Virus record (IMG/VR): IMGVR_UViG_3300032246_000739
Span: 1-48,564 of that record
DNA from: a virus
Reading direction: 5' to 3' (one strand)
DNA length: 48,564 bases
Shown: in pieces, positions 1 to 48,564 of the stretch
Numbering within the stretch: position 1 is the first letter of the stretch
Layout: each line of letters opens with the position of its first letter
Position numbers and translations under genes: made by a program
Notes under the pieces: generated by a model
What the model was told of the DNA's origin: nothing
Seen by the model: the letters and a program-made list of their open reading frames with translations, nothing else
Databases searched by the model: none

Positions 1-89
1 GTAAAGTCAGTATCGTCCCGTCGGGCTTTCTTAACGCCTTTGGGCATTTTTGAAGGGGCGATGTCCCCCATACCGCGACTGGCTATCAT
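1..89 (-). CDS. Small Cys/Pro-rich protein, 5' part (continues at the other window end)
   Basis: The start codon at 89 overlaps the stop of the preceding gene as ATGA. The frame is open to base 1 and begins MIASRGMGDIAPSKMPKGVK. Joining it to the reverse complement of the far end continues the same frame for 22 more codons to a TAA at 48498. The complete product would be 51 residues with a C-terminal half rich in Cys, Pro and Gly (three Cys). The total of 156 nt is exactly 52 codons, which supports a real gene crossing an arbitrary break in a circular or permuted genome. Function unknown. The Lys/Arg-rich N-terminal half resembles the basic small proteins encoded just upstream of it. Confidence 0.7.
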   Translation of the reverse strand, partial: MIASRGMGDIAPSKMPKGVKKARRDDTDF

Positions 90-265
90 TTTGCTTTGCC
101 TTTAATTGGTTTTTTTGCTAAAAACAATTTATCAACCATCTCTATCCGCTGGGGTTTGGTTGTAACTTTATTGATAATACTCAGCCGTTTGGGTTTATTT
201 GCCTCATAAAACCCGGCTTTTTTTAACGACTTGGTTACACCCACAGTGGGTTTTGCGGTTGCCAT
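86..265 (-). CDS. Small basic phage protein, unknown function
   Basis: A 59-residue Lys-rich protein starting MATAKPTVGVTKSLKKAGFY and ending in a basic tail. A longer frame upstream exists, but the ATG at 265 lies two bases after the stop of the preceding gene (267-269) and avoids a 90-base overlap, so it is preferred. The stop overlaps the next start as ATGA. It belongs to a run of short Lys/Gly-rich genes downstream of the head genes. The position and composition suggest a nucleic-acid-associated or virion-packaged protein, but no family is recognised. Confidence 0.7.
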   Translation of the reverse strand: MATAKPTVGVTKSLKKAGFYEANKPKRLSIINKVTTKPQRIEMVDKLFLAKKPIKGKAK

Positions 266-266
266 T

Positions 267-770
267 TCAGCACATCTTTCCGCGAGTCTTACCACGCTGG
301 GCAATACCGTCTGCACGGCTTGATGCTTTGGAAACCGATCCGCCTTTGGCATAACCACCCATGCCGCCGTACGAGGGTTTAATTTTTGCGCGATCTGGTT
401 GTTTGCGCGAGTTATAAATTAAATCTTCAATTATTGCGTCTTTGGCTGCTTTCTTGGCGGCCATGCCTTGTAATGCTGTTTGAGCATCTGAAACACCCAT
501 AGCCGAAATGCCGTCTCCTGCAGTGCCCATGCGTTGACCCAGTGGAATGCCGTCACCAGCATTACCACGATTAGAACCGCCCATGCTTTTAATCACTTGC
601 GCCATCTTTCCGGAATTGTCGTCGCCTCGGGACATTGGCTCATCTGGATTAATGGGATTTTCAGGTTGCATGCGAGGAGCGCGATCGGCGTCAGTCTCAT
701 TCATGCCACCCATCAAACGGCCCAAAACATCGCCGCCGTCGTCATACCGTTTTGTTTTACGAGTTGCCAT
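267..770 (-). CDS. Gly-rich phage protein with YAKGG motif, unknown function
   Basis: A 167-residue protein with a strong Shine-Dalgarno (GGAGAATATT before ATG). It opens MATRKTKRYDDGGDVLGRL, has a low-complexity polar middle, and closes with GGYAKGGSV followed by ADGIAQRGKTRGKMC. Similar tails (A-D/N-GIA-x-K/R-GKT) are familiar from uncultured aquatic phages, and the neighbouring gene ends in a variant of it. Probably a minor virion or virion-associated protein, by context only. Its YDDGG and YAKGG motifs recur in several structural proteins of this genome. Confidence 0.7.
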   Translation of the reverse strand: MATRKTKRYDDGGDVLGRLMGGMNETDADRAPRMQPENPINPDEPMSRGDDNSGKMAQVIKSMGGSNRGNAGDGIPLGQRMGTAGDGISAMGVSDAQTALQGMAAKKAAKDAIIEDLIYNSRKQPDRAKIKPSYGGMGGYAKGGSVSKASSRADGIAQRGKTRGKMC

Positions 771-780
771 AATATTCTCC

Positions 781-1371
781 TTAACAAGCGCCGCCGCGCT
801 TCATTTTTACTTGGGTAGCTTGGGTCTTGCCTTTAGTAGCAATACCGTTAGCTGATGCGCGGAATGTACCGCCTTTAGCCAGCTTCAAGGATGTACCCTT
901 GCCGCCTTTGTGCTCTTGAGCATCGTGCTGTTTAAAAGCTTTTTTAATCATGACTTTGTCTTGGGCCTTGTCCATCATGCTGCTTTCAGCCATGCCGCCT
1001 TTTTTCATGCCCATCATTTGTTTTTTATCCATAGCCATGTCGGCTTTAGAACCTTCGCGCATGCCTTTTTTCTCAACGTCTTTGCCAGACTTTTCAAATT
1101 TAGCCATGCCGCCTTTAGCCATTTTGCCTATGCCGTCAGCAGCAAAGTCAGGAACCATTTTGCCGCCCTTGTTGACCATAGTCATACCGCCATCTGCATA
1201 TCCGCCCATACTCATCTTTTTCATGTCGCCACCTTTTGAGAATTTGCGGCCCTTGTCCGCAGTTGAAAAGTCTTTGCCCACAGATTGTGGAACCCCTACC
1301 TTCTTGGCAAACGATGGCGAGTGAGCTATCGCTTCCATAAAGTTGTGTTGCTTTTTGCTGCTACTTGGCAT
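781..1371 (-). CDS. Lys/Met/Gly-rich protein with repeated MGGYADGG-like motifs
   Basis: A 196-residue protein. Residues around 12-45 contain HSPSFAKKVGVPQSVGKDF and ADKGRKF, a conserved block in aquatic phage proteins. The rest is a highly basic Met/Lys/Gly low-complexity region containing MGGYADGG, KGGKMV, MAKGG and MKKGG. The C-terminus SANGIATKGKT ... RGGAC resembles the tail of the adjacent 167-residue protein. The ATG overlaps the TAA of the upstream membrane-protein gene (TAATG). Role unknown. The composition would suit a DNA-binding or capsid-internal protein, but this is inference. Confidence 0.7.
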   Translation of the reverse strand: MPSSSKKQHNFMEAIAHSPSFAKKVGVPQSVGKDFSTADKGRKFSKGGDMKKMSMGGYADGGMTMVNKGGKMVPDFAADGIGKMAKGGMAKFEKSGKDVEKKGMREGSKADMAMDKKQMMGMKKGGMAESSMMDKAQDKVMIKKAFKQHDAQEHKGGKGTSLKLAKGGTFRASANGIATKGKTQATQVKMKRGGAC

Positions 1372-1610
1372 TATTGCCTCGTTTGAATAAGCTGGTCAAT
1401 CTTTGCTTCAAGTTTGTTGAAACGCTGGTCAATGTGGTCAGTAATGCGCTGAACTTCGCTTTGAGTAACGTAATCACGGGCAATCTCCTCGCGTGTCTTG
1501 TTGAGCAAGATGTCGATACGCTTTAACTCGGCAAACTTCTCTTTCAAAGTCATTCCAATAAGCGTGGTTACAAGAGTCAGTGCTGCTGACCAAAGTGTAT
1601 TGAAATCCAT
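1371..1610 (-). CDS. Small membrane protein with coiled coil (holin/spanin-like candidate)
   Basis: A 79-residue protein. Residues about 5-22 (LWSAALTLVTTLIGMTL) form one N-terminal transmembrane helix. The remainder is a heptad-patterned charged helix ending NKLEAKIDQLIQ. Single-span proteins of this layout occur in many aquatic phages and are often filed as holin-like or i-spanin-like. Here the proven lysis genes (3TM holin, GH108 endolysin) are at the opposite end of the window. On the circular map they are only about 3 kb away, so an auxiliary lysis role is possible but unproven. Confidence 0.6.
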   Translation of the reverse strand: MDFNTLWSAALTLVTTLIGMTLKEKFAELKRIDILLNKTREEIARDYVTQSEVQRITDHIDQRFNKLEAKIDQLIQTRQ

Positions 1611-1871
1611 TTAACATTTCCACCTTGCTAATGCAGCCGCCTTGCGGGTAGGCTTGCCTTTTTCGTCCTTCATTGGACCGGGCATACCCGACATGCGGGC
1701 ACAGAATGAATCTTTACGTGGACCGCCTTGGGGCTGAGGAGCTTTTAGGTTACTTCCGGTAGCAGCGTTGTACTTAGCCCGGCCCTTGGCAGTCAGGCCA
1801 GCACCCTTGGACACGGGCAATTTCTCGCCACGTCCTACAGCCAAAGATGGGGTTTTCTTTTTGGTCGCCAT
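1611..1871 (-). CDS. DUF6321-like small basic phage protein
   Basis: An 86-residue, very basic protein with the conserved core GLTAKGRAKYNAATGSNLKAP, then SFCARMSGMPGPMKD and GKPTRKAAALARWKC. This pattern matches a widespread phage and marine-virus family that I recall as DUF6321; the family number is from memory. Its function is not established. The ATG at 1871 shares its A with the upstream stop (TGATG), and a GTG at 1874 is an alternative start. It is translationally coupled to the glycosyltransferase gene. Basic charge and conserved Cys suggest nucleic acid or metal contact, but nothing here proves it. Confidence 0.75.
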   Translation of the reverse strand: MATKKKTPSLAVGRGEKLPVSKGAGLTAKGRAKYNAATGSNLKAPQPQGGPRKDSFCARMSGMPGPMKDEKGKPTRKAAALARWKC

Positions 1872-2605
1872 CACGCTGCCTTCAGCTTAGAGTTGTAAAT
1901 GTTTTCCATCAAAGGCACTACAACCTCTTCACGGAAATTACGACTGAATTCATTTGCGCCTACGTGCGGCAAGCTGATGTCTACGTCAATGTAAACCTTG
2001 AAGCCCATTTGGGCAGCGCGGTCGCAGAACAAGTAGTCTTCACCCACGTACTTGCCATCAACGATAGCAAAGTCAAACACTGCTGACATTTTCTCTGTGG
2101 GAGATTTTTCGTATGTCCACTCAGGGTGAACAAATACCATCTGCTCAAGAACATGGCGCTGGATCAGCATGAACCCCGTGGGCGCACGTTCGACACGCAT
2201 CAATGACCCGTCAAACTCCAGATCGCCGTTGGCGTCAAAGTACAGATCAGCAAAAAAGTTTTGGTCTTTGGCTCTGCGTGGGTACGCGCCAGTAGTGATG
2301 TCTTTGTCGCCGCTCTGGGCCATCAACCGCAAAATGTTATCTGGATTGACAATAACATCGCTATCAATGAACAACAGCTCTGTTGCGTCCGTCTTTAAAA
2401 ACTCATGAACCAAAGAGTTTCGCGCCATCGTAATGATGGAGCAGTTAGACAGATCAGACAAAATAACAGACACACCAAGCTGCATTGCTTTGGGCATAAG
2501 TTGCGCCAGAGCAAAAGCAGTCTTGATGTTTAACTTCCCATCATAGGCGGGTATGCCGATAAACAGCTTACGCCCATTTAGAGTTGTCTGCTTGGTTTCA
2601 GCCAT
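1871..2605 (-). CDS. GT-A fold glycosyltransferase
   Basis: A 244-residue glycosyltransferase. After an N-terminal beta strand (KLFIGIPAYDG) it shows a Rossmann-like nucleotide-sugar domain with the metal-binding DxD motif LLFIDSDVIVNPD (DSD at 81-83). Further on are TTGAYPRR and the acceptor-side segment GEDYLFCDRAAQMGF. This family transfers a sugar from a UDP- or GDP-sugar in the host cytoplasm. In phages it may decorate virion proteins, or host surface glycans to block superinfection. It lies between beta-rich structural genes and a DUF6321-like gene, which favours modification of a virion component. No signal peptide or membrane span. The acceptor is unknown. Confidence 0.8.
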   Translation of the reverse strand: MAETKQTTLNGRKLFIGIPAYDGKLNIKTAFALAQLMPKAMQLGVSVILSDLSNCSIITMARNSLVHEFLKTDATELLFIDSDVIVNPDNILRLMAQSGDKDITTGAYPRRAKDQNFFADLYFDANGDLEFDGSLMRVERAPTGFMLIQRHVLEQMVFVHPEWTYEKSPTEKMSAVFDFAIVDGKYVGEDYLFCDRAAQMGFKVYIDVDISLPHVGANEFSRNFREEVVVPLMENIYNSKLKAA

Positions 2606-3104
2606 AATAAATGTTGCAAGCAGCTACGTTAGACAGATAGGCATAAATGCCGTTTACAGCCAACACGCCATCATCAGAGATAAATGGAGAGTTGTTGTAT
2701 GTATCGCTGGCGCTTACGTCATAACTCAACAGCCATTTGCTTGAATATACAAGCGTTGGGGAGGCAGTAATGGTTCCAGAGTTAATGTCTGTAACGGTAA
2801 AAGTGCTTGAGTTGGTAACGGTCACTACGTAGTTTCCGTTGGTAGCCGTACCGCCTGTACCTGCTGCAAAGTCAATACCAATTGTTTGACCAGTTGTAAA
2901 CCCGTGAGCAGTCTGCGTAATGGTAACTGTTGTGCCAGAACGACCGTAAGTAGCCGTGGTTACAGGGGCAGTTGTTGTATCAAACAAAGCCACAAAGCCA
3001 GCAGAACTTGTTCCTGTAAACGAAATACCTTTGATGCGATTTCGCCCAAGAACCAAAAACCCGCTGCCGTTTAAATGCGCTTGTTGTACGTTGGTCTGAT
3101 TCAT
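2598..3104 (-). CDS. Beta-rich virion protein with FCCH-like repeat
   Basis: A 168-residue Thr/Gly/Ser-rich beta protein. The ATG at 3104 follows AGGAG by seven bases; an upstream TTG adds two residues but lacks spacing. Residues about 60-115 (TVTITQTAHGFTTGQTIGID ... TVTDINSGTITAS) resemble the FCCH-like beta module that recurs in phage tail and fibre proteins. Aromatic-rich C-terminus with two Cys. Context after the capsid genes and the absence of any catalytic motif suggest a head decoration, head-fibre or tail-appendage protein. Confidence 0.65.
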   Translation of the reverse strand: MNQTNVQQAHLNGSGFLVLGRNRIKGISFTGTSSAGFVALFDTTTAPVTTATYGRSGTTVTITQTAHGFTTGQTIGIDFAAGTGGTATNGNYVVTVTNSSTFTVTDINSGTITASPTLVYSSKWLLSYDVSASDTYNNSPFISDDGVLAVNGIYAYLSNVAACNIYYG

Positions 3105-3123
3105 AATCAATCTCCTGTAAAAC

Positions 3124-3139
3124 GGGGGCCGAAGCCCCC
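3124..3139 (-). terminator. Hairpin downstream of the 161-residue structural gene
   Basis: Read on the minus strand this is GGGGGC TTCG GCCCCC followed by GTTTTAC. It is a perfect 6-bp GC stem with a UUCG tetraloop directly after the stop at 3148. The U-run is short, so it may attenuate rather than stop transcription. Confidence 0.6.
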
Positions 3140-3147
3140 AAGATCAA

Positions 3148-3633
3148 TTAAGCTTGGCTAGGGTTAGCAGCGCCGTCAGAGCCTTTAACGACGTACTGAA
3201 TAGTAATCGTAGCAGCACCGCCACTGGCTGTTCCAGCGCAGGCATAAATGACGTTGATAATCAAATCAGTTGCGCCGACGTTCACAAAAGTGGCAACTTG
3301 AGCGCCAGTCAGAGTTGTAGTTGCGCGGCCAATAGCCAAAGGAGTTGTTGTTGCGCCACCAACGGTAGCCAACGAAGAACCCGCAGCGGTTTGAACAGTG
3401 ATTGTGTTACCGGTACTACCAGCATAAGCAGTGGTAATGTCGGTAAAAATGTTGGTGATCTGTGCGCCTGCTGGCAAGACAAACGCTTGTTTGGCAGTGG
3501 TGTCACTAACGGTGGTAGCAAAAGTTTGGGTAACAGTGGTAGCACCCATGTTACGAATGTTGCCAGCAGTTGTGCCAGTTGTGTCTTTGACAGTACCGAG
3601 CAGCCAAGGGCCAAGGTGAGTTGCGAATCCCAT
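3148..3633 (-). CDS. Beta-rich structural protein (capsid decoration or head-fibre candidate)
   Basis: A 161-residue protein starting MGFATHLGPWLLGTVKDTTG. It consists almost wholly of Thr/Ala/Gly/Val strands, with no charged catalytic cluster. The Shine-Dalgarno AAGGAAATATC precedes the ATG. The gene is isolated between two intrinsic terminators and has its own sigma70-like promoter, so it may be expressed separately and abundantly, as decoration proteins are. The family is familiar in aquatic phage genomes next to capsid genes. The exact virion location cannot be told from sequence. Confidence 0.6.
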   Translation of the reverse strand: MGFATHLGPWLLGTVKDTTGTTAGNIRNMGATTVTQTFATTVSDTTAKQAFVLPAGAQITNIFTDITTAYAGSTGNTITVQTAAGSSLATVGGATTTPLAIGRATTTLTGAQVATFVNVGATDLIINVIYACAGTASGGAATITIQYVVKGSDGAANPSQA

Positions 3634-3720
3634 GATATTTCCTTCATGCAGTTATAGGTGCGTCAATCTTGCATGATGTCTGCCGGGACAGTTTGACACA
3701 CCGGAAGACCCGGATGTGTA

Positions 3721-3749
3721 TTTATATCATGTTGTTTAAACTATTGCAA
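3721..3749 (-). promoter_or_regulatory. Sigma70-type promoter for 3633->3148
   Basis: On the minus strand TTGCAA (3744-3749) and TATAAA (3721-3726) are separated by 17 bases. They lie just after the capsid-gene terminator and about 90 bases before the start codon at 3633. No other gene lies between. Confidence 0.55.
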
Positions 3750-3754
3750 CAAAT

Positions 3755-3778
3755 AAAAAAGGCCCCCGAAGGAGCCTT
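3755..3778 (-). terminator. Intrinsic terminator after the major capsid gene
   Basis: Minus strand reads AAGGCTCC TTCG GGGGCCTT, then TTTT. This is an 8-bp stem with one G-U pair and a UUCG tetraloop running into a U-tract, 27 bases past the capsid stop codon. It closes the head operon. Confidence 0.85.
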
Positions 3779-3805
3779 CCAAATTGCCCTTGTGAGGCCG
3801 TTTGA

Positions 3806-4717
3806 TTAGGACGAACCGGGCGAACCAAAGATGCCCAATGGGTCAGACACGCCGAAGCTATAACGCTCGCGGGCTTTGTAACGAACGTTACCTGTGTCAA
3901 AGTCGCCGTCCATGCTGTTTTGCAGCGGAGTACGGACAAAGTGCTTCAAGCCGTTTGGCACGTCAGTCAACAGGAACCAGCCGTTGGTGTCTGTCAAGAA
4001 GTGGTTAACGGTATAGCCTTCAGGAATCGAGCCGTTGTTCTTCAAGGCGTTGATGTCGTTGTCGGTTGTACCAACGCGCAACTCGGTTTCGAGCAGGCGG
4101 GTAGCCACGAACATCAATGATGGAGGAACGATCAACTTCTTAGGCTTAGCAGCGATCAACAGACCACGTTCATCAGTCCAAGCAGCGATTTGAATAACAG
4201 CGTTTTCCAACGATGTTTCGTTCAAGTCAGCGCCAGTCGAAGGACGGTTGCTGTTAGTGCCACCAGACACCAGAGGGTGAGCTGTAGAGCACAGAACCAC
4301 GCCGTCGCCGTATGTAGGGCCACCGGTGAACGCGTTGTTCAACACGTAAGCAGCTTTAACTTGCTTTGTGTAAGCCATACCACGGGCCAAAGCCTTGGTG
4401 TAGCGGCTGGACAACGAGTCATACAAGTTGTCTTCCACTGCTTCTTCAGTGATGGAGAAGCCCATTGCGATGGTTTCGTGTGTGTAACGAGCAGTCCATG
4501 CTTCTTGTGCGTTGTCATAAGCGATGGCAGAGCCTTCGTTCTTGACGGGTGCAGCAGAGAAACCAGACAGTTTCGTTTCTTCTTCAAAGCTACGCTCAGA
4601 TGTCTCTGTTTCGTAGATTTCTTTGTGCTCTTCGCCGTATTTAGCGTACTCCAAGCCGAACAAAGCGTTCAGACCGGGGAGCAATTCCTTGAGCAGTTGT
4701 GCGCGTGAAATAGCCAT
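3806..4717 (-). CDS. Major capsid protein (HK97-fold / Mu-like head subunit type)
   Basis: A 303-residue protein with features of Mu gpT-like/HK97-fold capsid proteins. An N-terminal charged helix (KEIYETETSERSFEEE) is followed by GFSITEEAVEDNLYDSLSSR, KALARGMAYTKQ, the hallmark CSTAHPLVSGGTNSNRPS and a C-terminal beta segment ending YSFGVSDPLGIFG. It would form the icosahedral shell around the DNA. Start chosen at the ATG with GGAGCTAAATC upstream. It lies between a decoration-like gene and a strong terminator, the usual place for the most highly expressed head gene. It has no N-terminal prodomain, so assembly probably uses the separate scaffold-like protein at 5817-6776. Confidence 0.9.
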   Translation of the reverse strand: MAISRAQLLKELLPGLNALFGLEYAKYGEEHKEIYETETSERSFEEETKLSGFSAAPVKNEGSAIAYDNAQEAWTARYTHETIAMGFSITEEAVEDNLYDSLSSRYTKALARGMAYTKQVKAAYVLNNAFTGGPTYGDGVVLCSTAHPLVSGGTNSNRPSTGADLNETSLENAVIQIAAWTDERGLLIAAKPKKLIVPPSLMFVATRLLETELRVGTTDNDINALKNNGSIPEGYTVNHFLTDTNGWFLLTDVPNGLKHFVRTPLQNSMDGDFDTGNVRYKARERYSFGVSDPLGIFGSPGSS

Positions 4718-4728
4718 GATTTAGCTCC

Positions 4729-5343
4729 TTAGATACCGGTAGTACTGTTGTACTGAGCGGTGTTGAACTTCACGAGGAACTCGTAGTACGTGGTAGCAGC
4801 GACGTTGGCATTGCCAGTAGCTGTATCAGGAACAACGTCAACCACGCGGACGGGCAAAGTGTTGGTTGTGGCGGCAGAAGAGCCGTCAATACCGTAGTAA
4901 GAGTCACCAGTGTTGGTCGAGCCAACGTTGGCAACCAAAGCTACGTTAGAGCCAACGAGCGCACGGGTATAAGCCGTAGGAACAGTGGAACTAGCAACAG
5001 TGGCAACAACTTTGAAGACAGCACTTGGATCATCCACAACGTAGGCAAAAGCCATTGCTGTAGAAGTCGATTGAGCTGCGGGATAGTACTGACCTTGTAC
5101 TGGCTGACCAGACGAGTTCACATACGAGCAACCAACCAACACACCAATGATGTTACCTGAGTCAGTGGTCGAAGCAGCTACAATGTAGCCGTTTGTGTCC
5201 ACCTTCACGGTATCACCGTTCAGGATCGCTGTTGCGTAGGCAGGTGCCACGGGGATTTGACGGATCGCTCCGGCGTAAGGCAAACCATCTAAACGATTCA
5301 ATGGTTTAAAGCCGTACGTCTTGTCAATGGTAGGATATGCCAT
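4729..5343 (-). CDS. Capsid-associated beta protein (decoration/stabilisation candidate)
   Basis: A 204-residue Ala/Thr/Val-rich protein starting MAYPTIDKTYGFKPLNRLDG. It includes GDTVKVDTNGYIVAAS, an SH3-like or beta-tadpole decoration-protein pattern, and IIGVLVGCSYVNSSGQPVQG. It sits directly upstream of the major capsid gene with 11 bases between them. Such proteins are typical of aquatic podoviruses and are generally taken as minor capsid or cement proteins. No enzymatic motif. Confidence 0.7.
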   Translation of the reverse strand: MAYPTIDKTYGFKPLNRLDGLPYAGAIRQIPVAPAYATAILNGDTVKVDTNGYIVAASTTDSGNIIGVLVGCSYVNSSGQPVQGQYYPAAQSTSTAMAFAYVVDDPSAVFKVVATVASSTVPTAYTRALVGSNVALVANVGSTNTGDSYYGIDGSSAATTNTLPVRVVDVVPDTATGNANVAATTYYEFLVKFNTAQYNSTTGI

Positions 5344-5361
5344 CTGAAGACTCCAAAAAAA

Positions 5362-5820
5362 TTAAATACCTTTTCCGAAAGTGACCTTAGAGCTTCGTTC
5401 TTTGAACATCGGCATCCGAGGATCATTCTCGCGCATGAAGGTGTTATCCACTGAATTCATCTGCGCCTCTGCCTGTTGGCGGTAATACGCATCACGCTGT
5501 TCAGTAAACTCCACCGGGGTTTTGCAAAGCAACAAACCGCCGACTTCCACACTGTCTTGGAACTGACCGTTGGTCGATCCAAAAAGGCGAATTTCGGGAT
5601 GGTCAGAAGCCTTAACGGGTTCCCAGCCTTCGCGTAATTTGGCGGAAAGGTTAGTGGCGTCAGCCTTGTTTAAAGTACTGATCCGTATCCAACGAAAGGC
5701 ATAACCGGGTTCCGGGTTAGGATCGGGTAGGAGTTGCGGAGGCATCCATTGTTTTGGACGTTCAGCAATTTCGCGGGTTTCAAGATCACGACTTGGACGT
5801 GCAGCTTTTTCCATTTTCAT
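5362..5820 (-). CDS. Conserved head-module protein, unknown function
   Basis: A 152-residue protein with conserved blocks GYAFRWIRISTLNKADATN, LREGWEPVKASDHPE, VEVGGLLLCKTPVE and ENDPRMPMFKERSSKVTFG. These are familiar from T7-like and uncultured aquatic phages. The N-terminus is Pro/Arg-rich and disordered. Its ATG overlaps the scaffold-like gene stop (ATGA). The invariable place between scaffold and capsid genes suggests a head-assembly or internal head protein, but no biochemical role is known to me. Confidence 0.75.
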   Translation of the reverse strand: MKMEKAARPSRDLETREIAERPKQWMPPQLLPDPNPEPGYAFRWIRISTLNKADATNLSAKLREGWEPVKASDHPEIRLFGSTNGQFQDSVEVGGLLLCKTPVEFTEQRDAYYRQQAEAQMNSVDNTFMRENDPRMPMFKERSSKVTFGKGI

Positions 5821-6776
5821 TTCCTCATTTCTTCAGCAACTTTACGAGCATAGAGTTCCAATGGAACGCCAAGCCGCTTAGCGATATTCACTTGCGATTG
5901 GTTCAGCACGATCTTTTTGGGCGCTGTGCTTCTCGTCGCAGGTGCAACATTGTTGGATTTGGTGCGTTGAGGTTTAGCATCAACGGACTCGTCGGTTCCA
6001 AACTGGTCCGAGAATCTTGACCTGATGTCAGCGTCAATACGTCGATAGTATTCTTCGCTGCCAGCAGGAATTCCTTCGCCAACCAAATCTTCATGGACGC
6101 CCAAAGCATAGGCGGTCATGCGCTTGTTGCTTCCAAACCACTGATTGTTGTCTTTCCATGCAAGCAGTTTGTCGTCAATGGGAGCCTGTCTGATTGGCTG
6201 TGACTCGATTTGTACAGGAGTTTCCTGCACTTGTAAAGGGGTGGGACGAAAATTGTTAACTTTGTCCGCCCTGATTTTGGCGTTTGTAAGAGCTTCTTGC
6301 GCTTCCAATAGCTTATCTGAATCACCAGACTCATAAGCCTCTTTGTACATGCGCTTGGCGTCATCAATCTCATTACCAACAACCCGCTTGGCCTGTTCAA
6401 GCAACGCAGTTTGGTTTTGATTAACAGAACCTTTGAGTTGATTGTTCTCGGCCAATATGGCTTGGGCCAGTCGAATTGCTTCTTCCTTCTCACGTTGCGC
6501 AGATTCTTTTGCACGGCGCTCTTCGTGATAACCCTTGGTGAAATGCTTGATGCGCTTTTGGACGCTCTCGTCGTATTTGGTTAACTCTTCATCGTTGAAT
6601 TCCTTTGGTGGTTCCACCATTGGTTTACGATTTCGGTCTTCCGGAGGGGTGTCATCCACTACCTCAATCTCTGGTTTCTCGTCATCGTCTGGGGCTACAA
6701 CCCGGCCGCCTGCGCGTGGGTTTTTTTCCTCAGCCATGTCGGGAAATTCAAATTCGGTTTTTTCAATTTCAGCCAT
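5817..6776 (-). CDS. Scaffolding-like protein
   Basis: A 319-residue acidic, helical protein. The N-terminal 70 residues are disordered and Asp/Glu/Pro-rich. A long coiled coil (about 85-175, RIKHFTKGYHEERRAKESAQ onward) follows, then a Gln/Pro linker. The basic C-terminal helix (LNQSQVNIAKRLGVPLELYA ... EEMRK) resembles the capsid-binding helix-turn-helix of P22-type scaffolds. The position between portal/co-chaperonin and capsid genes fits an internal assembly scaffold that is lost before packaging. No protease is encoded nearby, which would suit a scaffold released intact. Confidence 0.75.
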   Translation of the reverse strand: MAEIEKTEFEFPDMAEEKNPRAGGRVVAPDDDEKPEIEVVDDTPPEDRNRKPMVEPPKEFNDEELTKYDESVQKRIKHFTKGYHEERRAKESAQREKEEAIRLAQAILAENNQLKGSVNQNQTALLEQAKRVVGNEIDDAKRMYKEAYESGDSDKLLEAQEALTNAKIRADKVNNFRPTPLQVQETPVQIESQPIRQAPIDDKLLAWKDNNQWFGSNKRMTAYALGVHEDLVGEGIPAGSEEYYRRIDADIRSRFSDQFGTDESVDAKPQRTKSNNVAPATRSTAPKKIVLNQSQVNIAKRLGVPLELYARKVAEEMRK

Positions 6777-6785
6777 GATGACTCC

Positions 6786-7184
6786 TTAAGGACGTTGGAT
6801 TCCACGAGGGTCTTGTACAACTGCTTGTACAGAATCATCGTTAATAAGACGCCATTCAGTGCCGTGGATTTTCATTCGAGTGCCGGTGTTAGGCCGGACC
6901 AAAATAAAATCTCCAACTTTGCATGATGGGCCAGATGGGAAACGCGCCTTATCTTGGAACGCATCGGGGCCAATTTTGGCTACAAACAAAACGGGGGAGA
7001 GAAGCTCCTCGTAGTGCATTGTTTCTTTTGCTTTAAGCAAACCACCTTCGTATTCTTCTTGTGCATCTGGGAGCATGCACAGAAGGTGATAGGTTGCAGG
7101 ATCGGGTACTTGCTTTGCCTTTTCTTCGGTGGTGGTATTAAGCACACCGGATAAGTCAATTGCACTTACATCGAATTCAGTCAT
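6786..7184 (-). CDS. GroES-like co-chaperonin
   Basis: A 132-residue protein with the ten-stranded co-chaperonin pattern. An N-terminal strand (YHLLCMLPDAQEEYEGG) is followed by a region corresponding to the mobile loop (LLKAKETMHYEELLSPV). Then come FVAKIGPDAFQD, KVGDFILVRPNTGTRMKI, GTEWRLINDDSVQAVV and the ending DPRGIQRP. Phage co-chaperonins, such as T4 gp31, cap host GroEL so that it can fold the capsid protein. It lies in the head operon just upstream of scaffold and capsid genes, as expected for that role. It overlaps the upstream small gene by 8 bases. Divergence from bacterial GroES is large, so the assignment rests on the GD-(V/I)-L and strand pattern. Confidence 0.7.
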   Translation of the reverse strand: MTEFDVSAIDLSGVLNTTTEEKAKQVPDPATYHLLCMLPDAQEEYEGGLLKAKETMHYEELLSPVLFVAKIGPDAFQDKARFPSGPSCKVGDFILVRPNTGTRMKIHGTEWRLINDDSVQAVVQDPRGIQRP

Positions 7185-7377
7185 CGTTAGATTCCTTTAG
7201 TTTACGCACGAGGTCGCCGAGTTCACGTTGAGCGGTTCGGAGACCTCGGATGGTTCCGCTTAACTCTTTGTAGTGATCGTAGGATTTAGCTCCACCATCA
7301 CACAAAACTTGCACAATGCTTTTGACTTCTTCCTCAAATTTTTTATTAAGGATTTCAAGAATTTTTTCGTCCATCAT
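7177..7377 (-). CDS. Small helical protein between portal and co-chaperonin
   Basis: A 66-residue predicted all-helical protein (KILEILNKKFEEEVKSIV ... TIRGLRTAQRELGDLVRKL). The start overlaps the portal stop (TAATG) and its own stop overlaps the next gene. Small helical proteins at this exact place are usual in T7-like and P22-like aquatic phages. A portal- or scaffold-associated assembly factor is possible, but nothing in the sequence proves it. Confidence 0.7.
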   Translation of the reverse strand: MMDEKILEILNKKFEEEVKSIVQVLCDGGAKSYDHYKELSGTIRGLRTAQRELGDLVRKLKESNDD

Positions 7378-9845
7378 TAACCCCTTTGAGCCATCTGTTG
7401 AGCTTTAAGCTGGGCCTTGGCTTGCGCCGCTTGCTCTGCTTGGTTTAATTTTTGTTGATGGATTTGCTGAGCCTGTATCAGTTCCATTTGATGACGTTGA
7501 TTTTGTTGCTGAATTTCCTGATCGTGACGAGCCGCAATCATTTCAGGAGACTCACCATTTTTCATCATCATCTCTTGCTGCTTCATTTGCAGCTCTTGCG
7601 CTTGAAGTTGCAATTCGCCTTGAACTTTTTGCGCCTTGATCTGAACTTCTTGTTGTTTGATTTGCAATTCAGCTTGTTGCATTTGTACAACAGGGTCCTG
7701 CATTTGTTGCTGAGCTTGCTGCTGAGCTGCTTGTCCTTTGTTCAACTGAGTCAGTTGAGTTGAAGCTTTGGCCACAAGTTTGGACAACTGAACTTCCACA
7801 TCTTTGGACAGTTCTGCATTTGGCTCTGGCAACGTAGCACCCAACTGCTCTTGAACGCCGTTGCGATACTGGAATGCAACGTGCTCTGCAATGTGCGCCA
7901 TCATGGCCGCTTGGATTTGCTGGGCCATTGGGTTCTGGCCAATCTGACCCATTACCTTGGGGTCTTGCATCATTGAAGTGTGAGCTGCAATGTGGGCGTC
8001 GTGGTCTTGGTAGATAAACGCTTTTTGGGGTTTGCCAGTTAAGAAGCCCATGTTCTCGCTGATCGGGTCATGAGGAAGTTGGTCGTCTTCAATCGGCACC
8101 AGCTTGTCGGCATTTTTAATCCCAAGCACTTCAATCATCTGGCGGTGCAATTGAGGCAGGTTGTAAATCTGCGGAGCACCTTGGGCCAACTGGATGACTG
8201 CTTGGTACTGCATGATCCGCTGGGCCATTGTCGAGCTGTTGGGATCGGACACGGGGATAACGTCCACCATGTCGTAATCTTGGCGTTTGGCTTTACGTGA
8301 ACCTTCAATTGGGTTGTACTCGTACTCTCCCGGGGTGTGGTCACGAATAATATCTCGCAGTAATTTGAATTCTTGCTTCATTGAGAAGTGAACTCTTGCT
8401 TGAACAGCGGACATGTTCTTCAACTGGCGCTCAAGCAAAGCCAAGGTAGTACCGACCGGAGCGTTTGCACTCATGTCGCTGATGTTCATATCAGCAATAG
8501 AACCTAACCTACGGCCTTCATCCGTGATTTGGTTTAACAAACTCATCAAGACTTGGCTTGGCTCCTTATAGGGGAGCATCATGATGTTGTCGCGGACAGT
8601 ACCGGAGGGCACATCTACGTCCCTAAATTCACCCGGAGAAATGGGTGTATCGTCACCTTTTACCCGCAAACCGCGTGCTTTCAGGCCGCCGGGCAGGTTA
8701 GAAAGCGTACCAGCATCCACCAATTGGCGAATAATGCTGGTTCCAGCTCGGGCATAACCACCAATCAGGTGAATCAAACCCAATCCGTAGGCTCCAAAGC
8801 CGGGAATATAGGTGTATTGGACGAAATGCTCGCGTTTTACTTTGCGTTCGTCGCTCTCTTCCCAGTTTCTACGGATGGCCAGCACTTCATTTGTGCCGCG
8901 ATCAATTGTAATCACGTAAGGAAGCGCGATTCCGTCTTCATCTTCGTAGCCGGGCAGGTCATAATCAATGTGAACTTCCAGAATCTGGTAGCGATCATCG
9001 TCTGTGAGTGAATATCCTTGGTCTTCGGCCTTCTTTTTCTCCACATCCGTGTGAATAGTGACCGGATCGCCCAGTTCTACGTCGCAATAGAAGCCAGAGA
9101 CCTGTAATTTCTTAATCTCGTTCTTTGTTTTGCGCATAACGTGGGTAACACGCTCGGCATTGAACAAACTTGAAGCTCCGTAGGGAATGATTACGTCTTC
9201 GGCCGGGATAAACGTGGCCATTTGACGGTCATAACCCGGGTCAAAGTAGATTTTCTTAAACGCCGCGCCGGCCAAGCCCAAGGAATACAGCAATCTTTCA
9301 TGCTCTGGGCGGTATTCAGGCATGCCCTCTGTCAATTTGTAGTTCATGTCATCACGAACTCGCTCGGCCGCGTCTTCTTTCAGCTTATCAATGGCTCCGA
9401 TGATCTCAGTTTTAACTGGGCCGGCCGCAGGGAATGTCTCCAGAATGGTTTCACTTTGAAAACGTATCGCAGCTTCAGTCAAGATCGTTGAGTACACACC
9501 GCAAGCGCCCATCCAAGGCTCGGTTCTCTCCTCATACTTCATGCCAAGGACTTCCAAGCCCTTGACGTACATCTCAACCCAGTCTTTTCGACTGTTAATA
9601 TCAGCGTCCACCATCTCGACAATGTCGCTGGCCACTTTTTGAAGCTCTCCACCGGACATTTCTTCTGCCAAGTTGGCATCAAAATCCATTTCATCGGTTT
9701 CTGGCATTAAGTCAATCTCTATGCCGTCCAAGCCAATTATTACGTCATCGGGATTTTCAATTTGAATCTCGATCCCCGGGCCTTCGTCTTGTAAGAGACT
9801 GTCCAAACCCAAAGGTGCTTGGCTGATTGATTGTTCAATGCTCAT
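7377..9845 (-). CDS. Portal protein (P22 type)
   Basis: An 822-residue portal subunit, the dodecameric ring through which DNA enters and leaves the head. The N-terminal acidic region is followed by RKDWVEMYVKGLEVLGMKYE and the conserved WMGACGVYSTILTEAAIRFQ. After that come KKIYFDPGYDRQ, FIPAEDVIIPYGASSL and PYVITIDRGTNEVLAIRRNW. The last 170 residues are a very Gln-rich coiled coil (repeats of QQAQQQMQ and QELQMKQQEM), a P22-like barrel extended by low complexity. The gene follows the large terminase by eight bases, the canonical packaging order. The length is greater than P22 gp1 (725), mainly through the Gln-rich tail. Confidence 0.9.
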   Translation of the reverse strand: MSIEQSISQAPLGLDSLLQDEGPGIEIQIENPDDVIIGLDGIEIDLMPETDEMDFDANLAEEMSGGELQKVASDIVEMVDADINSRKDWVEMYVKGLEVLGMKYEERTEPWMGACGVYSTILTEAAIRFQSETILETFPAAGPVKTEIIGAIDKLKEDAAERVRDDMNYKLTEGMPEYRPEHERLLYSLGLAGAAFKKIYFDPGYDRQMATFIPAEDVIIPYGASSLFNAERVTHVMRKTKNEIKKLQVSGFYCDVELGDPVTIHTDVEKKKAEDQGYSLTDDDRYQILEVHIDYDLPGYEDEDGIALPYVITIDRGTNEVLAIRRNWEESDERKVKREHFVQYTYIPGFGAYGLGLIHLIGGYARAGTSIIRQLVDAGTLSNLPGGLKARGLRVKGDDTPISPGEFRDVDVPSGTVRDNIMMLPYKEPSQVLMSLLNQITDEGRRLGSIADMNISDMSANAPVGTTLALLERQLKNMSAVQARVHFSMKQEFKLLRDIIRDHTPGEYEYNPIEGSRKAKRQDYDMVDVIPVSDPNSSTMAQRIMQYQAVIQLAQGAPQIYNLPQLHRQMIEVLGIKNADKLVPIEDDQLPHDPISENMGFLTGKPQKAFIYQDHDAHIAAHTSMMQDPKVMGQIGQNPMAQQIQAAMMAHIAEHVAFQYRNGVQEQLGATLPEPNAELSKDVEVQLSKLVAKASTQLTQLNKGQAAQQQAQQQMQDPVVQMQQAELQIKQQEVQIKAQKVQGELQLQAQELQMKQQEMMMKNGESPEMIAARHDQEIQQQNQRHQMELIQAQQIHQQKLNQAEQAAQAKAQLKAQQMAQRG

Positions 9846-9853
9846 GATGTGCC

Positions 9854-11368
9854 TTAATAGTAGACGGTTTTACGGCGGAAGCTTTGCAACTCTTCGCGTT
9901 CATCGGATTCTAATCTCAGGAAGCCGCCTTGTCTAAACCTGAGTAACGCTTGTACGGTGGTATCTACCAAATCGTCGTGGGCCGCGTTCGGGAAAGCAGC
10001 CATCTGGTCGATCACTTCTCTGGCCCATCTTGTATCCGGAGCCCATACCTTTCCCGAGTTAAACATGTCCGACACGGAATTTAAACGCGCGATCTTATCG
10101 TTCGACTGCTGTCTCGTTCCTCGGGTCGGGGTGTATTCACTCACAGGGATTCCGGCCGCACGCATTTCAAATACCAACGGAGCTCCAGCCGCTTTGGCTT
10201 CGATAATACAGGCGTCTGGTTGCCAGTCCATATAGTGGGCTTTGGCTTTTTCTTTGAGCTCGGGGAACTCCATTCTTTTTTGGAAAGAATCCAGCAGGAT
10301 AATATTTGCATTGTTTGAATCCTCATCCATGTGAAAAACGCCCCACGTCGTACAAGCGGAAAAGTCGGAGCGTTCATTTTTTGTAAACGCCGTATCCCAC
10401 GACTGGATAATAAACTCACACCTCGGCGGGTCTTCCTTCTCCCAAATCTTCCACCACTCCCGCTTAACAATCGCCCCCTCTTCGCCAGTGGGCTGCTGCT
10501 GATACTGAGCATTCCATTTTGCCGGCGACAGCTCTTCTTTCAGAGCTTCCAATAAATCCAGCGGCCAGAACTCAGGCCACAAAGAAGCACCGCTCGGCAT
10601 GATTGCAGGGAACTCAATGACATCCCACTCGTCAGGTCTCCCCCTCTCGATCGAGTCATTAATCACTCGTCCAATCAAATCCCGCTCGGACCATCTCGTA
10701 GCAATAATAATTATCGCCCCGTTAGGCTGAAGTCGCTGGCGAGGACCAGACGTGTACCACTCATACGACTTATCGTAAATACTGGGATCGTGCGCAGCGT
10801 TAGCCGCTTCTTGTTCCGTGTGCGGATCGTCAATGATAACCAGATCAGCACCCCGGCCAGTCATAGTACCTCCCACACCGATCGCAAAGTACTCTCCATC
10901 TTTATTAGTACTCCACCGGCCGGCAGCTTTACTATCCTGTCTCAAAGTCACCCCGGGGAATACTTCCTCATACTGGTCACTCATTACCAAGTTACGCACC
11001 TTACGTCCAAACCCTACGGCGAGCTCTCCCGTATTGGAAGCTTGCATAACCTTCTTACCCGGATACTTGCCCAAGAACCAACTCGGAAACAAGTACGAGC
11101 CAAACTCACTCTTTGTATGCCGAGGGGGTAAAGAGATGGCCAGACGTTTTATTTTCCCCGACGCAACATCTTCAAACTTCTTAGCCAGTACCGCATGATG
11201 CCGGCCATGAATAAACCCCGGCCACATCCGTTTAACGTAAGCCATAAAAGACGACTGACAGTTCTCCCGCTCCACAGAGAGCTTGTACTCATTCATCTTC
11301 CGGCGAAGCGTCTCAAACTTCTCCTGCGGCAAAGACGCTATCTGCTCATCCGTTAAATTAAACATCAT
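9854..11368 (-). CDS. terL: Terminase large subunit
   Basis: A 504-residue packaging motor. The ATPase domain has an atypical Walker A (LPPRHTKSE, about 80-88) and a Walker B plus catalytic acidic residue (LVIIDDP, 176-182). The RNase H-like nuclease domain has SWDTAF (323-328) and the late acidic cluster AHDDLVD (464-469). It docks on the portal and translocates DNA into the prohead, then cuts it. It begins immediately after the LexA-like gene (TAAATG) and precedes the portal. Family resemblance is to P22/uncultured-podovirus-type terminases, which often package by headful. That would agree with the circular permutation inferred here. Confidence 0.95.
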   Translation of the reverse strand: MMFNLTDEQIASLPQEKFETLRRKMNEYKLSVERENCQSSFMAYVKRMWPGFIHGRHHAVLAKKFEDVASGKIKRLAISLPPRHTKSEFGSYLFPSWFLGKYPGKKVMQASNTGELAVGFGRKVRNLVMSDQYEEVFPGVTLRQDSKAAGRWSTNKDGEYFAIGVGGTMTGRGADLVIIDDPHTEQEAANAAHDPSIYDKSYEWYTSGPRQRLQPNGAIIIIATRWSERDLIGRVINDSIERGRPDEWDVIEFPAIMPSGASLWPEFWPLDLLEALKEELSPAKWNAQYQQQPTGEEGAIVKREWWKIWEKEDPPRCEFIIQSWDTAFTKNERSDFSACTTWGVFHMDEDSNNANIILLDSFQKRMEFPELKEKAKAHYMDWQPDACIIEAKAAGAPLVFEMRAAGIPVSEYTPTRGTRQQSNDKIARLNSVSDMFNSGKVWAPDTRWAREVIDQMAAFPNAAHDDLVDTTVQALLRFRQGGFLRLESDEREELQSFRRKTVYY

Positions 11369-11743
11369 TTACTCAAGGTTCCGAAAATTAATATACACAG
11401 GCCGGATCGTCCTGCCAAGCCCGTCAATCTTCTTAATCACGCCAAGCAATACCAGACGATCTACTATCTTCTTCGTGTTCCCAATACCCATCTTACCCCT
11501 CACATACGCTATATCCCTTAGCGTAGGACTGTACCCATACTTCTTCCACCACTCATCAATCACCAAAAACACTTCCTTTTGCGCCGGGCTCATATCCATC
11601 TCCATGCACTTTATCTCTGTTAGGTCAGCACGTTTCTGCCTCATGACCCTGTGGATAACTTTGGAACGAGCCCTTATTTGTGTAAGGGGCGGTCTGGCAA
11701 AGGTATCCAATTCGCTAGGTTTAAGTACTACGCCGGTATCCAT
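11369..11743 (-). CDS. LexA-type winged-helix regulator
   Basis: A 124-residue protein. Residues about 50-118 (MSPAQKEVFLVIDEWWKKYG, SPTLRDIAYVRGKMGIGNTK, DRLVLLGVIKKIDGLGRTIR) match the LexA N-terminal winged helix: wHTH, 'Y-SPT-RDIA' recognition region and 'GRTIRPV' wing. The LexA self-cleaving peptidase domain is absent, so it may be a simple repressor or activator. The gene lies between the two terminase genes, an unusual place for a regulator. Its N-terminal coding part contains one copy of an 18-bp palindrome that recurs near 19250 and 28582, a plausible operator. No promoter of its own was seen. Confidence 0.7.
   Translation of the reverse strand: MDTGVVLKPSELDTFARPPLTQIRARSKVIHRVMRQKRADLTEIKCMEMDMSPAQKEVFLVIDEWWKKYGYSPTLRDIAYVRGKMGIGNTKKIVDRLVLLGVIKKIDGLGRTIRPVYINFRNLE
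11671..11688. repeat. Palindrome copy 1: CCCTTA-TTTGTG-TAAGGG
   Basis: A 6-bp inverted repeat with loop TTTGTG, identical in core and loop to the copies at 19253-19270 and 28586-28603. Here it lies inside the coding sequence of the LexA-type regulator and is not followed by a U-tract, so it is not a terminator. Confidence 0.7.
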
Positions 11744-11788
11744 ATTTAGCCGATAAAAATGTTGCTTAAAAAAGTAGCACCCCTACCC

Positions 11789-12529
11789 CTATTTTACCAA
11801 AAACGATGACGGGGGGTCTTCCTCAGATTGAGGGGTGGGTTGGTCTGGTTTGGAAAAATTAGGGGCTGGTTCGAGTGGGATAGTATGTATAAGATCAAGG
11901 GACTCCTCCTGCGTGGCTGTTGGGGTGGGGGATGGGTGGGTCTCGGCGGCTGCGGATTTCAGTTCGTCCAGCAGGTCGGCCGCTTGTGCGTCGATCACCT
12001 GCGCGTCTATCGCGTGAGCGTTGGCCAGTGATCTAAGCTCGGCCATGATCTCAGCGCGCGCGTCGGTGCTGCTTGTAATGACCGTCGTTTCTTTTCTCTC
12101 GGTGAAGGCAGCCACTTCAGTTACACCGCCAAGAACCTTCACTGCTTGGAGTCGGATAGCGTCTTTGGTGTCGGGATTTGTAGCCAATTCCACCAGCGTG
12201 TTAATGACCAAGAGACGGAGGGCCGCAGGGTTTTTTATGTGTTCAGCCTCCTGAGCCCGTTTGATAGCCTCGATCTCGGCCTTTACTCGTTCGTCCCGTG
12301 CGAGCGCGTAGGGTTTATTCACGATGGTGTGTTTGCTTGTGACGTTGTAGTTATTCCTGTACGCGTCTGCCTTGGTTGCACCTAGCGCGACGTCCCGGGC
12401 GAACCTTGCCTGCTTGGCCGTTAATTCCTTGCGGCTGCCGGTGAGCAAAGCCGAAACGGGGACTGTATCGAGTCCTTCGCTTATCTGCTTGCGTGTCAGT
12501 CTCTTGGGTGTTTGGGTGTTGGTGTTCAT
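11789..12529 (-). CDS. terS: Terminase small subunit
   Basis: A 246-residue DNA-recognition subunit of the packaging motor. The N-terminal part has the terminase small subunit HTH pattern (RKELTAKQARFARDVALGAT, KADAYRNNYNVTSKHTIVNK, RDERVKAEIEAIK). A helical oligomerisation region follows, and then a Pro/Thr/Glu-rich tail of about 60 residues after the AAAETHPSPTPT segment. The ATG at 12529 is taken as start; an upstream TTG would add 12 residues. Neither has a clear Shine-Dalgarno. It is the first gene of the minus-strand head operon and is divergent from the small-gene cluster. Confidence 0.85.
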   Translation of the reverse strand: MNTNTQTPKRLTRKQISEGLDTVPVSALLTGSRKELTAKQARFARDVALGATKADAYRNNYNVTSKHTIVNKPYALARDERVKAEIEAIKRAQEAEHIKNPAALRLLVINTLVELATNPDTKDAIRLQAVKVLGGVTEVAAFTERKETTVITSSTDARAEIMAELRSLANAHAIDAQVIDAQAADLLDELKSAAAETHPSPTPTATQEESLDLIHTIPLEPAPNFSKPDQPTPQSEEDPPSSFLVK

Positions 12530-12636
12530 GTGTGCGAGTGTAAGGGAACAGCCGGAGAGCTGCAAGGCTTCGCCTTTTGTTTCCCCGCAAAATAGGTTTT
12601 GCCTATTGATTCCCGATTTTTAATAAAAACAAATCA

Positions 12637-12693
12637 TTGGACAAGACCGCGACAAACTGTAGAATTTATCGCAGGCAGGTTGAACGGCAACCT
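12637..12693 (+). promoter_or_regulatory. Sigma70-type promoter and leader hairpin of the small-gene cluster
   Basis: TTGGAC (12637-12642) and TAGAAT (12660-12665) are 17 bases apart. The -10 context ACTGTAGAAT is shared with the minus-strand promoter at 19170-19197. The short leader contains the hairpin AGGTTG-aacgg-CAACCT (12677-12693) just before the Shine-Dalgarno of the first gene. The intergenic stretch 12566-12636 holds a further small stem (AATAGG/CCTATT) and no gene. Confidence 0.65.
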
Positions 12694-12713
12694 ACCACAC
12701 AGGAGAAAACACC

Positions 12714-12947
12714 ATGCAACGCAATGCGATTGAATACAAGACCGGCCGCACTTACGACGGCCCCCAGATGCTCAGCATCATTGTCGAAGACAGAGCCGAA
12801 GACGACTTTGGCATTGAAGAAGTCACGGCCACATTTTCAGATGCAAGCCGCCACATTAAAGGCAGGGTGAAAACGCTTGTTTTTAATGACGGACTGGGCG
12901 CCGCAATTCTGGCCGCTTATGACGCCGGCCGATACGAAGCAATTTAA
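12714..12947 (+). CDS. Small accessory protein, unknown
   Basis: A 77-residue protein, first of the GC-rich plus-strand cluster. The ATG follows CACAGGAGAAAACACC, the ribosome binding site repeated before several genes here. The product alternates strands and acidic turns (LSIIVEDRAEDDFGIEEVTA), with no signal peptide or known motif. No function recognised. Confidence 0.7.
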   Translation: MQRNAIEYKTGRTYDGPQMLSIIVEDRAEDDFGIEEVTATFSDASRHIKGRVKTLVFNDGLGAAILAAYDAGRYEAI

Positions 12948-12965
12948 ACCACAGGAGAAAAGACA

Positions 12966-13133
12966 ATGAACGCCTACACAAACAACGGATACACCGACCG
13001 CGCTGATTATCTCGCCAGCTTATGCGACGAATACGACCCCCTAATGGTCCGAACACTGGCCGACTTGCTTGGGCCTGATGAGGACTTTGACGGACTGGTC
13101 ACCAGCTTGGAGGATTACGCCGAGGGATATTGA
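12966..13133 (+). CDS. Small acidic protein, unknown
   Basis: A 55-residue acidic protein beginning MNAYTNNGYTDRADYLASLC, behind CACAGGAGAAAAGACA. Predicted helical, with the pattern DEYDPLMVRTLADLLGP-DEDFDGL. Short Asp/Glu-rich proteins like this are common among phage early genes that bind host factors, but no homolog is recognised. Confidence 0.65.
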   Translation: MNAYTNNGYTDRADYLASLCDEYDPLMVRTLADLLGPDEDFDGLVTSLEDYAEGY

Positions 13134-13144
13134 CAGCGCCAGTG

Positions 13145-13199
13145 CAAGCCCTTCGCCGAGGGTTTGCGCGGGAATTGTCCCGACACAGGAGAAAAGACC
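13145..13199 (+). promoter_or_regulatory. Two-hairpin mRNA leader, copy 1
   Basis: Contains AAGCCCTTCGCCGAGGGTTT (stem CCCTT/GAGGG type) and then CGGGA-attg-TCCCG, ending in ACAGGAGAAAAGACC before the ATG at 13200. A second copy with the same two hairpins precedes the gene at 15065. It lies between closely packed genes, so it is likely an RNA-level element. Confidence 0.65.
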
Positions 13200-13349
13200 A
13201 TGATTAAATTTAGATGGGAAAAAACCAATTACGGTTACAACGTTTGGGCCAAAAAAGCCGACTCGCGCGCTTATGTTTACTTTGGGCATTTTCGCACCAA
13301 GAAAAGCGCATTAGAACAATACGACGCTGAGCAATGCAATTACGCATAA
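13200..13349 (+). CDS. Small aromatic/basic protein, unknown
   Basis: A 49-residue protein starting MIKFRWEKTNYGYNVWAKKA, with strand-turn-strand-helix character (AYVYFGHFRTKKSALEQYDA). The start is chosen at the ATG that follows ACAGGAGAAAAGACC, although the frame is open further upstream. The duplicated two-hairpin leader lies immediately upstream. Function unknown; the small size and basic/aromatic surface could bind nucleic acid. Confidence 0.65.
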   Translation: MIKFRWEKTNYGYNVWAKKADSRAYVYFGHFRTKKSALEQYDAEQCNYA

Positions 13350-13366
13350 CCACAGGAGAAAACGCC

Positions 13367-13528
13367 ATGACTCACAAAACCGCCGACACACTGCGCCGCA
13401 CACTGGCCGCCATTTTTATCGCCTTGATATTGGGCACCGCATGGGCCAACCGCCCATATGAATGCGGGACCGATACCGACTGTGAAGCAGAAGAAGCCGC
13501 ACGCTGCTGGATTCTCTGCGAAGCCTGA
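13367..13528 (+). CDS. Small secreted Cys-rich protein
   Basis: A 53-residue protein behind ACCACAGGAGAAAACGCC. Residues 1-27 form a classic signal peptide: basic THKTADTLRR, hydrophobic LAAIFIALILGTAWA, then a likely cut after AWA. The mature part is about 26 acidic residues with four cysteines (C33, C39, C47, C51), enough for two disulfides in the periplasm. No lipobox. Such exported minis may act in superinfection exclusion or envelope modification, but there is no recognised homolog. Confidence 0.65.
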   Translation: MTHKTADTLRRTLAAIFIALILGTAWANRPYECGTDTDCEAEEAARCWILCEA

Positions 13529-13554
13529 ACCATTAACCAAACGAAAGAAAAACC

Positions 13555-13929
13555 ATGACACCCCAAGATTTTCACGCCTTCACTAATTCCATTCTCAGCA
13601 ATGGCCTGCGCCACTACGACAGCGGAGACTACACCGAGCCAGTGAGCCCACTAGGCAAAAAGGTGGACCGCTTAGGACAACTGGCCGCCGAAGTTGCAGC
13701 CATTGAAATCGAAGCCGCACGCATACGGGCCGAACTTGAAAACGCCGGCCTGCGCGAAATATTGGGCCTGCATTACCGCGCCAGCTTCACGCCATGCAAG
13801 GGCGCAAAGCGAATCGACTGGAAAACCATAGCCGCAAAATTCAAGCCGAGCGCGCAGCTTGTCCGCGCCCATACGACCACCGGCAAAGAATCCACCCGCA
13901 TGACCATAACCGCACACCCCACACACTGA
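13555..13929 (+). CDS. Coiled-coil accessory protein, unknown
   Basis: A 124-residue protein. Residues about 38-65 form an Ala/Glu coiled coil (DRLGQLAAEVAAIEIEAARI). A compact C-terminal domain (GLHYRASFTPCKGAKRIDWK ... VRAHTTTGKESTRMTI) follows. This two-part arrangement is seen in phage proteins near recombination genes, without known function. Start at the ATG after CGAAAGAAAAACC, a weaker ribosome binding site than its neighbours. Confidence 0.65.
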   Translation: MTPQDFHAFTNSILSNGLRHYDSGDYTEPVSPLGKKVDRLGQLAAEVAAIEIEAARIRAELENAGLREILGLHYRASFTPCKGAKRIDWKTIAAKFKPSAQLVRAHTTTGKESTRMTITAHPTH

Positions 13930-13936
13930 GGACATC

Positions 13937-14143
13937 ATGACCAACATTTGCACAATCAAGGCCAACGGTAACACGGCAGACGAATACATTGGCGGACGTT
14001 TTAACTGCGTCCCAAACGATCAATTTTACGCCGACGGCAATGCCGCCGAAGTTATAGCAGATGACGGCATCTTCACAACTTTTGAATTTGCAGACGGCAG
14101 CCGCTGCAAAATTGACGCCGACGGCAATATTTTTGCAGCCTAA
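13937..14143 (+). CDS. Small beta protein, unknown
   Basis: A 68-residue protein starting MTNICTIKANGNTADEYIGG. It has repeated Asp-Gly turns (YADGN, FADGS, DADGN), suggesting a small beta fold. The start lies seven bases after the preceding stop with GAGGACATC upstream. No signal peptide, no known family. Confidence 0.6.
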   Translation: MTNICTIKANGNTADEYIGGRFNCVPNDQFYADGNAAEVIADDGIFTTFEFADGSRCKIDADGNIFAA

Positions 14144-14163
14144 TCAAAATATAAAACGACATC

Positions 14164-14850
14164 ATGAAATATCAACTTGTAAAACAAAGCAGCAATCGCA
14201 AAACCGGCCCCATGCCGGTGACATACAGCCAGCGCGAGACATGCCCGCCATCATGCCCGCATTATCTCGATGATTGTTATGCAGAGGGTTTTCATACCCG
14301 CATGACATGGGACAAGATACCGCAGCGCGGGCAGGAGCTGGCCGCCTTGCTTCGGTTTATCGAATCAATACCCAACGGCCAAATCTGGCGCCACAATGTA
14401 GCCGGTGACTTGAACGGCCAAGGGGAAGAGCTGGACGCCTTCGAGCTGGGGCAAATTGTCAGAGCCAACACCGGCCGCCGAGGTTTCACGTATACCCACA
14501 AAAAGAGCCGCGCCGCCATCAAATGGGCCCGCCATGCCACACAATGGGGATTCACAATAAATCTATCGGCCGACGATGCAGGGGAAGCCGACGAGCTGGC
14601 CGCGCATGGTTTGCCGGTGGTTTGTATTGTCCCGGCAGATACCCCAAAACACACCACAACGCCCGCAGGCTTGCCCATTTTGGTTTGTCCTGCTCAGACA
14701 GTGGATTACATGACTTGTGCATTATGCGGACTGTGCCAAAAGGCCGACCGCCGGCAGATTATCGGGTTTCGAGCCCACGGGACCAAGGCCCGCGAGACCG
14801 ACCGCAAAGCCCGCCGCGTGATTCCAATTTATACAGGGGCCACACAATGA
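14164..14850 (+). CDS. Conserved phage Cys-rich protein (DUF7227-like / gp88-like)
   Basis: A 228-residue protein from a conserved phage family. Features are NRKTGPMPVTYSQRETCPPS, the cysteine cluster CPPSCPHYLDDCYAE, GQIWRHNVAGDLNG, RRGFTYTHKK, FTINLSADD, and a second cluster MTCALCGLCQ followed by IIGFRAHGTK. The barrel-like strand order and clustered cysteines suggest an Fe-S or zinc-binding enzyme of the type filed as DUF7227 or gp88-like; both names are from memory. The reaction is unknown. Its stop overlaps the next gene (ATGA), which encodes another Cys-rich protein, so the two are probably made together. Confidence 0.65.
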   Translation: MKYQLVKQSSNRKTGPMPVTYSQRETCPPSCPHYLDDCYAEGFHTRMTWDKIPQRGQELAALLRFIESIPNGQIWRHNVAGDLNGQGEELDAFELGQIVRANTGRRGFTYTHKKSRAAIKWARHATQWGFTINLSADDAGEADELAAHGLPVVCIVPADTPKHTTTPAGLPILVCPAQTVDYMTCALCGLCQKADRRQIIGFRAHGTKARETDRKARRVIPIYTGATQ

Positions 14851-14999
14851 AAGGATTAGATTATCACTATGGCTGCATGCTGGCCGATTATCTTGACGCA
14901 CCAGAGGAGACCGAGGCCGAGGCTTTGCCTTGTGTCTACTGTGGCCACGAGTGCGACGAGCACGACGATTGCACAAACCCCGATTGTCCCGAGCAATGA
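14847..14999 (+). CDS. Small zinc-ribbon-like protein
   Basis: A 50-residue protein coupled to the preceding gene by an ATGA overlap. The C-terminal half has CVYCGHECDEHDDCTNPDC, five cysteines and two histidines in a compact acidic zinc-finger-like arrangement. A helical N-terminus precedes it. Probably a metal-binding adaptor. Coupling to the Cys-rich 228-residue protein suggests a joint role. Confidence 0.6.
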   Translation: MKGLDYHYGCMLADYLDAPEETEAEALPCVYCGHECDEHDDCTNPDCPEQ

Positions 15000-15011
15000 C
15001 AGGAGCACGTT

Positions 15012-15060
15012 AAGCCCTTCGCCGAGGGTTTAGCGGGAAATTGTCCCGAACAGGAAAAAA
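15012..15060 (+). promoter_or_regulatory. Two-hairpin mRNA leader, copy 2
   Basis: AAGCCCTTCGCCGAGGGTTT followed by GCGGGAAATTGTCCCG and ACAGGAAAAAACATT. It is the same two hairpins in the same order and spacing as at 13145-13199, again directly before a start codon (15065). Differences are confined to loops and single-base joints. Confidence 0.65.
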
Positions 15061-15064
15061 CATT

Positions 15065-15247
15065 ATGAGCACACAACAAAGCCCGAGCGCACAAGCCGCC
15101 GTTTTATGGATTCGAGCCCAATGGCATCGCGCACAGTCCCGCGATTTTTTAAACAACAGCACCGCGAGCATGTATCAGCATGAGCACGCAGCCGAGGCGT
15201 TGGAGGCCCAAGCCGCCCAACTGACCCGCGAGGACATGGCCGCATGA
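15065..15247 (+). CDS. Small helical protein, unknown
   Basis: A 60-residue Ala/Gln/His-rich helical protein (SAQAAVLWIRAQWHRAQSRD ... EHAAEALEAQAAQL). Translation starts after the duplicated two-hairpin leader. The stop is coupled to the next start by ATGA. No recognised function. Confidence 0.6.
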   Translation: MSTQQSPSAQAAVLWIRAQWHRAQSRDFLNNSTASMYQHEHAAEALEAQAAQLTREDMAA

Positions 15248-15423
15248 AATACCCTGAAGCCGCCTACATTAACGCCGGCCACGCATACGAGCGAGCCCGA
15301 ACACCGCAGGCAACCCAAGCCCGCGCCCAAACTATTCGTACCATGCTGGAGGCCGAGCGAATAGACGACCGCGCCGAGGCCCGCCAACTGGTGGAGACCG
15401 GCCGGCAGGAGGCTAGAAAATGA
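15244..15423 (+). CDS. Small helical protein, unknown
   Basis: A 59-residue protein (MKYPEAAYINAGHAYERART, then an Arg/Glu/Ala helix ending GRQEARK). Its start overlaps the preceding stop and its stop overlaps the following start, both as ATGA. This triplet of coupled genes leads into the direct-repeat array. Function unknown. Confidence 0.6.
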   Translation: MKYPEAAYINAGHAYERARTPQATQARAQTIRTMLEAERIDDRAEARQLVETGRQEARK

Positions 15424-15743
15424 CATCGAGGGCGCTCCGGCCCCGTCAGTCTCCGGCGGCGGGCGCTCCGGCCCCGTCAGTGGCGCAGCCGGGTTGCTCC
15501 GGCCCCGTCAATATGGCGCTCCGGCCCCGTCAGCCCTGCGCTCCGGCCCCGTCAGCGAAAAGATTCCCCGAATCCGAAAACCCGTTGACGCTGGCGTTGA
15601 TCCAGTCCACGCGGGTACAAACACACACCGACATGGTTCAGGCTGTGAGGCTGATCCGTGCTTTGGAATCTAAATTAACAGGCTGCGAGGTTGATCGGTG
15701 CCGATTGGCCGCAGATGTATTACTCGAAAGACGATTGACATGA
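15420..15743 (+). CDS. Reading frame across the direct-repeat array; C-terminal helical domain
   Basis: A 107-codon frame coupled to the previous gene (ATGA). The first 50 codons translate the direct repeats into alternating peptides (ALRPRQ, APAPS, CSGPV) because the repeats fall in different frames. That part is therefore probably shaped by DNA function. Residues from about 55 on (NPLTLALIQSTRVQTHTDMV ... LESKLTGCEVDRCRLAADVL) look like an ordinary small helical protein and could start at an internal Met (MVQAVRLI). The stop is coupled to the next tiny gene. Confidence 0.45.
   Translation: MTSRALRPRQSPAAGAPAPSVAQPGCSGPVNMALRPRQPCAPAPSAKRFPESENPLTLALIQSTRVQTHTDMVQAVRLIRALESKLTGCEVDRCRLAADVLLERRLT
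15431..15555. repeat. Iteron-like direct repeats (five copies)
   Basis: Five copies of GCTCCGGCCCCGTCA begin at 15434, 15465, 15496, 15518 and 15540. Copies 1, 2, 4 and 5 extend leftward with GC or GGC, and all but copy 3 continue with G. The spacing is 31, 31, 22 and 22 bases, close to three, three, two and two helical turns, so the copies face one side of the helix. A partial sixth copy, CCGGCCCCGTCAG, lies at 15864-15876 in the end of the primase gene. Adjacent minus-strand genes encode primase, helicase and a ParB-like protein. A replication origin or protein-loading site is the likeliest reading. Confidence 0.75.
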
Positions 15744-15823
15744 TGACACGATGGGAAAAATTTGAACGGGCCGTGTTCCTGCTTTGCTTAATTGTTGTGG
15801 CTTGTAGCCTGTACTGGCCGTGA
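15740..15823 (+). CDS. 27-residue single-span membrane peptide
   Basis: The frame MMTRWEKFERAVFLLCLIVV continues to ACSLYWP and a TGA. The start overlaps the previous stop as ATGA. A basic N-terminus followed by about 16 hydrophobic residues gives one inner-membrane helix. The 3' end overlaps the convergent primase gene. It is too short for certainty; the coupled start is the main support. Confidence 0.4.
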   Translation: MMTRWEKFERAVFLLCLIVVACSLYWP

Positions 15824-16639
15824 GGGTAGTCCTTTGGCGAGGGCTTGGCTTGATCTAAACAAGCCGGCCCCGTCAGCAAAATCGTTGAAGTCTTGACCAA
15901 TTACGGGAGGCATGAAATATGGCCACCCTATTTTTTTGGCCGTGTTCAGTCCGGTTTGGCTGAAATCGTTGTCCGCGACAATGAACCCCTCTTTCAGAGA
16001 TGCCGCAATCTTTTCCATGTTGCCTGCTGAAAAGCATACGTGCAACGTGTACCGTTTCTTCAATGCTTTCATGGCCGCTCGGATAGATAGGCCAGTCGCG
16101 TACCCTTCACAGAGAATGTGCGGGCCTTTGTTGTCCCAGACAAACTCAGCATTGCTTGTGCGCTGGCCGAACAAAAACTTTTTCTTTCCCTCGGGCTCGA
16201 TGATCTGCACGCCCACCAGATTAGGTCCGACACGCATCGGGATCAGCAGCAGCAGCACTCCGTCTTTGACGTACACGTTGCCCTGTTCGTCTGGAAATCC
16301 CTTTGCTGAAAGGTAAGGGTGATGGGCGATCTGGCTTTCTTTCAGCATCCATGCAGCAGTCTTGGCCGCTTCAGACTGCTTGCGTTTGATGTCGTCGTCT
16401 GCCTGTTTGGCTATGCGCTTTATTTTCTCAAAGTCCACCACCGAATCAGCGTCCGCCTTCCAGACTGCAATCTCCGTCATGAGTGCATGATTTTGGACGA
16501 AGCCGTGGTCACCCATAAACTTGACAGACCCATTCTTGTGGGCTGGCTTGTCTTCTGTTGCGTATCGTTTCCACTGGCCGACGGGCGGCATATGGTTAAT
16601 GGCTATTCCGTGCAGCCTTGCAAATGAGATGAAGTCCAT
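15788..16639 (-). CDS. Toprim-domain primase
   Basis: A 283-residue DnaG-like primase module without zinc ribbon or helicase part. Toprim signatures are HILCEGYATGLSIRAA (catalytic Glu178), VADNDFSQTG (Asp223, Asp225) and the metal site IGQDFNDF (about 248-255). An N-terminal domain carrying HHPYLSAKGFPDEQGNVYVK precedes it. Together with the helicase encoded immediately upstream it would start DNA synthesis for the host polymerase, since no phage polymerase is present. The start lies three bases after the helicase stop. Its 3' end carries a partial copy of the iteron sequence. Confidence 0.85.
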   Translation of the reverse strand: MDFISFARLHGIAINHMPPVGQWKRYATEDKPAHKNGSVKFMGDHGFVQNHALMTEIAVWKADADSVVDFEKIKRIAKQADDDIKRKQSEAAKTAAWMLKESQIAHHPYLSAKGFPDEQGNVYVKDGVLLLLIPMRVGPNLVGVQIIEPEGKKKFLFGQRTSNAEFVWDNKGPHILCEGYATGLSIRAAMKALKKRYTLHVCFSAGNMEKIAASLKEGFIVADNDFSQTGLNTAKKIGWPYFMPPVIGQDFNDFADGAGLFRSSQALAKGLPSRPVQATSHNN

Positions 16640-16641
16640 GA

Positions 16642-18108
16642 TTATTTTTTCGATTTGAGATAACGAATCAGCGCCGCTTTGACCGCTTTGTCAAATTCTT
16701 TCGAGGGCGTGACAGCCTTGTCATCAAGTCCTCTTGGCCAAACTCCAAACTTTTCTTTGTATGTGTGGGCTGCTCGTCCTGCACTCCATCCTTTGTACTT
16801 GACCATGTACTGGCACATTCCCCACCAGTCTTGCTTGATGTCCCGACTCGCGCCGGGTGCCAGCTCCTCCATTTCTCCAGAGACTTCAACCACCTGATTC
16901 TTGCGCTCTCGGACGTGGCCGCAGTGCAAGCAAGTATCGGATTTACTTGGCCAAAACGCGCCGCACATTGGGCACTTGGCCGCCTCTTTTTCTTTGTCGG
17001 TCTTCTCTTTCTTGGGCTTCTCTCGCGTGTCGTCCAGCTCACTGACGCCGTTGTTGTAGACCTCTTCCCAATCCTCTTGAAACCGCAGATAGTTGCCTGA
17101 ATGACACAGCCAGACGCCATACTCTTTGTCTGGGTGGCTACGCATGACTCGCCCCATCTGCTGGATGTGAGACGAAAGCGACTTGCTGAAAGGTCTGGCC
17201 GATACGCCGATCTTCACGTCAGGAACGTCGAAACCCTTGGTCAAGATGTCAGTAGCAATCAAGCCGTGAATCTCTGTGTCCGGCCGAGCAAAGTCCTCAA
17301 TGACGTCCTGTTTGAACGTGCCGTCGTCTTTGTAGCTGATGGATACAAAGTTGTAGCCCTCTTCGGCAAACTTCTTTGCAAGGTCCGCACCGTGCGCCAC
17401 ACCTGAGCAAAAGACAATCGTCTTGACGGGCTTACCGTATATCTCATGCGTCTTCTTGATCCACTCACTAACAATGTCGCCAGTGATCTGCATCCCGCGC
17501 TTCTCGGTTTCTTTGGAGGACCATTCGCCCGCGACTTTCTTTGCCCCGTCCATGTTGATTTCTTTGGCAATGAAGACGCGAAGCGGAGCCAATACCTTTT
17601 GATCGACTAGCTCTTTGGTGGTGACCGTGCTGACTACGTTCTTGTACGTATCTCCAAGCCCTTTGGTGAAAGGTGTAGCCGATAAGCCGATCACTTTTAT
17701 CTCTGGGTTGTTCTTAATGAACTCGATGGTCTGTGCCCGTTTGGCATGGCACTCGTCCACGATCATCAGCGAGAGGCCGGGAAAGCTGCCTCGCTTTTCA
17801 ATGGTCTGCGCTGAACAAACTTGGATGTACTCGTGAGGCCGATACCGCCAATGGCCGGCCATCAGGACACCATGCTCGATTTTGTATTTCTCAAGACGTT
17901 GGCTTGTTTGGTCGGTCAGGATGATCCGGTCAAGGATCATTGCAGACCTGTTGCCCTTCTTCATGGTGGCTTCAAGCAGAGCGATGGCCATCTCTGTTTT
18001 TCCACCACCAGTGGGGCTGTAAAGTATTTGCGCGGTGTGCCCATCAGCAAAGCCTTTGCGCAGAGCATCAAGAGTTTTCTCCTGATACTCACGAAGTTTC
18101 AGTGACAT
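16642..18108 (-). CDS. SF2 DNA helicase with zinc ribbon
   Basis: A 488-residue superfamily 2 (DEAD/DEAH, RecG/RadD-like) helicase. Motif I is SPTGGGKTE (31-39), motif II DECH (118-121) and motif III SAT (143-145). Motif V is in ATDILTKGFDVPD and motif VI is QMGRVMR (317-323). A CPMC...CLHC zinc ribbon follows (C379, C382, C393, C396), then a C-terminal domain with WWGMCQYMVKYKGW. The ATG at 18108 is preceded by AGGAGAAACTT; a frame seven codons longer lacks a site. It probably unwinds DNA at the origin or remodels recombination intermediates with the primase encoded next. Confidence 0.9.
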   Translation of the reverse strand: MSLKLREYQEKTLDALRKGFADGHTAQILYSPTGGGKTEMAIALLEATMKKGNRSAMILDRIILTDQTSQRLEKYKIEHGVLMAGHWRYRPHEYIQVCSAQTIEKRGSFPGLSLMIVDECHAKRAQTIEFIKNNPEIKVIGLSATPFTKGLGDTYKNVVSTVTTKELVDQKVLAPLRVFIAKEINMDGAKKVAGEWSSKETEKRGMQITGDIVSEWIKKTHEIYGKPVKTIVFCSGVAHGADLAKKFAEEGYNFVSISYKDDGTFKQDVIEDFARPDTEIHGLIATDILTKGFDVPDVKIGVSARPFSKSLSSHIQQMGRVMRSHPDKEYGVWLCHSGNYLRFQEDWEEVYNNGVSELDDTREKPKKEKTDKEKEAAKCPMCGAFWPSKSDTCLHCGHVRERKNQVVEVSGEMEELAPGASRDIKQDWWGMCQYMVKYKGWSAGRAAHTYKEKFGVWPRGLDDKAVTPSKEFDKAVKAALIRYLKSKK

Positions 18109-18153
18109 AAGTTTCTCCTGCCGGTACACATGCCCACCGGCTTGGGCAATTGA

Positions 18154-18975
18154 TTATTGCTCGTATTTCTTGAGTTGACGTTGCTGTGCGGCCACTTGCT
18201 TTTTGAGCTGGGCACACTCGTCTTGGAAGCGATCACGGCTGCCTTTGAGCGAGACAATTTCTATCTCGGCCACGCGTAATTGTTCACGCAAATCAGCGAT
18301 CATTTCGCTGGCTGCTTGCTTTTCTTCGGCCGTACCTTCCATACCAGAAACCGCGAGCTGTGTCGTTAACTCTGCATTTTCTTGCGTTAATCGCTCAATC
18401 AATTCTTGCTGTGCATCGTACTGAGGAGGCTCTGGTTCGGGCTTTTTCGGCCCCTCTGCCTTAGCCTTGGCTGGACGGCCAACGGGCTTGCTCATGGTTT
18501 TTGTTTCGCCGCTTGGCGTCTGGTATTCCACTTTGTCGGGCATCTTGCCGCTTGAGTTGCGCAGGTTGGACACGAACGAAACCGATACATCGCAGTGACG
18601 CGCAATTTCTGTGTTGCTTTTCTGGCTCCACTCAAAGTCATCTAAATGCGTCATAACCGCCTTGCGCTTATCAGCTTGAGTGCGTCGCAGGCCGTGGTTG
18701 CTGTTGACGCTAGTCGCAAACAACTTGGCGTCGCGGAATGTACCATTGACTACGTTGCACTTGATGCTGACCTTGCCGGCCCGCTTGTGAGCATGGTAGC
18801 GGTGGTAGCCATCGGCCAGATAAAAGTGAACGCCATCAAAGAAGACCGACACCGGATCAAAGTCTGCGCCCTGCTCAATCTTGTATGCGTAATCCGTAAC
18901 AGTTTCTTCGTCAATTGCGACACGCATTTGCAGGTCTGCATGCAGCACCAAGGCTGCAAGGTTCATCGGCTTCAT
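18154..18975 (-). CDS. ParB/Srx-type protein with coiled-coil tail
   Basis: A 273-residue protein. Residues about 10-70 have the ParB/Sulfiredoxin fold: PVSVFFDGVHFYLADGYHRY with the GEQRxxA-equivalent ADGYHRYHA (54-62). An HTH follows at about 118-140 (KSNTEIARHCDVSVSFVSNL). Then come a Pro/Lys linker and a C-terminal coiled coil (ENAELTTQLAVSG ... LKKQVAAQQRQLKKYE). The family binds DNA sites and may use CTP; some phage members are nucleases. No ParA partner exists here. Start at ATG 18975 after AAAGGAAACAC. Proximity to the iteron array makes it a candidate reader of those repeats (inference). Confidence 0.75.
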   Translation of the reverse strand: MKPMNLAALVLHADLQMRVAIDEETVTDYAYKIEQGADFDPVSVFFDGVHFYLADGYHRYHAHKRAGKVSIKCNVVNGTFRDAKLFATSVNSNHGLRRTQADKRKAVMTHLDDFEWSQKSNTEIARHCDVSVSFVSNLRNSSGKMPDKVEYQTPSGETKTMSKPVGRPAKAKAEGPKKPEPEPPQYDAQQELIERLTQENAELTTQLAVSGMEGTAEEKQAASEMIADLREQLRVAEIEIVSLKGSRDRFQDECAQLKKQVAAQQRQLKKYEQ

Positions 18976-19124
18976 GTGTTTCCTTTTGTCATTGTCCAGC
19001 CCAGATAGAACCAGCGCCAGTAAGTTTGAATGTTGTCGTTTGTGTATCGAGTGCCACTCCACGAAGGGGCGTCCCGGCCTTTGGCTTCAATCAAAGCCTC
19101 AAATTTTTGTCTTGCTTCTTCCAA
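18972..19124 (-). CDS. Small early protein with TTG start
   Basis: A 50-residue protein that starts at TTG, seven bases after a near-perfect Shine-Dalgarno (GGAGG), and ends in an ATGA overlap with the ParB-like gene. It reads EEARQKFEALIEAKGRD and then SWSGTRYTNDNIQTYWRWFY. This resembles a very common small phage early protein with a W-x-G-x-x-Y...VQ-x-x-W pattern, of unknown function. It is easily missed because of the rare start and short length. First gene of the replication operon. Confidence 0.75.
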   Translation of the reverse strand: MEEARQKFEALIEAKGRDAPSWSGTRYTNDNIQTYWRWFYLGWTMTKGNT

Positions 19125-19169
19125 TTAAACCTCCAAAAAAAAAGTAAAAAATATCTTGCGATGTTTAGC

Positions 19170-19197
19170 ATTCTACAGTAAACTACACCCATGTCAA
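19170..19197 (-). promoter_or_regulatory. Sigma70 promoter of the replication operon
   Basis: On the minus strand consensus TTGACA (19192-19197) and TAGAAT (19170-19175) are 16 bases apart, about 45 bases before the TTG start at 19124. ATATCTTGC occurs at 19151-19159 and again at 19210-19218, on both sides of the promoter, a possible regulator site. The divergent plus-strand transcript has no equally clear promoter. Confidence 0.75.
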
Positions 19198-19249
19198 CAG
19201 GTATATTTTATATCTTGCTGACAGGTAGAAGAAAGTAAACAACAACTTT

Positions 19250-19273
19250 CTGCCCTTATTTGTGTAAGGGCAG
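19250..19273. repeat. Palindrome copy 2: CTGCCCTTA-TTTGTG-TAAGGGCAG
   Basis: A 9-bp inverted repeat with loop TTTGTG, lying between the divergent replication promoter and the first plus-strand genes. No U-tract follows (GTCACC), so it does not look like a terminator. It is identical in core and loop to copies at 11671 and 28582. Confidence 0.75.
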
Positions 19274-19292
19274 GTCACCAAAAGGAAATCAC

Positions 19293-19334
19293 ATGAAATC
19301 AACAGTAAGAACTTTTGTTTTAAAAGGATATTGA
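19293..19334 (+). CDS. Possible 13-residue leader peptide
   Basis: AAAGGAAATCAC precedes ATG, encoding MKSTVRTFVLKGY and a TGA. The stop lies one base before the next ATG and the Shine-Dalgarno of that gene is inside the peptide frame. This would permit leader-type coupling. Length alone makes it uncertain. Confidence 0.3.
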   Translation: MKSTVRTFVLKGY

Positions 19335-19335
19335 A

Positions 19336-19539
19336 ATGGATGCTGCACTGGACTTGATAAAAGAACTGGTAATCACCGCCGTAATCATCTTTGGCGTTAT
19401 GTGCCTCTTGGCCTTGTGTTTTTGGATGTATCCGTCAATGACGGAGGTCAAAAAGATGGACTGCTCCCTTGTGGAGTTTAGCCCTGACGTGGCACTGGAA
19501 GTTAAGCAAGCATGCCGAGAGGCGAGGAGAAAGACATGA
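19336..19539 (+). CDS. Small membrane-anchored protein
   Basis: A 67-residue protein with a long hydrophobic helix (LVITAVIIFGVMCLLALCFW, about 11-31) after a short N-terminus. A soluble tail with two Cys and a basic end follows (VKQACREARRKT). Shine-Dalgarno AAAGGAT. Ends in ATGA overlap with the next tiny gene. Probably an inner-membrane early protein; role unknown. Confidence 0.65.
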   Translation: MDAALDLIKELVITAVIIFGVMCLLALCFWMYPSMTEVKKMDCSLVEFSPDVALEVKQACREARRKT

Positions 19540-19601
19540 ACCAAAAACAATGGCCCGACAATTGGCCTTTTCCGCCTTACCCACTGAGGAGCAGCAAGTG
19601 A
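19536..19601 (+). CDS. 21-residue Pro/Trp-rich peptide
   Basis: The ATG overlaps the previous stop and is preceded by GAGGAGAAAGAC, a very strong site. It encodes MNQKQWPDNWPFPPYPLRSS plus Lys and stops in a GTGA overlap with the next gene. Strong coupling at both ends suggests it is translated; function unknown. Confidence 0.45.
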   Translation: MNQKQWPDNWPFPPYPLRSSK

Positions 19602-19837
19602 ACAAAAAACAACTGGCGGAAGCCGCAAAAACCCGTTACGAACAATGCACAAGAATGCTTAAAGCACATGAGATTTTATGGAAAGACATTTGGGACGCGC
19701 AGCCGAACCCATTCCTAAAAATTAAAGAGCACACATCAGAGCATCAAATAAAAATGAGAGCGTTGATTATTAATCCGTGGATTGAGGCAAGGAAAGAATA
19801 CGAAACAGCATTAAAAGCATTAAGGGGCAACCAATGA
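19598..19837 (+). CDS. Small helical early protein (GTG start)
   Basis: A 79-residue protein beginning at GTG (19598), which overlaps the preceding TGA, with GAGGAGCAGCAA upstream. It reads MNKKQLAEAAKTRYEQCTRM ... KEYETALKALRGNQ, all helical and mildly basic. The longer open frame upstream lacks a start with a ribosome binding site. It ends coupled to the next gene (ATGA). No family recognised. Confidence 0.6.
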   Translation: MNKKQLAEAAKTRYEQCTRMLKAHEILWKDIWDAQPNPFLKIKEHTSEHQIKMRALIINPWIEARKEYETALKALRGNQ

Positions 19838-19929
19838 AACGACAAACACGATTGGAAGTCTACGTTACGGTGCTGTGCGCCGTGTGTGCGTCAATGATTA
19901 TCTGGAGGTTTTATGAGTGGATGGCGTAA
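19834..19929 (+). CDS. 31-residue membrane peptide
   Basis: Frame MKRQTRLEVYVTVLCAVCAS continues to MIIWRFYEWMA. The ATG overlaps the previous stop. One hydrophobic helix flanked by basic and aromatic residues is compatible with an inner-membrane mini-protein. Its last 17 bases overlap the next gene, which starts at 19913. Confidence 0.45.
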   Translation: MKRQTRLEVYVTVLCAVCASMIIWRFYEWMA

Positions 19930-20146
19930 AAGACAAGTGATAGAGATGGCCCGTAAGGCTGGGTTTGAACAAGTGGGTCACGATTCTTTCCAAGAATTTA
20001 CCGCTCGTGTTGAAGCCTTTGCCGCACTGGTGCGTGCGGATGAGCGTAAGGCATTGTGCAAATTGATGGAAGACCAAAACACATGGGACTTTTATGACCC
20101 TAACCGTACCGCCATTGAAATTATCCGAGCAAGGGGACAAGCATGA
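19913..20146 (+). CDS. Small early protein with FAALVRADE motif
   Basis: A 77-residue helical protein. The segment FAALVRADERKALCKLMEDQ resembles a motif repeated in many small phage early proteins of unknown function. Start ATG after TGGAGGTTTT, an excellent Shine-Dalgarno located inside the preceding membrane-peptide gene, so the two are coupled. Confidence 0.65.
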   Translation: MSGWRKRQVIEMARKAGFEQVGHDSFQEFTARVEAFAALVRADERKALCKLMEDQNTWDFYDPNRTAIEIIRARGQA

Positions 20147-20180
20147 GCACCATATACGTGTCACGTTAAGGAGAAAACAC

Positions 20181-20453
20181 ATGATGATTAAACGCGATAT
20201 GGCCTTGGACAATTTAATCAAGGTCTGCAAAGAAACACTGCAAATTATTGGCAATATGGTTGAGAACGACAGCGTGGCCTACTCCCGTGGCTATGAAGAT
20301 GGCATGGCCGCCGAGGCGCAAGTGCAAAAAACTTTGAGGCCGTGGGTAGGGCTGACGGATGAGGACATTGCTTTGATTGATTGGGAATCTTTAGTAACTA
20401 AAAAAGATTTTGCCCAAGCCATTGAAGTCAAACTCAAGGAGAAGAACACATGA
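20181..20453 (+). CDS. Small early protein, unknown
   Basis: A 90-residue protein starting MMIKRDMALDNLIKVCKETL. It contains AYSRGYEDGMAAEAQ, a motif type frequent in phage early proteins, and ends with a basic tail (VKLKEKNT). The ATG at 20181 follows AAGGAGAAAACAC, so it is preferred to the longer open frame. ATGA overlap with the next gene. Confidence 0.65.
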   Translation: MMIKRDMALDNLIKVCKETLQIIGNMVENDSVAYSRGYEDGMAAEAQVQKTLRPWVGLTDEDIALIDWESLVTKKDFAQAIEVKLKEKNT

Positions 20454-20584
20454 ACACTGAAGACGACGAATTTGAGCGCATTGAGCGCGAGATGAAGTGG
20501 CGGCAGATACCTGATGATCTGCCCAAGGCAATACCATTCATTACCGAAGAAGAACTGCAAGAACTTTTAAAGGAAGAGACGTGA
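20450..20584 (+). CDS. Small acidic early protein
   Basis: A 44-residue, strongly acidic protein (MNTEDDEFERIEREMKWRQI ... TEEELQELLKEET). The start overlaps the previous stop, and the stop overlaps the GTG of the next gene (GTGA). Charge suggests a protein-binding or DNA-mimic-like partner, without further evidence. Confidence 0.6.
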   Translation: MNTEDDEFERIEREMKWRQIPDDLPKAIPFITEEELQELLKEET

Positions 20585-20862
20585 TCCGAAGTAGACACCA
20601 ATTGATACGAGATATTTTGCTGGCCTCGGAGGACGGCTTGACCGTTAAGCAGATTGCAGAAGTTCTGGGCGATGACAACTACAAATCGGTGGCAAAGACG
20701 GTAAAGCTGATCCACGGCGTATACATTGACCGATGGATGGTCCCCAAGCGCGGCCAGTACGCAGCAGTGTATGACTGCGTAGATGTTCCAGCAGATGCCC
20801 CGCACCCGACAGAGAGATACCTTCCGCAAACCAAATGGCAACCAACGGAGCAAAGAACATGA
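20581..20862 (+). CDS. Small winged-helix-like DNA-binding protein
   Basis: A 93-residue protein with a GTG start coupled to the previous gene. Residues about 8-55 (LIRDILLASEDGLTVKQIAE, VLGDDNYKSVAKTVKLIHG, YIDRWMVPKRGQYAAVYD) fit a winged helix: helix, HTH with 'TVKQIAEVLG' and beta wing. It probably binds DNA to regulate early transcription or replication. The target is unknown. Confidence 0.6.
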   Translation: MIRSRHQLIRDILLASEDGLTVKQIAEVLGDDNYKSVAKTVKLIHGVYIDRWMVPKRGQYAAVYDCVDVPADAPHPTERYLPQTKWQPTEQRT

Positions 20863-21047
20863 TCGACGTATACGCAACCGAAGTAGAAGCTATGGACGAG
20901 GACCGCAACCTGCTGTTCACTTTAAAAATGATGGACGAGTACTGTTGCACCATGACCATAAAAGAAAGTTTGCTGCTAAGTAACGACAACTTGGAAGAGG
21001 TGCTAAACGCCGTAAAACAAGCGGTGAAAATGTTGAGGCTGGAGTGA
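20859..21047 (+). CDS. Small acidic early protein, unknown
   Basis: A 62-residue protein (MIDVYATEVEAMDEDRNLLF ... NLEEVLNAVKQAVKML). The ATG at 20859 overlaps the preceding stop and has GGAGCAAAGAAC upstream, so the eight-codon longer start is rejected. Mixed alpha/beta, no recognised motif. Confidence 0.65.
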   Translation: MIDVYATEVEAMDEDRNLLFTLKMMDEYCCTMTIKESLLLSNDNLEEVLNAVKQAVKMLRLE

Positions 21048-21074
21048 ACCGCAAACAAAAAGGAGCTTTAAATA

Positions 21075-21602
21075 ATGGCATACGTTAAACCATCACCAGA
21101 AGAGCAAGCAAGGCGCACCGCACAAGGTATTGCCACACGCCGAGCAAACAAAGAGGCGCACAAAGCGGAAATGCGAGATGCCTACGAGCGACATTACTTG
21201 CTGAAAGACCAAATTAAGGCGCTTGAAAATAGATTGCAAGTTGCTCAAACACTGGACACCATGAATGATTTGGCGAACAAAATAACCAACAAGACGCTTG
21301 CTTCAGAAGAGTCAATTTTAAAAGTTGCCAAGCCTTGGCAAAGCTTTACTGGTGTTTACTTCTTGATATTGGAAAACAAAATTGTCTACGTCGGCCAATC
21401 AGTAAATGTTTACGCCAGAATAAGCTCCCACACACAAAAGAAATTTGATAGCTTTACCGTGCTACCTTGCCCGAAGGAGCACTTAAATGTGTTGGAATCG
21501 CTTTACATCCACATGCTTAATCCACCGCTTAACGGGCACGAGAATAGTAAATGCGCACCGCTTAACCTAGAAAAAATCTTAAAGCTTGCAGTTAATTTTT
21601 GA
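21075..21602 (+). CDS. GIY-YIG nuclease
   Basis: A 175-residue protein. The N-terminal 85 residues are a basic helical region that may hold DNA (EEQARRTAQGIATRRANKEA). From about 91 it has the GIY-YIG catalytic fold: GVYFLILENKIVYVGQS with the two tyrosine motifs (Tyr95, Tyr105), Arg115 in NVYARISSH, and Glu141 in VLESLYIHMLNPPLNG. Such enzymes make single- or double-strand cuts as repair, restriction or homing nucleases. It is the last gene of the early run, closed by an intrinsic terminator. A neighbouring HNH gene on the other strand hints at mobile-endonuclease history. Confidence 0.8.
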   Translation: MAYVKPSPEEQARRTAQGIATRRANKEAHKAEMRDAYERHYLLKDQIKALENRLQVAQTLDTMNDLANKITNKTLASEESILKVAKPWQSFTGVYFLILENKIVYVGQSVNVYARISSHTQKKFDSFTVLPCPKEHLNVLESLYIHMLNPPLNGHENSKCAPLNLEKILKLAVNF

Positions 21603-21605
21603 GGC

Positions 21606-21629
21606 AAACCCACCTAGTGTGGGTTTTTT
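21606..21629 (+). terminator. Intrinsic terminator of the early operon
   Basis: AAACCCAC (21606-21613) pairs perfectly with GTGGGTTT (21619-21626) around loop CTAGT and is followed by TTTATTT. It starts four bases after the GIY-YIG stop codon. Confidence 0.9.
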
Positions 21630-21652
21630 ATTTACCGTTTTGGTAAAAAAAA

Positions 21653-21997
21653 TTAACGATAGTCCGTTGAGTGTTTGTTGCCTTTGGATTTGTTGCATAA
21701 CCCACACAAAGGCTGTAAATTTTCAATGGCCAACGCCAGCTCGGGAAAAAACTTACGCGGTTTGACGTGATCGAAGTTGATCGGGAACTTGCGACTATTT
21801 TCCCTGCCGCACTTGCAACAGATCAAGCCGTAGCGTTCAGCAGCCAGCTTGCGTAGAGCCCGCCACTCCGGCGTGTAAAGGAAGGGGTCGGAGGTCTTGC
21901 GTAAAGCGTCGGCCACCTCGTTATCGGAAAGCGCAGATGCTTTGATTGCCCACGATGTCTTCATTGCTTTGCGCTTTAGTAACTTGACGGTGTTCAT
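21653..21997 (-). CDS. HNH endonuclease
   Basis: A 114-residue HNH enzyme. Treble-clef zinc ligands are in ICCKCGRE (C60/C63) and PLCGLCNKSKG (C98/C101). The catalytic DHV (76-78), a central Asn (IENLQPL) and a late His (NKHSTD) complete the beta-beta-alpha metal site. Such phage HNH proteins nick DNA, for packaging, mobility or recombination. It is monocistronic on the minus strand, convergent with the early operon and downstream of about 700 bases without genes. The start at 21997 has a poor Shine-Dalgarno; Met12 is an alternative. Confidence 0.85.
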   Translation of the reverse strand: MNTVKLLKRKAMKTSWAIKASALSDNEVADALRKTSDPFLYTPEWRALRKLAAERYGLICCKCGRENSRKFPINFDHVKPRKFFPELALAIENLQPLCGLCNKSKGNKHSTDYR

Positions 21998-22017
21998 GAT
22001 TTACATCATTGGTGGGT

Positions 22018-22072
22018 GGTTAGGCTCGGCTGGACATGGCATTGCCTACGGGAACCGAATCCCGTTTGGCAA
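22018..22072 (+). repeat. Short GGNNN pentamer run plus hairpin
   Basis: GGTTA GGCTC GGCTG GACAT is followed by GGCAT in 5-base phase (22018-22042). A hairpin comes next: TTGCC-T-ACGGGA-accgaa-TCCCGT-TT-GGCAA (22042-22072), 11 bp in two segments. The layout repeats in miniature the pentamer-plus-hairpin design at 23195-23692. Confidence 0.5.
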
Positions 22073-22385
22073 CATTCCACATCACCGGAGCCGTAGCTGA
22101 GTATCGTGTGGGGTGAACCTATTCCAGCTCGTTCACCTTCAGGCGCTTTCCGTTGACTGGCAACGTCTAGCATGGCCGCCCGACCTGACGCCGTCACCCG
22201 CAGATTGAACCACGGACACCGCCAGTGTCATCCCCATTTGCGCCTGCATCTTCTGTGCGCTCTCGCCCCAAATCAGAACGTAGTAGGACTGGTGGACTGC
22301 GCTCTACACCTTACGGCTTCCAACGCTTCCCTCATGCCAGCCCAAAACCCGATAGACCTTTGGAGCCAGTTGAAGTAGGGAGATA
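22073..22385. other. Gene-free stretch
   Basis: No convincing gene on either strand. The small open frames here lack ribosome binding sites and sensible composition. Short inverted repeats such as GACAC/GTGTC near 22217 and GACG/CGTC near 22189 suggest a structured transcript. On the minus strand it would be read after the small-RNA terminator at 22386-22406. Confidence 0.4.
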
Positions 22386-22491
22386 CAAAACAAAAAGCCG
22401 TTTACAACTGCCCTCGGTGAGAACCCTAAAGTAAATACCAAGGGCGAGAGCATGTGTAAACGGCTTCAATTTTGTCGCTTCTCACGGCAAC
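22386..22491 (-). ncRNA. Candidate small RNA of about 105 nt
   Basis: It begins about seven bases after a consensus -10 and ends in a U-rich run. The RNA has a long closing stem, AAGCCGTTTACA (minus strand, from 22466) pairing perfectly with TGTAAACGGCTT (ending at 22395). Inside it is GCCCT/AGGGC. TTTTTGTTTTG follows the outer stem as an intrinsic terminator. No open frame fits. Target unknown. It could regulate the HNH gene region or host RNAs. Confidence 0.6.
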
Positions 22492-22497
22492 GGTTCC

Positions 22498-22528
22498 ATT
22501 ATAACCATACCGGAGCGTTGAGTGTCAA
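22498..22528 (-). promoter_or_regulatory. Promoter of the candidate small RNA
   Basis: Minus strand has exact TTGACA (22523-22528) and exact TATAAT (22498-22503). The spacer is 19 bases, two longer than ideal. It would fire into the structured RNA at 22491-22386. Confidence 0.55.
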
Positions 22529-22726
22529 CACATTTCAAAAAGTATCAAGGTACGTCTCGGCGGGAAAACCGACACGGTGTCGGATTTGAAGTCAGTGGCT
22601 CACATAAAGCAGTGTGTTTTCAAAACCGATTAGCCGCAGCGGCGCTAACCCGCTGCACCACCAACACGGCTGGGGACTAATCATGGATGAACCCATATAG
22701 TCGTCAATCCCCATGCGTCTTGGTAG
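22529..22726. other. Gene-free stretch with weak tRNA-like features
   Basis: No gene seen. It contains the small palindrome CCGAC-acggt-GTCGG (22569-22583). On the minus strand a 7-bp helix GTGTTGG/CCGACAC encloses a D-arm-like segment, but a proper T-arm is missing, so no tRNA is called. Confidence 0.4.
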
Positions 22727-22754
22727 AAAAAACTCCCACGTCTAAGGTGGGAGT
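22727..22754 (-). terminator. Intrinsic terminator after the VRR/resolvase-like gene
   Basis: Minus strand reads ACTCCCAC-cttagac-GTGGGAGT followed by TTTTT. It is an 8-bp perfect stem with a U-tract, about 48 bases past the stop at 22802. Confidence 0.85.
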
Positions 22755-22801
22755 AAAACTCAACCGGAGTACCATGAAACAACCGAAGTTGCAGGGCAAT
22801 C

Positions 22802-23086
22802 TTACACGCAAGATTTTAACAAAGCAAGCGCATCTTCCGGCCCTAGCACTATGTGTAAGTTGTTTCCGGGCCACGAGTCATGAAACTTTTTTTCGGCCGG
22901 CGACAGCTCTCGCGCAGATGGTGGTTTTTTTCCGTCTTTCACTTCCAGCAAGAGAGTGTTGCCTCTGTACCACACAAGCAAATCAAACGTTCCGCCGTCG
23001 TTGATCTTTTTTACGAACGCACCGCACGCCTCAAGGGCGCTCACGATCTGGTCTTCGTTGGCATCTCTGCGTGCTGCAAGTCTCAT
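22802..23086 (-). CDS. PD-(D/E)XK nuclease (VRR-NUC / resolvase-like)
   Basis: A 94-residue single-domain nuclease. DANEDQIVSALEACGA is followed by GTFDLLVWYRGNTLLLEVKD, which holds the catalytic Asp and E-x-K of the PD-(D/E)XK fold. LSPAEKKFHDSWPGNNLHIV comes after. This phage family is related to VRR-NUC and Holliday-junction-resolvase-like enzymes and probably trims or resolves branched DNA. It stands alone on the minus strand, divergent from the recombination operon and closed by its own terminator. ATG at 23086 after AGGACAAACCCT. Confidence 0.8.
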   Translation of the reverse strand: MRLAARRDANEDQIVSALEACGAFVKKINDGGTFDLLVWYRGNTLLLEVKDGKKPPSARELSPAEKKFHDSWPGNNLHIVLGPEDALALLKSCV

Positions 23087-23133
23087 AGGGTTTGTCCTAA
23101 GTAAATATTTTGCAAAACATATTGTATCGGGTG

Positions 23134-23163
23134 TTGACGAACCTGATATGTAGTAGGTACAAT
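23134..23163 (+). promoter_or_regulatory. Sigma70-type promoter of the recombination operon / pentamer RNA
   Basis: TTGACG (23134-23139) and TACAAT (23158-23163) are 18 bases apart. ACCTGAT occurs at 23141 and again near 23176, so a regulator could sit over the promoter and start site. Transcription would begin near 23170, 25 bases before the first pentamer array. Confidence 0.65.
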
Positions 23164-23194
23164 AGAGTCCAACCTACCTGATGTATTTAAAAGA

Positions 23195-23279
23195 GGTTTG
23201 GTTCGGCTCGGATGGGTGGTGAGAGGCGCGATAAGGCGAGGACAGGTTAGGTCGGGTCAGGTGAGGTGCGGCGTGGACT
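23195..23279 (+). repeat. Pentamer array A (17 units)
   Basis: Starts GGTTT GGTTC GGCTC GGATG and ends GGTGC GGCGT GGACT. Only TGAGA and GATAA break the GG rule. The phase is kept through the exceptions. Confidence 0.8.
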
Positions 23280-23325
23280 GCTTGCAGTCGATAGGGCATT
23301 TAACAAAGTGCTCCTTCGAGTGTGA

Positions 23326-23395
23326 GGCGGGCACCGGCAGACTTCGGTCGGGCGGGGCCGGGAAAGGCTCGGAGAGGCGGGGTTAGGCAAGGGCT
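23326..23395 (+). repeat. Pentamer array B (14 units)
   Basis: Follows cassette 1 (hairpins at 23277-23288 and 23294-23313). GCACC and ACTTC are the exceptions. It ends GGTTA GGCAA GGGCT, identical to the end of array C. Confidence 0.8.
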
Positions 23396-23448
23396 GTTTA
23401 CAGCGGGATGGTTTCTCACAAGAGATCATTTCGGTGGCAACACCAAGT

Positions 23449-23528
23449 GGTTTGCTTCGGCGCGATGCGGACAGGCTCGGCCGGGCAAGGTGTAGAGAGG
23501 TCGGGAAGGCTCCGGTTAGGCAAGGGCT
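23449..23528 (+). repeat. Pentamer array C (16 units)
   Basis: Follows cassette 2 (first hairpin 23393-23404). GCTTC, GATGC, AGAGA and GCTCC deviate but keep the 5-base register. It ends GGTTA GGCAA GGGCT. Confidence 0.8.
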
Positions 23529-23576
23529 GCATGCAGTCGATAGGGCATTGGAAACAGTGCCACTTCGAGTGTTTAT

Positions 23577-23636
23577 GGAGATGCCGGGATTGGCGGGGAC
23601 TGGCATGGAAAGGTAGAGTCCGGCAAGGTAAGGGCT
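23577..23636 (+). repeat. Pentamer array D (12 units)
   Basis: Follows cassette 3, whose second stem GGCATTG/CAGTGCC closes a GAAA tetraloop (23544-23561). TGCCG and AGTCC deviate. It ends GGCAA GGTAA GGGCT and runs into cassette 4. Confidence 0.8.
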
Positions 23637-23712
23637 GCATGCAGCGGGATGACTCTTCAATGAGGTGTCATTTCGATGCAAAAGGTTGCATCAATTAACT
23701 CAAAGGAAAATC

Positions 23713-24282
23713 ATGAAATCAATTGCTATTCGTATTACAGGCAAAGCGCCTTTTCTTATGCACTCGGATCGGTTCGCCAATCCGCTTGACCCTTTGGCCA
23801 AGGCTCACAAAGAGCTGACTGGCAAGCGCAAGAAGACAGACGATGACCATGTGGCCATTGCTCGCAGTGAGTTTATTGGCGGGTGCTATTGGAACAAACA
23901 GTCGGGCTTCTTCTTGCCGGCGCAGAACCTTGATGCCTGCCTGATTAACGCGGCCAAGTTGCAGAAGCTGGGCGTCAAGTTCAAGCAGGGCGTGCAGGTT
24001 GTGGAAGACGAGCTGACGTTTATTGGGTACGAGAACAAGAACCCAGACCAGCTCTGGGAGAACCCGGATTACATTGACTGCCGTGGCGTTAAGGTTGGGA
24101 CCGCAAAGATCATGCGCTACCGCCCTATATTTCGTCGCTGGAGCATGAACGCAACCATTGCTGTGAACGAAGAGGTGGTGAACATCAACGAGGTCAAGAA
24201 GGCCGTGACAGATGCCGGCGCTTTGATTGGCTTGGGCGATTACCGTCCACGCTTTGGTCGTTTCACAGTGGAATTTGTCTAA
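23713..24282 (+). CDS. Possible RAMP/Cas7-like RNA-binding protein
   Basis: A 189-residue protein, start chosen at ATG after AAAGGAAAATC. The N-terminal strand IAIRITGKAPFLMHS resembles the first strand of Cas7/RAMP-type RRM folds. LPAQNLDACLINAAK would be the first helix, MRYRPIFRRWSMNATIAVN the later strands, and the C-terminus GALIGLGDYRPRFGRFTVEF (168-187) resembles the glycine-rich loop before the last strand in RAMP proteins. It is the first gene after the pentamer RNA and shares its transcript. I see no catalytic residues. It could equally be an undescribed recombination accessory protein; the RAMP reading is by pattern only. Confidence 0.5.
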   Translation: MKSIAIRITGKAPFLMHSDRFANPLDPLAKAHKELTGKRKKTDDDHVAIARSEFIGGCYWNKQSGFFLPAQNLDACLINAAKLQKLGVKFKQGVQVVEDELTFIGYENKNPDQLWENPDYIDCRGVKVGTAKIMRYRPIFRRWSMNATIAVNEEVVNINEVKKAVTDAGALIGLGDYRPRFGRFTVEFV

Positions 24283-24752
24283 TGAGCGATACATCACTAT
24301 TCCCAGCATGGAAGCAAGCTGTTCGGACGTTGCTTGGCGAGGGCTTGACCTACGGGTCAGTCGTCAGCCGTAAACGAATTGCAGAGCTGTGCGAAGTGCG
24401 GCCGCCTCAGAGTATTGAAGACGTTCGCAGGCACGACCTTGAGTTGCTCACAGCAATTACTGAGATCAAGGATTCTTTATTGACAGCGCACTGCATGCTG
24501 CTGGTGGCCGATCACAAAGGAAGTTTTATTGTGATTGCCCCCGAGTCGCAGACCAGTTACGCAGTTAACTCTGGTGTCAAAACAATTGGTAAGGAGATGA
24601 GAAAGATGGCTATGGCCGTTAGCTTCACCAAAACTGAATTGTTGACCAACGACGAACGAGCCAAGAATGCAGACGCCCAAGCAAAGATTTCAATGCTATC
24701 GGGAATGATGCGCTCTCAAAACAAAGAACTTCAACAAATTGCGGAGAGGTAA
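24282..24752 (+). CDS. Recombination-operon protein, unknown
   Basis: A 156-residue protein overlapping the previous stop (TAATG). The N-terminal half is helical with LLGEGLTYGSVVSRKRIAEL (possible HTH-like). A strand-rich middle follows (HCMLLVADHKGSFIVIAPES), then a C-terminal helix (RAKNADAQAKISMLSGMMRS). Always-adjacent position suggests cooperation with the 189-residue putative RNA-binding protein. No family recognised. Confidence 0.65.
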   Translation: MSDTSLFPAWKQAVRTLLGEGLTYGSVVSRKRIAELCEVRPPQSIEDVRRHDLELLTAITEIKDSLLTAHCMLLVADHKGSFIVIAPESQTSYAVNSGVKTIGKEMRKMAMAVSFTKTELLTNDERAKNADAQAKISMLSGMMRSQNKELQQIAER

Positions 24753-24757
24753 TTACC

Positions 24758-25018
24758 ATGAAGAAAGAAAATGTTAAGCCTTCTGAAGTTCAGCATGAGC
24801 CAGAAGTTTTGGAAAGGTCAAAGGTTCTTGCTGCTCATTTGGCTGAGCTTCTCTACGCCCAAGAAGAAACCACTCAGGAAAAGATCGTTGCTGCCGGAAT
24901 TGTTTTTTCATCAATGGCTGCTATGCACGGGATACCACTCCCTCACGCAATTAATTTATTGGTTGGCTGCTACGGGCTGGCTGATAATTTCTTTGAAACA
25001 GCGGGGCCGATGCAATGA
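24758..25018 (+). CDS. Small helical protein, unknown
   Basis: An 86-residue, all-helical protein (ERSKVLAAHLAELLYAQEET ... INLLVGCYGLADNFFETAGP). Shine-Dalgarno GAGAGGTAATTACC. Ends in an ATGA overlap with the nuclease gene. No motif beyond helices; possibly a nuclease partner. Confidence 0.65.
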   Translation: MKKENVKPSEVQHEPEVLERSKVLAAHLAELLYAQEETTQEKIVAAGIVFSSMAAMHGIPLPHAINLLVGCYGLADNFFETAGPMQ

Positions 25019-25884
25019 AATTAACCAACAACCTTGGCCTGCCTGACACCTTTGTCAACGCTATCTCCCGGCCCACCTACACCAAGGGTGACGCACAGAT
25101 CAGCGCGACAGAGATACTCAACAGCCCGCGTATCGTGCAGCTCAAGCGAAAGCATTGGGACGATCTTGAAGAAGACGCAGCCGACATGGTCTGGTCACTC
25201 TTTGGCTCGGCCGTCCACGAAGTCTTGCAACACGGCAAGGATGACCACCACATTGTGGAGGAGCGCATCCACACCGAGTATTTGGGCTGGAAGATCAGCG
25301 GCGCTATCGACCTGCAAGAAGTCTATGACGACGGTGTTGTCATCAGCGACTACAAGGTCACCAGCGCATGGGCTGTGATGAATGAAAAGGCTGATTGGCA
25401 CAACCAGTTGAACCTGTACGGCTGGCTTGTCGAGCGCGTCAAAAAGCAAAAGGTTAAATCCTTGCAGATCATAGCCATCGTTCGAGACTGGTCACGCCGT
25501 GATGCAGCCACACGCGAGGGCTATCCCAAAGCGCCAGTGACCGTTATCGAGTTGCCATTGTGGTCATACGCTGATCGTGAAATCTATATCGCCAAACGTT
25601 TAACGCTGCACAATGATGCGTTCTTTGCCGTACATACAGGGCACGGTATGCCTGAGTGCTCAGCCGAAGAGATGTGGGAGAAGCCCACCATGTACGCAGT
25701 GATGAAGGAAGGCGGCAAGCGCGCCAAGAGCGTTCACATTAACAAGGCAGAGGCTGAAGTGGCCATGCCTTCAACAGGGTACTTTATCGAGGTACGTGAG
25801 GGTGACAGGACTCGTTGCTCTGGCTTTTGTCAGGTCAACAAGCAATGTGACCAATATCAAAAATATCTTTCAACCAAGGAGTAA
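25015..25884 (+). CDS. RecB/Cas4-like PD-(D/E)XK exonuclease
   Basis: A 289-residue nuclease of the RecB-nuclease (PDDEXK_1) type. Motifs are GSAVHEVLQHG (His68), ISGAIDLQEVYDDGVVISDY with Asp99 and the D-Y-K at 112-114, and Q131-x3-Y135 (QLNLYGWL). A C-terminal Cys run, RCSGFCQVNKQCDQ, could hold an Fe-S cluster as in Cas4/AddB-type enzymes. It would resect double-stranded ends so that the downstream ERF annealing protein can act, an exonuclease-annealase pair like lambda Exo/Beta. ATGA-coupled to the preceding gene. Confidence 0.8.
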   Translation: MKLTNNLGLPDTFVNAISRPTYTKGDAQISATEILNSPRIVQLKRKHWDDLEEDAADMVWSLFGSAVHEVLQHGKDDHHIVEERIHTEYLGWKISGAIDLQEVYDDGVVISDYKVTSAWAVMNEKADWHNQLNLYGWLVERVKKQKVKSLQIIAIVRDWSRRDAATREGYPKAPVTVIELPLWSYADREIYIAKRLTLHNDAFFAVHTGHGMPECSAEEMWEKPTMYAVMKEGGKRAKSVHINKAEAEVAMPSTGYFIEVREGDRTRCSGFCQVNKQCDQYQKYLSTKE

Positions 25885-25886
25885 TC

Positions 25887-26114
25887 GTGTTCATATCAAA
25901 CAAAGAAAAAATTAATCTTCAGGCAAGAGTTGAGGCGCTTGAAATGCGAGTAGACCAATTTAGCCGAAGCCTCAATGCCGTGCTGGATAAACTGACCAGC
26001 CCGGTAGAGAGCTCGGAAAAACTTACCAAGGCCAAACGAGAAAAACGTAATGCGTATGCGAGCGCGTATTACTACAGGAAGAAAGCCGAGAAGGCAGCAC
26101 AACAAAAGGAATAA
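25887..26114 (+). CDS. Small coiled-coil protein with basic tail (GTG start)
   Basis: A 75-residue protein starting at GTG, preceded by AAGGAGTAATC. Residues 8-40 form a coiled coil (LQARVEALEMRVDQFSRSLN). The C-terminal half is Lys/Arg/Tyr-rich (REKRNAYASAYYYRKKAEKA), resembling a DNA-binding bZIP-like layout. Role unknown. Confidence 0.6.
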   Translation: MFISNKEKINLQARVEALEMRVDQFSRSLNAVLDKLTSPVESSEKLTKAKREKRNAYASAYYYRKKAEKAAQQKE

Positions 26115-26116
26115 TC

Positions 26117-26314
26117 ATGCGTTTTAAAGAACACATCACCAACTTTGACATCCGGCCCATCAGCGACAGCTTGATGCACGGTCCAATTACAGAAGAGATG
26201 ATTGACTTCATCCTTCAGCGTAACGACGAAAAACGTGAGGCTTCCATTGCTTACCTCGGTGAGAAGTGGTTGCTGCATCCCAATAACAAAAAACAACGCA
26301 AGGAAATTCAATGA
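26117..26314 (+). CDS. Small recombination-operon protein, unknown
   Basis: A 65-residue protein (MRFKEHITNFDIRPISDSLM ... YLGEKWLLHPNNKKQRKEIQ), tightly spaced after the previous stop and ATGA-coupled to the ERF gene. Basic C-terminus. No family recognised. Confidence 0.6.
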   Translation: MRFKEHITNFDIRPISDSLMHGPITEEMIDFILQRNDEKREASIAYLGEKWLLHPNNKKQRKEIQ

Positions 26315-26997
26315 CCGTTCACAAGAAACTGATGCAAGCTCGCGTCGAACTGCAAGGCACTCAGCTCAAGAAGTCTGGCCACAACAAGTTTGCAGGCTAC
26401 AACTACTTTGAGCTGGGCGACTTCTTGCCCACCATCCAGACCATCTTTAACAGGATTGGCTTGTGCGGGGTAGTGTCTTACACCGCAGAGATGGCAACCC
26501 TGACAGTCGTGGACACCGAAGATGGCACGATCCTGCTCATTACCAGTCCGATGGCCGAAGCAAGCCTGAAGGGGGTTCACCCTATTCAGAATCTGGGTGC
26601 TGTGGAAACCTACCAACGCCGTTACCTTTGGATGACCGCCCTTGAGATCGTAGAGCACGACGTGCTTGATTCCCAGACTCATGAGCCAGCCAAAGCAGCG
26701 CCAAAGCCGGTTTCTTTACCCGCCAAGGCACCGGTAGCCCCAAAGCAGATCGAGGGCAAGGAAGGCCCGTGGTATCTCAAAGTGACTGCGAACCCAGAAG
26801 GAAGCTTTGATGACTGGACTAATCTTGTGCAAGACGTTACGCAGATTGCCTTGGATCATGCCGAAAGCGAATCTGACGTAATGGCCATCTTCCGCAACAA
26901 CAAGAACATATTTGACCAAGTCAAACAAAGCGCATCGGCTTACGAATCAATCTTGGCTATGTTTACCGTAGCTAAAAATCAATTTAAAAAGGACTAA
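26311..26997 (+). CDS. ERF-family single-strand annealing protein
   Basis: A 228-residue ERF recombinase. Family blocks are KSGHNKFAGYNYFELGDFLP near residue 22-41, FNRIGLCGVVSYTAEMATLT, and the hallmark GAVETYQRRYLWMTALEIVE. A Pro/Ala/Lys linker and a helical C-terminal domain follow. It anneals complementary single strands during recombination-dependent replication and genome circularisation. It sits between the RecB-like exonuclease and SSB genes, the functional trio. Start overlaps the previous stop (ATGA). Confidence 0.9.
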   Translation: MTVHKKLMQARVELQGTQLKKSGHNKFAGYNYFELGDFLPTIQTIFNRIGLCGVVSYTAEMATLTVVDTEDGTILLITSPMAEASLKGVHPIQNLGAVETYQRRYLWMTALEIVEHDVLDSQTHEPAKAAPKPVSLPAKAPVAPKQIEGKEGPWYLKVTANPEGSFDDWTNLVQDVTQIALDHAESESDVMAIFRNNKNIFDQVKQSASAYESILAMFTVAKNQFKKD

Positions 26998-26999
26998 CA

Positions 27000-27380
27000 A
27001 TGAATTCAATTACAGTAGCCGGTACGCTCGGCAAAGACTGCGAACTCAAGCAGACCGCAAACGGCAACACAATTGCCAACTTCTCCGTGGCCGATTCAAT
27101 GGGCCGCGACAAAGGAACGATCTGGTGGAACTGCCAGCTCTGGGGTAAGCGCGCAGAAGCTTTGTCGTCCTATCTCGTTAAAGGTCAGGCCGTCACGGTA
27201 TCTGGCACTGTCACCGAGCGCGAATGGACGGACAAAGAAGGAGCCAAGCGCAAGGCAGTTGAGATCAATGTGAACGACGTGGCCTTACAAGGCGGACGCC
27301 GGGAATCATCAGAGCCTCAGCAGGAGCGCCGCAGCCCCAAGCAGCAGCAAAGCTTTGATGATGCGGATATTCCGTTCTGA
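27000..27380 (+). CDS. ssb: Single-stranded DNA-binding protein
   Basis: A 126-residue OB-fold SSB. Typical strands are NSITVAGTLGKDCELKQ, TIANFSVADSMGRDKGTIWW, LWGKRAEALSSYLVKGQAVT and GTVTEREWTDKEG. A short Gln/Arg linker and the acidic interaction tip DDADIPF follow. That tip is the usual docking signal for host recombination and replication proteins. It coats single strands made by the exonuclease and helicase. It starts two bases after the ERF stop. Confidence 0.95.
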   Translation: MNSITVAGTLGKDCELKQTANGNTIANFSVADSMGRDKGTIWWNCQLWGKRAEALSSYLVKGQAVTVSGTVTEREWTDKEGAKRKAVEINVNDVALQGGRRESSEPQQERRSPKQQQSFDDADIPF

Positions 27381-27382
27381 CC

Positions 27383-27808
27383 ATGACGATCCAAACACTA
27401 CAGTTTGAGGGCGTAAAAATAGCCATGAAGCAGGACAAGACTGGCTATGTTTTAACTCTGAACGTACACCCCGACGAGGTTCCCGAGGCTTTGCTTCGTG
27501 ACTTTGTCGGCGCAAGGTACCAAGTGGTTATGGTTCGTTTGAATGGAGAAGAGCGACCCATTAACAGAGACTCAGAATATTCCCGCGATGCAGTACGTAC
27601 AGCAGGAATACTTTGCCGCGATTCAATGTTTGCCCAGTACTTAATGGATATTGGGCAGATATTTGAAATGACTGAGTCGGCCGTAGTGGCATGGCTGAAA
27701 GAAGAGCTTGAAATTCAATCTCGCTCAGAACTAAAAGAAAACTTTCAAGCTGCCAAGAAATTGCAGTTTGTTATCAAGGAGTACCATTTATGGAAACAAA
27801 GCGTCTGA
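27383..27808 (+). CDS. Conserved phage protein, unknown
   Basis: A 141-residue protein (TLQFEGVKIAMKQDKTGYVL, NVHPDEVPEALLRDFVGARY, VVMVRLNGEERP), then a helical C-terminal half. This family is common beside phage SSB and recombination genes and has no established activity. Its 3' end overlaps the next gene by 19 bases. Confidence 0.7.
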   Translation: MTIQTLQFEGVKIAMKQDKTGYVLTLNVHPDEVPEALLRDFVGARYQVVMVRLNGEERPINRDSEYSRDAVRTAGILCRDSMFAQYLMDIGQIFEMTESAVVAWLKEELEIQSRSELKENFQAAKKLQFVIKEYHLWKQSV

Positions 27809-28113
27809 TCCCCTACTCTGTGCATTTGCCGGAGGAGATTTACAAGAAGCTCAAAGCTGCGGCCGGCGAGCGCAAAGCGTCAGCACTGGTGCGCGATGCC
27901 ATCACTTTGATTATTGAGGGAGATGACTCGTTCAATGGCGGCTACAACAAAGCTGTGCGCGATGTAATTGATACGCTGCACGACGACCAGTGGTGTAAGG
28001 TTCTTGGGATTGAAGGACAGAGCTTGGCCTACTACCTCAATCATTTGCTGTCGCCTATGCTTGTTCCTCAAAACACAAAAGGTAAAGCAAATGCCAAGAA
28101 CAAAAAAGCCTGA
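27790..28113 (+). CDS. Ribbon-helix-helix DNA-binding protein
   Basis: A 107-residue protein. The N-terminal 45 residues (KRLIPYSVHLPEEIYKKLKA, GERKASALVRDAITLII) match the ribbon-helix-helix fold (Arc/MetJ/CopG). The rest is an unrecognised helical domain and a Lys/Asn tail. Probably a transcriptional regulator of this operon. Direct repeats around its promoter (ACCTGAT at 23141 and 23176) are possible sites. Start after AAGGAGTACCATTT. Confidence 0.65.
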   Translation: METKRLIPYSVHLPEEIYKKLKAAAGERKASALVRDAITLIIEGDDSFNGGYNKAVRDVIDTLHDDQWCKVLGIEGQSLAYYLNHLLSPMLVPQNTKGKANAKNKKA

Positions 28114-28285
28114 AGGTATTGAAGAGCTGGTTGCCCCGATAGAGCAGCCATCTATTCAAGAGATCACGATGCTGGACTGGTACGCGGGCTTTGCTATGTT
28201 GCGAGCCTTTGGCCTGCGTGATACCGCAAAAGAAATGTTTGATATGGCCGAGGAAATGATGGCGGAAAGAAAGAAAAGGCTATGA
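28091..28285 (+). CDS. Small protein, unknown
   Basis: A 64-residue protein (MPRTKKPEGIEELVAPIEQP ... LRDTAKEMFDMAEEMMAERK), acidic and helical with basic ends. Start at the ATG after AAAAGGTAAAGCAA, overlapping the end of the RHH gene by 23 bases. No recognised motif. Confidence 0.6.
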   Translation: MPRTKKPEGIEELVAPIEQPSIQEITMLDWYAGFAMLRAFGLRDTAKEMFDMAEEMMAERKKRL

Positions 28286-28291
28286 AACATT

Positions 28292-28567
28292 ATGCAAAGC
28301 AAAAATAAGAAGGCACCCACGGCGGCAGAGCGCGTACACATTGCACGGATCAAGGAAATGGACTGTGTAGTGTGTGGCGCATCAGGCCCTAGTGAATGCC
28401 ACGAAATCAATCAGGGCCAGTGGTTTACTTCCATGCCTCTGTGCGCTGATTGCCACCGTGGAAGCCTTAACGGAATACACGGGCAAAAGCGTATGTGGGC
28501 CGTTCAAAAGCTGGATGAGCTGTCTGCGTTAAATAAAACTCTGAACCTACTATTTGATGGAAATTGA
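28292..28567 (+). CDS. HNH nuclease of the Ref-like type
   Basis: A 91-residue protein with CVVCGASGPSECHEINQG, then PLCADCHRGSLNGIHGQKRM and WAVQKLDELSALNKTLNLL. The paired C-x2-C and C-x2-CH zinc ligands with a downstream HG-x-K/R resemble the P1 Ref recombination-enhancement nuclease and related phage HNH proteins. It would nick DNA in recombination intermediates, together with exonuclease, ERF and SSB. Weak ribosome binding site. Last gene before a terminator. Confidence 0.75.
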   Translation: MQSKNKKAPTAAERVHIARIKEMDCVVCGASGPSECHEINQGQWFTSMPLCADCHRGSLNGIHGQKRMWAVQKLDELSALNKTLNLLFDGN

Positions 28568-28581
28568 AAACCAAATGAATC

Positions 28582-28611
28582 GCTGCCCTTATTTGTGTAA
28601 GGGCAGCTTTT
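28582..28611 (+). terminator. Terminator built on palindrome copy 3
   Basis: GCTGCCCTTA-TTTGTG-TAAGGGCAGC is a perfect 10-bp stem, followed by TTTTC. It sits between convergent genes (stops at 28567 and 28618). Core and loop are identical to the palindromes at 11671 and 19250, which lack U-tracts. The minus-strand side has no U-run. Confidence 0.8.
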
Positions 28612-28617
28612 CTTGGT

Positions 28618-31600
28618 TTACTCTTTTTCTTCGCCGCTTATCGTCAAACCTTGGCGTATATTTGCCTTCTTTGTTTGCAATTTTTCGCGCTCAATTTCAG
28701 CGGCCTTTGTGGATATAACGCCCCGTCCCTCTTGGCGGTTAATCTTGCTGATTGCAAAATCAATTTCACGAACAAGAGATCGTTTATTGCTCTCCTCAAA
28801 AACCTTGGCCATTTCTAAATCATATGGCCGAATCTTGATGCCCATAGTTTGTAGCATTGCGTGTTTTGGTTGAACCGGCAGCCCATCTTTACCAATGCCC
28901 GTGTAACCTATTACGCCAAGTGGGCCGGCATCTACCGTAATGGGCTCTCCAGTCATGTTGGCCACTGAATTCATGGCACGATCAAAATGATAGTTGCCAA
29001 CTGCAATTGCGGGGGTTGCTTGCTTCCACAGCCATGCCGCACGTTTTGCAGCTTTCTCTGCATCGGTATCCGTTTTGGCGTTGGTTATATCTTTACCAAG
29101 AAACAAATCTTTGTTGCCAAGCATTGCAACCAGCGAAGTTAGCACGGGGTTGCTTGGCGTCAAAGGTTGAATTAGCGCAACACCGCCAGAGTTATTGTTT
29201 GCGTCTAGCAAATCGCCGCCGGGGAAAATGCGGCTAATGTCCAAGAACAATGGCAAATTGGTTGCTTCATCTACACCCATACGGATTGCTTTGGGCGTAG
29301 ACAGAATTCCGCTATGACCCTTCATCCATTCAGGCAGATAGCGCCTTTCATTGGCCTCAAGGTCCTTGGCCTTCTTTCTGAAATTTTCATCCGTGATGTA
29401 TTTGTACAAAACCTTTCCCCACCAATCATCGTCATTTCCACCAAGATTGGCGGCGATGGCATACATCATGGCGTTAGTAGCGTAAGCCACCGTGGCTGGT
29501 GCCGCATACCTCCAAGGATATTCCAGCGCCGTGCGGGCCAACACAGGAACAACTTTGTATGTGTAGCTAAAGAATGGCATGCCGTAATCACGCACCATGC
29601 GCGCGCCCTTTGGCAAGTCGTCATACGTAAAGATAAACTCTTGAGAGTAATCTCTTGCGTCTTCGGGGTCCATGCCGCGATTTCGTGCATCACGATAGAT
29701 GACGTATCTAAAGAACAAGTCTTCATTCTCATAAGCCCACTGCATGATGGGGCGAGCGCCGTACTTTTTACCGCCGGCCTCAACCGTAAACGCTAATGTA
29801 TCCCAGATGCGTTCGCCAAATTTTGACAAAACGGAGTCGGTCATGTTGGCCATTTGCCGCAACTCAGGAGGCATAGATTTAATGAGCTCAGCTTGGCTAA
29901 ACGTGCCGCCAAACAACCCAACTTCTTTGGCCTCTTTGACCATGTCGTCATTCTTTGCAAGGTCTTTGATAGCCCCGGCGTACTTGTGTGCGTCCCAATA
30001 ACTGACGCCCGCAAAGTGCGCCATTGTGACGTTAGAGATAACGTTGTTGGCGTGGGAAACTGGATTTAGGACTGTCTTACCCTCTTTCCATTTAGACAAA
30101 CCTGCGCGGTAAATCTTGAGAATGCCTTCGGACATGGCGTGGTCGTTTGCCGACAGGTGATCCATGATTTCTTTGGGGACATACATACCCTCAAGCGCGC
30201 CATAACGCGGCACTCCAGTGCCCTCCGCCTTACCGGTTGGAACTTCCACGTATCCCTCTAAGGGCTGATCGCTGGCGTAGTTTTTGGCCAAGTCTTTGTA
30301 CAAGCGGCCAAGAGCAATATCACGTTGGCTTGCGTTGTAGCCCATTACAAAACGGAACATGGCATCACGTATCTCACCCATGTTCTCGCGTTCTTCTCGG
30401 GTGTAGTCGCGCCAGACAACTGTCTCTGTGCTTTTCTTTGGATCAAACTTTGCGTCACGCTGTTCCCAGCCTTCATCAATCCAATTTTGCAAATCGTCCG
30501 CATTAATAACTTCGTACATGCCACGGCTGCGTAAATTTGATCCGCGAATGCCACGCATCAAAGGCTGCTTCATAAAGACTTCTTTTGCCGCCTTGGCCCA
30601 CGAGTTAACCGAATCGCGCAATTTTGTTTCATAAAAACGCGGCAGATACTTGTTGTCCCAGCGATTGGCGGCTTCTTTACTCAGCATGCCAAGGTCAACC
30701 AGCTCCTTAGATTGGCGAGACATCATGGATTGAATGGCGGCAGCGATGTTCAGAACATGCTGAGGAGGATGTACGCCAGCCTTCAACTCGCCTTCAATAA
30801 TGTCGCTAATCATGTTGCGCTCATCAGGAGACAGTGCGCTCATGTCGGATGCCACTTCGGCAACTTTGTTCTTGGCCAAATCCACCTTGGCCCTCATATT
30901 GCGCATAGCCCGCCCAAGTTCCGGGCTAATTGGCTTCATGGCTATTTTGTCCAAAACCTTAGTGGCAATGTTTGCAATGGTTTTATAGGCAGCAGCGCCG
31001 GGGCCAAAGCCAACACGGCCTAACCTGTCGCGACCAAACAACCACGTGTCTTTTTCTTTGTCCTCAACGGTGAGTTCGGTCGGTTTTTCAAAGGCCGAAT
31101 ATGTACTGGACTCGCCAAGCATTTCTTTGCTTTGGAACTTGCCGTCACCTTTACTCAGACTATTCAATGCGTTGATAAGCTTGCCTTGTGAGCCCACGCC
31201 AGCCATAGATGAAATCTTTTGGCCCAACTCTTTTAGCCAATTCTTAAGGCGCGCCAATACACCACCGCGCACCGCATCAAAACGACCCTGCATGATGTCT
31301 GTGCCGTTGACAGCCCAGAACTCGGACGGGTTGACGTATTGGTAAAAGGAAGAGGGAACTTGACCGTCTTTAACCATTTGCACGGCTTTTTCAAAATCAA
31401 CCTCGCGCCCTTCGCCGTGCCAGTGATACATGCCCAGCAATTTAAAAAACTCTTGCTGAGCTTTGTTTTCAATTCCTTGCTTTGCCTTACTGAACTCTTT
31501 TGTCCATGCTTTGCGTATAGCGTTCTGCATGTCTTCAGGCATCATGCGTTCAAGGTGGTGCAAAATCTCATGCACAGCGGTGTTATCTTTGGCCTTCTTC

Positions 31601-34600
31601 TTCATCAACACCATCAAACGACCATAGTCAAAATATTGCCCTGCTACGCCACCTTCTTTTGGCGCGCGAATGGAGATACCCAAATCCTCTACCAGTTGTG
31701 GGTTTCTTTGGATAAACCATTCCGCAAAGTCAACAGCTTCGTCCGACAGATCACCGCGACGCTTGGCTTCTAGTAAACGCTGGCGAATAAAGTCGGCACC
31801 TCTTGTACGCGGGGGGCGTTGATCGTACATGCGGGCTTTTGCGGCATCATCCAAAGCGGTATCAACGCCGTCGATAAATGCCTCATCTGTTATCTTGCCG
31901 CCTTCACGGTCGCGGTTCAACTTATCCAACTTGCGCTTGAGAGAAGGGTTTCGTTTTTTCTCTTCATTAACCACGGGGCCCGAGTTAATGTCCAAGAAAG
32001 ATTGTTGCCCACGAGCTGCGGCCTGATCTGCCTCGCGGTTACTGCCCGTCAAAACAAAATCACCAGCCTGCTCGTCGGCCTTGGCTTTGCGCTCAGCCTC
32101 TTTGTTTAGCTGCTCATTTTCTTTAATTAAACGCTCTGCCTCAGCCTGCTTGGCTTTTATTTCATCTGGCGTTTGGGCTGTAAGTTCAAATCCAACTCCC
32201 TTGCCGCTCGGTTGGCCAGTATCTTTGATGCGATCTTGATTGCCTGTGGTGACGGCGTCTTCAAGGGCTGACTTAAAGGCTGCGTAATAGGCTTGAATTG
32301 ATTGGTTTTCTGTTTCATAAAAGATGTCTTCTTGTATTGATTCTGTGTTAATTCCAAGCGCATCGGCTTGAGCCAACAAGGCGCGCACTTCGGCTTGAAT
32401 TTCAGGTCCGGCCGACTCATATCCCGTGCCGTCAAAGTCAACCATTTCATACCCCATCTCTTCATCGACGGGAGAGTACAGTGATGCCTCTTCTTCGGCT
32501 TTTAAATAGTCTTGATAATTTGCCTGCGTTTCGCGAGCAGCCATTTCTTCTGCATCTTGAGGGCGGTATTTTGGCGTTTTAACGCTTTCCATAATTAGAT
32601 TGCGCGCACTATTCTCATCAGCCCCTTCTTCAAGGTATCCGGCCTCTTGAAGTTTTTCGTAAACTTGACCCATGCTCATGCCGGAATCTGTAAACAATCG
32701 GCGATTTCCTACACGAACGTTTTCGCCCGCGTTTAAATCGTTCATTTCATTTTTGGTTATGCCGCCTTCGCTTGTAATAAATTGGTGAGCGGCCATAGGC
32801 ATTCCCTTGGCCGTTGTTATTGGCATGCCTAAACGTTTGGATTTGGCCTCGTCGGCCGCTATTTGCTTGGGCGTTTTAGGGGCAAGGATAAACCCTTGTT
32901 TGTCTATTGTTTGAAGTACCCGCATATCGGGGTAATTTTTGCGAGCCTCAGTCGCAGCGGCCTTAGATTTAAACGGCACTCCGCCATCGGAAATGTTTTG
33001 AGGCGCGACTTGAAGCTTGCCTTTATTATCAAACTCTTGCTTATTAGATGCGTCACTTCCAATATTTTCTGGGTGATTCAAATAGTCAATTTTTGGCTCT
33101 TTGGCCTTTTTAACTTTTGGCTCTGGAATGAGGCCGAGCTCTTCCACCTCAGTCTTGGACAAAGATGGATACTCTTCGCGGGTCTCAAGAGTGGTAATGG
33201 GCTCTACGTCTTTTGTCTTTTGAGCTGGCTGGCGTTCGCGTTTGGTTAAGTCACCATACACAGTTAACAACTCAGTAAACGCATTGTCGTTTTTAAGCCC
33301 CAATAATTTTGCAATTGTTTCAACAAACTTGTCCCACGCTGTTGTATTTTCGTAAGGAACACGGGAAAGGAAATATTGGAAGTCTGGATTGGACAAGCCT
33401 TCGGCAATAAACTCTTGCAAGTTAACGGAACCATATGGAGCACGGAACAACCTATCTTCTTTTGCCTTCTCGTCTACAATATTTTTAACGTGGTCGTACA
33501 GCTTAGAAAGACGCTGTACTGCGGGTCGCTGCTCCGCCGTGGGATTTGAAATAGCATCAACAGCTTGTGCGTGAACAATCTCATGCGCAAGCACGGCTTC
33601 ATTTTTTGCGTAATATTCTGGAACGGAAATTGTGTTGGTGTCGGCATCATACTTTCCAGCAACACCTTGTTGTATTGCGGAGGCCGTAGATGTCAAGCGA
33701 AGCTTATCCTCGCCCAAATCTTGAGTGGTACGCTCAAAGGCATCTAAAAGTGCCTGAAAATCTTCTTTAGTTTTAAGCTTCCGGCCTTCAGGTAAGCCAA
33801 GCCCTGCAAACATACTGTTGTTATTATCAACAATATTTCCAAGGTTCAATTGAGTGTAATATTTTTCCCCGCCACTGTACGTGTCAACCTTGGTGTTTTG
33901 AATATCGTAAGGCAATGCTGAGCCTGCCGGCATTTGTTCAACTGTTGGGGCTAATTCACGCAACTTTCGCAGGGCATCAAGGTGCATCTTTGCGCCGTCA
34001 ATTGACATCTGATCTTCAAACGCGCTCCGGCCCTCGTAGGTCTCTCCCGCATTATCATCAATCTGAATTTTGGTGCCCAATCCTTTGGCGCGCCGAGCTA
34101 CTTCTGCTACGGTAACGTTTTTGCTTTTCTCAAGCGCAGCAACCACGCCCGGGAAATTTCCTTGTTTGGCAGCCGTCTGGGCGGGTACATTTACACGTCC
34201 ACTTAAGTTGCCGGGGTAGGGTTGCACAGCACCCAATGCCTTACCAAACGCAACTTTTTGTTGCCGCTCCGTCGGACCACTTGGCTGCGGAATTTTTGCA
34301 GGCTCAATAGGCTGAAATTCTTGTGGCTGCTTAAGGTGGGCGCGCAGCTTTGCCGAAGTCTTTGGATACAGCCGAGTGTATTGTGCAAAAGGTGCAAAGT
34401 CTCCGGACCCAAAAGCCACATTGGCCGCGTCTATTGCATCCCCTAGCGTTTCTTTTTTCTCAGCGTAAGCATTGGTCAAAGATTTCTTTTTAATGGCAGC
34501 ACGACCATAAGAATCGGTTTCCTGCGATAGCTCTCCCATTAAATCTTGACCAAAAGCATCGGCCTGCTTTAAACGAAACTCCGGCGTGTCATAGTTAACA

Positions 34601-36135
34601 TCAGAAGGAAGAACGCCCGTGTAGGACTTTTTGACAATAGGCGTTTCGGTGGGAATATTTTCTGCAACTGCGGCTTCTTTGATTGCTGGCGCTTCAAGCT
34701 TTTGCTCAAGATCAAGCACTCGCTTTTGTTCTTCTGAGGCAGCAGTCTCTTCAGCGACTGGGGGCAAGTCACCACCCAGATTAAGTATCTTTTGCTCAAG
34801 CTCGCGGACGCGCCTTTGCTTCTCATCAGTTGGCTCGGCGACCAATGGCTTCTCTGGCTCAAAAGTAGGCTCAATTCGCTCGGCAGTTGAAGCGGGTAGT
34901 TCCGGCTTTGATTCTGGAGTCAAAAATCCACGCTCTCGCATCATTTGTTCTGCGGACAAGGGCGCCATGGGGGCTCCCTGTGGAGCGCGGCTTTGCAAAT
35001 ACTTGCCTACACCAGCGGTTGCTCCGCCCATCATTCCAGCTTGGACAACGGTATCTCGCAGGCCATCCAAAAACTGAGCCATTGTTAAGTTTGGGTTCAG
35101 GCCAATTCCGGGGAGCAGATCAACGCCAGTCTGCCCCAAATAAGTAATGAGTTCACCGGGTATTTCCCTGACGCCCATTCTGAGCAAAGTATCGCCAGCT
35201 TGTTTCTTAACTTCGTCAGATGCGCCTTTATTTGACAAAGCCTTTAAGGCTGCGGTAGCTTTGTCTAATCCAGCAAACTTTTCACCAACGGCTTCAAAAA
35301 CACCGTAGGGCAAGGCATTTGTTAGAGAGTCAAAAGTTGATTGGCCTGCATCACGAGCTTTGTTGTACTGACTACCTGCGCTCATTACGGACAGCATAGG
35401 AATTACTGCGCTAGGGCCAAGCGCCGATGCAGCAATAGATTGCGCCAAAGAGGACGCAGCCCCCTCACCCATTTCGGCGGTGTATTTCAATACATCCGGC
35501 ACAACACTCTTAGGTCCAAACCCTTGGATGTCCCCGGTAATGGCCGGCCCCATAGCCTGTTGATATTCTTGGGCGTTCTTGCCCATGTACTCACCTGTCC
35601 CGGCAAGTGTGTCTGAACCTGTTATATCGCCAACAGCACGCAACAATCCACCAATGCCCTCAGCTCCGCCTTGCAAAGCTTTTTGCCCAACGCGCAAAAG
35701 CGGGTTAGCGTCTTGCATCATGCCACCAGCCAGCTCGGCAGCAGATGGAGCTTTACGTGGACCTCCTTGCGTCACCTTCTGTTGGTAGCGGGGATCAAAC
35801 TTTTGAGCTTGCTCTTCTGCATAGTCTTTACGAGACAGACGATTGGCCTCTGCGGGGTTAAACGTAGGCTCAGGCATATCAATGCCTTCAAGCACGCTTT
35901 GCTTCTTGGGGCTGGCTGCGGCCATGATGGCGGAGCCAAAGTCTTCCCCCATTGGACTGCCAAGTAAAGAATTTTTCTCGGCAGCAGGTGTTGCGGCTTT
36001 AACTATTTGCCATTGATTGCCCACCAAGAAAGCAGAGTCGCCTGCTTCATTTTTGGCGGTATCTGTAGGCTTAACCCATTGGTTGTTAACGAGAAAAACC
36101 ACCTCGCCTGTCGAAGGATTGACTGCTCTTTCCAT
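28618..36135 (-). CDS. Giant polyvalent internal virion protein with two zincin motifs
   Basis: A 2505-residue protein, the largest here, probably packaged in the virion and injected with DNA. A disordered N-terminus precedes a helical Ala/Gly-rich segment (about 225-400). A first metallopeptidase-like domain has AHEIVHA (HExxH at 851-855) with NLQEFIAEGL downstream. Long charged linkers follow, then a second HExxH (HEILHH at 1522-1527) with a downstream NPSEFWAVN. The C-terminal 700 residues are conserved in internal virion proteins (DYGMPFFSYTYKVVPVLART, GGVALIQPLTPSNP). Such mega-proteins combine ejection channel parts with host-directed enzymes. Whether both zinc sites are active cannot be told. 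Start after AGGGAAGTT. Confidence 0.8.
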   Translation of the reverse strand: MERAVNPSTGEVVFLVNNQWVKPTDTAKNEAGDSAFLVGNQWQIVKAATPAAEKNSLLGSPMGEDFGSAIMAAASPKKQSVLEGIDMPEPTFNPAEANRLSRKDYAEEQAQKFDPRYQQKVTQGGPRKAPSAAELAGGMMQDANPLLRVGQKALQGGAEGIGGLLRAVGDITGSDTLAGTGEYMGKNAQEYQQAMGPAITGDIQGFGPKSVVPDVLKYTAEMGEGAASSLAQSIAASALGPSAVIPMLSVMSAGSQYNKARDAGQSTFDSLTNALPYGVFEAVGEKFAGLDKATAALKALSNKGASDEVKKQAGDTLLRMGVREIPGELITYLGQTGVDLLPGIGLNPNLTMAQFLDGLRDTVVQAGMMGGATAGVGKYLQSRAPQGAPMAPLSAEQMMRERGFLTPESKPELPASTAERIEPTFEPEKPLVAEPTDEKQRRVRELEQKILNLGGDLPPVAEETAASEEQKRVLDLEQKLEAPAIKEAAVAENIPTETPIVKKSYTGVLPSDVNYDTPEFRLKQADAFGQDLMGELSQETDSYGRAAIKKKSLTNAYAEKKETLGDAIDAANVAFGSGDFAPFAQYTRLYPKTSAKLRAHLKQPQEFQPIEPAKIPQPSGPTERQQKVAFGKALGAVQPYPGNLSGRVNVPAQTAAKQGNFPGVVAALEKSKNVTVAEVARRAKGLGTKIQIDDNAGETYEGRSAFEDQMSIDGAKMHLDALRKLRELAPTVEQMPAGSALPYDIQNTKVDTYSGGEKYYTQLNLGNIVDNNNSMFAGLGLPEGRKLKTKEDFQALLDAFERTTQDLGEDKLRLTSTASAIQQGVAGKYDADTNTISVPEYYAKNEAVLAHEIVHAQAVDAISNPTAEQRPAVQRLSKLYDHVKNIVDEKAKEDRLFRAPYGSVNLQEFIAEGLSNPDFQYFLSRVPYENTTAWDKFVETIAKLLGLKNDNAFTELLTVYGDLTKRERQPAQKTKDVEPITTLETREEYPSLSKTEVEELGLIPEPKVKKAKEPKIDYLNHPENIGSDASNKQEFDNKGKLQVAPQNISDGGVPFKSKAAATEARKNYPDMRVLQTIDKQGFILAPKTPKQIAADEAKSKRLGMPITTAKGMPMAAHQFITSEGGITKNEMNDLNAGENVRVGNRRLFTDSGMSMGQVYEKLQEAGYLEEGADENSARNLIMESVKTPKYRPQDAEEMAARETQANYQDYLKAEEEASLYSPVDEEMGYEMVDFDGTGYESAGPEIQAEVRALLAQADALGINTESIQEDIFYETENQSIQAYYAAFKSALEDAVTTGNQDRIKDTGQPSGKGVGFELTAQTPDEIKAKQAEAERLIKENEQLNKEAERKAKADEQAGDFVLTGSNREADQAAARGQQSFLDINSGPVVNEEKKRNPSLKRKLDKLNRDREGGKITDEAFIDGVDTALDDAAKARMYDQRPPRTRGADFIRQRLLEAKRRGDLSDEAVDFAEWFIQRNPQLVEDLGISIRAPKEGGVAGQYFDYGRLMVLMKKKAKDNTAVHEILHHLERMMPEDMQNAIRKAWTKEFSKAKQGIENKAQQEFFKLLGMYHWHGEGREVDFEKAVQMVKDGQVPSSFYQYVNPSEFWAVNGTDIMQGRFDAVRGGVLARLKNWLKELGQKISSMAGVGSQGKLINALNSLSKGDGKFQSKEMLGESSTYSAFEKPTELTVEDKEKDTWLFGRDRLGRVGFGPGAAAYKTIANIATKVLDKIAMKPISPELGRAMRNMRAKVDLAKNKVAEVASDMSALSPDERNMISDIIEGELKAGVHPPQHVLNIAAAIQSMMSRQSKELVDLGMLSKEAANRWDNKYLPRFYETKLRDSVNSWAKAAKEVFMKQPLMRGIRGSNLRSRGMYEVINADDLQNWIDEGWEQRDAKFDPKKSTETVVWRDYTREERENMGEIRDAMFRFVMGYNASQRDIALGRLYKDLAKNYASDQPLEGYVEVPTGKAEGTGVPRYGALEGMYVPKEIMDHLSANDHAMSEGILKIYRAGLSKWKEGKTVLNPVSHANNVISNVTMAHFAGVSYWDAHKYAGAIKDLAKNDDMVKEAKEVGLFGGTFSQAELIKSMPPELRQMANMTDSVLSKFGERIWDTLAFTVEAGGKKYGARPIMQWAYENEDLFFRYVIYRDARNRGMDPEDARDYSQEFIFTYDDLPKGARMVRDYGMPFFSYTYKVVPVLARTALEYPWRYAAPATVAYATNAMMYAIAANLGGNDDDWWGKVLYKYITDENFRKKAKDLEANERRYLPEWMKGHSGILSTPKAIRMGVDEATNLPLFLDISRIFPGGDLLDANNNSGGVALIQPLTPSNPVLTSLVAMLGNKDLFLGKDITNAKTDTDAEKAAKRAAWLWKQATPAIAVGNYHFDRAMNSVANMTGEPITVDAGPLGVIGYTGIGKDGLPVQPKHAMLQTMGIKIRPYDLEMAKVFEESNKRSLVREIDFAISKINRQEGRGVISTKAAEIEREKLQTKKANIRQGLTISGEEKE

Positions 36136-36156
36136 AACTTCCCTTCAAATATTGGC

Positions 36157-37668
36157 TTATTGTTTCACAAAACCGGGAGGTAGTGGTGGTGCTTTATTAG
36201 CAGCGGGGCTAGGGGCGGCGTTAGCTTCTTCTTTTGGTTTGCGTGCATTACGAATTGCAGCCATGTCTTTGGTCACTTCTAGTATGCCAACCTTGGCTTC
36301 TGCAATTTCTTCAGGAGTAAACTTACCATTGACGTTATTAATAATGTTTTGATAGGCGGTTCTTTCGTCGCTTAATTGGCGCAACTGATTGCGCTCTGAA
36401 CCCGAACCAGCAGACCCACCCAATGAAACGTAGTCTCTCAGTAACGCATCGGCTTGATCGGTCTTTCCTTCAGAGCGCAACTTCTGCACTTTGTTCAGTA
36501 GCTTCTCTTTATCGCCGGGTGCATTGGCCACAGCCATGCTAGTTGCATTGCGATTTTTAGCTATTAATTCGGCGCTAATTCGATCAAGCTCCTGTATTTT
36601 TTCCTTGCTGGTTCGGTTCAGCTCATTGTCGGTCATTTGCTTGGCCAGCTTCTCGGCCTCAAATGCGTTGGATGTAACTAGCTTAGCGGCGTCAAAGTTT
36701 GTTTTGAACGCACGGTCATACGCTGCATTACCAACACCAAACAACTTCTCCTTATCCCCGTAAAGGATGTCGGCTTTCTTCTGGGCCGCATCAATTCCCA
36801 GCTTGGTCAATTCAAACTGCTGAGCTTGACGCTGGGCGGCCATATCATTCTGGGCACGGGCAGCCATTGATCCGGACTCCATCCACGTCTTACCACGCGG
36901 AGTAGCGGCAACCTGCCCCAAGTATTCCATAAGCGCATCTATGCCGGGCTTTGGCCCCTCAAGTTGTTTTTTGCGACTCTCATACTCAGCCATTAGTCGG
37001 TCGTATTGAGACGTGTCGCGATTACCGACTCGGGCTTCATGGCGACGCTCTTCTGCTGCTCTCTCTTGCTCTGGATTTAACATGGCGCCACGAGCTATGC
37101 TTTGCTGCGCGGCGGCCAAAACTTCAGGAGAAATGTAATTGGTTGTGGTATTGGTGCGATTTAATTCTTCCGTAACAGCAGGATCGTAAGCTGCTTCTAT
37201 ACGACGCAATTGGTCACGCTCACTTACATCTCCACCGCCTTCAAACGCAACGATACCGCCACCGTATAAATGTTGGCCAATGTTAGATGGCAATTGCTGA
37301 AGGCCGGGCTGTTGAGCTGGTGGCATAGACGGTGCCATGCCCTGTGGTAAGCCTTGGGGCAAACCTTGTGGCATCCCTTGCTGGGGCATACCTTGGGGCA
37401 TCTGGGGCATGCCTTGTTGCCCCGGCTGAGGCAGCGGCTGTTTGACTGCTTGGATCAATTGATCTGCAACAGTGGGCTGAGGAGGGGTCATAGCCATCTG
37501 GCGCGCATAGGCGTCCTTCTGGGTTTGGATGTCCTGCAATGCAAGCAAATCTCGCAGGTCAGCAGGAAGGCCGGGATTACCCCTTTGCTCCTGTTGAACT
37601 TTGGCTTGCAGCGCGCCCGGGTTACCCATGTACGCAGAAGTAATTTGATTAACGCTAGGTTCAAACAT
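36157..37668 (-). CDS. Pro/Gln/Met-repeat virion protein (internal/ejection module)
   Basis: A 503-residue protein. Residues about 75-130 are a PQG(M/L) repeat (MPQGMPQQGMPQGLPQ). LYGGGIVAFEGGGDVS follows, then a long Ala/Glu/Lys helical region (about 165-430, AEESRKKQLEG-like charged coils) and a Pro-rich end. It lies between the two largest virion genes and shares their GGG motif. By order and composition it matches one of the three ejection-protein genes of P22/T7-like phages. No enzyme motif. Shine-Dalgarno AAGGAAAGATT. Confidence 0.65.
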   Translation of the reverse strand: MFEPSVNQITSAYMGNPGALQAKVQQEQRGNPGLPADLRDLLALQDIQTQKDAYARQMAMTPPQPTVADQLIQAVKQPLPQPGQQGMPQMPQGMPQQGMPQGLPQGLPQGMAPSMPPAQQPGLQQLPSNIGQHLYGGGIVAFEGGGDVSERDQLRRIEAAYDPAVTEELNRTNTTTNYISPEVLAAAQQSIARGAMLNPEQERAAEERRHEARVGNRDTSQYDRLMAEYESRKKQLEGPKPGIDALMEYLGQVAATPRGKTWMESGSMAARAQNDMAAQRQAQQFELTKLGIDAAQKKADILYGDKEKLFGVGNAAYDRAFKTNFDAAKLVTSNAFEAEKLAKQMTDNELNRTSKEKIQELDRISAELIAKNRNATSMAVANAPGDKEKLLNKVQKLRSEGKTDQADALLRDYVSLGGSAGSGSERNQLRQLSDERTAYQNIINNVNGKFTPEEIAEAKVGILEVTKDMAAIRNARKPKEEANAAPSPAANKAPPLPPGFVKQ

Positions 37669-37677
37669 AATCTTTCC

Positions 37678-40600
37678 TTAAGTGCCAATGCCAAGATTTT
37701 TAAGAAACTGAGCAAGTGTACTTGCGCCGCCGGCCGCACCTTGGAGTGCGCTAGGCTGAGACATGTTGTAGTTGGTAGCCGTAATCGGTAGGCCGTTAAA
37801 CATTGATTGCAGATACTGCAACTTAGAGTATGGGTCTTTACGAGCCTCCTCAAACTGCGCCTTGTCTGCCGCAATGCCCTCGGACTCAATGCTGCGTTGT
37901 GCGGCGCCAAGGGCGGCTTGCTGTTGCAGATTTTGGAGGCTCAACCCGCCAGATGCAATTCCCAAGTTGCCCAGCCCCTGTGCAGCTTGCAAGGCGGTGT
38001 TTAAATTTTGATTGCCATAGTTTGCGCCAAACTGGCGTGACTGCTCTCCAGCCTGTTGCCCGGCCAAGCCATATTGAGCACCAGATTGAGCGGAGGTCAT
38101 GTTCTGTTGTTGATTAAATTGTCTTGCCAGCTCTTGAGCTTGCTGAGCGGAAAATCCATACTGAGCCATCATCTGCTCGGCAGTCATAGCTTGGTTTGCA
38201 CCAAACTGTTTAGACTGCTCTGCAGCTTGCTGGGCTTGCATATTACGAGCTTGGTCAGAATTAAATTGGCTCATTGCGTTGGTGTACGCAGTGTTGTAAC
38301 CCTGACCTGTAATGTTAGCCAGATTTGTACCCAAGTTGCGGTTGTTCTCTGAAGTCAAGATAGCCTGACGACCGCCACCAAACGCGCCAGCTTTAGTCAT
38401 GGCTGCGTTGTTTTGCTGTTGGGTGATTTCAGACTGACGGCGGGCCTCTTCTAATTGCGGATTAAGAGACTGTTGCAAGTACGGATTCATGTACTGCTGG
38501 GCTGCACCACTGTTAAATGTACCGGCCGTAAAGTCGGTATTTTGATACGGCGTAGGCGCTTGAAATTGATTTGTAAAATTAGTAGCCGCAGACAAAGTAG
38601 GCGCTTGGAATTGATTGCCAAACGTGGCTGCGTCGTAACTTGATTTCTGTGCTTGGTCGCCAATTTGCGCCATTTGATTTCCAGCGTAACCTACGCTAGA
38701 GGGCGTGGACAAGTTGCCGGCATTTTGAAATGCAAGGTTCTGCAAGCCAGAAGCGCCAGCAGTCAATGGGCCCGTGTAGGCTTGGTATGGCGTGTTAGCC
38801 AAAGCTTGTGCTTGACCCAACATCTTTGTAATGGCGGGGCCGGCATAGTTGGACAGGTTCTGTTCCGTGCCAGTAACGCCAGCTTGAACCAATGATCCAG
38901 TTGGGTCTGTTCCTGCGTAGCTCTTAATCCCACCGCCTTGTGCATAGCCAACTGTTCCGCCGGGCATGAACTTGTTGGGGTTAATCTGCTTACCCTGCTC
39001 TTTGTTGCCCGTGCGAGCCTTGCGAATTTGCTCCATCATATTCTTGAGCTTTCTTGAACCTGCATCCATATCACCATCTCCTAAACGCTCTACCATTTGA
39101 GGGGAGAGATAAGCCTCGTCGTTGGCAACAAGCGCCTTTTCGCGGCCATCAATCGCAGCAGGAATCGAATCACTCATGCCGTCGCCTGCGCCTTTGATTG
39201 GTTCAGCACCCATCTTTTGAGCCAGAAGCTCCAGACCTGCACTGCTGCTACCGTTACCAAAATGAGACACAACATCAGCAGGAATAACAAACCCGCCGTG
39301 GTCTAAGTTGGTCAAGCCGCCCGCCGCCATTCCTTGAGGGTGCGCTGCTTTCCAGTTATCCATTGATTGCTGCATGATGCTTTGGGCATCTTCCAAAGAT
39401 TTGCCGGATAAGGCTTGTTGCTCTGAATCTGTCAGCGCCCGACCGTAAGTGTTTTGAGCAGCAGCATTTAATGCTGCCAATCCCGATAGAGGGGCGGCAG
39501 GTTGCTTGGCGGGATCGCCGGGGTTTTGATAAATGCTGTTTGGATCAAGCTCTTGAATGCCCGTCTTTGGAATTCCAGCCGTTGAAACGCCAGTCATTGG
39601 TGTGCTAATCTGCCCGGCCAAAGCGGCCAAGCCAGCATCACTTCTAATATCTCCCCCGCTAGGGCCATTTTGTTCTTGGTAGATTTGAGCTTGGTTTGGA
39701 TTGTCATAACCAGTTCGTGTATTTGGCCGATTGGGATTGCCAGCCATTAATTTATTTAAATCTTCAATTCCATAAAAGCCGTTTGATGCTTTATTTAAAT
39801 CCTCTGGCGTAAATTTAGTGGTCTTTAAAAAATTAGTTAATGTTGCTTGAGGATCAGCCCCCGGATTGGCGCGAAGTTGTGCCAATGCGGCTTGGGCGCT
39901 TTGAATTTTAGGGTCAGTAGAAGCCACGTTATAAGGATTATTTGGATCAATAATGTTGCCGTGATCCATCAAGTATTGTTGTGTCTTTCTTTCTATCTCA
40001 GCGGCTTCTGCTTTGGTTTGATAGCGATTGCGACCGTTGGCATCTGTTACCGTAACTCCAACTTCATTTTCATTTGGATAAATAGGGCCGTTTGGCCCCA
40101 TGAGTGTGCCATTAGAAATAAACCCTTCGCCGTAACCCATTTGGCTTATGGCTGTACGACGAGCAATCCGCTCTGCTAATTCTTTGGCATCTTTTTTAAT
40201 GTCTTCTTTTCGCTGTCCCGTTGCGGCCATATAAGCAGAATAATACAACGAGTCAGGAGAAACGTGATATTTATCTAGTTCGGCTTTCTCTGCGTTCCTA
40301 CGCGCAGTCTCATCGGCTACAGCTTTATCGTAAGCTTCTTTGCTGCCAAATGAGCCGTACTCGCCTCCAGTATTACCACCGCCAGTGACAAAGCCGCCGC
40401 CTGATGGTGTACTGGCTGCTGCATTTGAAGTCGGAGAAGGATTGTTGCTTGCTGCGTTTGAAGTCGACGGCGCATTGCTGGATTGTTTCAAAACAGGGTT
40501 GCCAGCCATCTGGGATGTCAGATCAGATACGCTCCACATTCCATTAGATGCCGCCGCCAACTGCGCAGGCGTGTAATTGGTTGTCTTTAAAAAGTTTTGA

Positions 40601-41727
40601 AGAGCAACTTGCTTCTCCGCTGCTGTGCCCGGAGTTTGACTTAACTTCTGAAGCGCATCTTGTACGCCTTTAATGTCGGCTTTGGTTGAGTAAACAGACC
40701 AAGGTGTTTGAGCATTAAACACATTTGAGTTGCCTTGCATTTGGTCAATCAAATCTTGAACACCCCACATCCCGTTGGACGCCGCAGACAACTGGGCGGG
40801 AGTGTATTTTGTAGTGTGCAGAAATTGATTTAGTACAGCTTGGCGTTGTTCAGGCGTGCCTTTTGTCTGGCTCAACTTCTCAAGTTCATCTTGAATAGCT
40901 CTAATCCTTGGATCAGAGGATGCCTTTGACCAAGGATGGCTTGGGTCAATACCCGTGGCAATACCATTGCTGGGGGCTGGAGTTGTGTTGCCCGTATAGC
41001 CACTAGTAGGCTGTGGAGGCGGAGGAGGTGGTGGAAGCGGGGCCGATGACGTGCGGGAAGGAGCAGGAGTAAACGTAAAGGGCGTTGGCGCAACAGGCGT
41101 AATAGTGTTGCCGTACGTGTTGCCCCATTGGTTAAACGTGCCTTCCTGCGTAGCCTTGCGGTAAAGATCGGCAATTGGCGTAGACGTGTCGGAAACAATG
41201 TTTCCTTTGGAGTCTTTGTACTGCACGCCTGTGCCGTAGTTGATACCGCCCGAACCGGGACGACGACCGGGAGGAGGCTCAGTCAGCATAGGCTGTGTAG
41301 CCACCAAATCAGGAATGCCGCCTTGATAACCCGTGGGCTTGGTTGTTGCAGTACCAGCACCCATAGCGCCAGCGATACCACCTATACCTGCCGCTCCTAT
41401 TTTTAACAGGTCAGCAACACTAAAATTTGTACCAAGGGCGTCGTTAATTTTTTTAACAAACGATGGGTCTTTTAGTTTGGCTTGAAAAATAGAGTTACTT
41501 GTTTGGTTGGCAGTGTTTGTCAGCTTATCAACAGCAGCTTGGCTAATAGGTTGAATGTTGCCGCCACTATCTTCATACGTCCAATTGCCATCTTTGTCTT
41601 TAGTGTATGTAAGACCATTAATGGTGGTGGAATATCCGTAATCAATTTGCGTGCCAGTATCATCCACAAAATATCCGGGATACTCTAAAACACCATTATC
41701 ATCGTATTGGTCTGGAATCCAAGGCAT
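37678..41727 (-). CDS. Large internal virion / DNA-ejection protein with three internal repeats
   Basis: A 1349-residue protein. A Gly/Pro-rich N-terminus is followed by three copies of a roughly 65-residue repeat ending in ASNGMWGVQDL, ASNGMWSVSDL and ASNGFYGIEDL (near 310-320, 390-400, 645-655). Each has 'F-L-(H/K)-TT-x-(Y/F)-TP'. Around 815-900 comes GGFVIPADVVSHFGNGSSSA ... GDGMSDSIPAAIDG, a module common in aquatic phage virion proteins. YAQGGG follows near 950. The last 380 residues are a Gln/Ala coiled region with NPYLQQSLNPQLEEARR and GAFGGGRQAI, conserved in ejection proteins. Probably part of the DNA-delivery conduit. ATG after GAGGAGCTGAT. Confidence 0.7.
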   Translation of the reverse strand: MPWIPDQYDDNGVLEYPGYFVDDTGTQIDYGYSTTINGLTYTKDKDGNWTYEDSGGNIQPISQAAVDKLTNTANQTSNSIFQAKLKDPSFVKKINDALGTNFSVADLLKIGAAGIGGIAGAMGAGTATTKPTGYQGGIPDLVATQPMLTEPPPGRRPGSGGINYGTGVQYKDSKGNIVSDTSTPIADLYRKATQEGTFNQWGNTYGNTITPVAPTPFTFTPAPSRTSSAPLPPPPPPPQPTSGYTGNTTPAPSNGIATGIDPSHPWSKASSDPRIRAIQDELEKLSQTKGTPEQRQAVLNQFLHTTKYTPAQLSAASNGMWGVQDLIDQMQGNSNVFNAQTPWSVYSTKADIKGVQDALQKLSQTPGTAAEKQVALQNFLKTTNYTPAQLAAASNGMWSVSDLTSQMAGNPVLKQSSNAPSTSNAASNNPSPTSNAAASTPSGGGFVTGGGNTGGEYGSFGSKEAYDKAVADETARRNAEKAELDKYHVSPDSLYYSAYMAATGQRKEDIKKDAKELAERIARRTAISQMGYGEGFISNGTLMGPNGPIYPNENEVGVTVTDANGRNRYQTKAEAAEIERKTQQYLMDHGNIIDPNNPYNVASTDPKIQSAQAALAQLRANPGADPQATLTNFLKTTKFTPEDLNKASNGFYGIEDLNKLMAGNPNRPNTRTGYDNPNQAQIYQEQNGPSGGDIRSDAGLAALAGQISTPMTGVSTAGIPKTGIQELDPNSIYQNPGDPAKQPAAPLSGLAALNAAAQNTYGRALTDSEQQALSGKSLEDAQSIMQQSMDNWKAAHPQGMAAGGLTNLDHGGFVIPADVVSHFGNGSSSAGLELLAQKMGAEPIKGAGDGMSDSIPAAIDGREKALVANDEAYLSPQMVERLGDGDMDAGSRKLKNMMEQIRKARTGNKEQGKQINPNKFMPGGTVGYAQGGGIKSYAGTDPTGSLVQAGVTGTEQNLSNYAGPAITKMLGQAQALANTPYQAYTGPLTAGASGLQNLAFQNAGNLSTPSSVGYAGNQMAQIGDQAQKSSYDAATFGNQFQAPTLSAATNFTNQFQAPTPYQNTDFTAGTFNSGAAQQYMNPYLQQSLNPQLEEARRQSEITQQQNNAAMTKAGAFGGGRQAILTSENNRNLGTNLANITGQGYNTAYTNAMSQFNSDQARNMQAQQAAEQSKQFGANQAMTAEQMMAQYGFSAQQAQELARQFNQQQNMTSAQSGAQYGLAGQQAGEQSRQFGANYGNQNLNTALQAAQGLGNLGIASGGLSLQNLQQQAALGAAQRSIESEGIAADKAQFEEARKDPYSKLQYLQSMFNGLPITATNYNMSQPSALQGAAGGASTLAQFLKNLGIGT

Positions 41728-41728
41728 A

Positions 41729-43327
41729 TCAGCTCCTCAATAATTGCAAAAGAGCGTGGATGTCACCGCCGCCCGAATAAATTTGACCGCCTGTTGCAGC
41801 TTCAACAACATCGGTTTGGTCTTGCGCCGAGGAAGCAGGCGTATGGTCGTAAATGCTACCACCAAACAGCTCTTCCAGTGATTTTATGTGCGCCACATCA
41901 TTCTTCATCTTCAGAACATCCAACGGGTCTAAGCCAATCCTTGTTGCAGTTGGCGAAGATGATGTGCCGGACGTGCTGGCCGCAGGGTTTGCTGTCCCGC
42001 TAGCAGGGGTTTGCGTAGCAGCGGTTCTTGTCCCGCTAGTAGGCGTCCCTGCGCCAGCTCTGTCCATAATTTGTTGGCCGGTTAATGCGGTCCCGGTGAC
42101 TGGCGTCTTGTAGTCATAGACAGTCTTTTCTCCGGTTACAGGGTCAGTATGCGTCCACTGACCAGTCTTTTGGTCAACCGACCAATCTTTCATGCTGTTT
42201 AAATTGCCCGAGTTATCATTGGTTAATGGCCCAGAACGACCCGTATCTATTTCTTTACCGGTAGACGTATCAATCCAGTGGCCTGTGGTTTCGTCAATAT
42301 AACCATTGACCAGATTGGTTCCGCTAGTTGTGTCGTCTGTTGAAGGGGCAACGTACCCTTCTCCGCCGGGAGCAAAGTAACCCTCAATAAAATCTTTTGC
42401 TTGCGGTCCAGACATGCCCGCGTCAGTTAGGCTTTGAATAATGTCTTTGTTGGCGGGGCCTGCAACACTTGTAATCGCGCTAAGGACAGATTGCAAGTTA
42501 CCTTTACTTGACAAAATAGACTGCGCCAGCTTTGCATTTTTAGCCAGATCACCCAGCGTGTAGCCCGTATCGCCAATTTGTGTACTTCCAGCTCCAGACA
42601 AACTTGCAGCGCCGGTAATGGCGTTCATCCAATCGCCTTTTTCCGCTGCTTTTAAAGCGTTTACGGCAGTCATTGCTTGCCCAACAGTAAACCCAGTATC
42701 CCCAATACCCAAGTTGCCAGCGCCGCCAATCCCTCCGGTTAGCGCGCCCTTAAAAATATCCCCGCCAGATATTGCGGCTCGACCCGCGCCAAGCGTAGCA
42801 CCACCTGCAATTTGACCTGCTGTGCCAGACAATCCATACAAGCTCTGACCCAAACCAGATGCACCACCAAACGCACTACCAACGCCGGCAGTCAGGGCAG
42901 ACAATGCAACCATCTTTGCAAAATTGCCAAAACCATCTGTTTGGTCGTTATTTGTGTAACTAATATTTCCTTGTGCGTCTAAAACTGGTAGCCAATGATG
43001 CCCATTTTGATAAAACTCTTTGCCGTAACCAACTTGGAAATTTCCATCTTCTCCATACTGTGCATTAAAAGTTTGATTGCCTACTTTTAATGGAGCCGTA
43101 TATGTTGAGGTATATACGGGGTCAGTATTTTCATTGGCTTCAACGGAAACATTTTTTCTAACTACATTGCCTGCGGCATCCTTGTATTCAGTGTGGTAAG
43201 TATGCGCACCAAGTTCATTGTCATAACCTTCATCCACAGTAAATGGCGTAAGTTTTTTGGTGTCCAAAGAAGAAAATTTAGACGCAAGTGTATTTTGCTT
43301 AACTGGCGTAACTACGGTTTTAGCCAT
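41729..43327 (-). CDS. Virion protein with Gly/Ala-rich hydrophobic core
   Basis: A 532-residue protein. The N-terminal beta part (TYHTEYKDAAGNVVRKNVS) is followed by a long Gly/Ala/Leu-rich segment (LSALTAGVGSAFGGASGLGQ, about 140-230), which could insert in membranes. Then come Thr/Ser/Pro-rich repeats and the C-terminus ATGGQIYSGGGDIHALLQL. It lies just upstream of the ejection-type proteins and has the genome-wide GG-Y-x-GGG motif. A membrane-active ejection protein is plausible. No catalytic motif. Confidence 0.65.
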   Translation of the reverse strand: MAKTVVTPVKQNTLASKFSSLDTKKLTPFTVDEGYDNELGAHTYHTEYKDAAGNVVRKNVSVEANENTDPVYTSTYTAPLKVGNQTFNAQYGEDGNFQVGYGKEFYQNGHHWLPVLDAQGNISYTNNDQTDGFGNFAKMVALSALTAGVGSAFGGASGLGQSLYGLSGTAGQIAGGATLGAGRAAISGGDIFKGALTGGIGGAGNLGIGDTGFTVGQAMTAVNALKAAEKGDWMNAITGAASLSGAGSTQIGDTGYTLGDLAKNAKLAQSILSSKGNLQSVLSAITSVAGPANKDIIQSLTDAGMSGPQAKDFIEGYFAPGGEGYVAPSTDDTTSGTNLVNGYIDETTGHWIDTSTGKEIDTGRSGPLTNDNSGNLNSMKDWSVDQKTGQWTHTDPVTGEKTVYDYKTPVTGTALTGQQIMDRAGAGTPTSGTRTAATQTPASGTANPAASTSGTSSSPTATRIGLDPLDVLKMKNDVAHIKSLEELFGGSIYDHTPASSAQDQTDVVEAATGGQIYSGGGDIHALLQLLRS

Positions 43328-43328
43328 A

Positions 43329-43583
43329 TTAGACCTTTACTTTCAATACGTTGCCTGCGGTCGTGTCCCGATACACGTCGCCTGATCGGAGCGTGGCAAG
43401 GCTGGCCTGCGTGGGCAGCGTGTTTAAATCAATGTTCAACTTGGCAATGTTAATCGGTTGCACGGCATTAACCTGTTGGAAGAACAAATACAACACGTTA
43501 ATAAACCCCGACATATACGGCTCGCTATAAACTGCTGGCGCAGATGGCAGGCGGGGCGGTGTGGCCGTAGAAAATAAGCTCAT
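43329..43583 (-). CDS. Small structural protein
   Basis: An 84-residue protein (FINVLYLFFQQVNAVQPINI ... LATLRSGDVYRDTTAGNVLK). The C-terminal 'LPTQA-LATLR-GDVY-DT-AGNVLKVK' pattern is familiar from small virion proteins of aquatic phages encoded next to the gp10-like gene. Start overlaps the previous stop (ATGA). A tail-completion or fibre-base role is likely by context. Confidence 0.65.
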   Translation of the reverse strand: MSLFSTATPPRLPSAPAVYSEPYMSGFINVLYLFFQQVNAVQPINIAKLNIDLNTLPTQASLATLRSGDVYRDTTAGNVLKVKV

Positions 43584-45688
43584 GTGTTACCTCTGCCGCC
43601 ATCTTGGCGGATGTCCAAACGATGAGAACCCATCTGCCATGTGCAGCCAATTTGATTGGAACTCATGGTTAAAATCATTTGCCGCCCACGTACTCGAATA
43701 AACACCTGCCCAGTGAAGGCTTCGATTGGGACTGTGGCCGAGCGGGTAATCAAGGCGCTTGCGTCGCCCCCAACAGACTGTGGGTTGTTGTACCCCGAGC
43801 CAGAGTTTTGCATAGGGGTCAAAGTCAACGTAACCTGTGGATTGGTTGTTGTAGAGCCAGCAAACGTAACATCCGGCAAAATACGGCGTACAAAACCAAA
43901 CCGGTCACCGTCATCAATGTCAAATTCAGCCGTGGAAATCATGGCGTAAATAGGTAGGGTGGTGTCGGTTTCATTGTCGTCCACACCGTATTCATGGTTG
44001 ACCACATTGTAGTTGTACGTTGCAGCCAGCGGGTAGTTGCGCAAACCAGAATCCAGCCACGCGGTACGGCCCAGCGTGCCATAAGACCAAACGCCTTCGC
44101 CGTTGTTTTCAAAGTAGTTGTAGATTACATACTTATCGATTGCAATCGAATTAGCAGAGCAGTAAAAGAACCAAACCTCGTTAAACCCTTCGTTGGTTGT
44201 GGCAAAGAACTGCGATGCCTGAGACAAGTTAATGTCGTTGTAAATAAACTGCCGCAAGTCGCAACGCAAGGTTTGAACCCGGCCATCGTACTTGTAGAAC
44301 TTGTCCACGCCCATCCAATACGCAATGCCTGAAGCCAAAGCTACGGCGTTCGGTCCAGCAAGCGACAAATTGTCTCCAAGCAACTGAGAACCCCAAACCG
44401 CTGGTGGGCCAGAGTACTGCAAGGAATACAAGGACGAGTCTGTGTAAACCAAGATTTCTTGGCGCGACTGCAATACCGACACAATCTTTGAACCGTGCGA
44501 CAAAAGCAAACTTCCCGCTTGGTTTGTGGCAGACGGAGTCCAGTTTAAATAATCTTCTTGGTCGGACCACCGGATCAGCATGGGGTTTAAAACGCTGCTG
44601 CCGTAATCGTTAGTTCCAAACGCAAACGTAAACCGCGAGGCGTCCGACACCAAAAGCAGGTTTTGGTAGAGCGGCACATCCACCAGCAAAGAGATAGATA
44701 CCCCGCTGCCTGTTGAGGATGTATTAATTAAAGTGCCAGAGCTATTGGCAATATTGAACGTTAACCCGCTTGGGTTTGCCACGTAGTAGGTGGTAGCCGC
44801 AGATACGCCAGTGGGCAAGGAGCCGGTTGCGGAAAACTGCATGGGCGTCCCAGCAGCAAATGTTGTAGTGGCCGTAACCACTGTAGGGCTTGCGCTTGTA
44901 AATGTTACTGCGCCGCCAAGGCTGGAGATCAGTACCCCGCGAGTAGTAAGAGAGCCACTGGCTTTCCAAATGTACAACCCACCACCGCTGGGGCCAAAGA
45001 TTAAATCTTGCCCAAAGTTGTTTTGGTTCCAAATGCGAATTTGAGTTGTACTTGGTGAGCCAATGCCCCATGTTCCTGATCCCCAAGCTCCGGCTCCCCA
45101 GCCAATCAATGGGATTTCATAGGCCATACCGACATTGATTTGGTATGCAGCTACAACAGAGGAACCTCCGCCTACAGCATTGGACGTTGCAGCCGTAGCC
45201 GACTGAATTGAATACGTGGTTGTACTTGTGCCGATGGTGGTGAGTTGATACTCGCCATTCAGGGTCAACCCACCAACAGCCGTGGCGCCACTGAAGGTTA
45301 CAAAATCTCCGTTGACCCATCCGCCCGTAGCGTCTGTGACTACAACGGTCTTGGACAAGTTTGAAGTGGCAAAAGGATTTGCGCCCAACGTTGCTGCAGG
45401 GACGACGCGCAGCGGAGTAATGTCGTTGTACGCACCACCGTTCTCAATATAAAACTTCAGGTTTGTACCAACGCCGAGCAAGTTCTGCCCGCCAAGAGTA
45501 ATCCAGTTCCACAGAGAACGGCACACGCCTTGAAATGTTGTACCAGAAATGCGTTGCCAGCCGCCAATTTTCTCGGGCGTACCTTGACGAAAACGGACCT
45601 TCTCCGACTCGAAGTAGCCATTTTCATTGGTGTAGCGGGTGTTTTCTCTGTTTACACCGGCTTTCTGGACAAGCTTTTTTAAAGGCAC
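43580..45688 (-). CDS. P22 gp10-like tail / DNA-stabilisation protein
   Basis: A 702-residue protein that starts at GTG after GAGGTAATCC. The N-terminus VNRENTRYTNENGYFESEKV with 'RQGTPEKIGGWQRI' and the beta-propeller-like repeats (VGTNLKFYIENGGAYNDITP, WMGVDKFYKYDGRVQ) are typical of phage stabilisation proteins of the gp10 kind. Two FCCH-like inserts are visible (VNGDFVTFSGATAVGGLTLN; TFAAGTPMQFSATGSLPTG). It would plug and extend the portal vertex after packaging and hold the tail needle or spikes. The order portal-terminase-capsid versus gp10 on a separate arm is usual. Confidence 0.75.
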   Translation of the reverse strand: MPLKKLVQKAGVNRENTRYTNENGYFESEKVRFRQGTPEKIGGWQRISGTTFQGVCRSLWNWITLGGQNLLGVGTNLKFYIENGGAYNDITPLRVVPAATLGANPFATSNLSKTVVVTDATGGWVNGDFVTFSGATAVGGLTLNGEYQLTTIGTSTTTYSIQSATAATSNAVGGGSSVVAAYQINVGMAYEIPLIGWGAGAWGSGTWGIGSPSTTQIRIWNQNNFGQDLIFGPSGGGLYIWKASGSLTTRGVLISSLGGAVTFTSASPTVVTATTTFAAGTPMQFSATGSLPTGVSAATTYYVANPSGLTFNIANSSGTLINTSSTGSGVSISLLVDVPLYQNLLLVSDASRFTFAFGTNDYGSSVLNPMLIRWSDQEDYLNWTPSATNQAGSLLLSHGSKIVSVLQSRQEILVYTDSSLYSLQYSGPPAVWGSQLLGDNLSLAGPNAVALASGIAYWMGVDKFYKYDGRVQTLRCDLRQFIYNDINLSQASQFFATTNEGFNEVWFFYCSANSIAIDKYVIYNYFENNGEGVWSYGTLGRTAWLDSGLRNYPLAATYNYNVVNHEYGVDDNETDTTLPIYAMISTAEFDIDDGDRFGFVRRILPDVTFAGSTTTNPQVTLTLTPMQNSGSGYNNPQSVGGDASALITRSATVPIEAFTGQVFIRVRGRQMILTMSSNQIGCTWQMGSHRLDIRQDGGRGNT

Positions 45689-45696
45689 GGATTACC

Positions 45697-45810
45697 TCAT
45701 GCGGTTAGGACACTGAGGGCGGTGTTGATGTGAGCAACCCTATCGTTAAGCGCGATTGTGCCATGATTGAAGTTACTTGTCACCCCCGGCTTTTGTATTG
45801 TATATGTCAT
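45697..45810 (-). CDS. 37-residue protein ahead of the gp10-like gene
   Basis: Frame MTYTIQKPGVTSNFNHGTIA continues to LNDRVAHINTALSVLTA and TGA, with AGAGGCTAAAA before ATG. It ends eight bases before the GTG of the gp10-like gene and is thus likely co-translated. A beta start and helical end; no family recognised. First gene of the late minus-strand arm here. Confidence 0.55.
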   Translation of the reverse strand: MTYTIQKPGVTSNFNHGTIALNDRVAHINTALSVLTA

Positions 45811-45849
45811 TTTTAGCCTCTAGGATAGCAAATGCAGCAATCCCGCTGC
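45798..45849 (+). promoter_or_regulatory. Promoter-like site and leader hairpin of the acidic plus-strand gene
   Basis: TTGTAT (45798-45803) and TAGGAT (45821-45826) are 17 bases apart, a moderate sigma70 match. The leader contains GCAGC-aatccc-GCTGC (45834-45849). TTAGGAGCAAGC then precedes the ATG at 45863. Confidence 0.45.
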
Positions 45850-45862
45850 GTTAGGAGCAAGC

Positions 45863-46072
45863 ATGTTTAAATTTGAAATGAACCTCGGCTGGTTGGGTAA
45901 CGGCAAAATGACGATTGAAACTCATGACTTTGACATGATCGAAGCCCTGAAAGAATTCGTTGAGTTCCAAGAGGATAATGGTTGGATCGGCAACTGGGAT
46001 GAAGTTCCAGTTGAAGATGAAGAAGGCGAAGAAGAGACTGAAGAAGAAACCGAAGAAGAAGTTACTGAGTAA
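45863..46072 (+). CDS. Acidic single-gene insertion (moron-like)
   Basis: A 69-residue protein. The N-terminal 45 residues (MFKFEMNLGWLGNGKMTIET ... FQEDNGWIGNWDE) form a beta-alpha unit. The tail is almost pure Glu/Asp/Thr (DEEGEEETEEETEEE). It is the only plus-strand gene within a long minus-strand arm, has its own promoter-like site, and overlaps the convergent phosphoesterase gene by 11 bases. Extreme acidity suggests DNA mimicry or binding to a basic partner. No homolog recognised. Confidence 0.65.
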   Translation: MFKFEMNLGWLGNGKMTIETHDFDMIEALKEFVEFQEDNGWIGNWDEVPVEDEEGEEETEEETEEEVTE

Positions 46073-47039
46073 CTTTAATCACGCGGCCTCGGAACTCAAT
46101 GGAGTCGGGGCCGTGTGTAGTCACAAGTTCGGGAAGTATCAGTTTGCCATCCACAAAAGTCAGCACGGCAAAGCCAGAGCGCCAGTTCAATGGGCCTTCT
46201 TCAGTGTAGTCTTTAAATTGTGGGCCGTAGGGTTCTGCCAATGTTCCGGTGTCAATACCGTATCGCACGCCGTTATAGTCACTGAACGGCGTGACTTTTA
46301 AGCTGTGCAAGTGGCCCGTGACAATATTTTTGCCGCTCCAGATGGCATTGTTGTGGGTAGCGTGAATTCCACCTTTAAATCGGTGCTTGATTACCGTTCC
46401 TTCATTAATCCAAACTGCCCAACACGGTTCCCAATCTGGGAAGTGGTCGCGCAAGGTAAACCCTTTGACATGCTCATATTGCGGGGCATTAGCTGCTAGG
46501 AACGTCTCATACCGAGCATCATGGTTACCCAGAGGCCAGATCAATTTGACGTTGTGACGGGCCTCCTTGGCTGCTTCTTCAATATAGCTCATGCAAATCG
46601 TGCAGGCTTTCAGTTCTTCCATTACTGAAGGAGCCTTTGCCCAACCAATGCGGGGGTGGCGGCTGATCCCAGCTCCATCAAAAATATCTCCATTAGCGAT
46701 AACTGCATTGGGCTTGAGTTCTTTAATGGCCCATAAAAGACCGTGGAATGCGGTTGTATATATGCCGGGCCAAAAGTGAGCATCACTGAAGACAATCACT
46801 GTGCCATTCAAAATGCCCAAATCTTTTTTTGCTGGATGGACGTGGGCCGTTTGCAGATGTTTAAATTGATCTGTGGTTTGCGGCGCTTTGATCTCTATCT
46901 TTTCTCGCTGCTCAATGCGTCTGCGGCGCTTGTTTAGCCCAGACAAATCCATGCCCAGAGTCAAACTGGCTTGCCGCATTGATGGGCTATTTTCGATAGC
47001 ACTGATAACTTGCTGGTCAGAAAATTTTTGGACAGGCAT
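46062..47039 (-). CDS. Calcineurin-like metallophosphoesterase with N-terminal HTH
   Basis: A 325-residue protein. Residues 1-45 look like a helix-turn-helix (SDQQVISAIENSPSMRQASL, TLGMDLSGLNKRRRRIEQ). From about 80 comes the two-metal phosphoesterase fold: FSDAHFWPG (85-91), ANGDIFDG (115-122), PLGNHDARYE (169-178), GGIHATHN (223-230) and TGHLHS (241-246). Phage members may hydrolyse nucleic acid ends, cyclic nucleotides or phosphoprotein. The fused HTH suggests work on DNA. Start overlaps the acetyltransferase stop (TAATG). Confidence 0.85.
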   Translation of the reverse strand: MPVQKFSDQQVISAIENSPSMRQASLTLGMDLSGLNKRRRRIEQREKIEIKAPQTTDQFKHLQTAHVHPAKKDLGILNGTVIVFSDAHFWPGIYTTAFHGLLWAIKELKPNAVIANGDIFDGAGISRHPRIGWAKAPSVMEELKACTICMSYIEEAAKEARHNVKLIWPLGNHDARYETFLAANAPQYEHVKGFTLRDHFPDWEPCWAVWINEGTVIKHRFKGGIHATHNNAIWSGKNIVTGHLHSLKVTPFSDYNGVRYGIDTGTLAEPYGPQFKDYTEEGPLNWRSGFAVLTFVDGKLILPELVTTHGPDSIEFRGRVIKVTQ

Positions 47040-47455
47040 TACAATTTCCTACGCCAGTACAGCGTGTTTTTGAAACCCCAAGGCTTCGTTGGTTGGAACA
47101 ATTTAAAACCTGTGGCAATCAGACTATTAGCCGATGCTGGATTGTCTGTTGTGTCAGTTACGACCCATCGCCACCCAAGAGCTTTTGCTTGTCTAAGTCG
47201 GACACGAATAAACTGTTTCTGTAGTCCTTGTCCACGAGCAGAAGGCACAACACCTGCGCGGCACAGATAACCGCAATCGGTCCAAGACACAGTACGCACA
47301 AGCCCCGCAAAACCAATATCGTTGCCATTTTCAGTAGCAATCCACCAAGAGCCAAAATTTGTGTCAACTGGCTGGTCATAAGGTAAGCAAATCTTTTGAA
47401 GTGCCGACAGTTTGTCCTGAATTGACTCTTTGCGAATGTCTACTCGTTTAAGCAT
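47039..47455 (-). CDS. GNAT acetyltransferase
   Basis: A 138-residue GNAT enzyme. GSWWIATENGNDIGFAGLVR is followed by AGVVPSARGQGLQKQFIRVR, whose R-G-Q-G-L-Q (74-79) is the acetyl-CoA pyrophosphate loop. VTDTTDNPASANSLIATGFK is the usual 'N-x-x-S-x-x-x-x-x-x-x-G-F' C-terminal element. It would transfer acetyl from acetyl-CoA to an amine on a host or phage molecule; the substrate is unknown. It lies between lysis genes and a phosphoesterase with 1-base overlap to the latter. Confidence 0.85.
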   Translation of the reverse strand: MLKRVDIRKESIQDKLSALQKICLPYDQPVDTNFGSWWIATENGNDIGFAGLVRTVSWTDCGYLCRAGVVPSARGQGLQKQFIRVRLRQAKALGWRWVVTDTTDNPASANSLIATGFKLFQPTKPWGFKNTLYWRRKL

Positions 47456-47486
47456 GGGCGTATTGAAAACGCCCGATGTGACGCCG

Positions 47487-47996
47487 TTATGACATCAGTA
47501 ATGCAGTTGCATTTACTTCTTTTACCCTGCGCTCCCATCCCCTGCCAAATGTCTCCCATGTTGGGAGCATTTTGAGATACGCTAAACGATATGCACAATA
47601 ATCGTTAATAAGTTCTTTGGGGTCTTTATTTAGTACAGTTTGGATTGTCTTGTCGCCAATAATGCCATCTGCGTACACGTTTACACAAGCCTGCAACCAC
47701 TTAGCCGCACGGCCCGGGCCTGAGTTGATGGCAGCGTCAAAGACCACGTAGTCCACGCCGCTTGGCAAGTCATCGCCTTTAACCTTGTCCCAATACTTTA
47801 ATTTGTACAGCGGGCCAACATCAGCGGGGGTCAAGGCTTTCATTGTTTTGGTATCTACCATGTGACCACAATGCTCCTCCCAAACTTTTTTTGTACAGCC
47901 AAGGTTTGTTTCGCCGCCCGGGTCTTTTGGATTAAAAACGTACCCTCCTTCGTGAACAAGGACGGCGGCAAGGGCTTTATCAAAGTTTTGATTCAT
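47487..47996 (-). CDS. GH108 endolysin (N-acetylmuramidase)
   Basis: A 169-residue endolysin. The GH108 catalytic domain begins DKALAAVLVHEGGYVFNPKD with the catalytic Glu16, then PGGETNLGCTKKVWEEHCG. A C-terminal peptidoglycan-binding 3-like domain follows (INSGPGRAAKWLQACVNVYA, DGIIGDKTIQTVLNKDP). It cleaves the glycan backbone of peptidoglycan at the end of infection. There is no signal peptide, so it needs the holin, encoded just upstream with an ATGA overlap. Confidence 0.92.
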   Translation of the reverse strand: MNQNFDKALAAVLVHEGGYVFNPKDPGGETNLGCTKKVWEEHCGHMVDTKTMKALTPADVGPLYKLKYWDKVKGDDLPSGVDYVVFDAAINSGPGRAAKWLQACVNVYADGIIGDKTIQTVLNKDPKELINDYCAYRLAYLKMLPTWETFGRGWERRVKEVNATALLMS

Positions 47997-48487
47997 TTTG
48001 TGGGCGTGGATTGGTGGAGGAGATTGTCTTTGGCTTGTGAGCCTGCGCTGCTACCAAAGTAGAAAGCAATGATGCCTGTCCAAGCAGTACCAAGACTGCC
48101 CAGCATGATGTCAATCTGTGGTGCGTGTTCAATTTGACCAAACATCAAGCCAAACAAAATGCCAAAGAATCCAAGGGTTACGCCAATTGCAAGGGTGGGC
48201 GGCAAGTAACTTTTGGTAGCCACTTGCATATCACGGGCAGACTTGCGGTCATCATTAGACAACTTGGCAAAGTCCAGACCCATCTCTTGCGCCCGTGCAG
48301 CCATCTGAATCTCAGCCTGCTTAATTAGCATGATCTGGTCAGCATTTAGCTTGCCGCTATCAATCGTTGCCTGAACGTCTTTAGGGTCTATGCCAATAGC
48401 CTTGGAGATAGCATCCACAGCAAGCCCCGCCAAAGGGCCACCAAGGGCCGTTGCAATCGTTGGGGCGATAGTCTTTAACCAATCCAT
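47993..48487 (-). CDS. Three-span holin (GTA-type holin family)
   Basis: A 164-residue protein starting at the ATG 48487 after TAAGGAGATTGAT. Hydrophobic segments are near 5-25 (IAPTIATALGGPLAGLAVDA), 103-124 (LPPTLAIGVTLGFFGILFGL) and 133-151 (MLGSLGTAWTGIIAFYFGSS). The middle helix region contains AARAQEMGLDFAKLSNDDRK. This is the pattern of the 3TM holin family first described for gene-transfer-agent release. It forms the inner-membrane hole that lets the endolysin out; the two genes overlap by ATGA. Confidence 0.88.
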   Translation of the reverse strand: MDWLKTIAPTIATALGGPLAGLAVDAISKAIGIDPKDVQATIDSGKLNADQIMLIKQAEIQMAARAQEMGLDFAKLSNDDRKSARDMQVATKSYLPPTLAIGVTLGFFGILFGLMFGQIEHAPQIDIMLGSLGTAWTGIIAFYFGSSAGSQAKDNLLHQSTPTK

Positions 48488-48497
48488 ATCAATCTCC

Positions 48498-48564
48498 TTA
48501 TGGGCAAGGGCCAACAGTAAATTCACCGGGCTGGCAACGTGCTGGTAGTGGTACGCATGGGCCA
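48498..48564 (-). CDS. Small Cys/Pro-rich protein, 3' part (starts at the other window end)
   Basis: This is the continuation of the frame that begins at base 89. It encodes GPCVPLPARCQPGEFTVGPC, then Pro and a TAA at 48498-48500, which is followed at once by the holin Shine-Dalgarno AAGGAG. The perfect join implies that base 48564 is directly adjacent to base 1 in the real molecule. Confidence 0.7.
   Translation of the reverse strand, partial: GPCVPLPARCQPGEFTVGPCP

Follow-up and report, generated by a model that had tools for sequence, protein, structure and literature searches.

The stretch of phage DNA analysed here (the window; 48,564 nucleotides, IMG/VR record IMGVR_UViG_3300032246_000739) carries at positions 23195-23697 four arrays of pentamers that are in strict register and separated by folded cassettes. 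Two protein-coding genes follow directly, the first for a RAMP protein and the second for an accessory protein. We name these features after VIPR (Viral Interference Programmable Repeat), a system described in a recent preprint (PMC13142463, April/June 2026), in which an array and its structured tail form a vrRNA, the RAMP protein is Vipr and the accessory protein Vap. The features of the locus are:

23134..23163, plus strand: sigma70-like promoter, TTGACG-18 nt-TACAAT, a consensus match only, with 0.3 expected in shuffles
23195..23274, plus strand: guide array of vrRNA A, 16 GGYNN units; NN = TT TC TC TG GG GA GC AA GA CA TA CG CA GA GC GT
23275..23325, plus strand: tail of vrRNA A, class TCGAT...CTTCGAGTG
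23326..23390, plus strand: guide array of vrRNA B, 13 units; NN = GG CC AG TC CG GG CG AA TC GA GG TA AA
23391..23448, plus strand: tail of vrRNA B, three hairpins, the last GGTGGCAACACC
23449..23523, plus strand: guide array of vrRNA C, 15 units; NN = TT TC GC GC CA TC CG AA GT GA CG AG CC TA AA
23524..23576, plus strand: tail of vrRNA C, of the TCGAT...CTTCGAGTG class
23577..23631, plus strand: guide array of vrRNA D, 11 units; NN = GA CG TT GG CT AT AA AG CC AA AA
23632..23697, plus strand: tail of vrRNA D, three hairpins, the last GATGC...GCATC; adjoins the ribosome binding site of vipr
23713..24282, plus strand: Vipr, a 189-aa RAMP protein, phrog_4652, with 42% identity to the Vipr of Escherichia phage SUSP1
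24282..24752, plus strand: Vap, the accessory protein, phrog_5926; a homologue of SUSP1 Vap

The promoter, which had already been recognised in a preliminary description of this DNA, likely drives a vrRNA-vipr-vap transcript. That description also placed the arrays in front of a recombination operon. Genes for a PD-(D/E)XK nuclease, ERF and SSB are indeed present further downstream, but the genes adjoining the arrays are vipr and vap. In relatives of the locus, the recombination genes are inconstant neighbours, unlike vipr, and their presence beside it is probably incidental. The PD-(D/E)XK exonuclease of the ERF/SSB operon (25015-25884) has a weak Cas4-like match.

On recount, the array coordinates and the numbers first given for them are correct: the in-phase units number 17, 14, 16 and 12 when the first five bases of each cassette are taken as one unit, and 49 of these 59 units start with GG. 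The guides proper have 11 to 16 units each. The four highest-scoring period-5 GG runs of the whole window are the four arrays (scores 13, 10, 8 and 8), which add up to 39; in 5000 first-order Markov shuffles, this sum averaged 10.5 and never exceeded 19. There is no comparable GG signal in the window at periods 3, 4, 6, 7, 8, 9 or 11, and the signal at period 10 is a harmonic of period 5. As had been proposed, deviating units keep phase; in guide C, 4 of the 15 units lack a perfect GG (GCTTC, GATGC, AGAGA, GCTCC) and stay in register. The common end of arrays B and C (GGTTA GGCAA GGGCT) is likewise there, with GGGCT being the first bases of the conserved tail. By contrast, the view that the other three positions of the unit vary freely does not hold. 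Among 127 distinct arrays from the window and related loci, GG is the most strongly conserved feature; position 3 is C in 49%, T in 34%, A in 16% and G in 1%. Near-random composition is confined to positions 4 and 5, with entropies of 1.96 and 1.99 bits, respectively. The array unit is GGY-NN (GGY/GGH) and its last two bases are the guide information. A coding reading of the arrays was rejected, in agreement with the preliminary description, because a strict 5-base period misfits codons and the conserved genes begin downstream of the arrays. An Rfam search of the region gave no match either at the gathering cut-off or at E<=1. Elsewhere in the window, tandem G+C-rich repeats at 15430-15556 (CTCCGGCCCCGTCAG; periods 15, 22 and 31) are unrelated to the vrRNA arrays.

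The tails fall into two classes that alternate in the window, A and C belonging to one and B and D to the other. When compared with relatives, the predicted stems have changed on both sides with pairing kept in 12 of 20 and 6 of 13 pairs for the two classes, respectively. The first hairpin of the A/C class has a second arm that is also able to pair with the tail end, and this alternative pairing would fit a pseudoknot like the one reported for the SUSP1 vrRNA tail (PMC13142463). Both classes are also mixed within single loci of relatives, and they may represent two vrRNA lineages or two tail functions.

An AlphaFold2 model of Vipr, built with 24 aligned relatives, has a pLDDT of 89.2 and a pTM of 0.81. 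It matches 59 PDB entries at E<=0.001 (best 3.2e-5), and the 50 of these 59 that were listed are all CRISPR effector complexes or free Csm3 and comprise types III-A, III-D and VII, mostly III-A and VII. The TM-scores to Cas7 are only about 0.5, though the pLDDT is good. Based on this model, Vipr is a Cas7-like RAMP fold. The window and SUSP1 proteins belong together: the two Vipr proteins are 42% identical over 191 columns, the two SUSP1 proteins match phrog_4652 and phrog_5926 as do those of the window, and SUSP1 Vap aligns with the window Vap family with an hhalign E of 2.4e-13. In the PHROG entry, phrog_4652 has no annotated function. The Vap model (pLDDT 87) has no PDB match at E<=0.001, and its weak matches include winged-helix regulators.

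As described (PMC13142463), VIPR consists of the RAMP protein Vipr, the accessory protein Vap and vrRNAs, in which 9-16 YNNGG repeats are followed by a structured tail. Through its NN pairs, a vrRNA reads double-stranded DNA as NNxNNx, leaving out one target base between successive pairs, and the complex acts as a transcriptional repressor of rival mobile elements. In SUSP1, the model phage of that work, and likewise in Pseudomonas fulva, the arrays were shown to be transcribed and their RNAs to co-purify with Vipr. Among seven VIPR types, type II has a DNA-binding vap product and the SUSP1-like Vipr clade (PMC13142463). The window has a phage-encoded RAMP Vipr of about 20 kD, an adjoining vap, GGYNN arrays and structured 3' tails, and one of its guides, C, has a 1-base-skip match in which the skipped base is the wobble position. 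We therefore suggest, with a probability of roughly 95%, that this uncultivated phage carries a VIPR locus of the SUSP1 kind. The locus is real and striking, but its kind was described a few months earlier (PMC13142463), and the vrRNAs of that April 2026 preprint supersede the statement that no RNA class of this design had been described.

The window and SUSP1 systems share the Vipr PHROG and the Vap PHROG, several GGY/NN vrRNAs, the structured tail and the 1-base-skip code. They differ in arrangement, because SUSP1 has one vrRNA upstream of vipr and three downstream whereas all four are upstream in the window, and also in their tail sequences (PMC13142463). The P. fulva prophage VIPR is the same kind of system and also has mobile-element targets, but those reported are mainly prophage lysis-lysogeny regulators (PMC13142463), whereas guide C matches an integrase. 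The word "integrase" is absent from the main text of the preprint, whose supplementary target list may hold integrase targets. More distantly, class 1 CRISPR effectors (III-A, VII; Cas7/Csm3 backbones) have the same RAMP backbone fold and a regularly interrupted guide-target pairing. However, they proceed in 6-base steps with 5 bases paired, while the window has a 5-base unit with 2 paired bases and a single small RAMP, without cas genes or a CRISPR array: no array of identical repeats and contiguous spacers was found around the vrRNAs, and the proteins scanned there include no Cas protein save for the weak Cas4-like match at 25015. The parallel drawn earlier with Cas7 filaments has turned out to be close, given that Cas7/Csm3 are the best structural matches of Vipr. 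The parallel with TRAP has not. (G/U)AG-repeat RNA is also a short phased RNA motif, but a TRAP-binding RNA ((G/U)AG triplets with 2-3 nt spacers) was rejected because the units are GGYNN; moreover, there is no TRAP gene, the protein fold is another one, and the information is carried by the bases between the motifs. Finally, a multimeric RNA-binding protein that reads one GG per subunit had been proposed. The next gene does encode a RAMP, and Vipr co-purifies with such RNAs (PMC13142463), but the role as DNA-targeting guides was missed.

An IMG/VR search with the Vipr protein gave 43 loci, and period-5 GG arrays adjoin the gene in 43 of 43, always with GG on the strand of the gene and never as CC arrays. 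Arrays are also found beside vipr in Felixounavirus wV8, Mooglevirus, LESphi2, Medea1, Gordonia phages and phage DSL-LC04, as well as beside the gene on Bradyrhizobium and Azospirillum plasmids, where they are weaker in 2 of 4 cases. Similar phased arrays thus occur in related phages, and since independent relatives in IMG/VR and GenBank carry them, an assembly artefact is excluded. Guide B has related guides in two relatives, L001 and L009. The closest relative, L001, has a Vipr with 95% identity, yet its first and last guides are unlike those of the window; guides therefore turn over faster than the Vipr protein. In the same relative, guide C is lengthened to 18 units (846-937) and its start is still at the integrase site.

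It is guide C for which a target could be decoded. An 11-pair pattern taken from the window sequence alone was searched with a 1-base skip in the genomes of 84,980 species and gave 30 exact matches, compared to about 0.03 expected from base counts (2 x 257 Gb / 4^22). Every one of the 30 is antisense to codons for HG(F/L)RSTFRDWAA, and the base skipped is always codon position 3. Read with a 1-base skip, the first 13 pairs correspond to the HGFRSTFRDWAA codons of P4-type integrases, and at seven loci all 26 bases of these pairs are matched. Both target proteins that were checked are PF00589 integrases, and the targeted part is what we take to be the HxxR catalytic motif of P4-type tyrosine integrases. 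The final two units, TA AA, mismatch the target and are apparently a constant element that closes the array ahead of the tail. The NN of the four units with an imperfect GG do match it and, thus, phase and NN were kept where GG had drifted. A 9-pair pattern with two bases relaxed from related guides (variants from three relatives) has seven exact matches in IMG/VR, six of which are at the same place in integrase genes, again antisense and in codon phase. In a control using the same 100 genomes and at most 3 mismatches throughout, guide C read with a 1-base skip has eight sites in seven genomes, while skips 0 and 2 and the reversed pattern have none. At the level of sequence comparison, the guide C match shows a reading by the 1-base-skip code.

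The guides of relatives point the same way. Against 1.35 Mb of retrieved loci, 11 of them reach at least 90% with skip 1 and none with skips 0, 2 or 3; because the integrase loci were retrieved with guide C's own pattern (plus the variants from three relatives), these counts, like those at the integrase site below, are supporting and not fully independent. When the order of the NN was shuffled, 90% was reached in the same 1.35 Mb by a single guide for skip 1 and by a single guide for skip 2. At the integrase site, nine guides score at least 0.85 (rounded) and a tenth 0.83, the shuffled maximum being 0.83. The relatives' guides begin at differing offsets within the same motif, and for those of L005, L006 and L009 the match extends past the stretch by which the viral loci were retrieved, for instance with CG AA CC TG GG. 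Altogether, about ten guides in this phage group appear to aim at the same integrase motif. As far as we have checked, neither the integrase target decoded here nor its repeated use by related phages has been described before.

Could the arrays be something other than guides? A protein-binding decoy or regulatory RNA of the TRAP, CsrA or Hfq sort, in which GG is the sole information and NN drift is neutral, would account for GG being the most conserved part of the unit. It is already contradicted, though, by guide C, whose NN spell an integrase motif through 26 of 26 bases at seven loci, and the adjoining gene encodes a RAMP. Also, a comparison by eye of the related guides in the window and in L009 shows changes at about 8 of 14 third positions but at only 4 of 28 NN bases. 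We consider such a decoy very unlikely. There is next to no chance that the arrays act as DNA and not as RNA, i.e. as iterons, a replication origin or a recombination-protein site. Their position upstream of ERF, SSB and nuclease genes would suit this idea, but it is vipr and not the recombination genes that is conserved as a neighbour, GG keeps to one strand relative to the gene in the 43 relatives, the two-sided changes in the tails are those of RNA stems, and in SUSP1 the homologous arrays give rise to RNA that co-purifies with Vipr (PMC13142463).

A narrower objection accepts the VIPR locus and attributes the integrase likeness of guide C to descent from, or homology to, an integrase gene and not to targeting. 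The confinement of the match to one conserved gene family is compatible with this. However, the guide holds 2 of every 3 integrase bases with GGY between them and so cannot be a copy of the gene; in addition, the searches with skips 0 and 2 found nothing, and the relatives' guides start at other offsets in the same motif. Descent is, therefore, extremely unlikely, and we favor the reading of guide C as a targeting guide.

The other guides gave no convincing target in the searches made. Guide A has no exact matches with its 9 inner pairs and seven with its 8 outer pairs, the best of which reaches 22 of 32; the identification of the ORF at this best match as a small terminase was rejected because it matches no Pfam or PHROG family. 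With 3 mismatches allowed, guide A matched in 0 of 300 genomes, and its decoded peptide has no tblastn match. The best match of guide B (22 of 26) is in a 5'-3' exonuclease gene, is off wobble phase and is near chance for 100 matches. Guide D has only four matches, which is chance level. When compared with all VIPR loci collected here, the window guides have no skip-1 target and, thus, there is no sign of self- or sister-targeting.

Based on these data, we suggest the following model. A single transcript from the promoter at about 23134-23163 would carry the four vrRNAs, each with a GGYNN array followed by a folded 3' tail, and then vipr and vap. Vipr would line the array with one subunit per unit, so that GGY is held by the protein and the NN pair is displayed, and the NN pairs would base-pair with DNA with one target base skipped between pairs. 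Being the antisense strand, guide C would pair with the coding strand of the integrase gene. Extrapolating from other members of the system (PMC13142463), the RNP would form, bind dsDNA and repress transcription. As a consequence, the integrases of competing prophages, satellites or islands would likely be silenced in the same host cell; repression of the integrase by guide C is likely by analogy with these members.

Because only codon positions 1 and 2 are read, a single guide would suffice for the HxxR motif of P4-type integrases in alpha-, beta- and gammaproteobacteria alike, and a code blind to the wobble position would make the guide specific for a protein motif. Guide C points to no single victim element, as the conserved motif draws in many integrases. 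We lean towards the idea that the VIPR guides of this clade are programmed against a protein motif and not a particular sequence, and serve as a weapon of broad range, directed at satellites, prophages and islands that integrate. If so, synonymous changes would give the integrase no escape from the guide, and an entire class of rival elements would have its insertion machinery disabled by phage guides. The catalytic motif of the integrase is also a concrete natural target for VIPR, and the match confirms the 1-base-skip code independently, by computation alone, in a phage group that the main text of the preprint does not name. For the annotation of phage genomes, e.g. Felixounavirus, the combination of phrog_4652, phrog_5926 and GGYNN arrays provides a simple rule.

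Several relatives have features of their own. Another conserved guide family (NN ~ TC TG AT AR GN CT TC TG CT) recurs in the related phages L020 (4731), L024 (4639), L027 (4647) and L035 (4637). A 28% identical Vipr relative in Vibrio phage 1.266.O (L053) has no detectable period-5 GG array, and its repeat unit may differ. The divergent Vipr relatives on the Bradyrhizobium and Azospirillum plasmids (L047-L050) have one short array directly after the gene; in the Bradyrhizobium loci, HNH, metallophosphoesterase and AAA ATPase genes are nearby, and the plasmid loci are possibly enzyme-bearing VIPR types. In wV8 (L046), direct repeats annotated in GenBank as DR_4 (9759-9816 and 11152-11209) flank or overlap the arrays around vipr and vap and look like vrRNA tails or leaders. 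In phage DSL-LC04 (L054), the Vipr relative with three arrays (3785-4402) is annotated as a helix-turn-helix transcriptional regulator, which is probably wrong. In L041, the arrays (5606-5808) lie downstream of vipr and not upstream.
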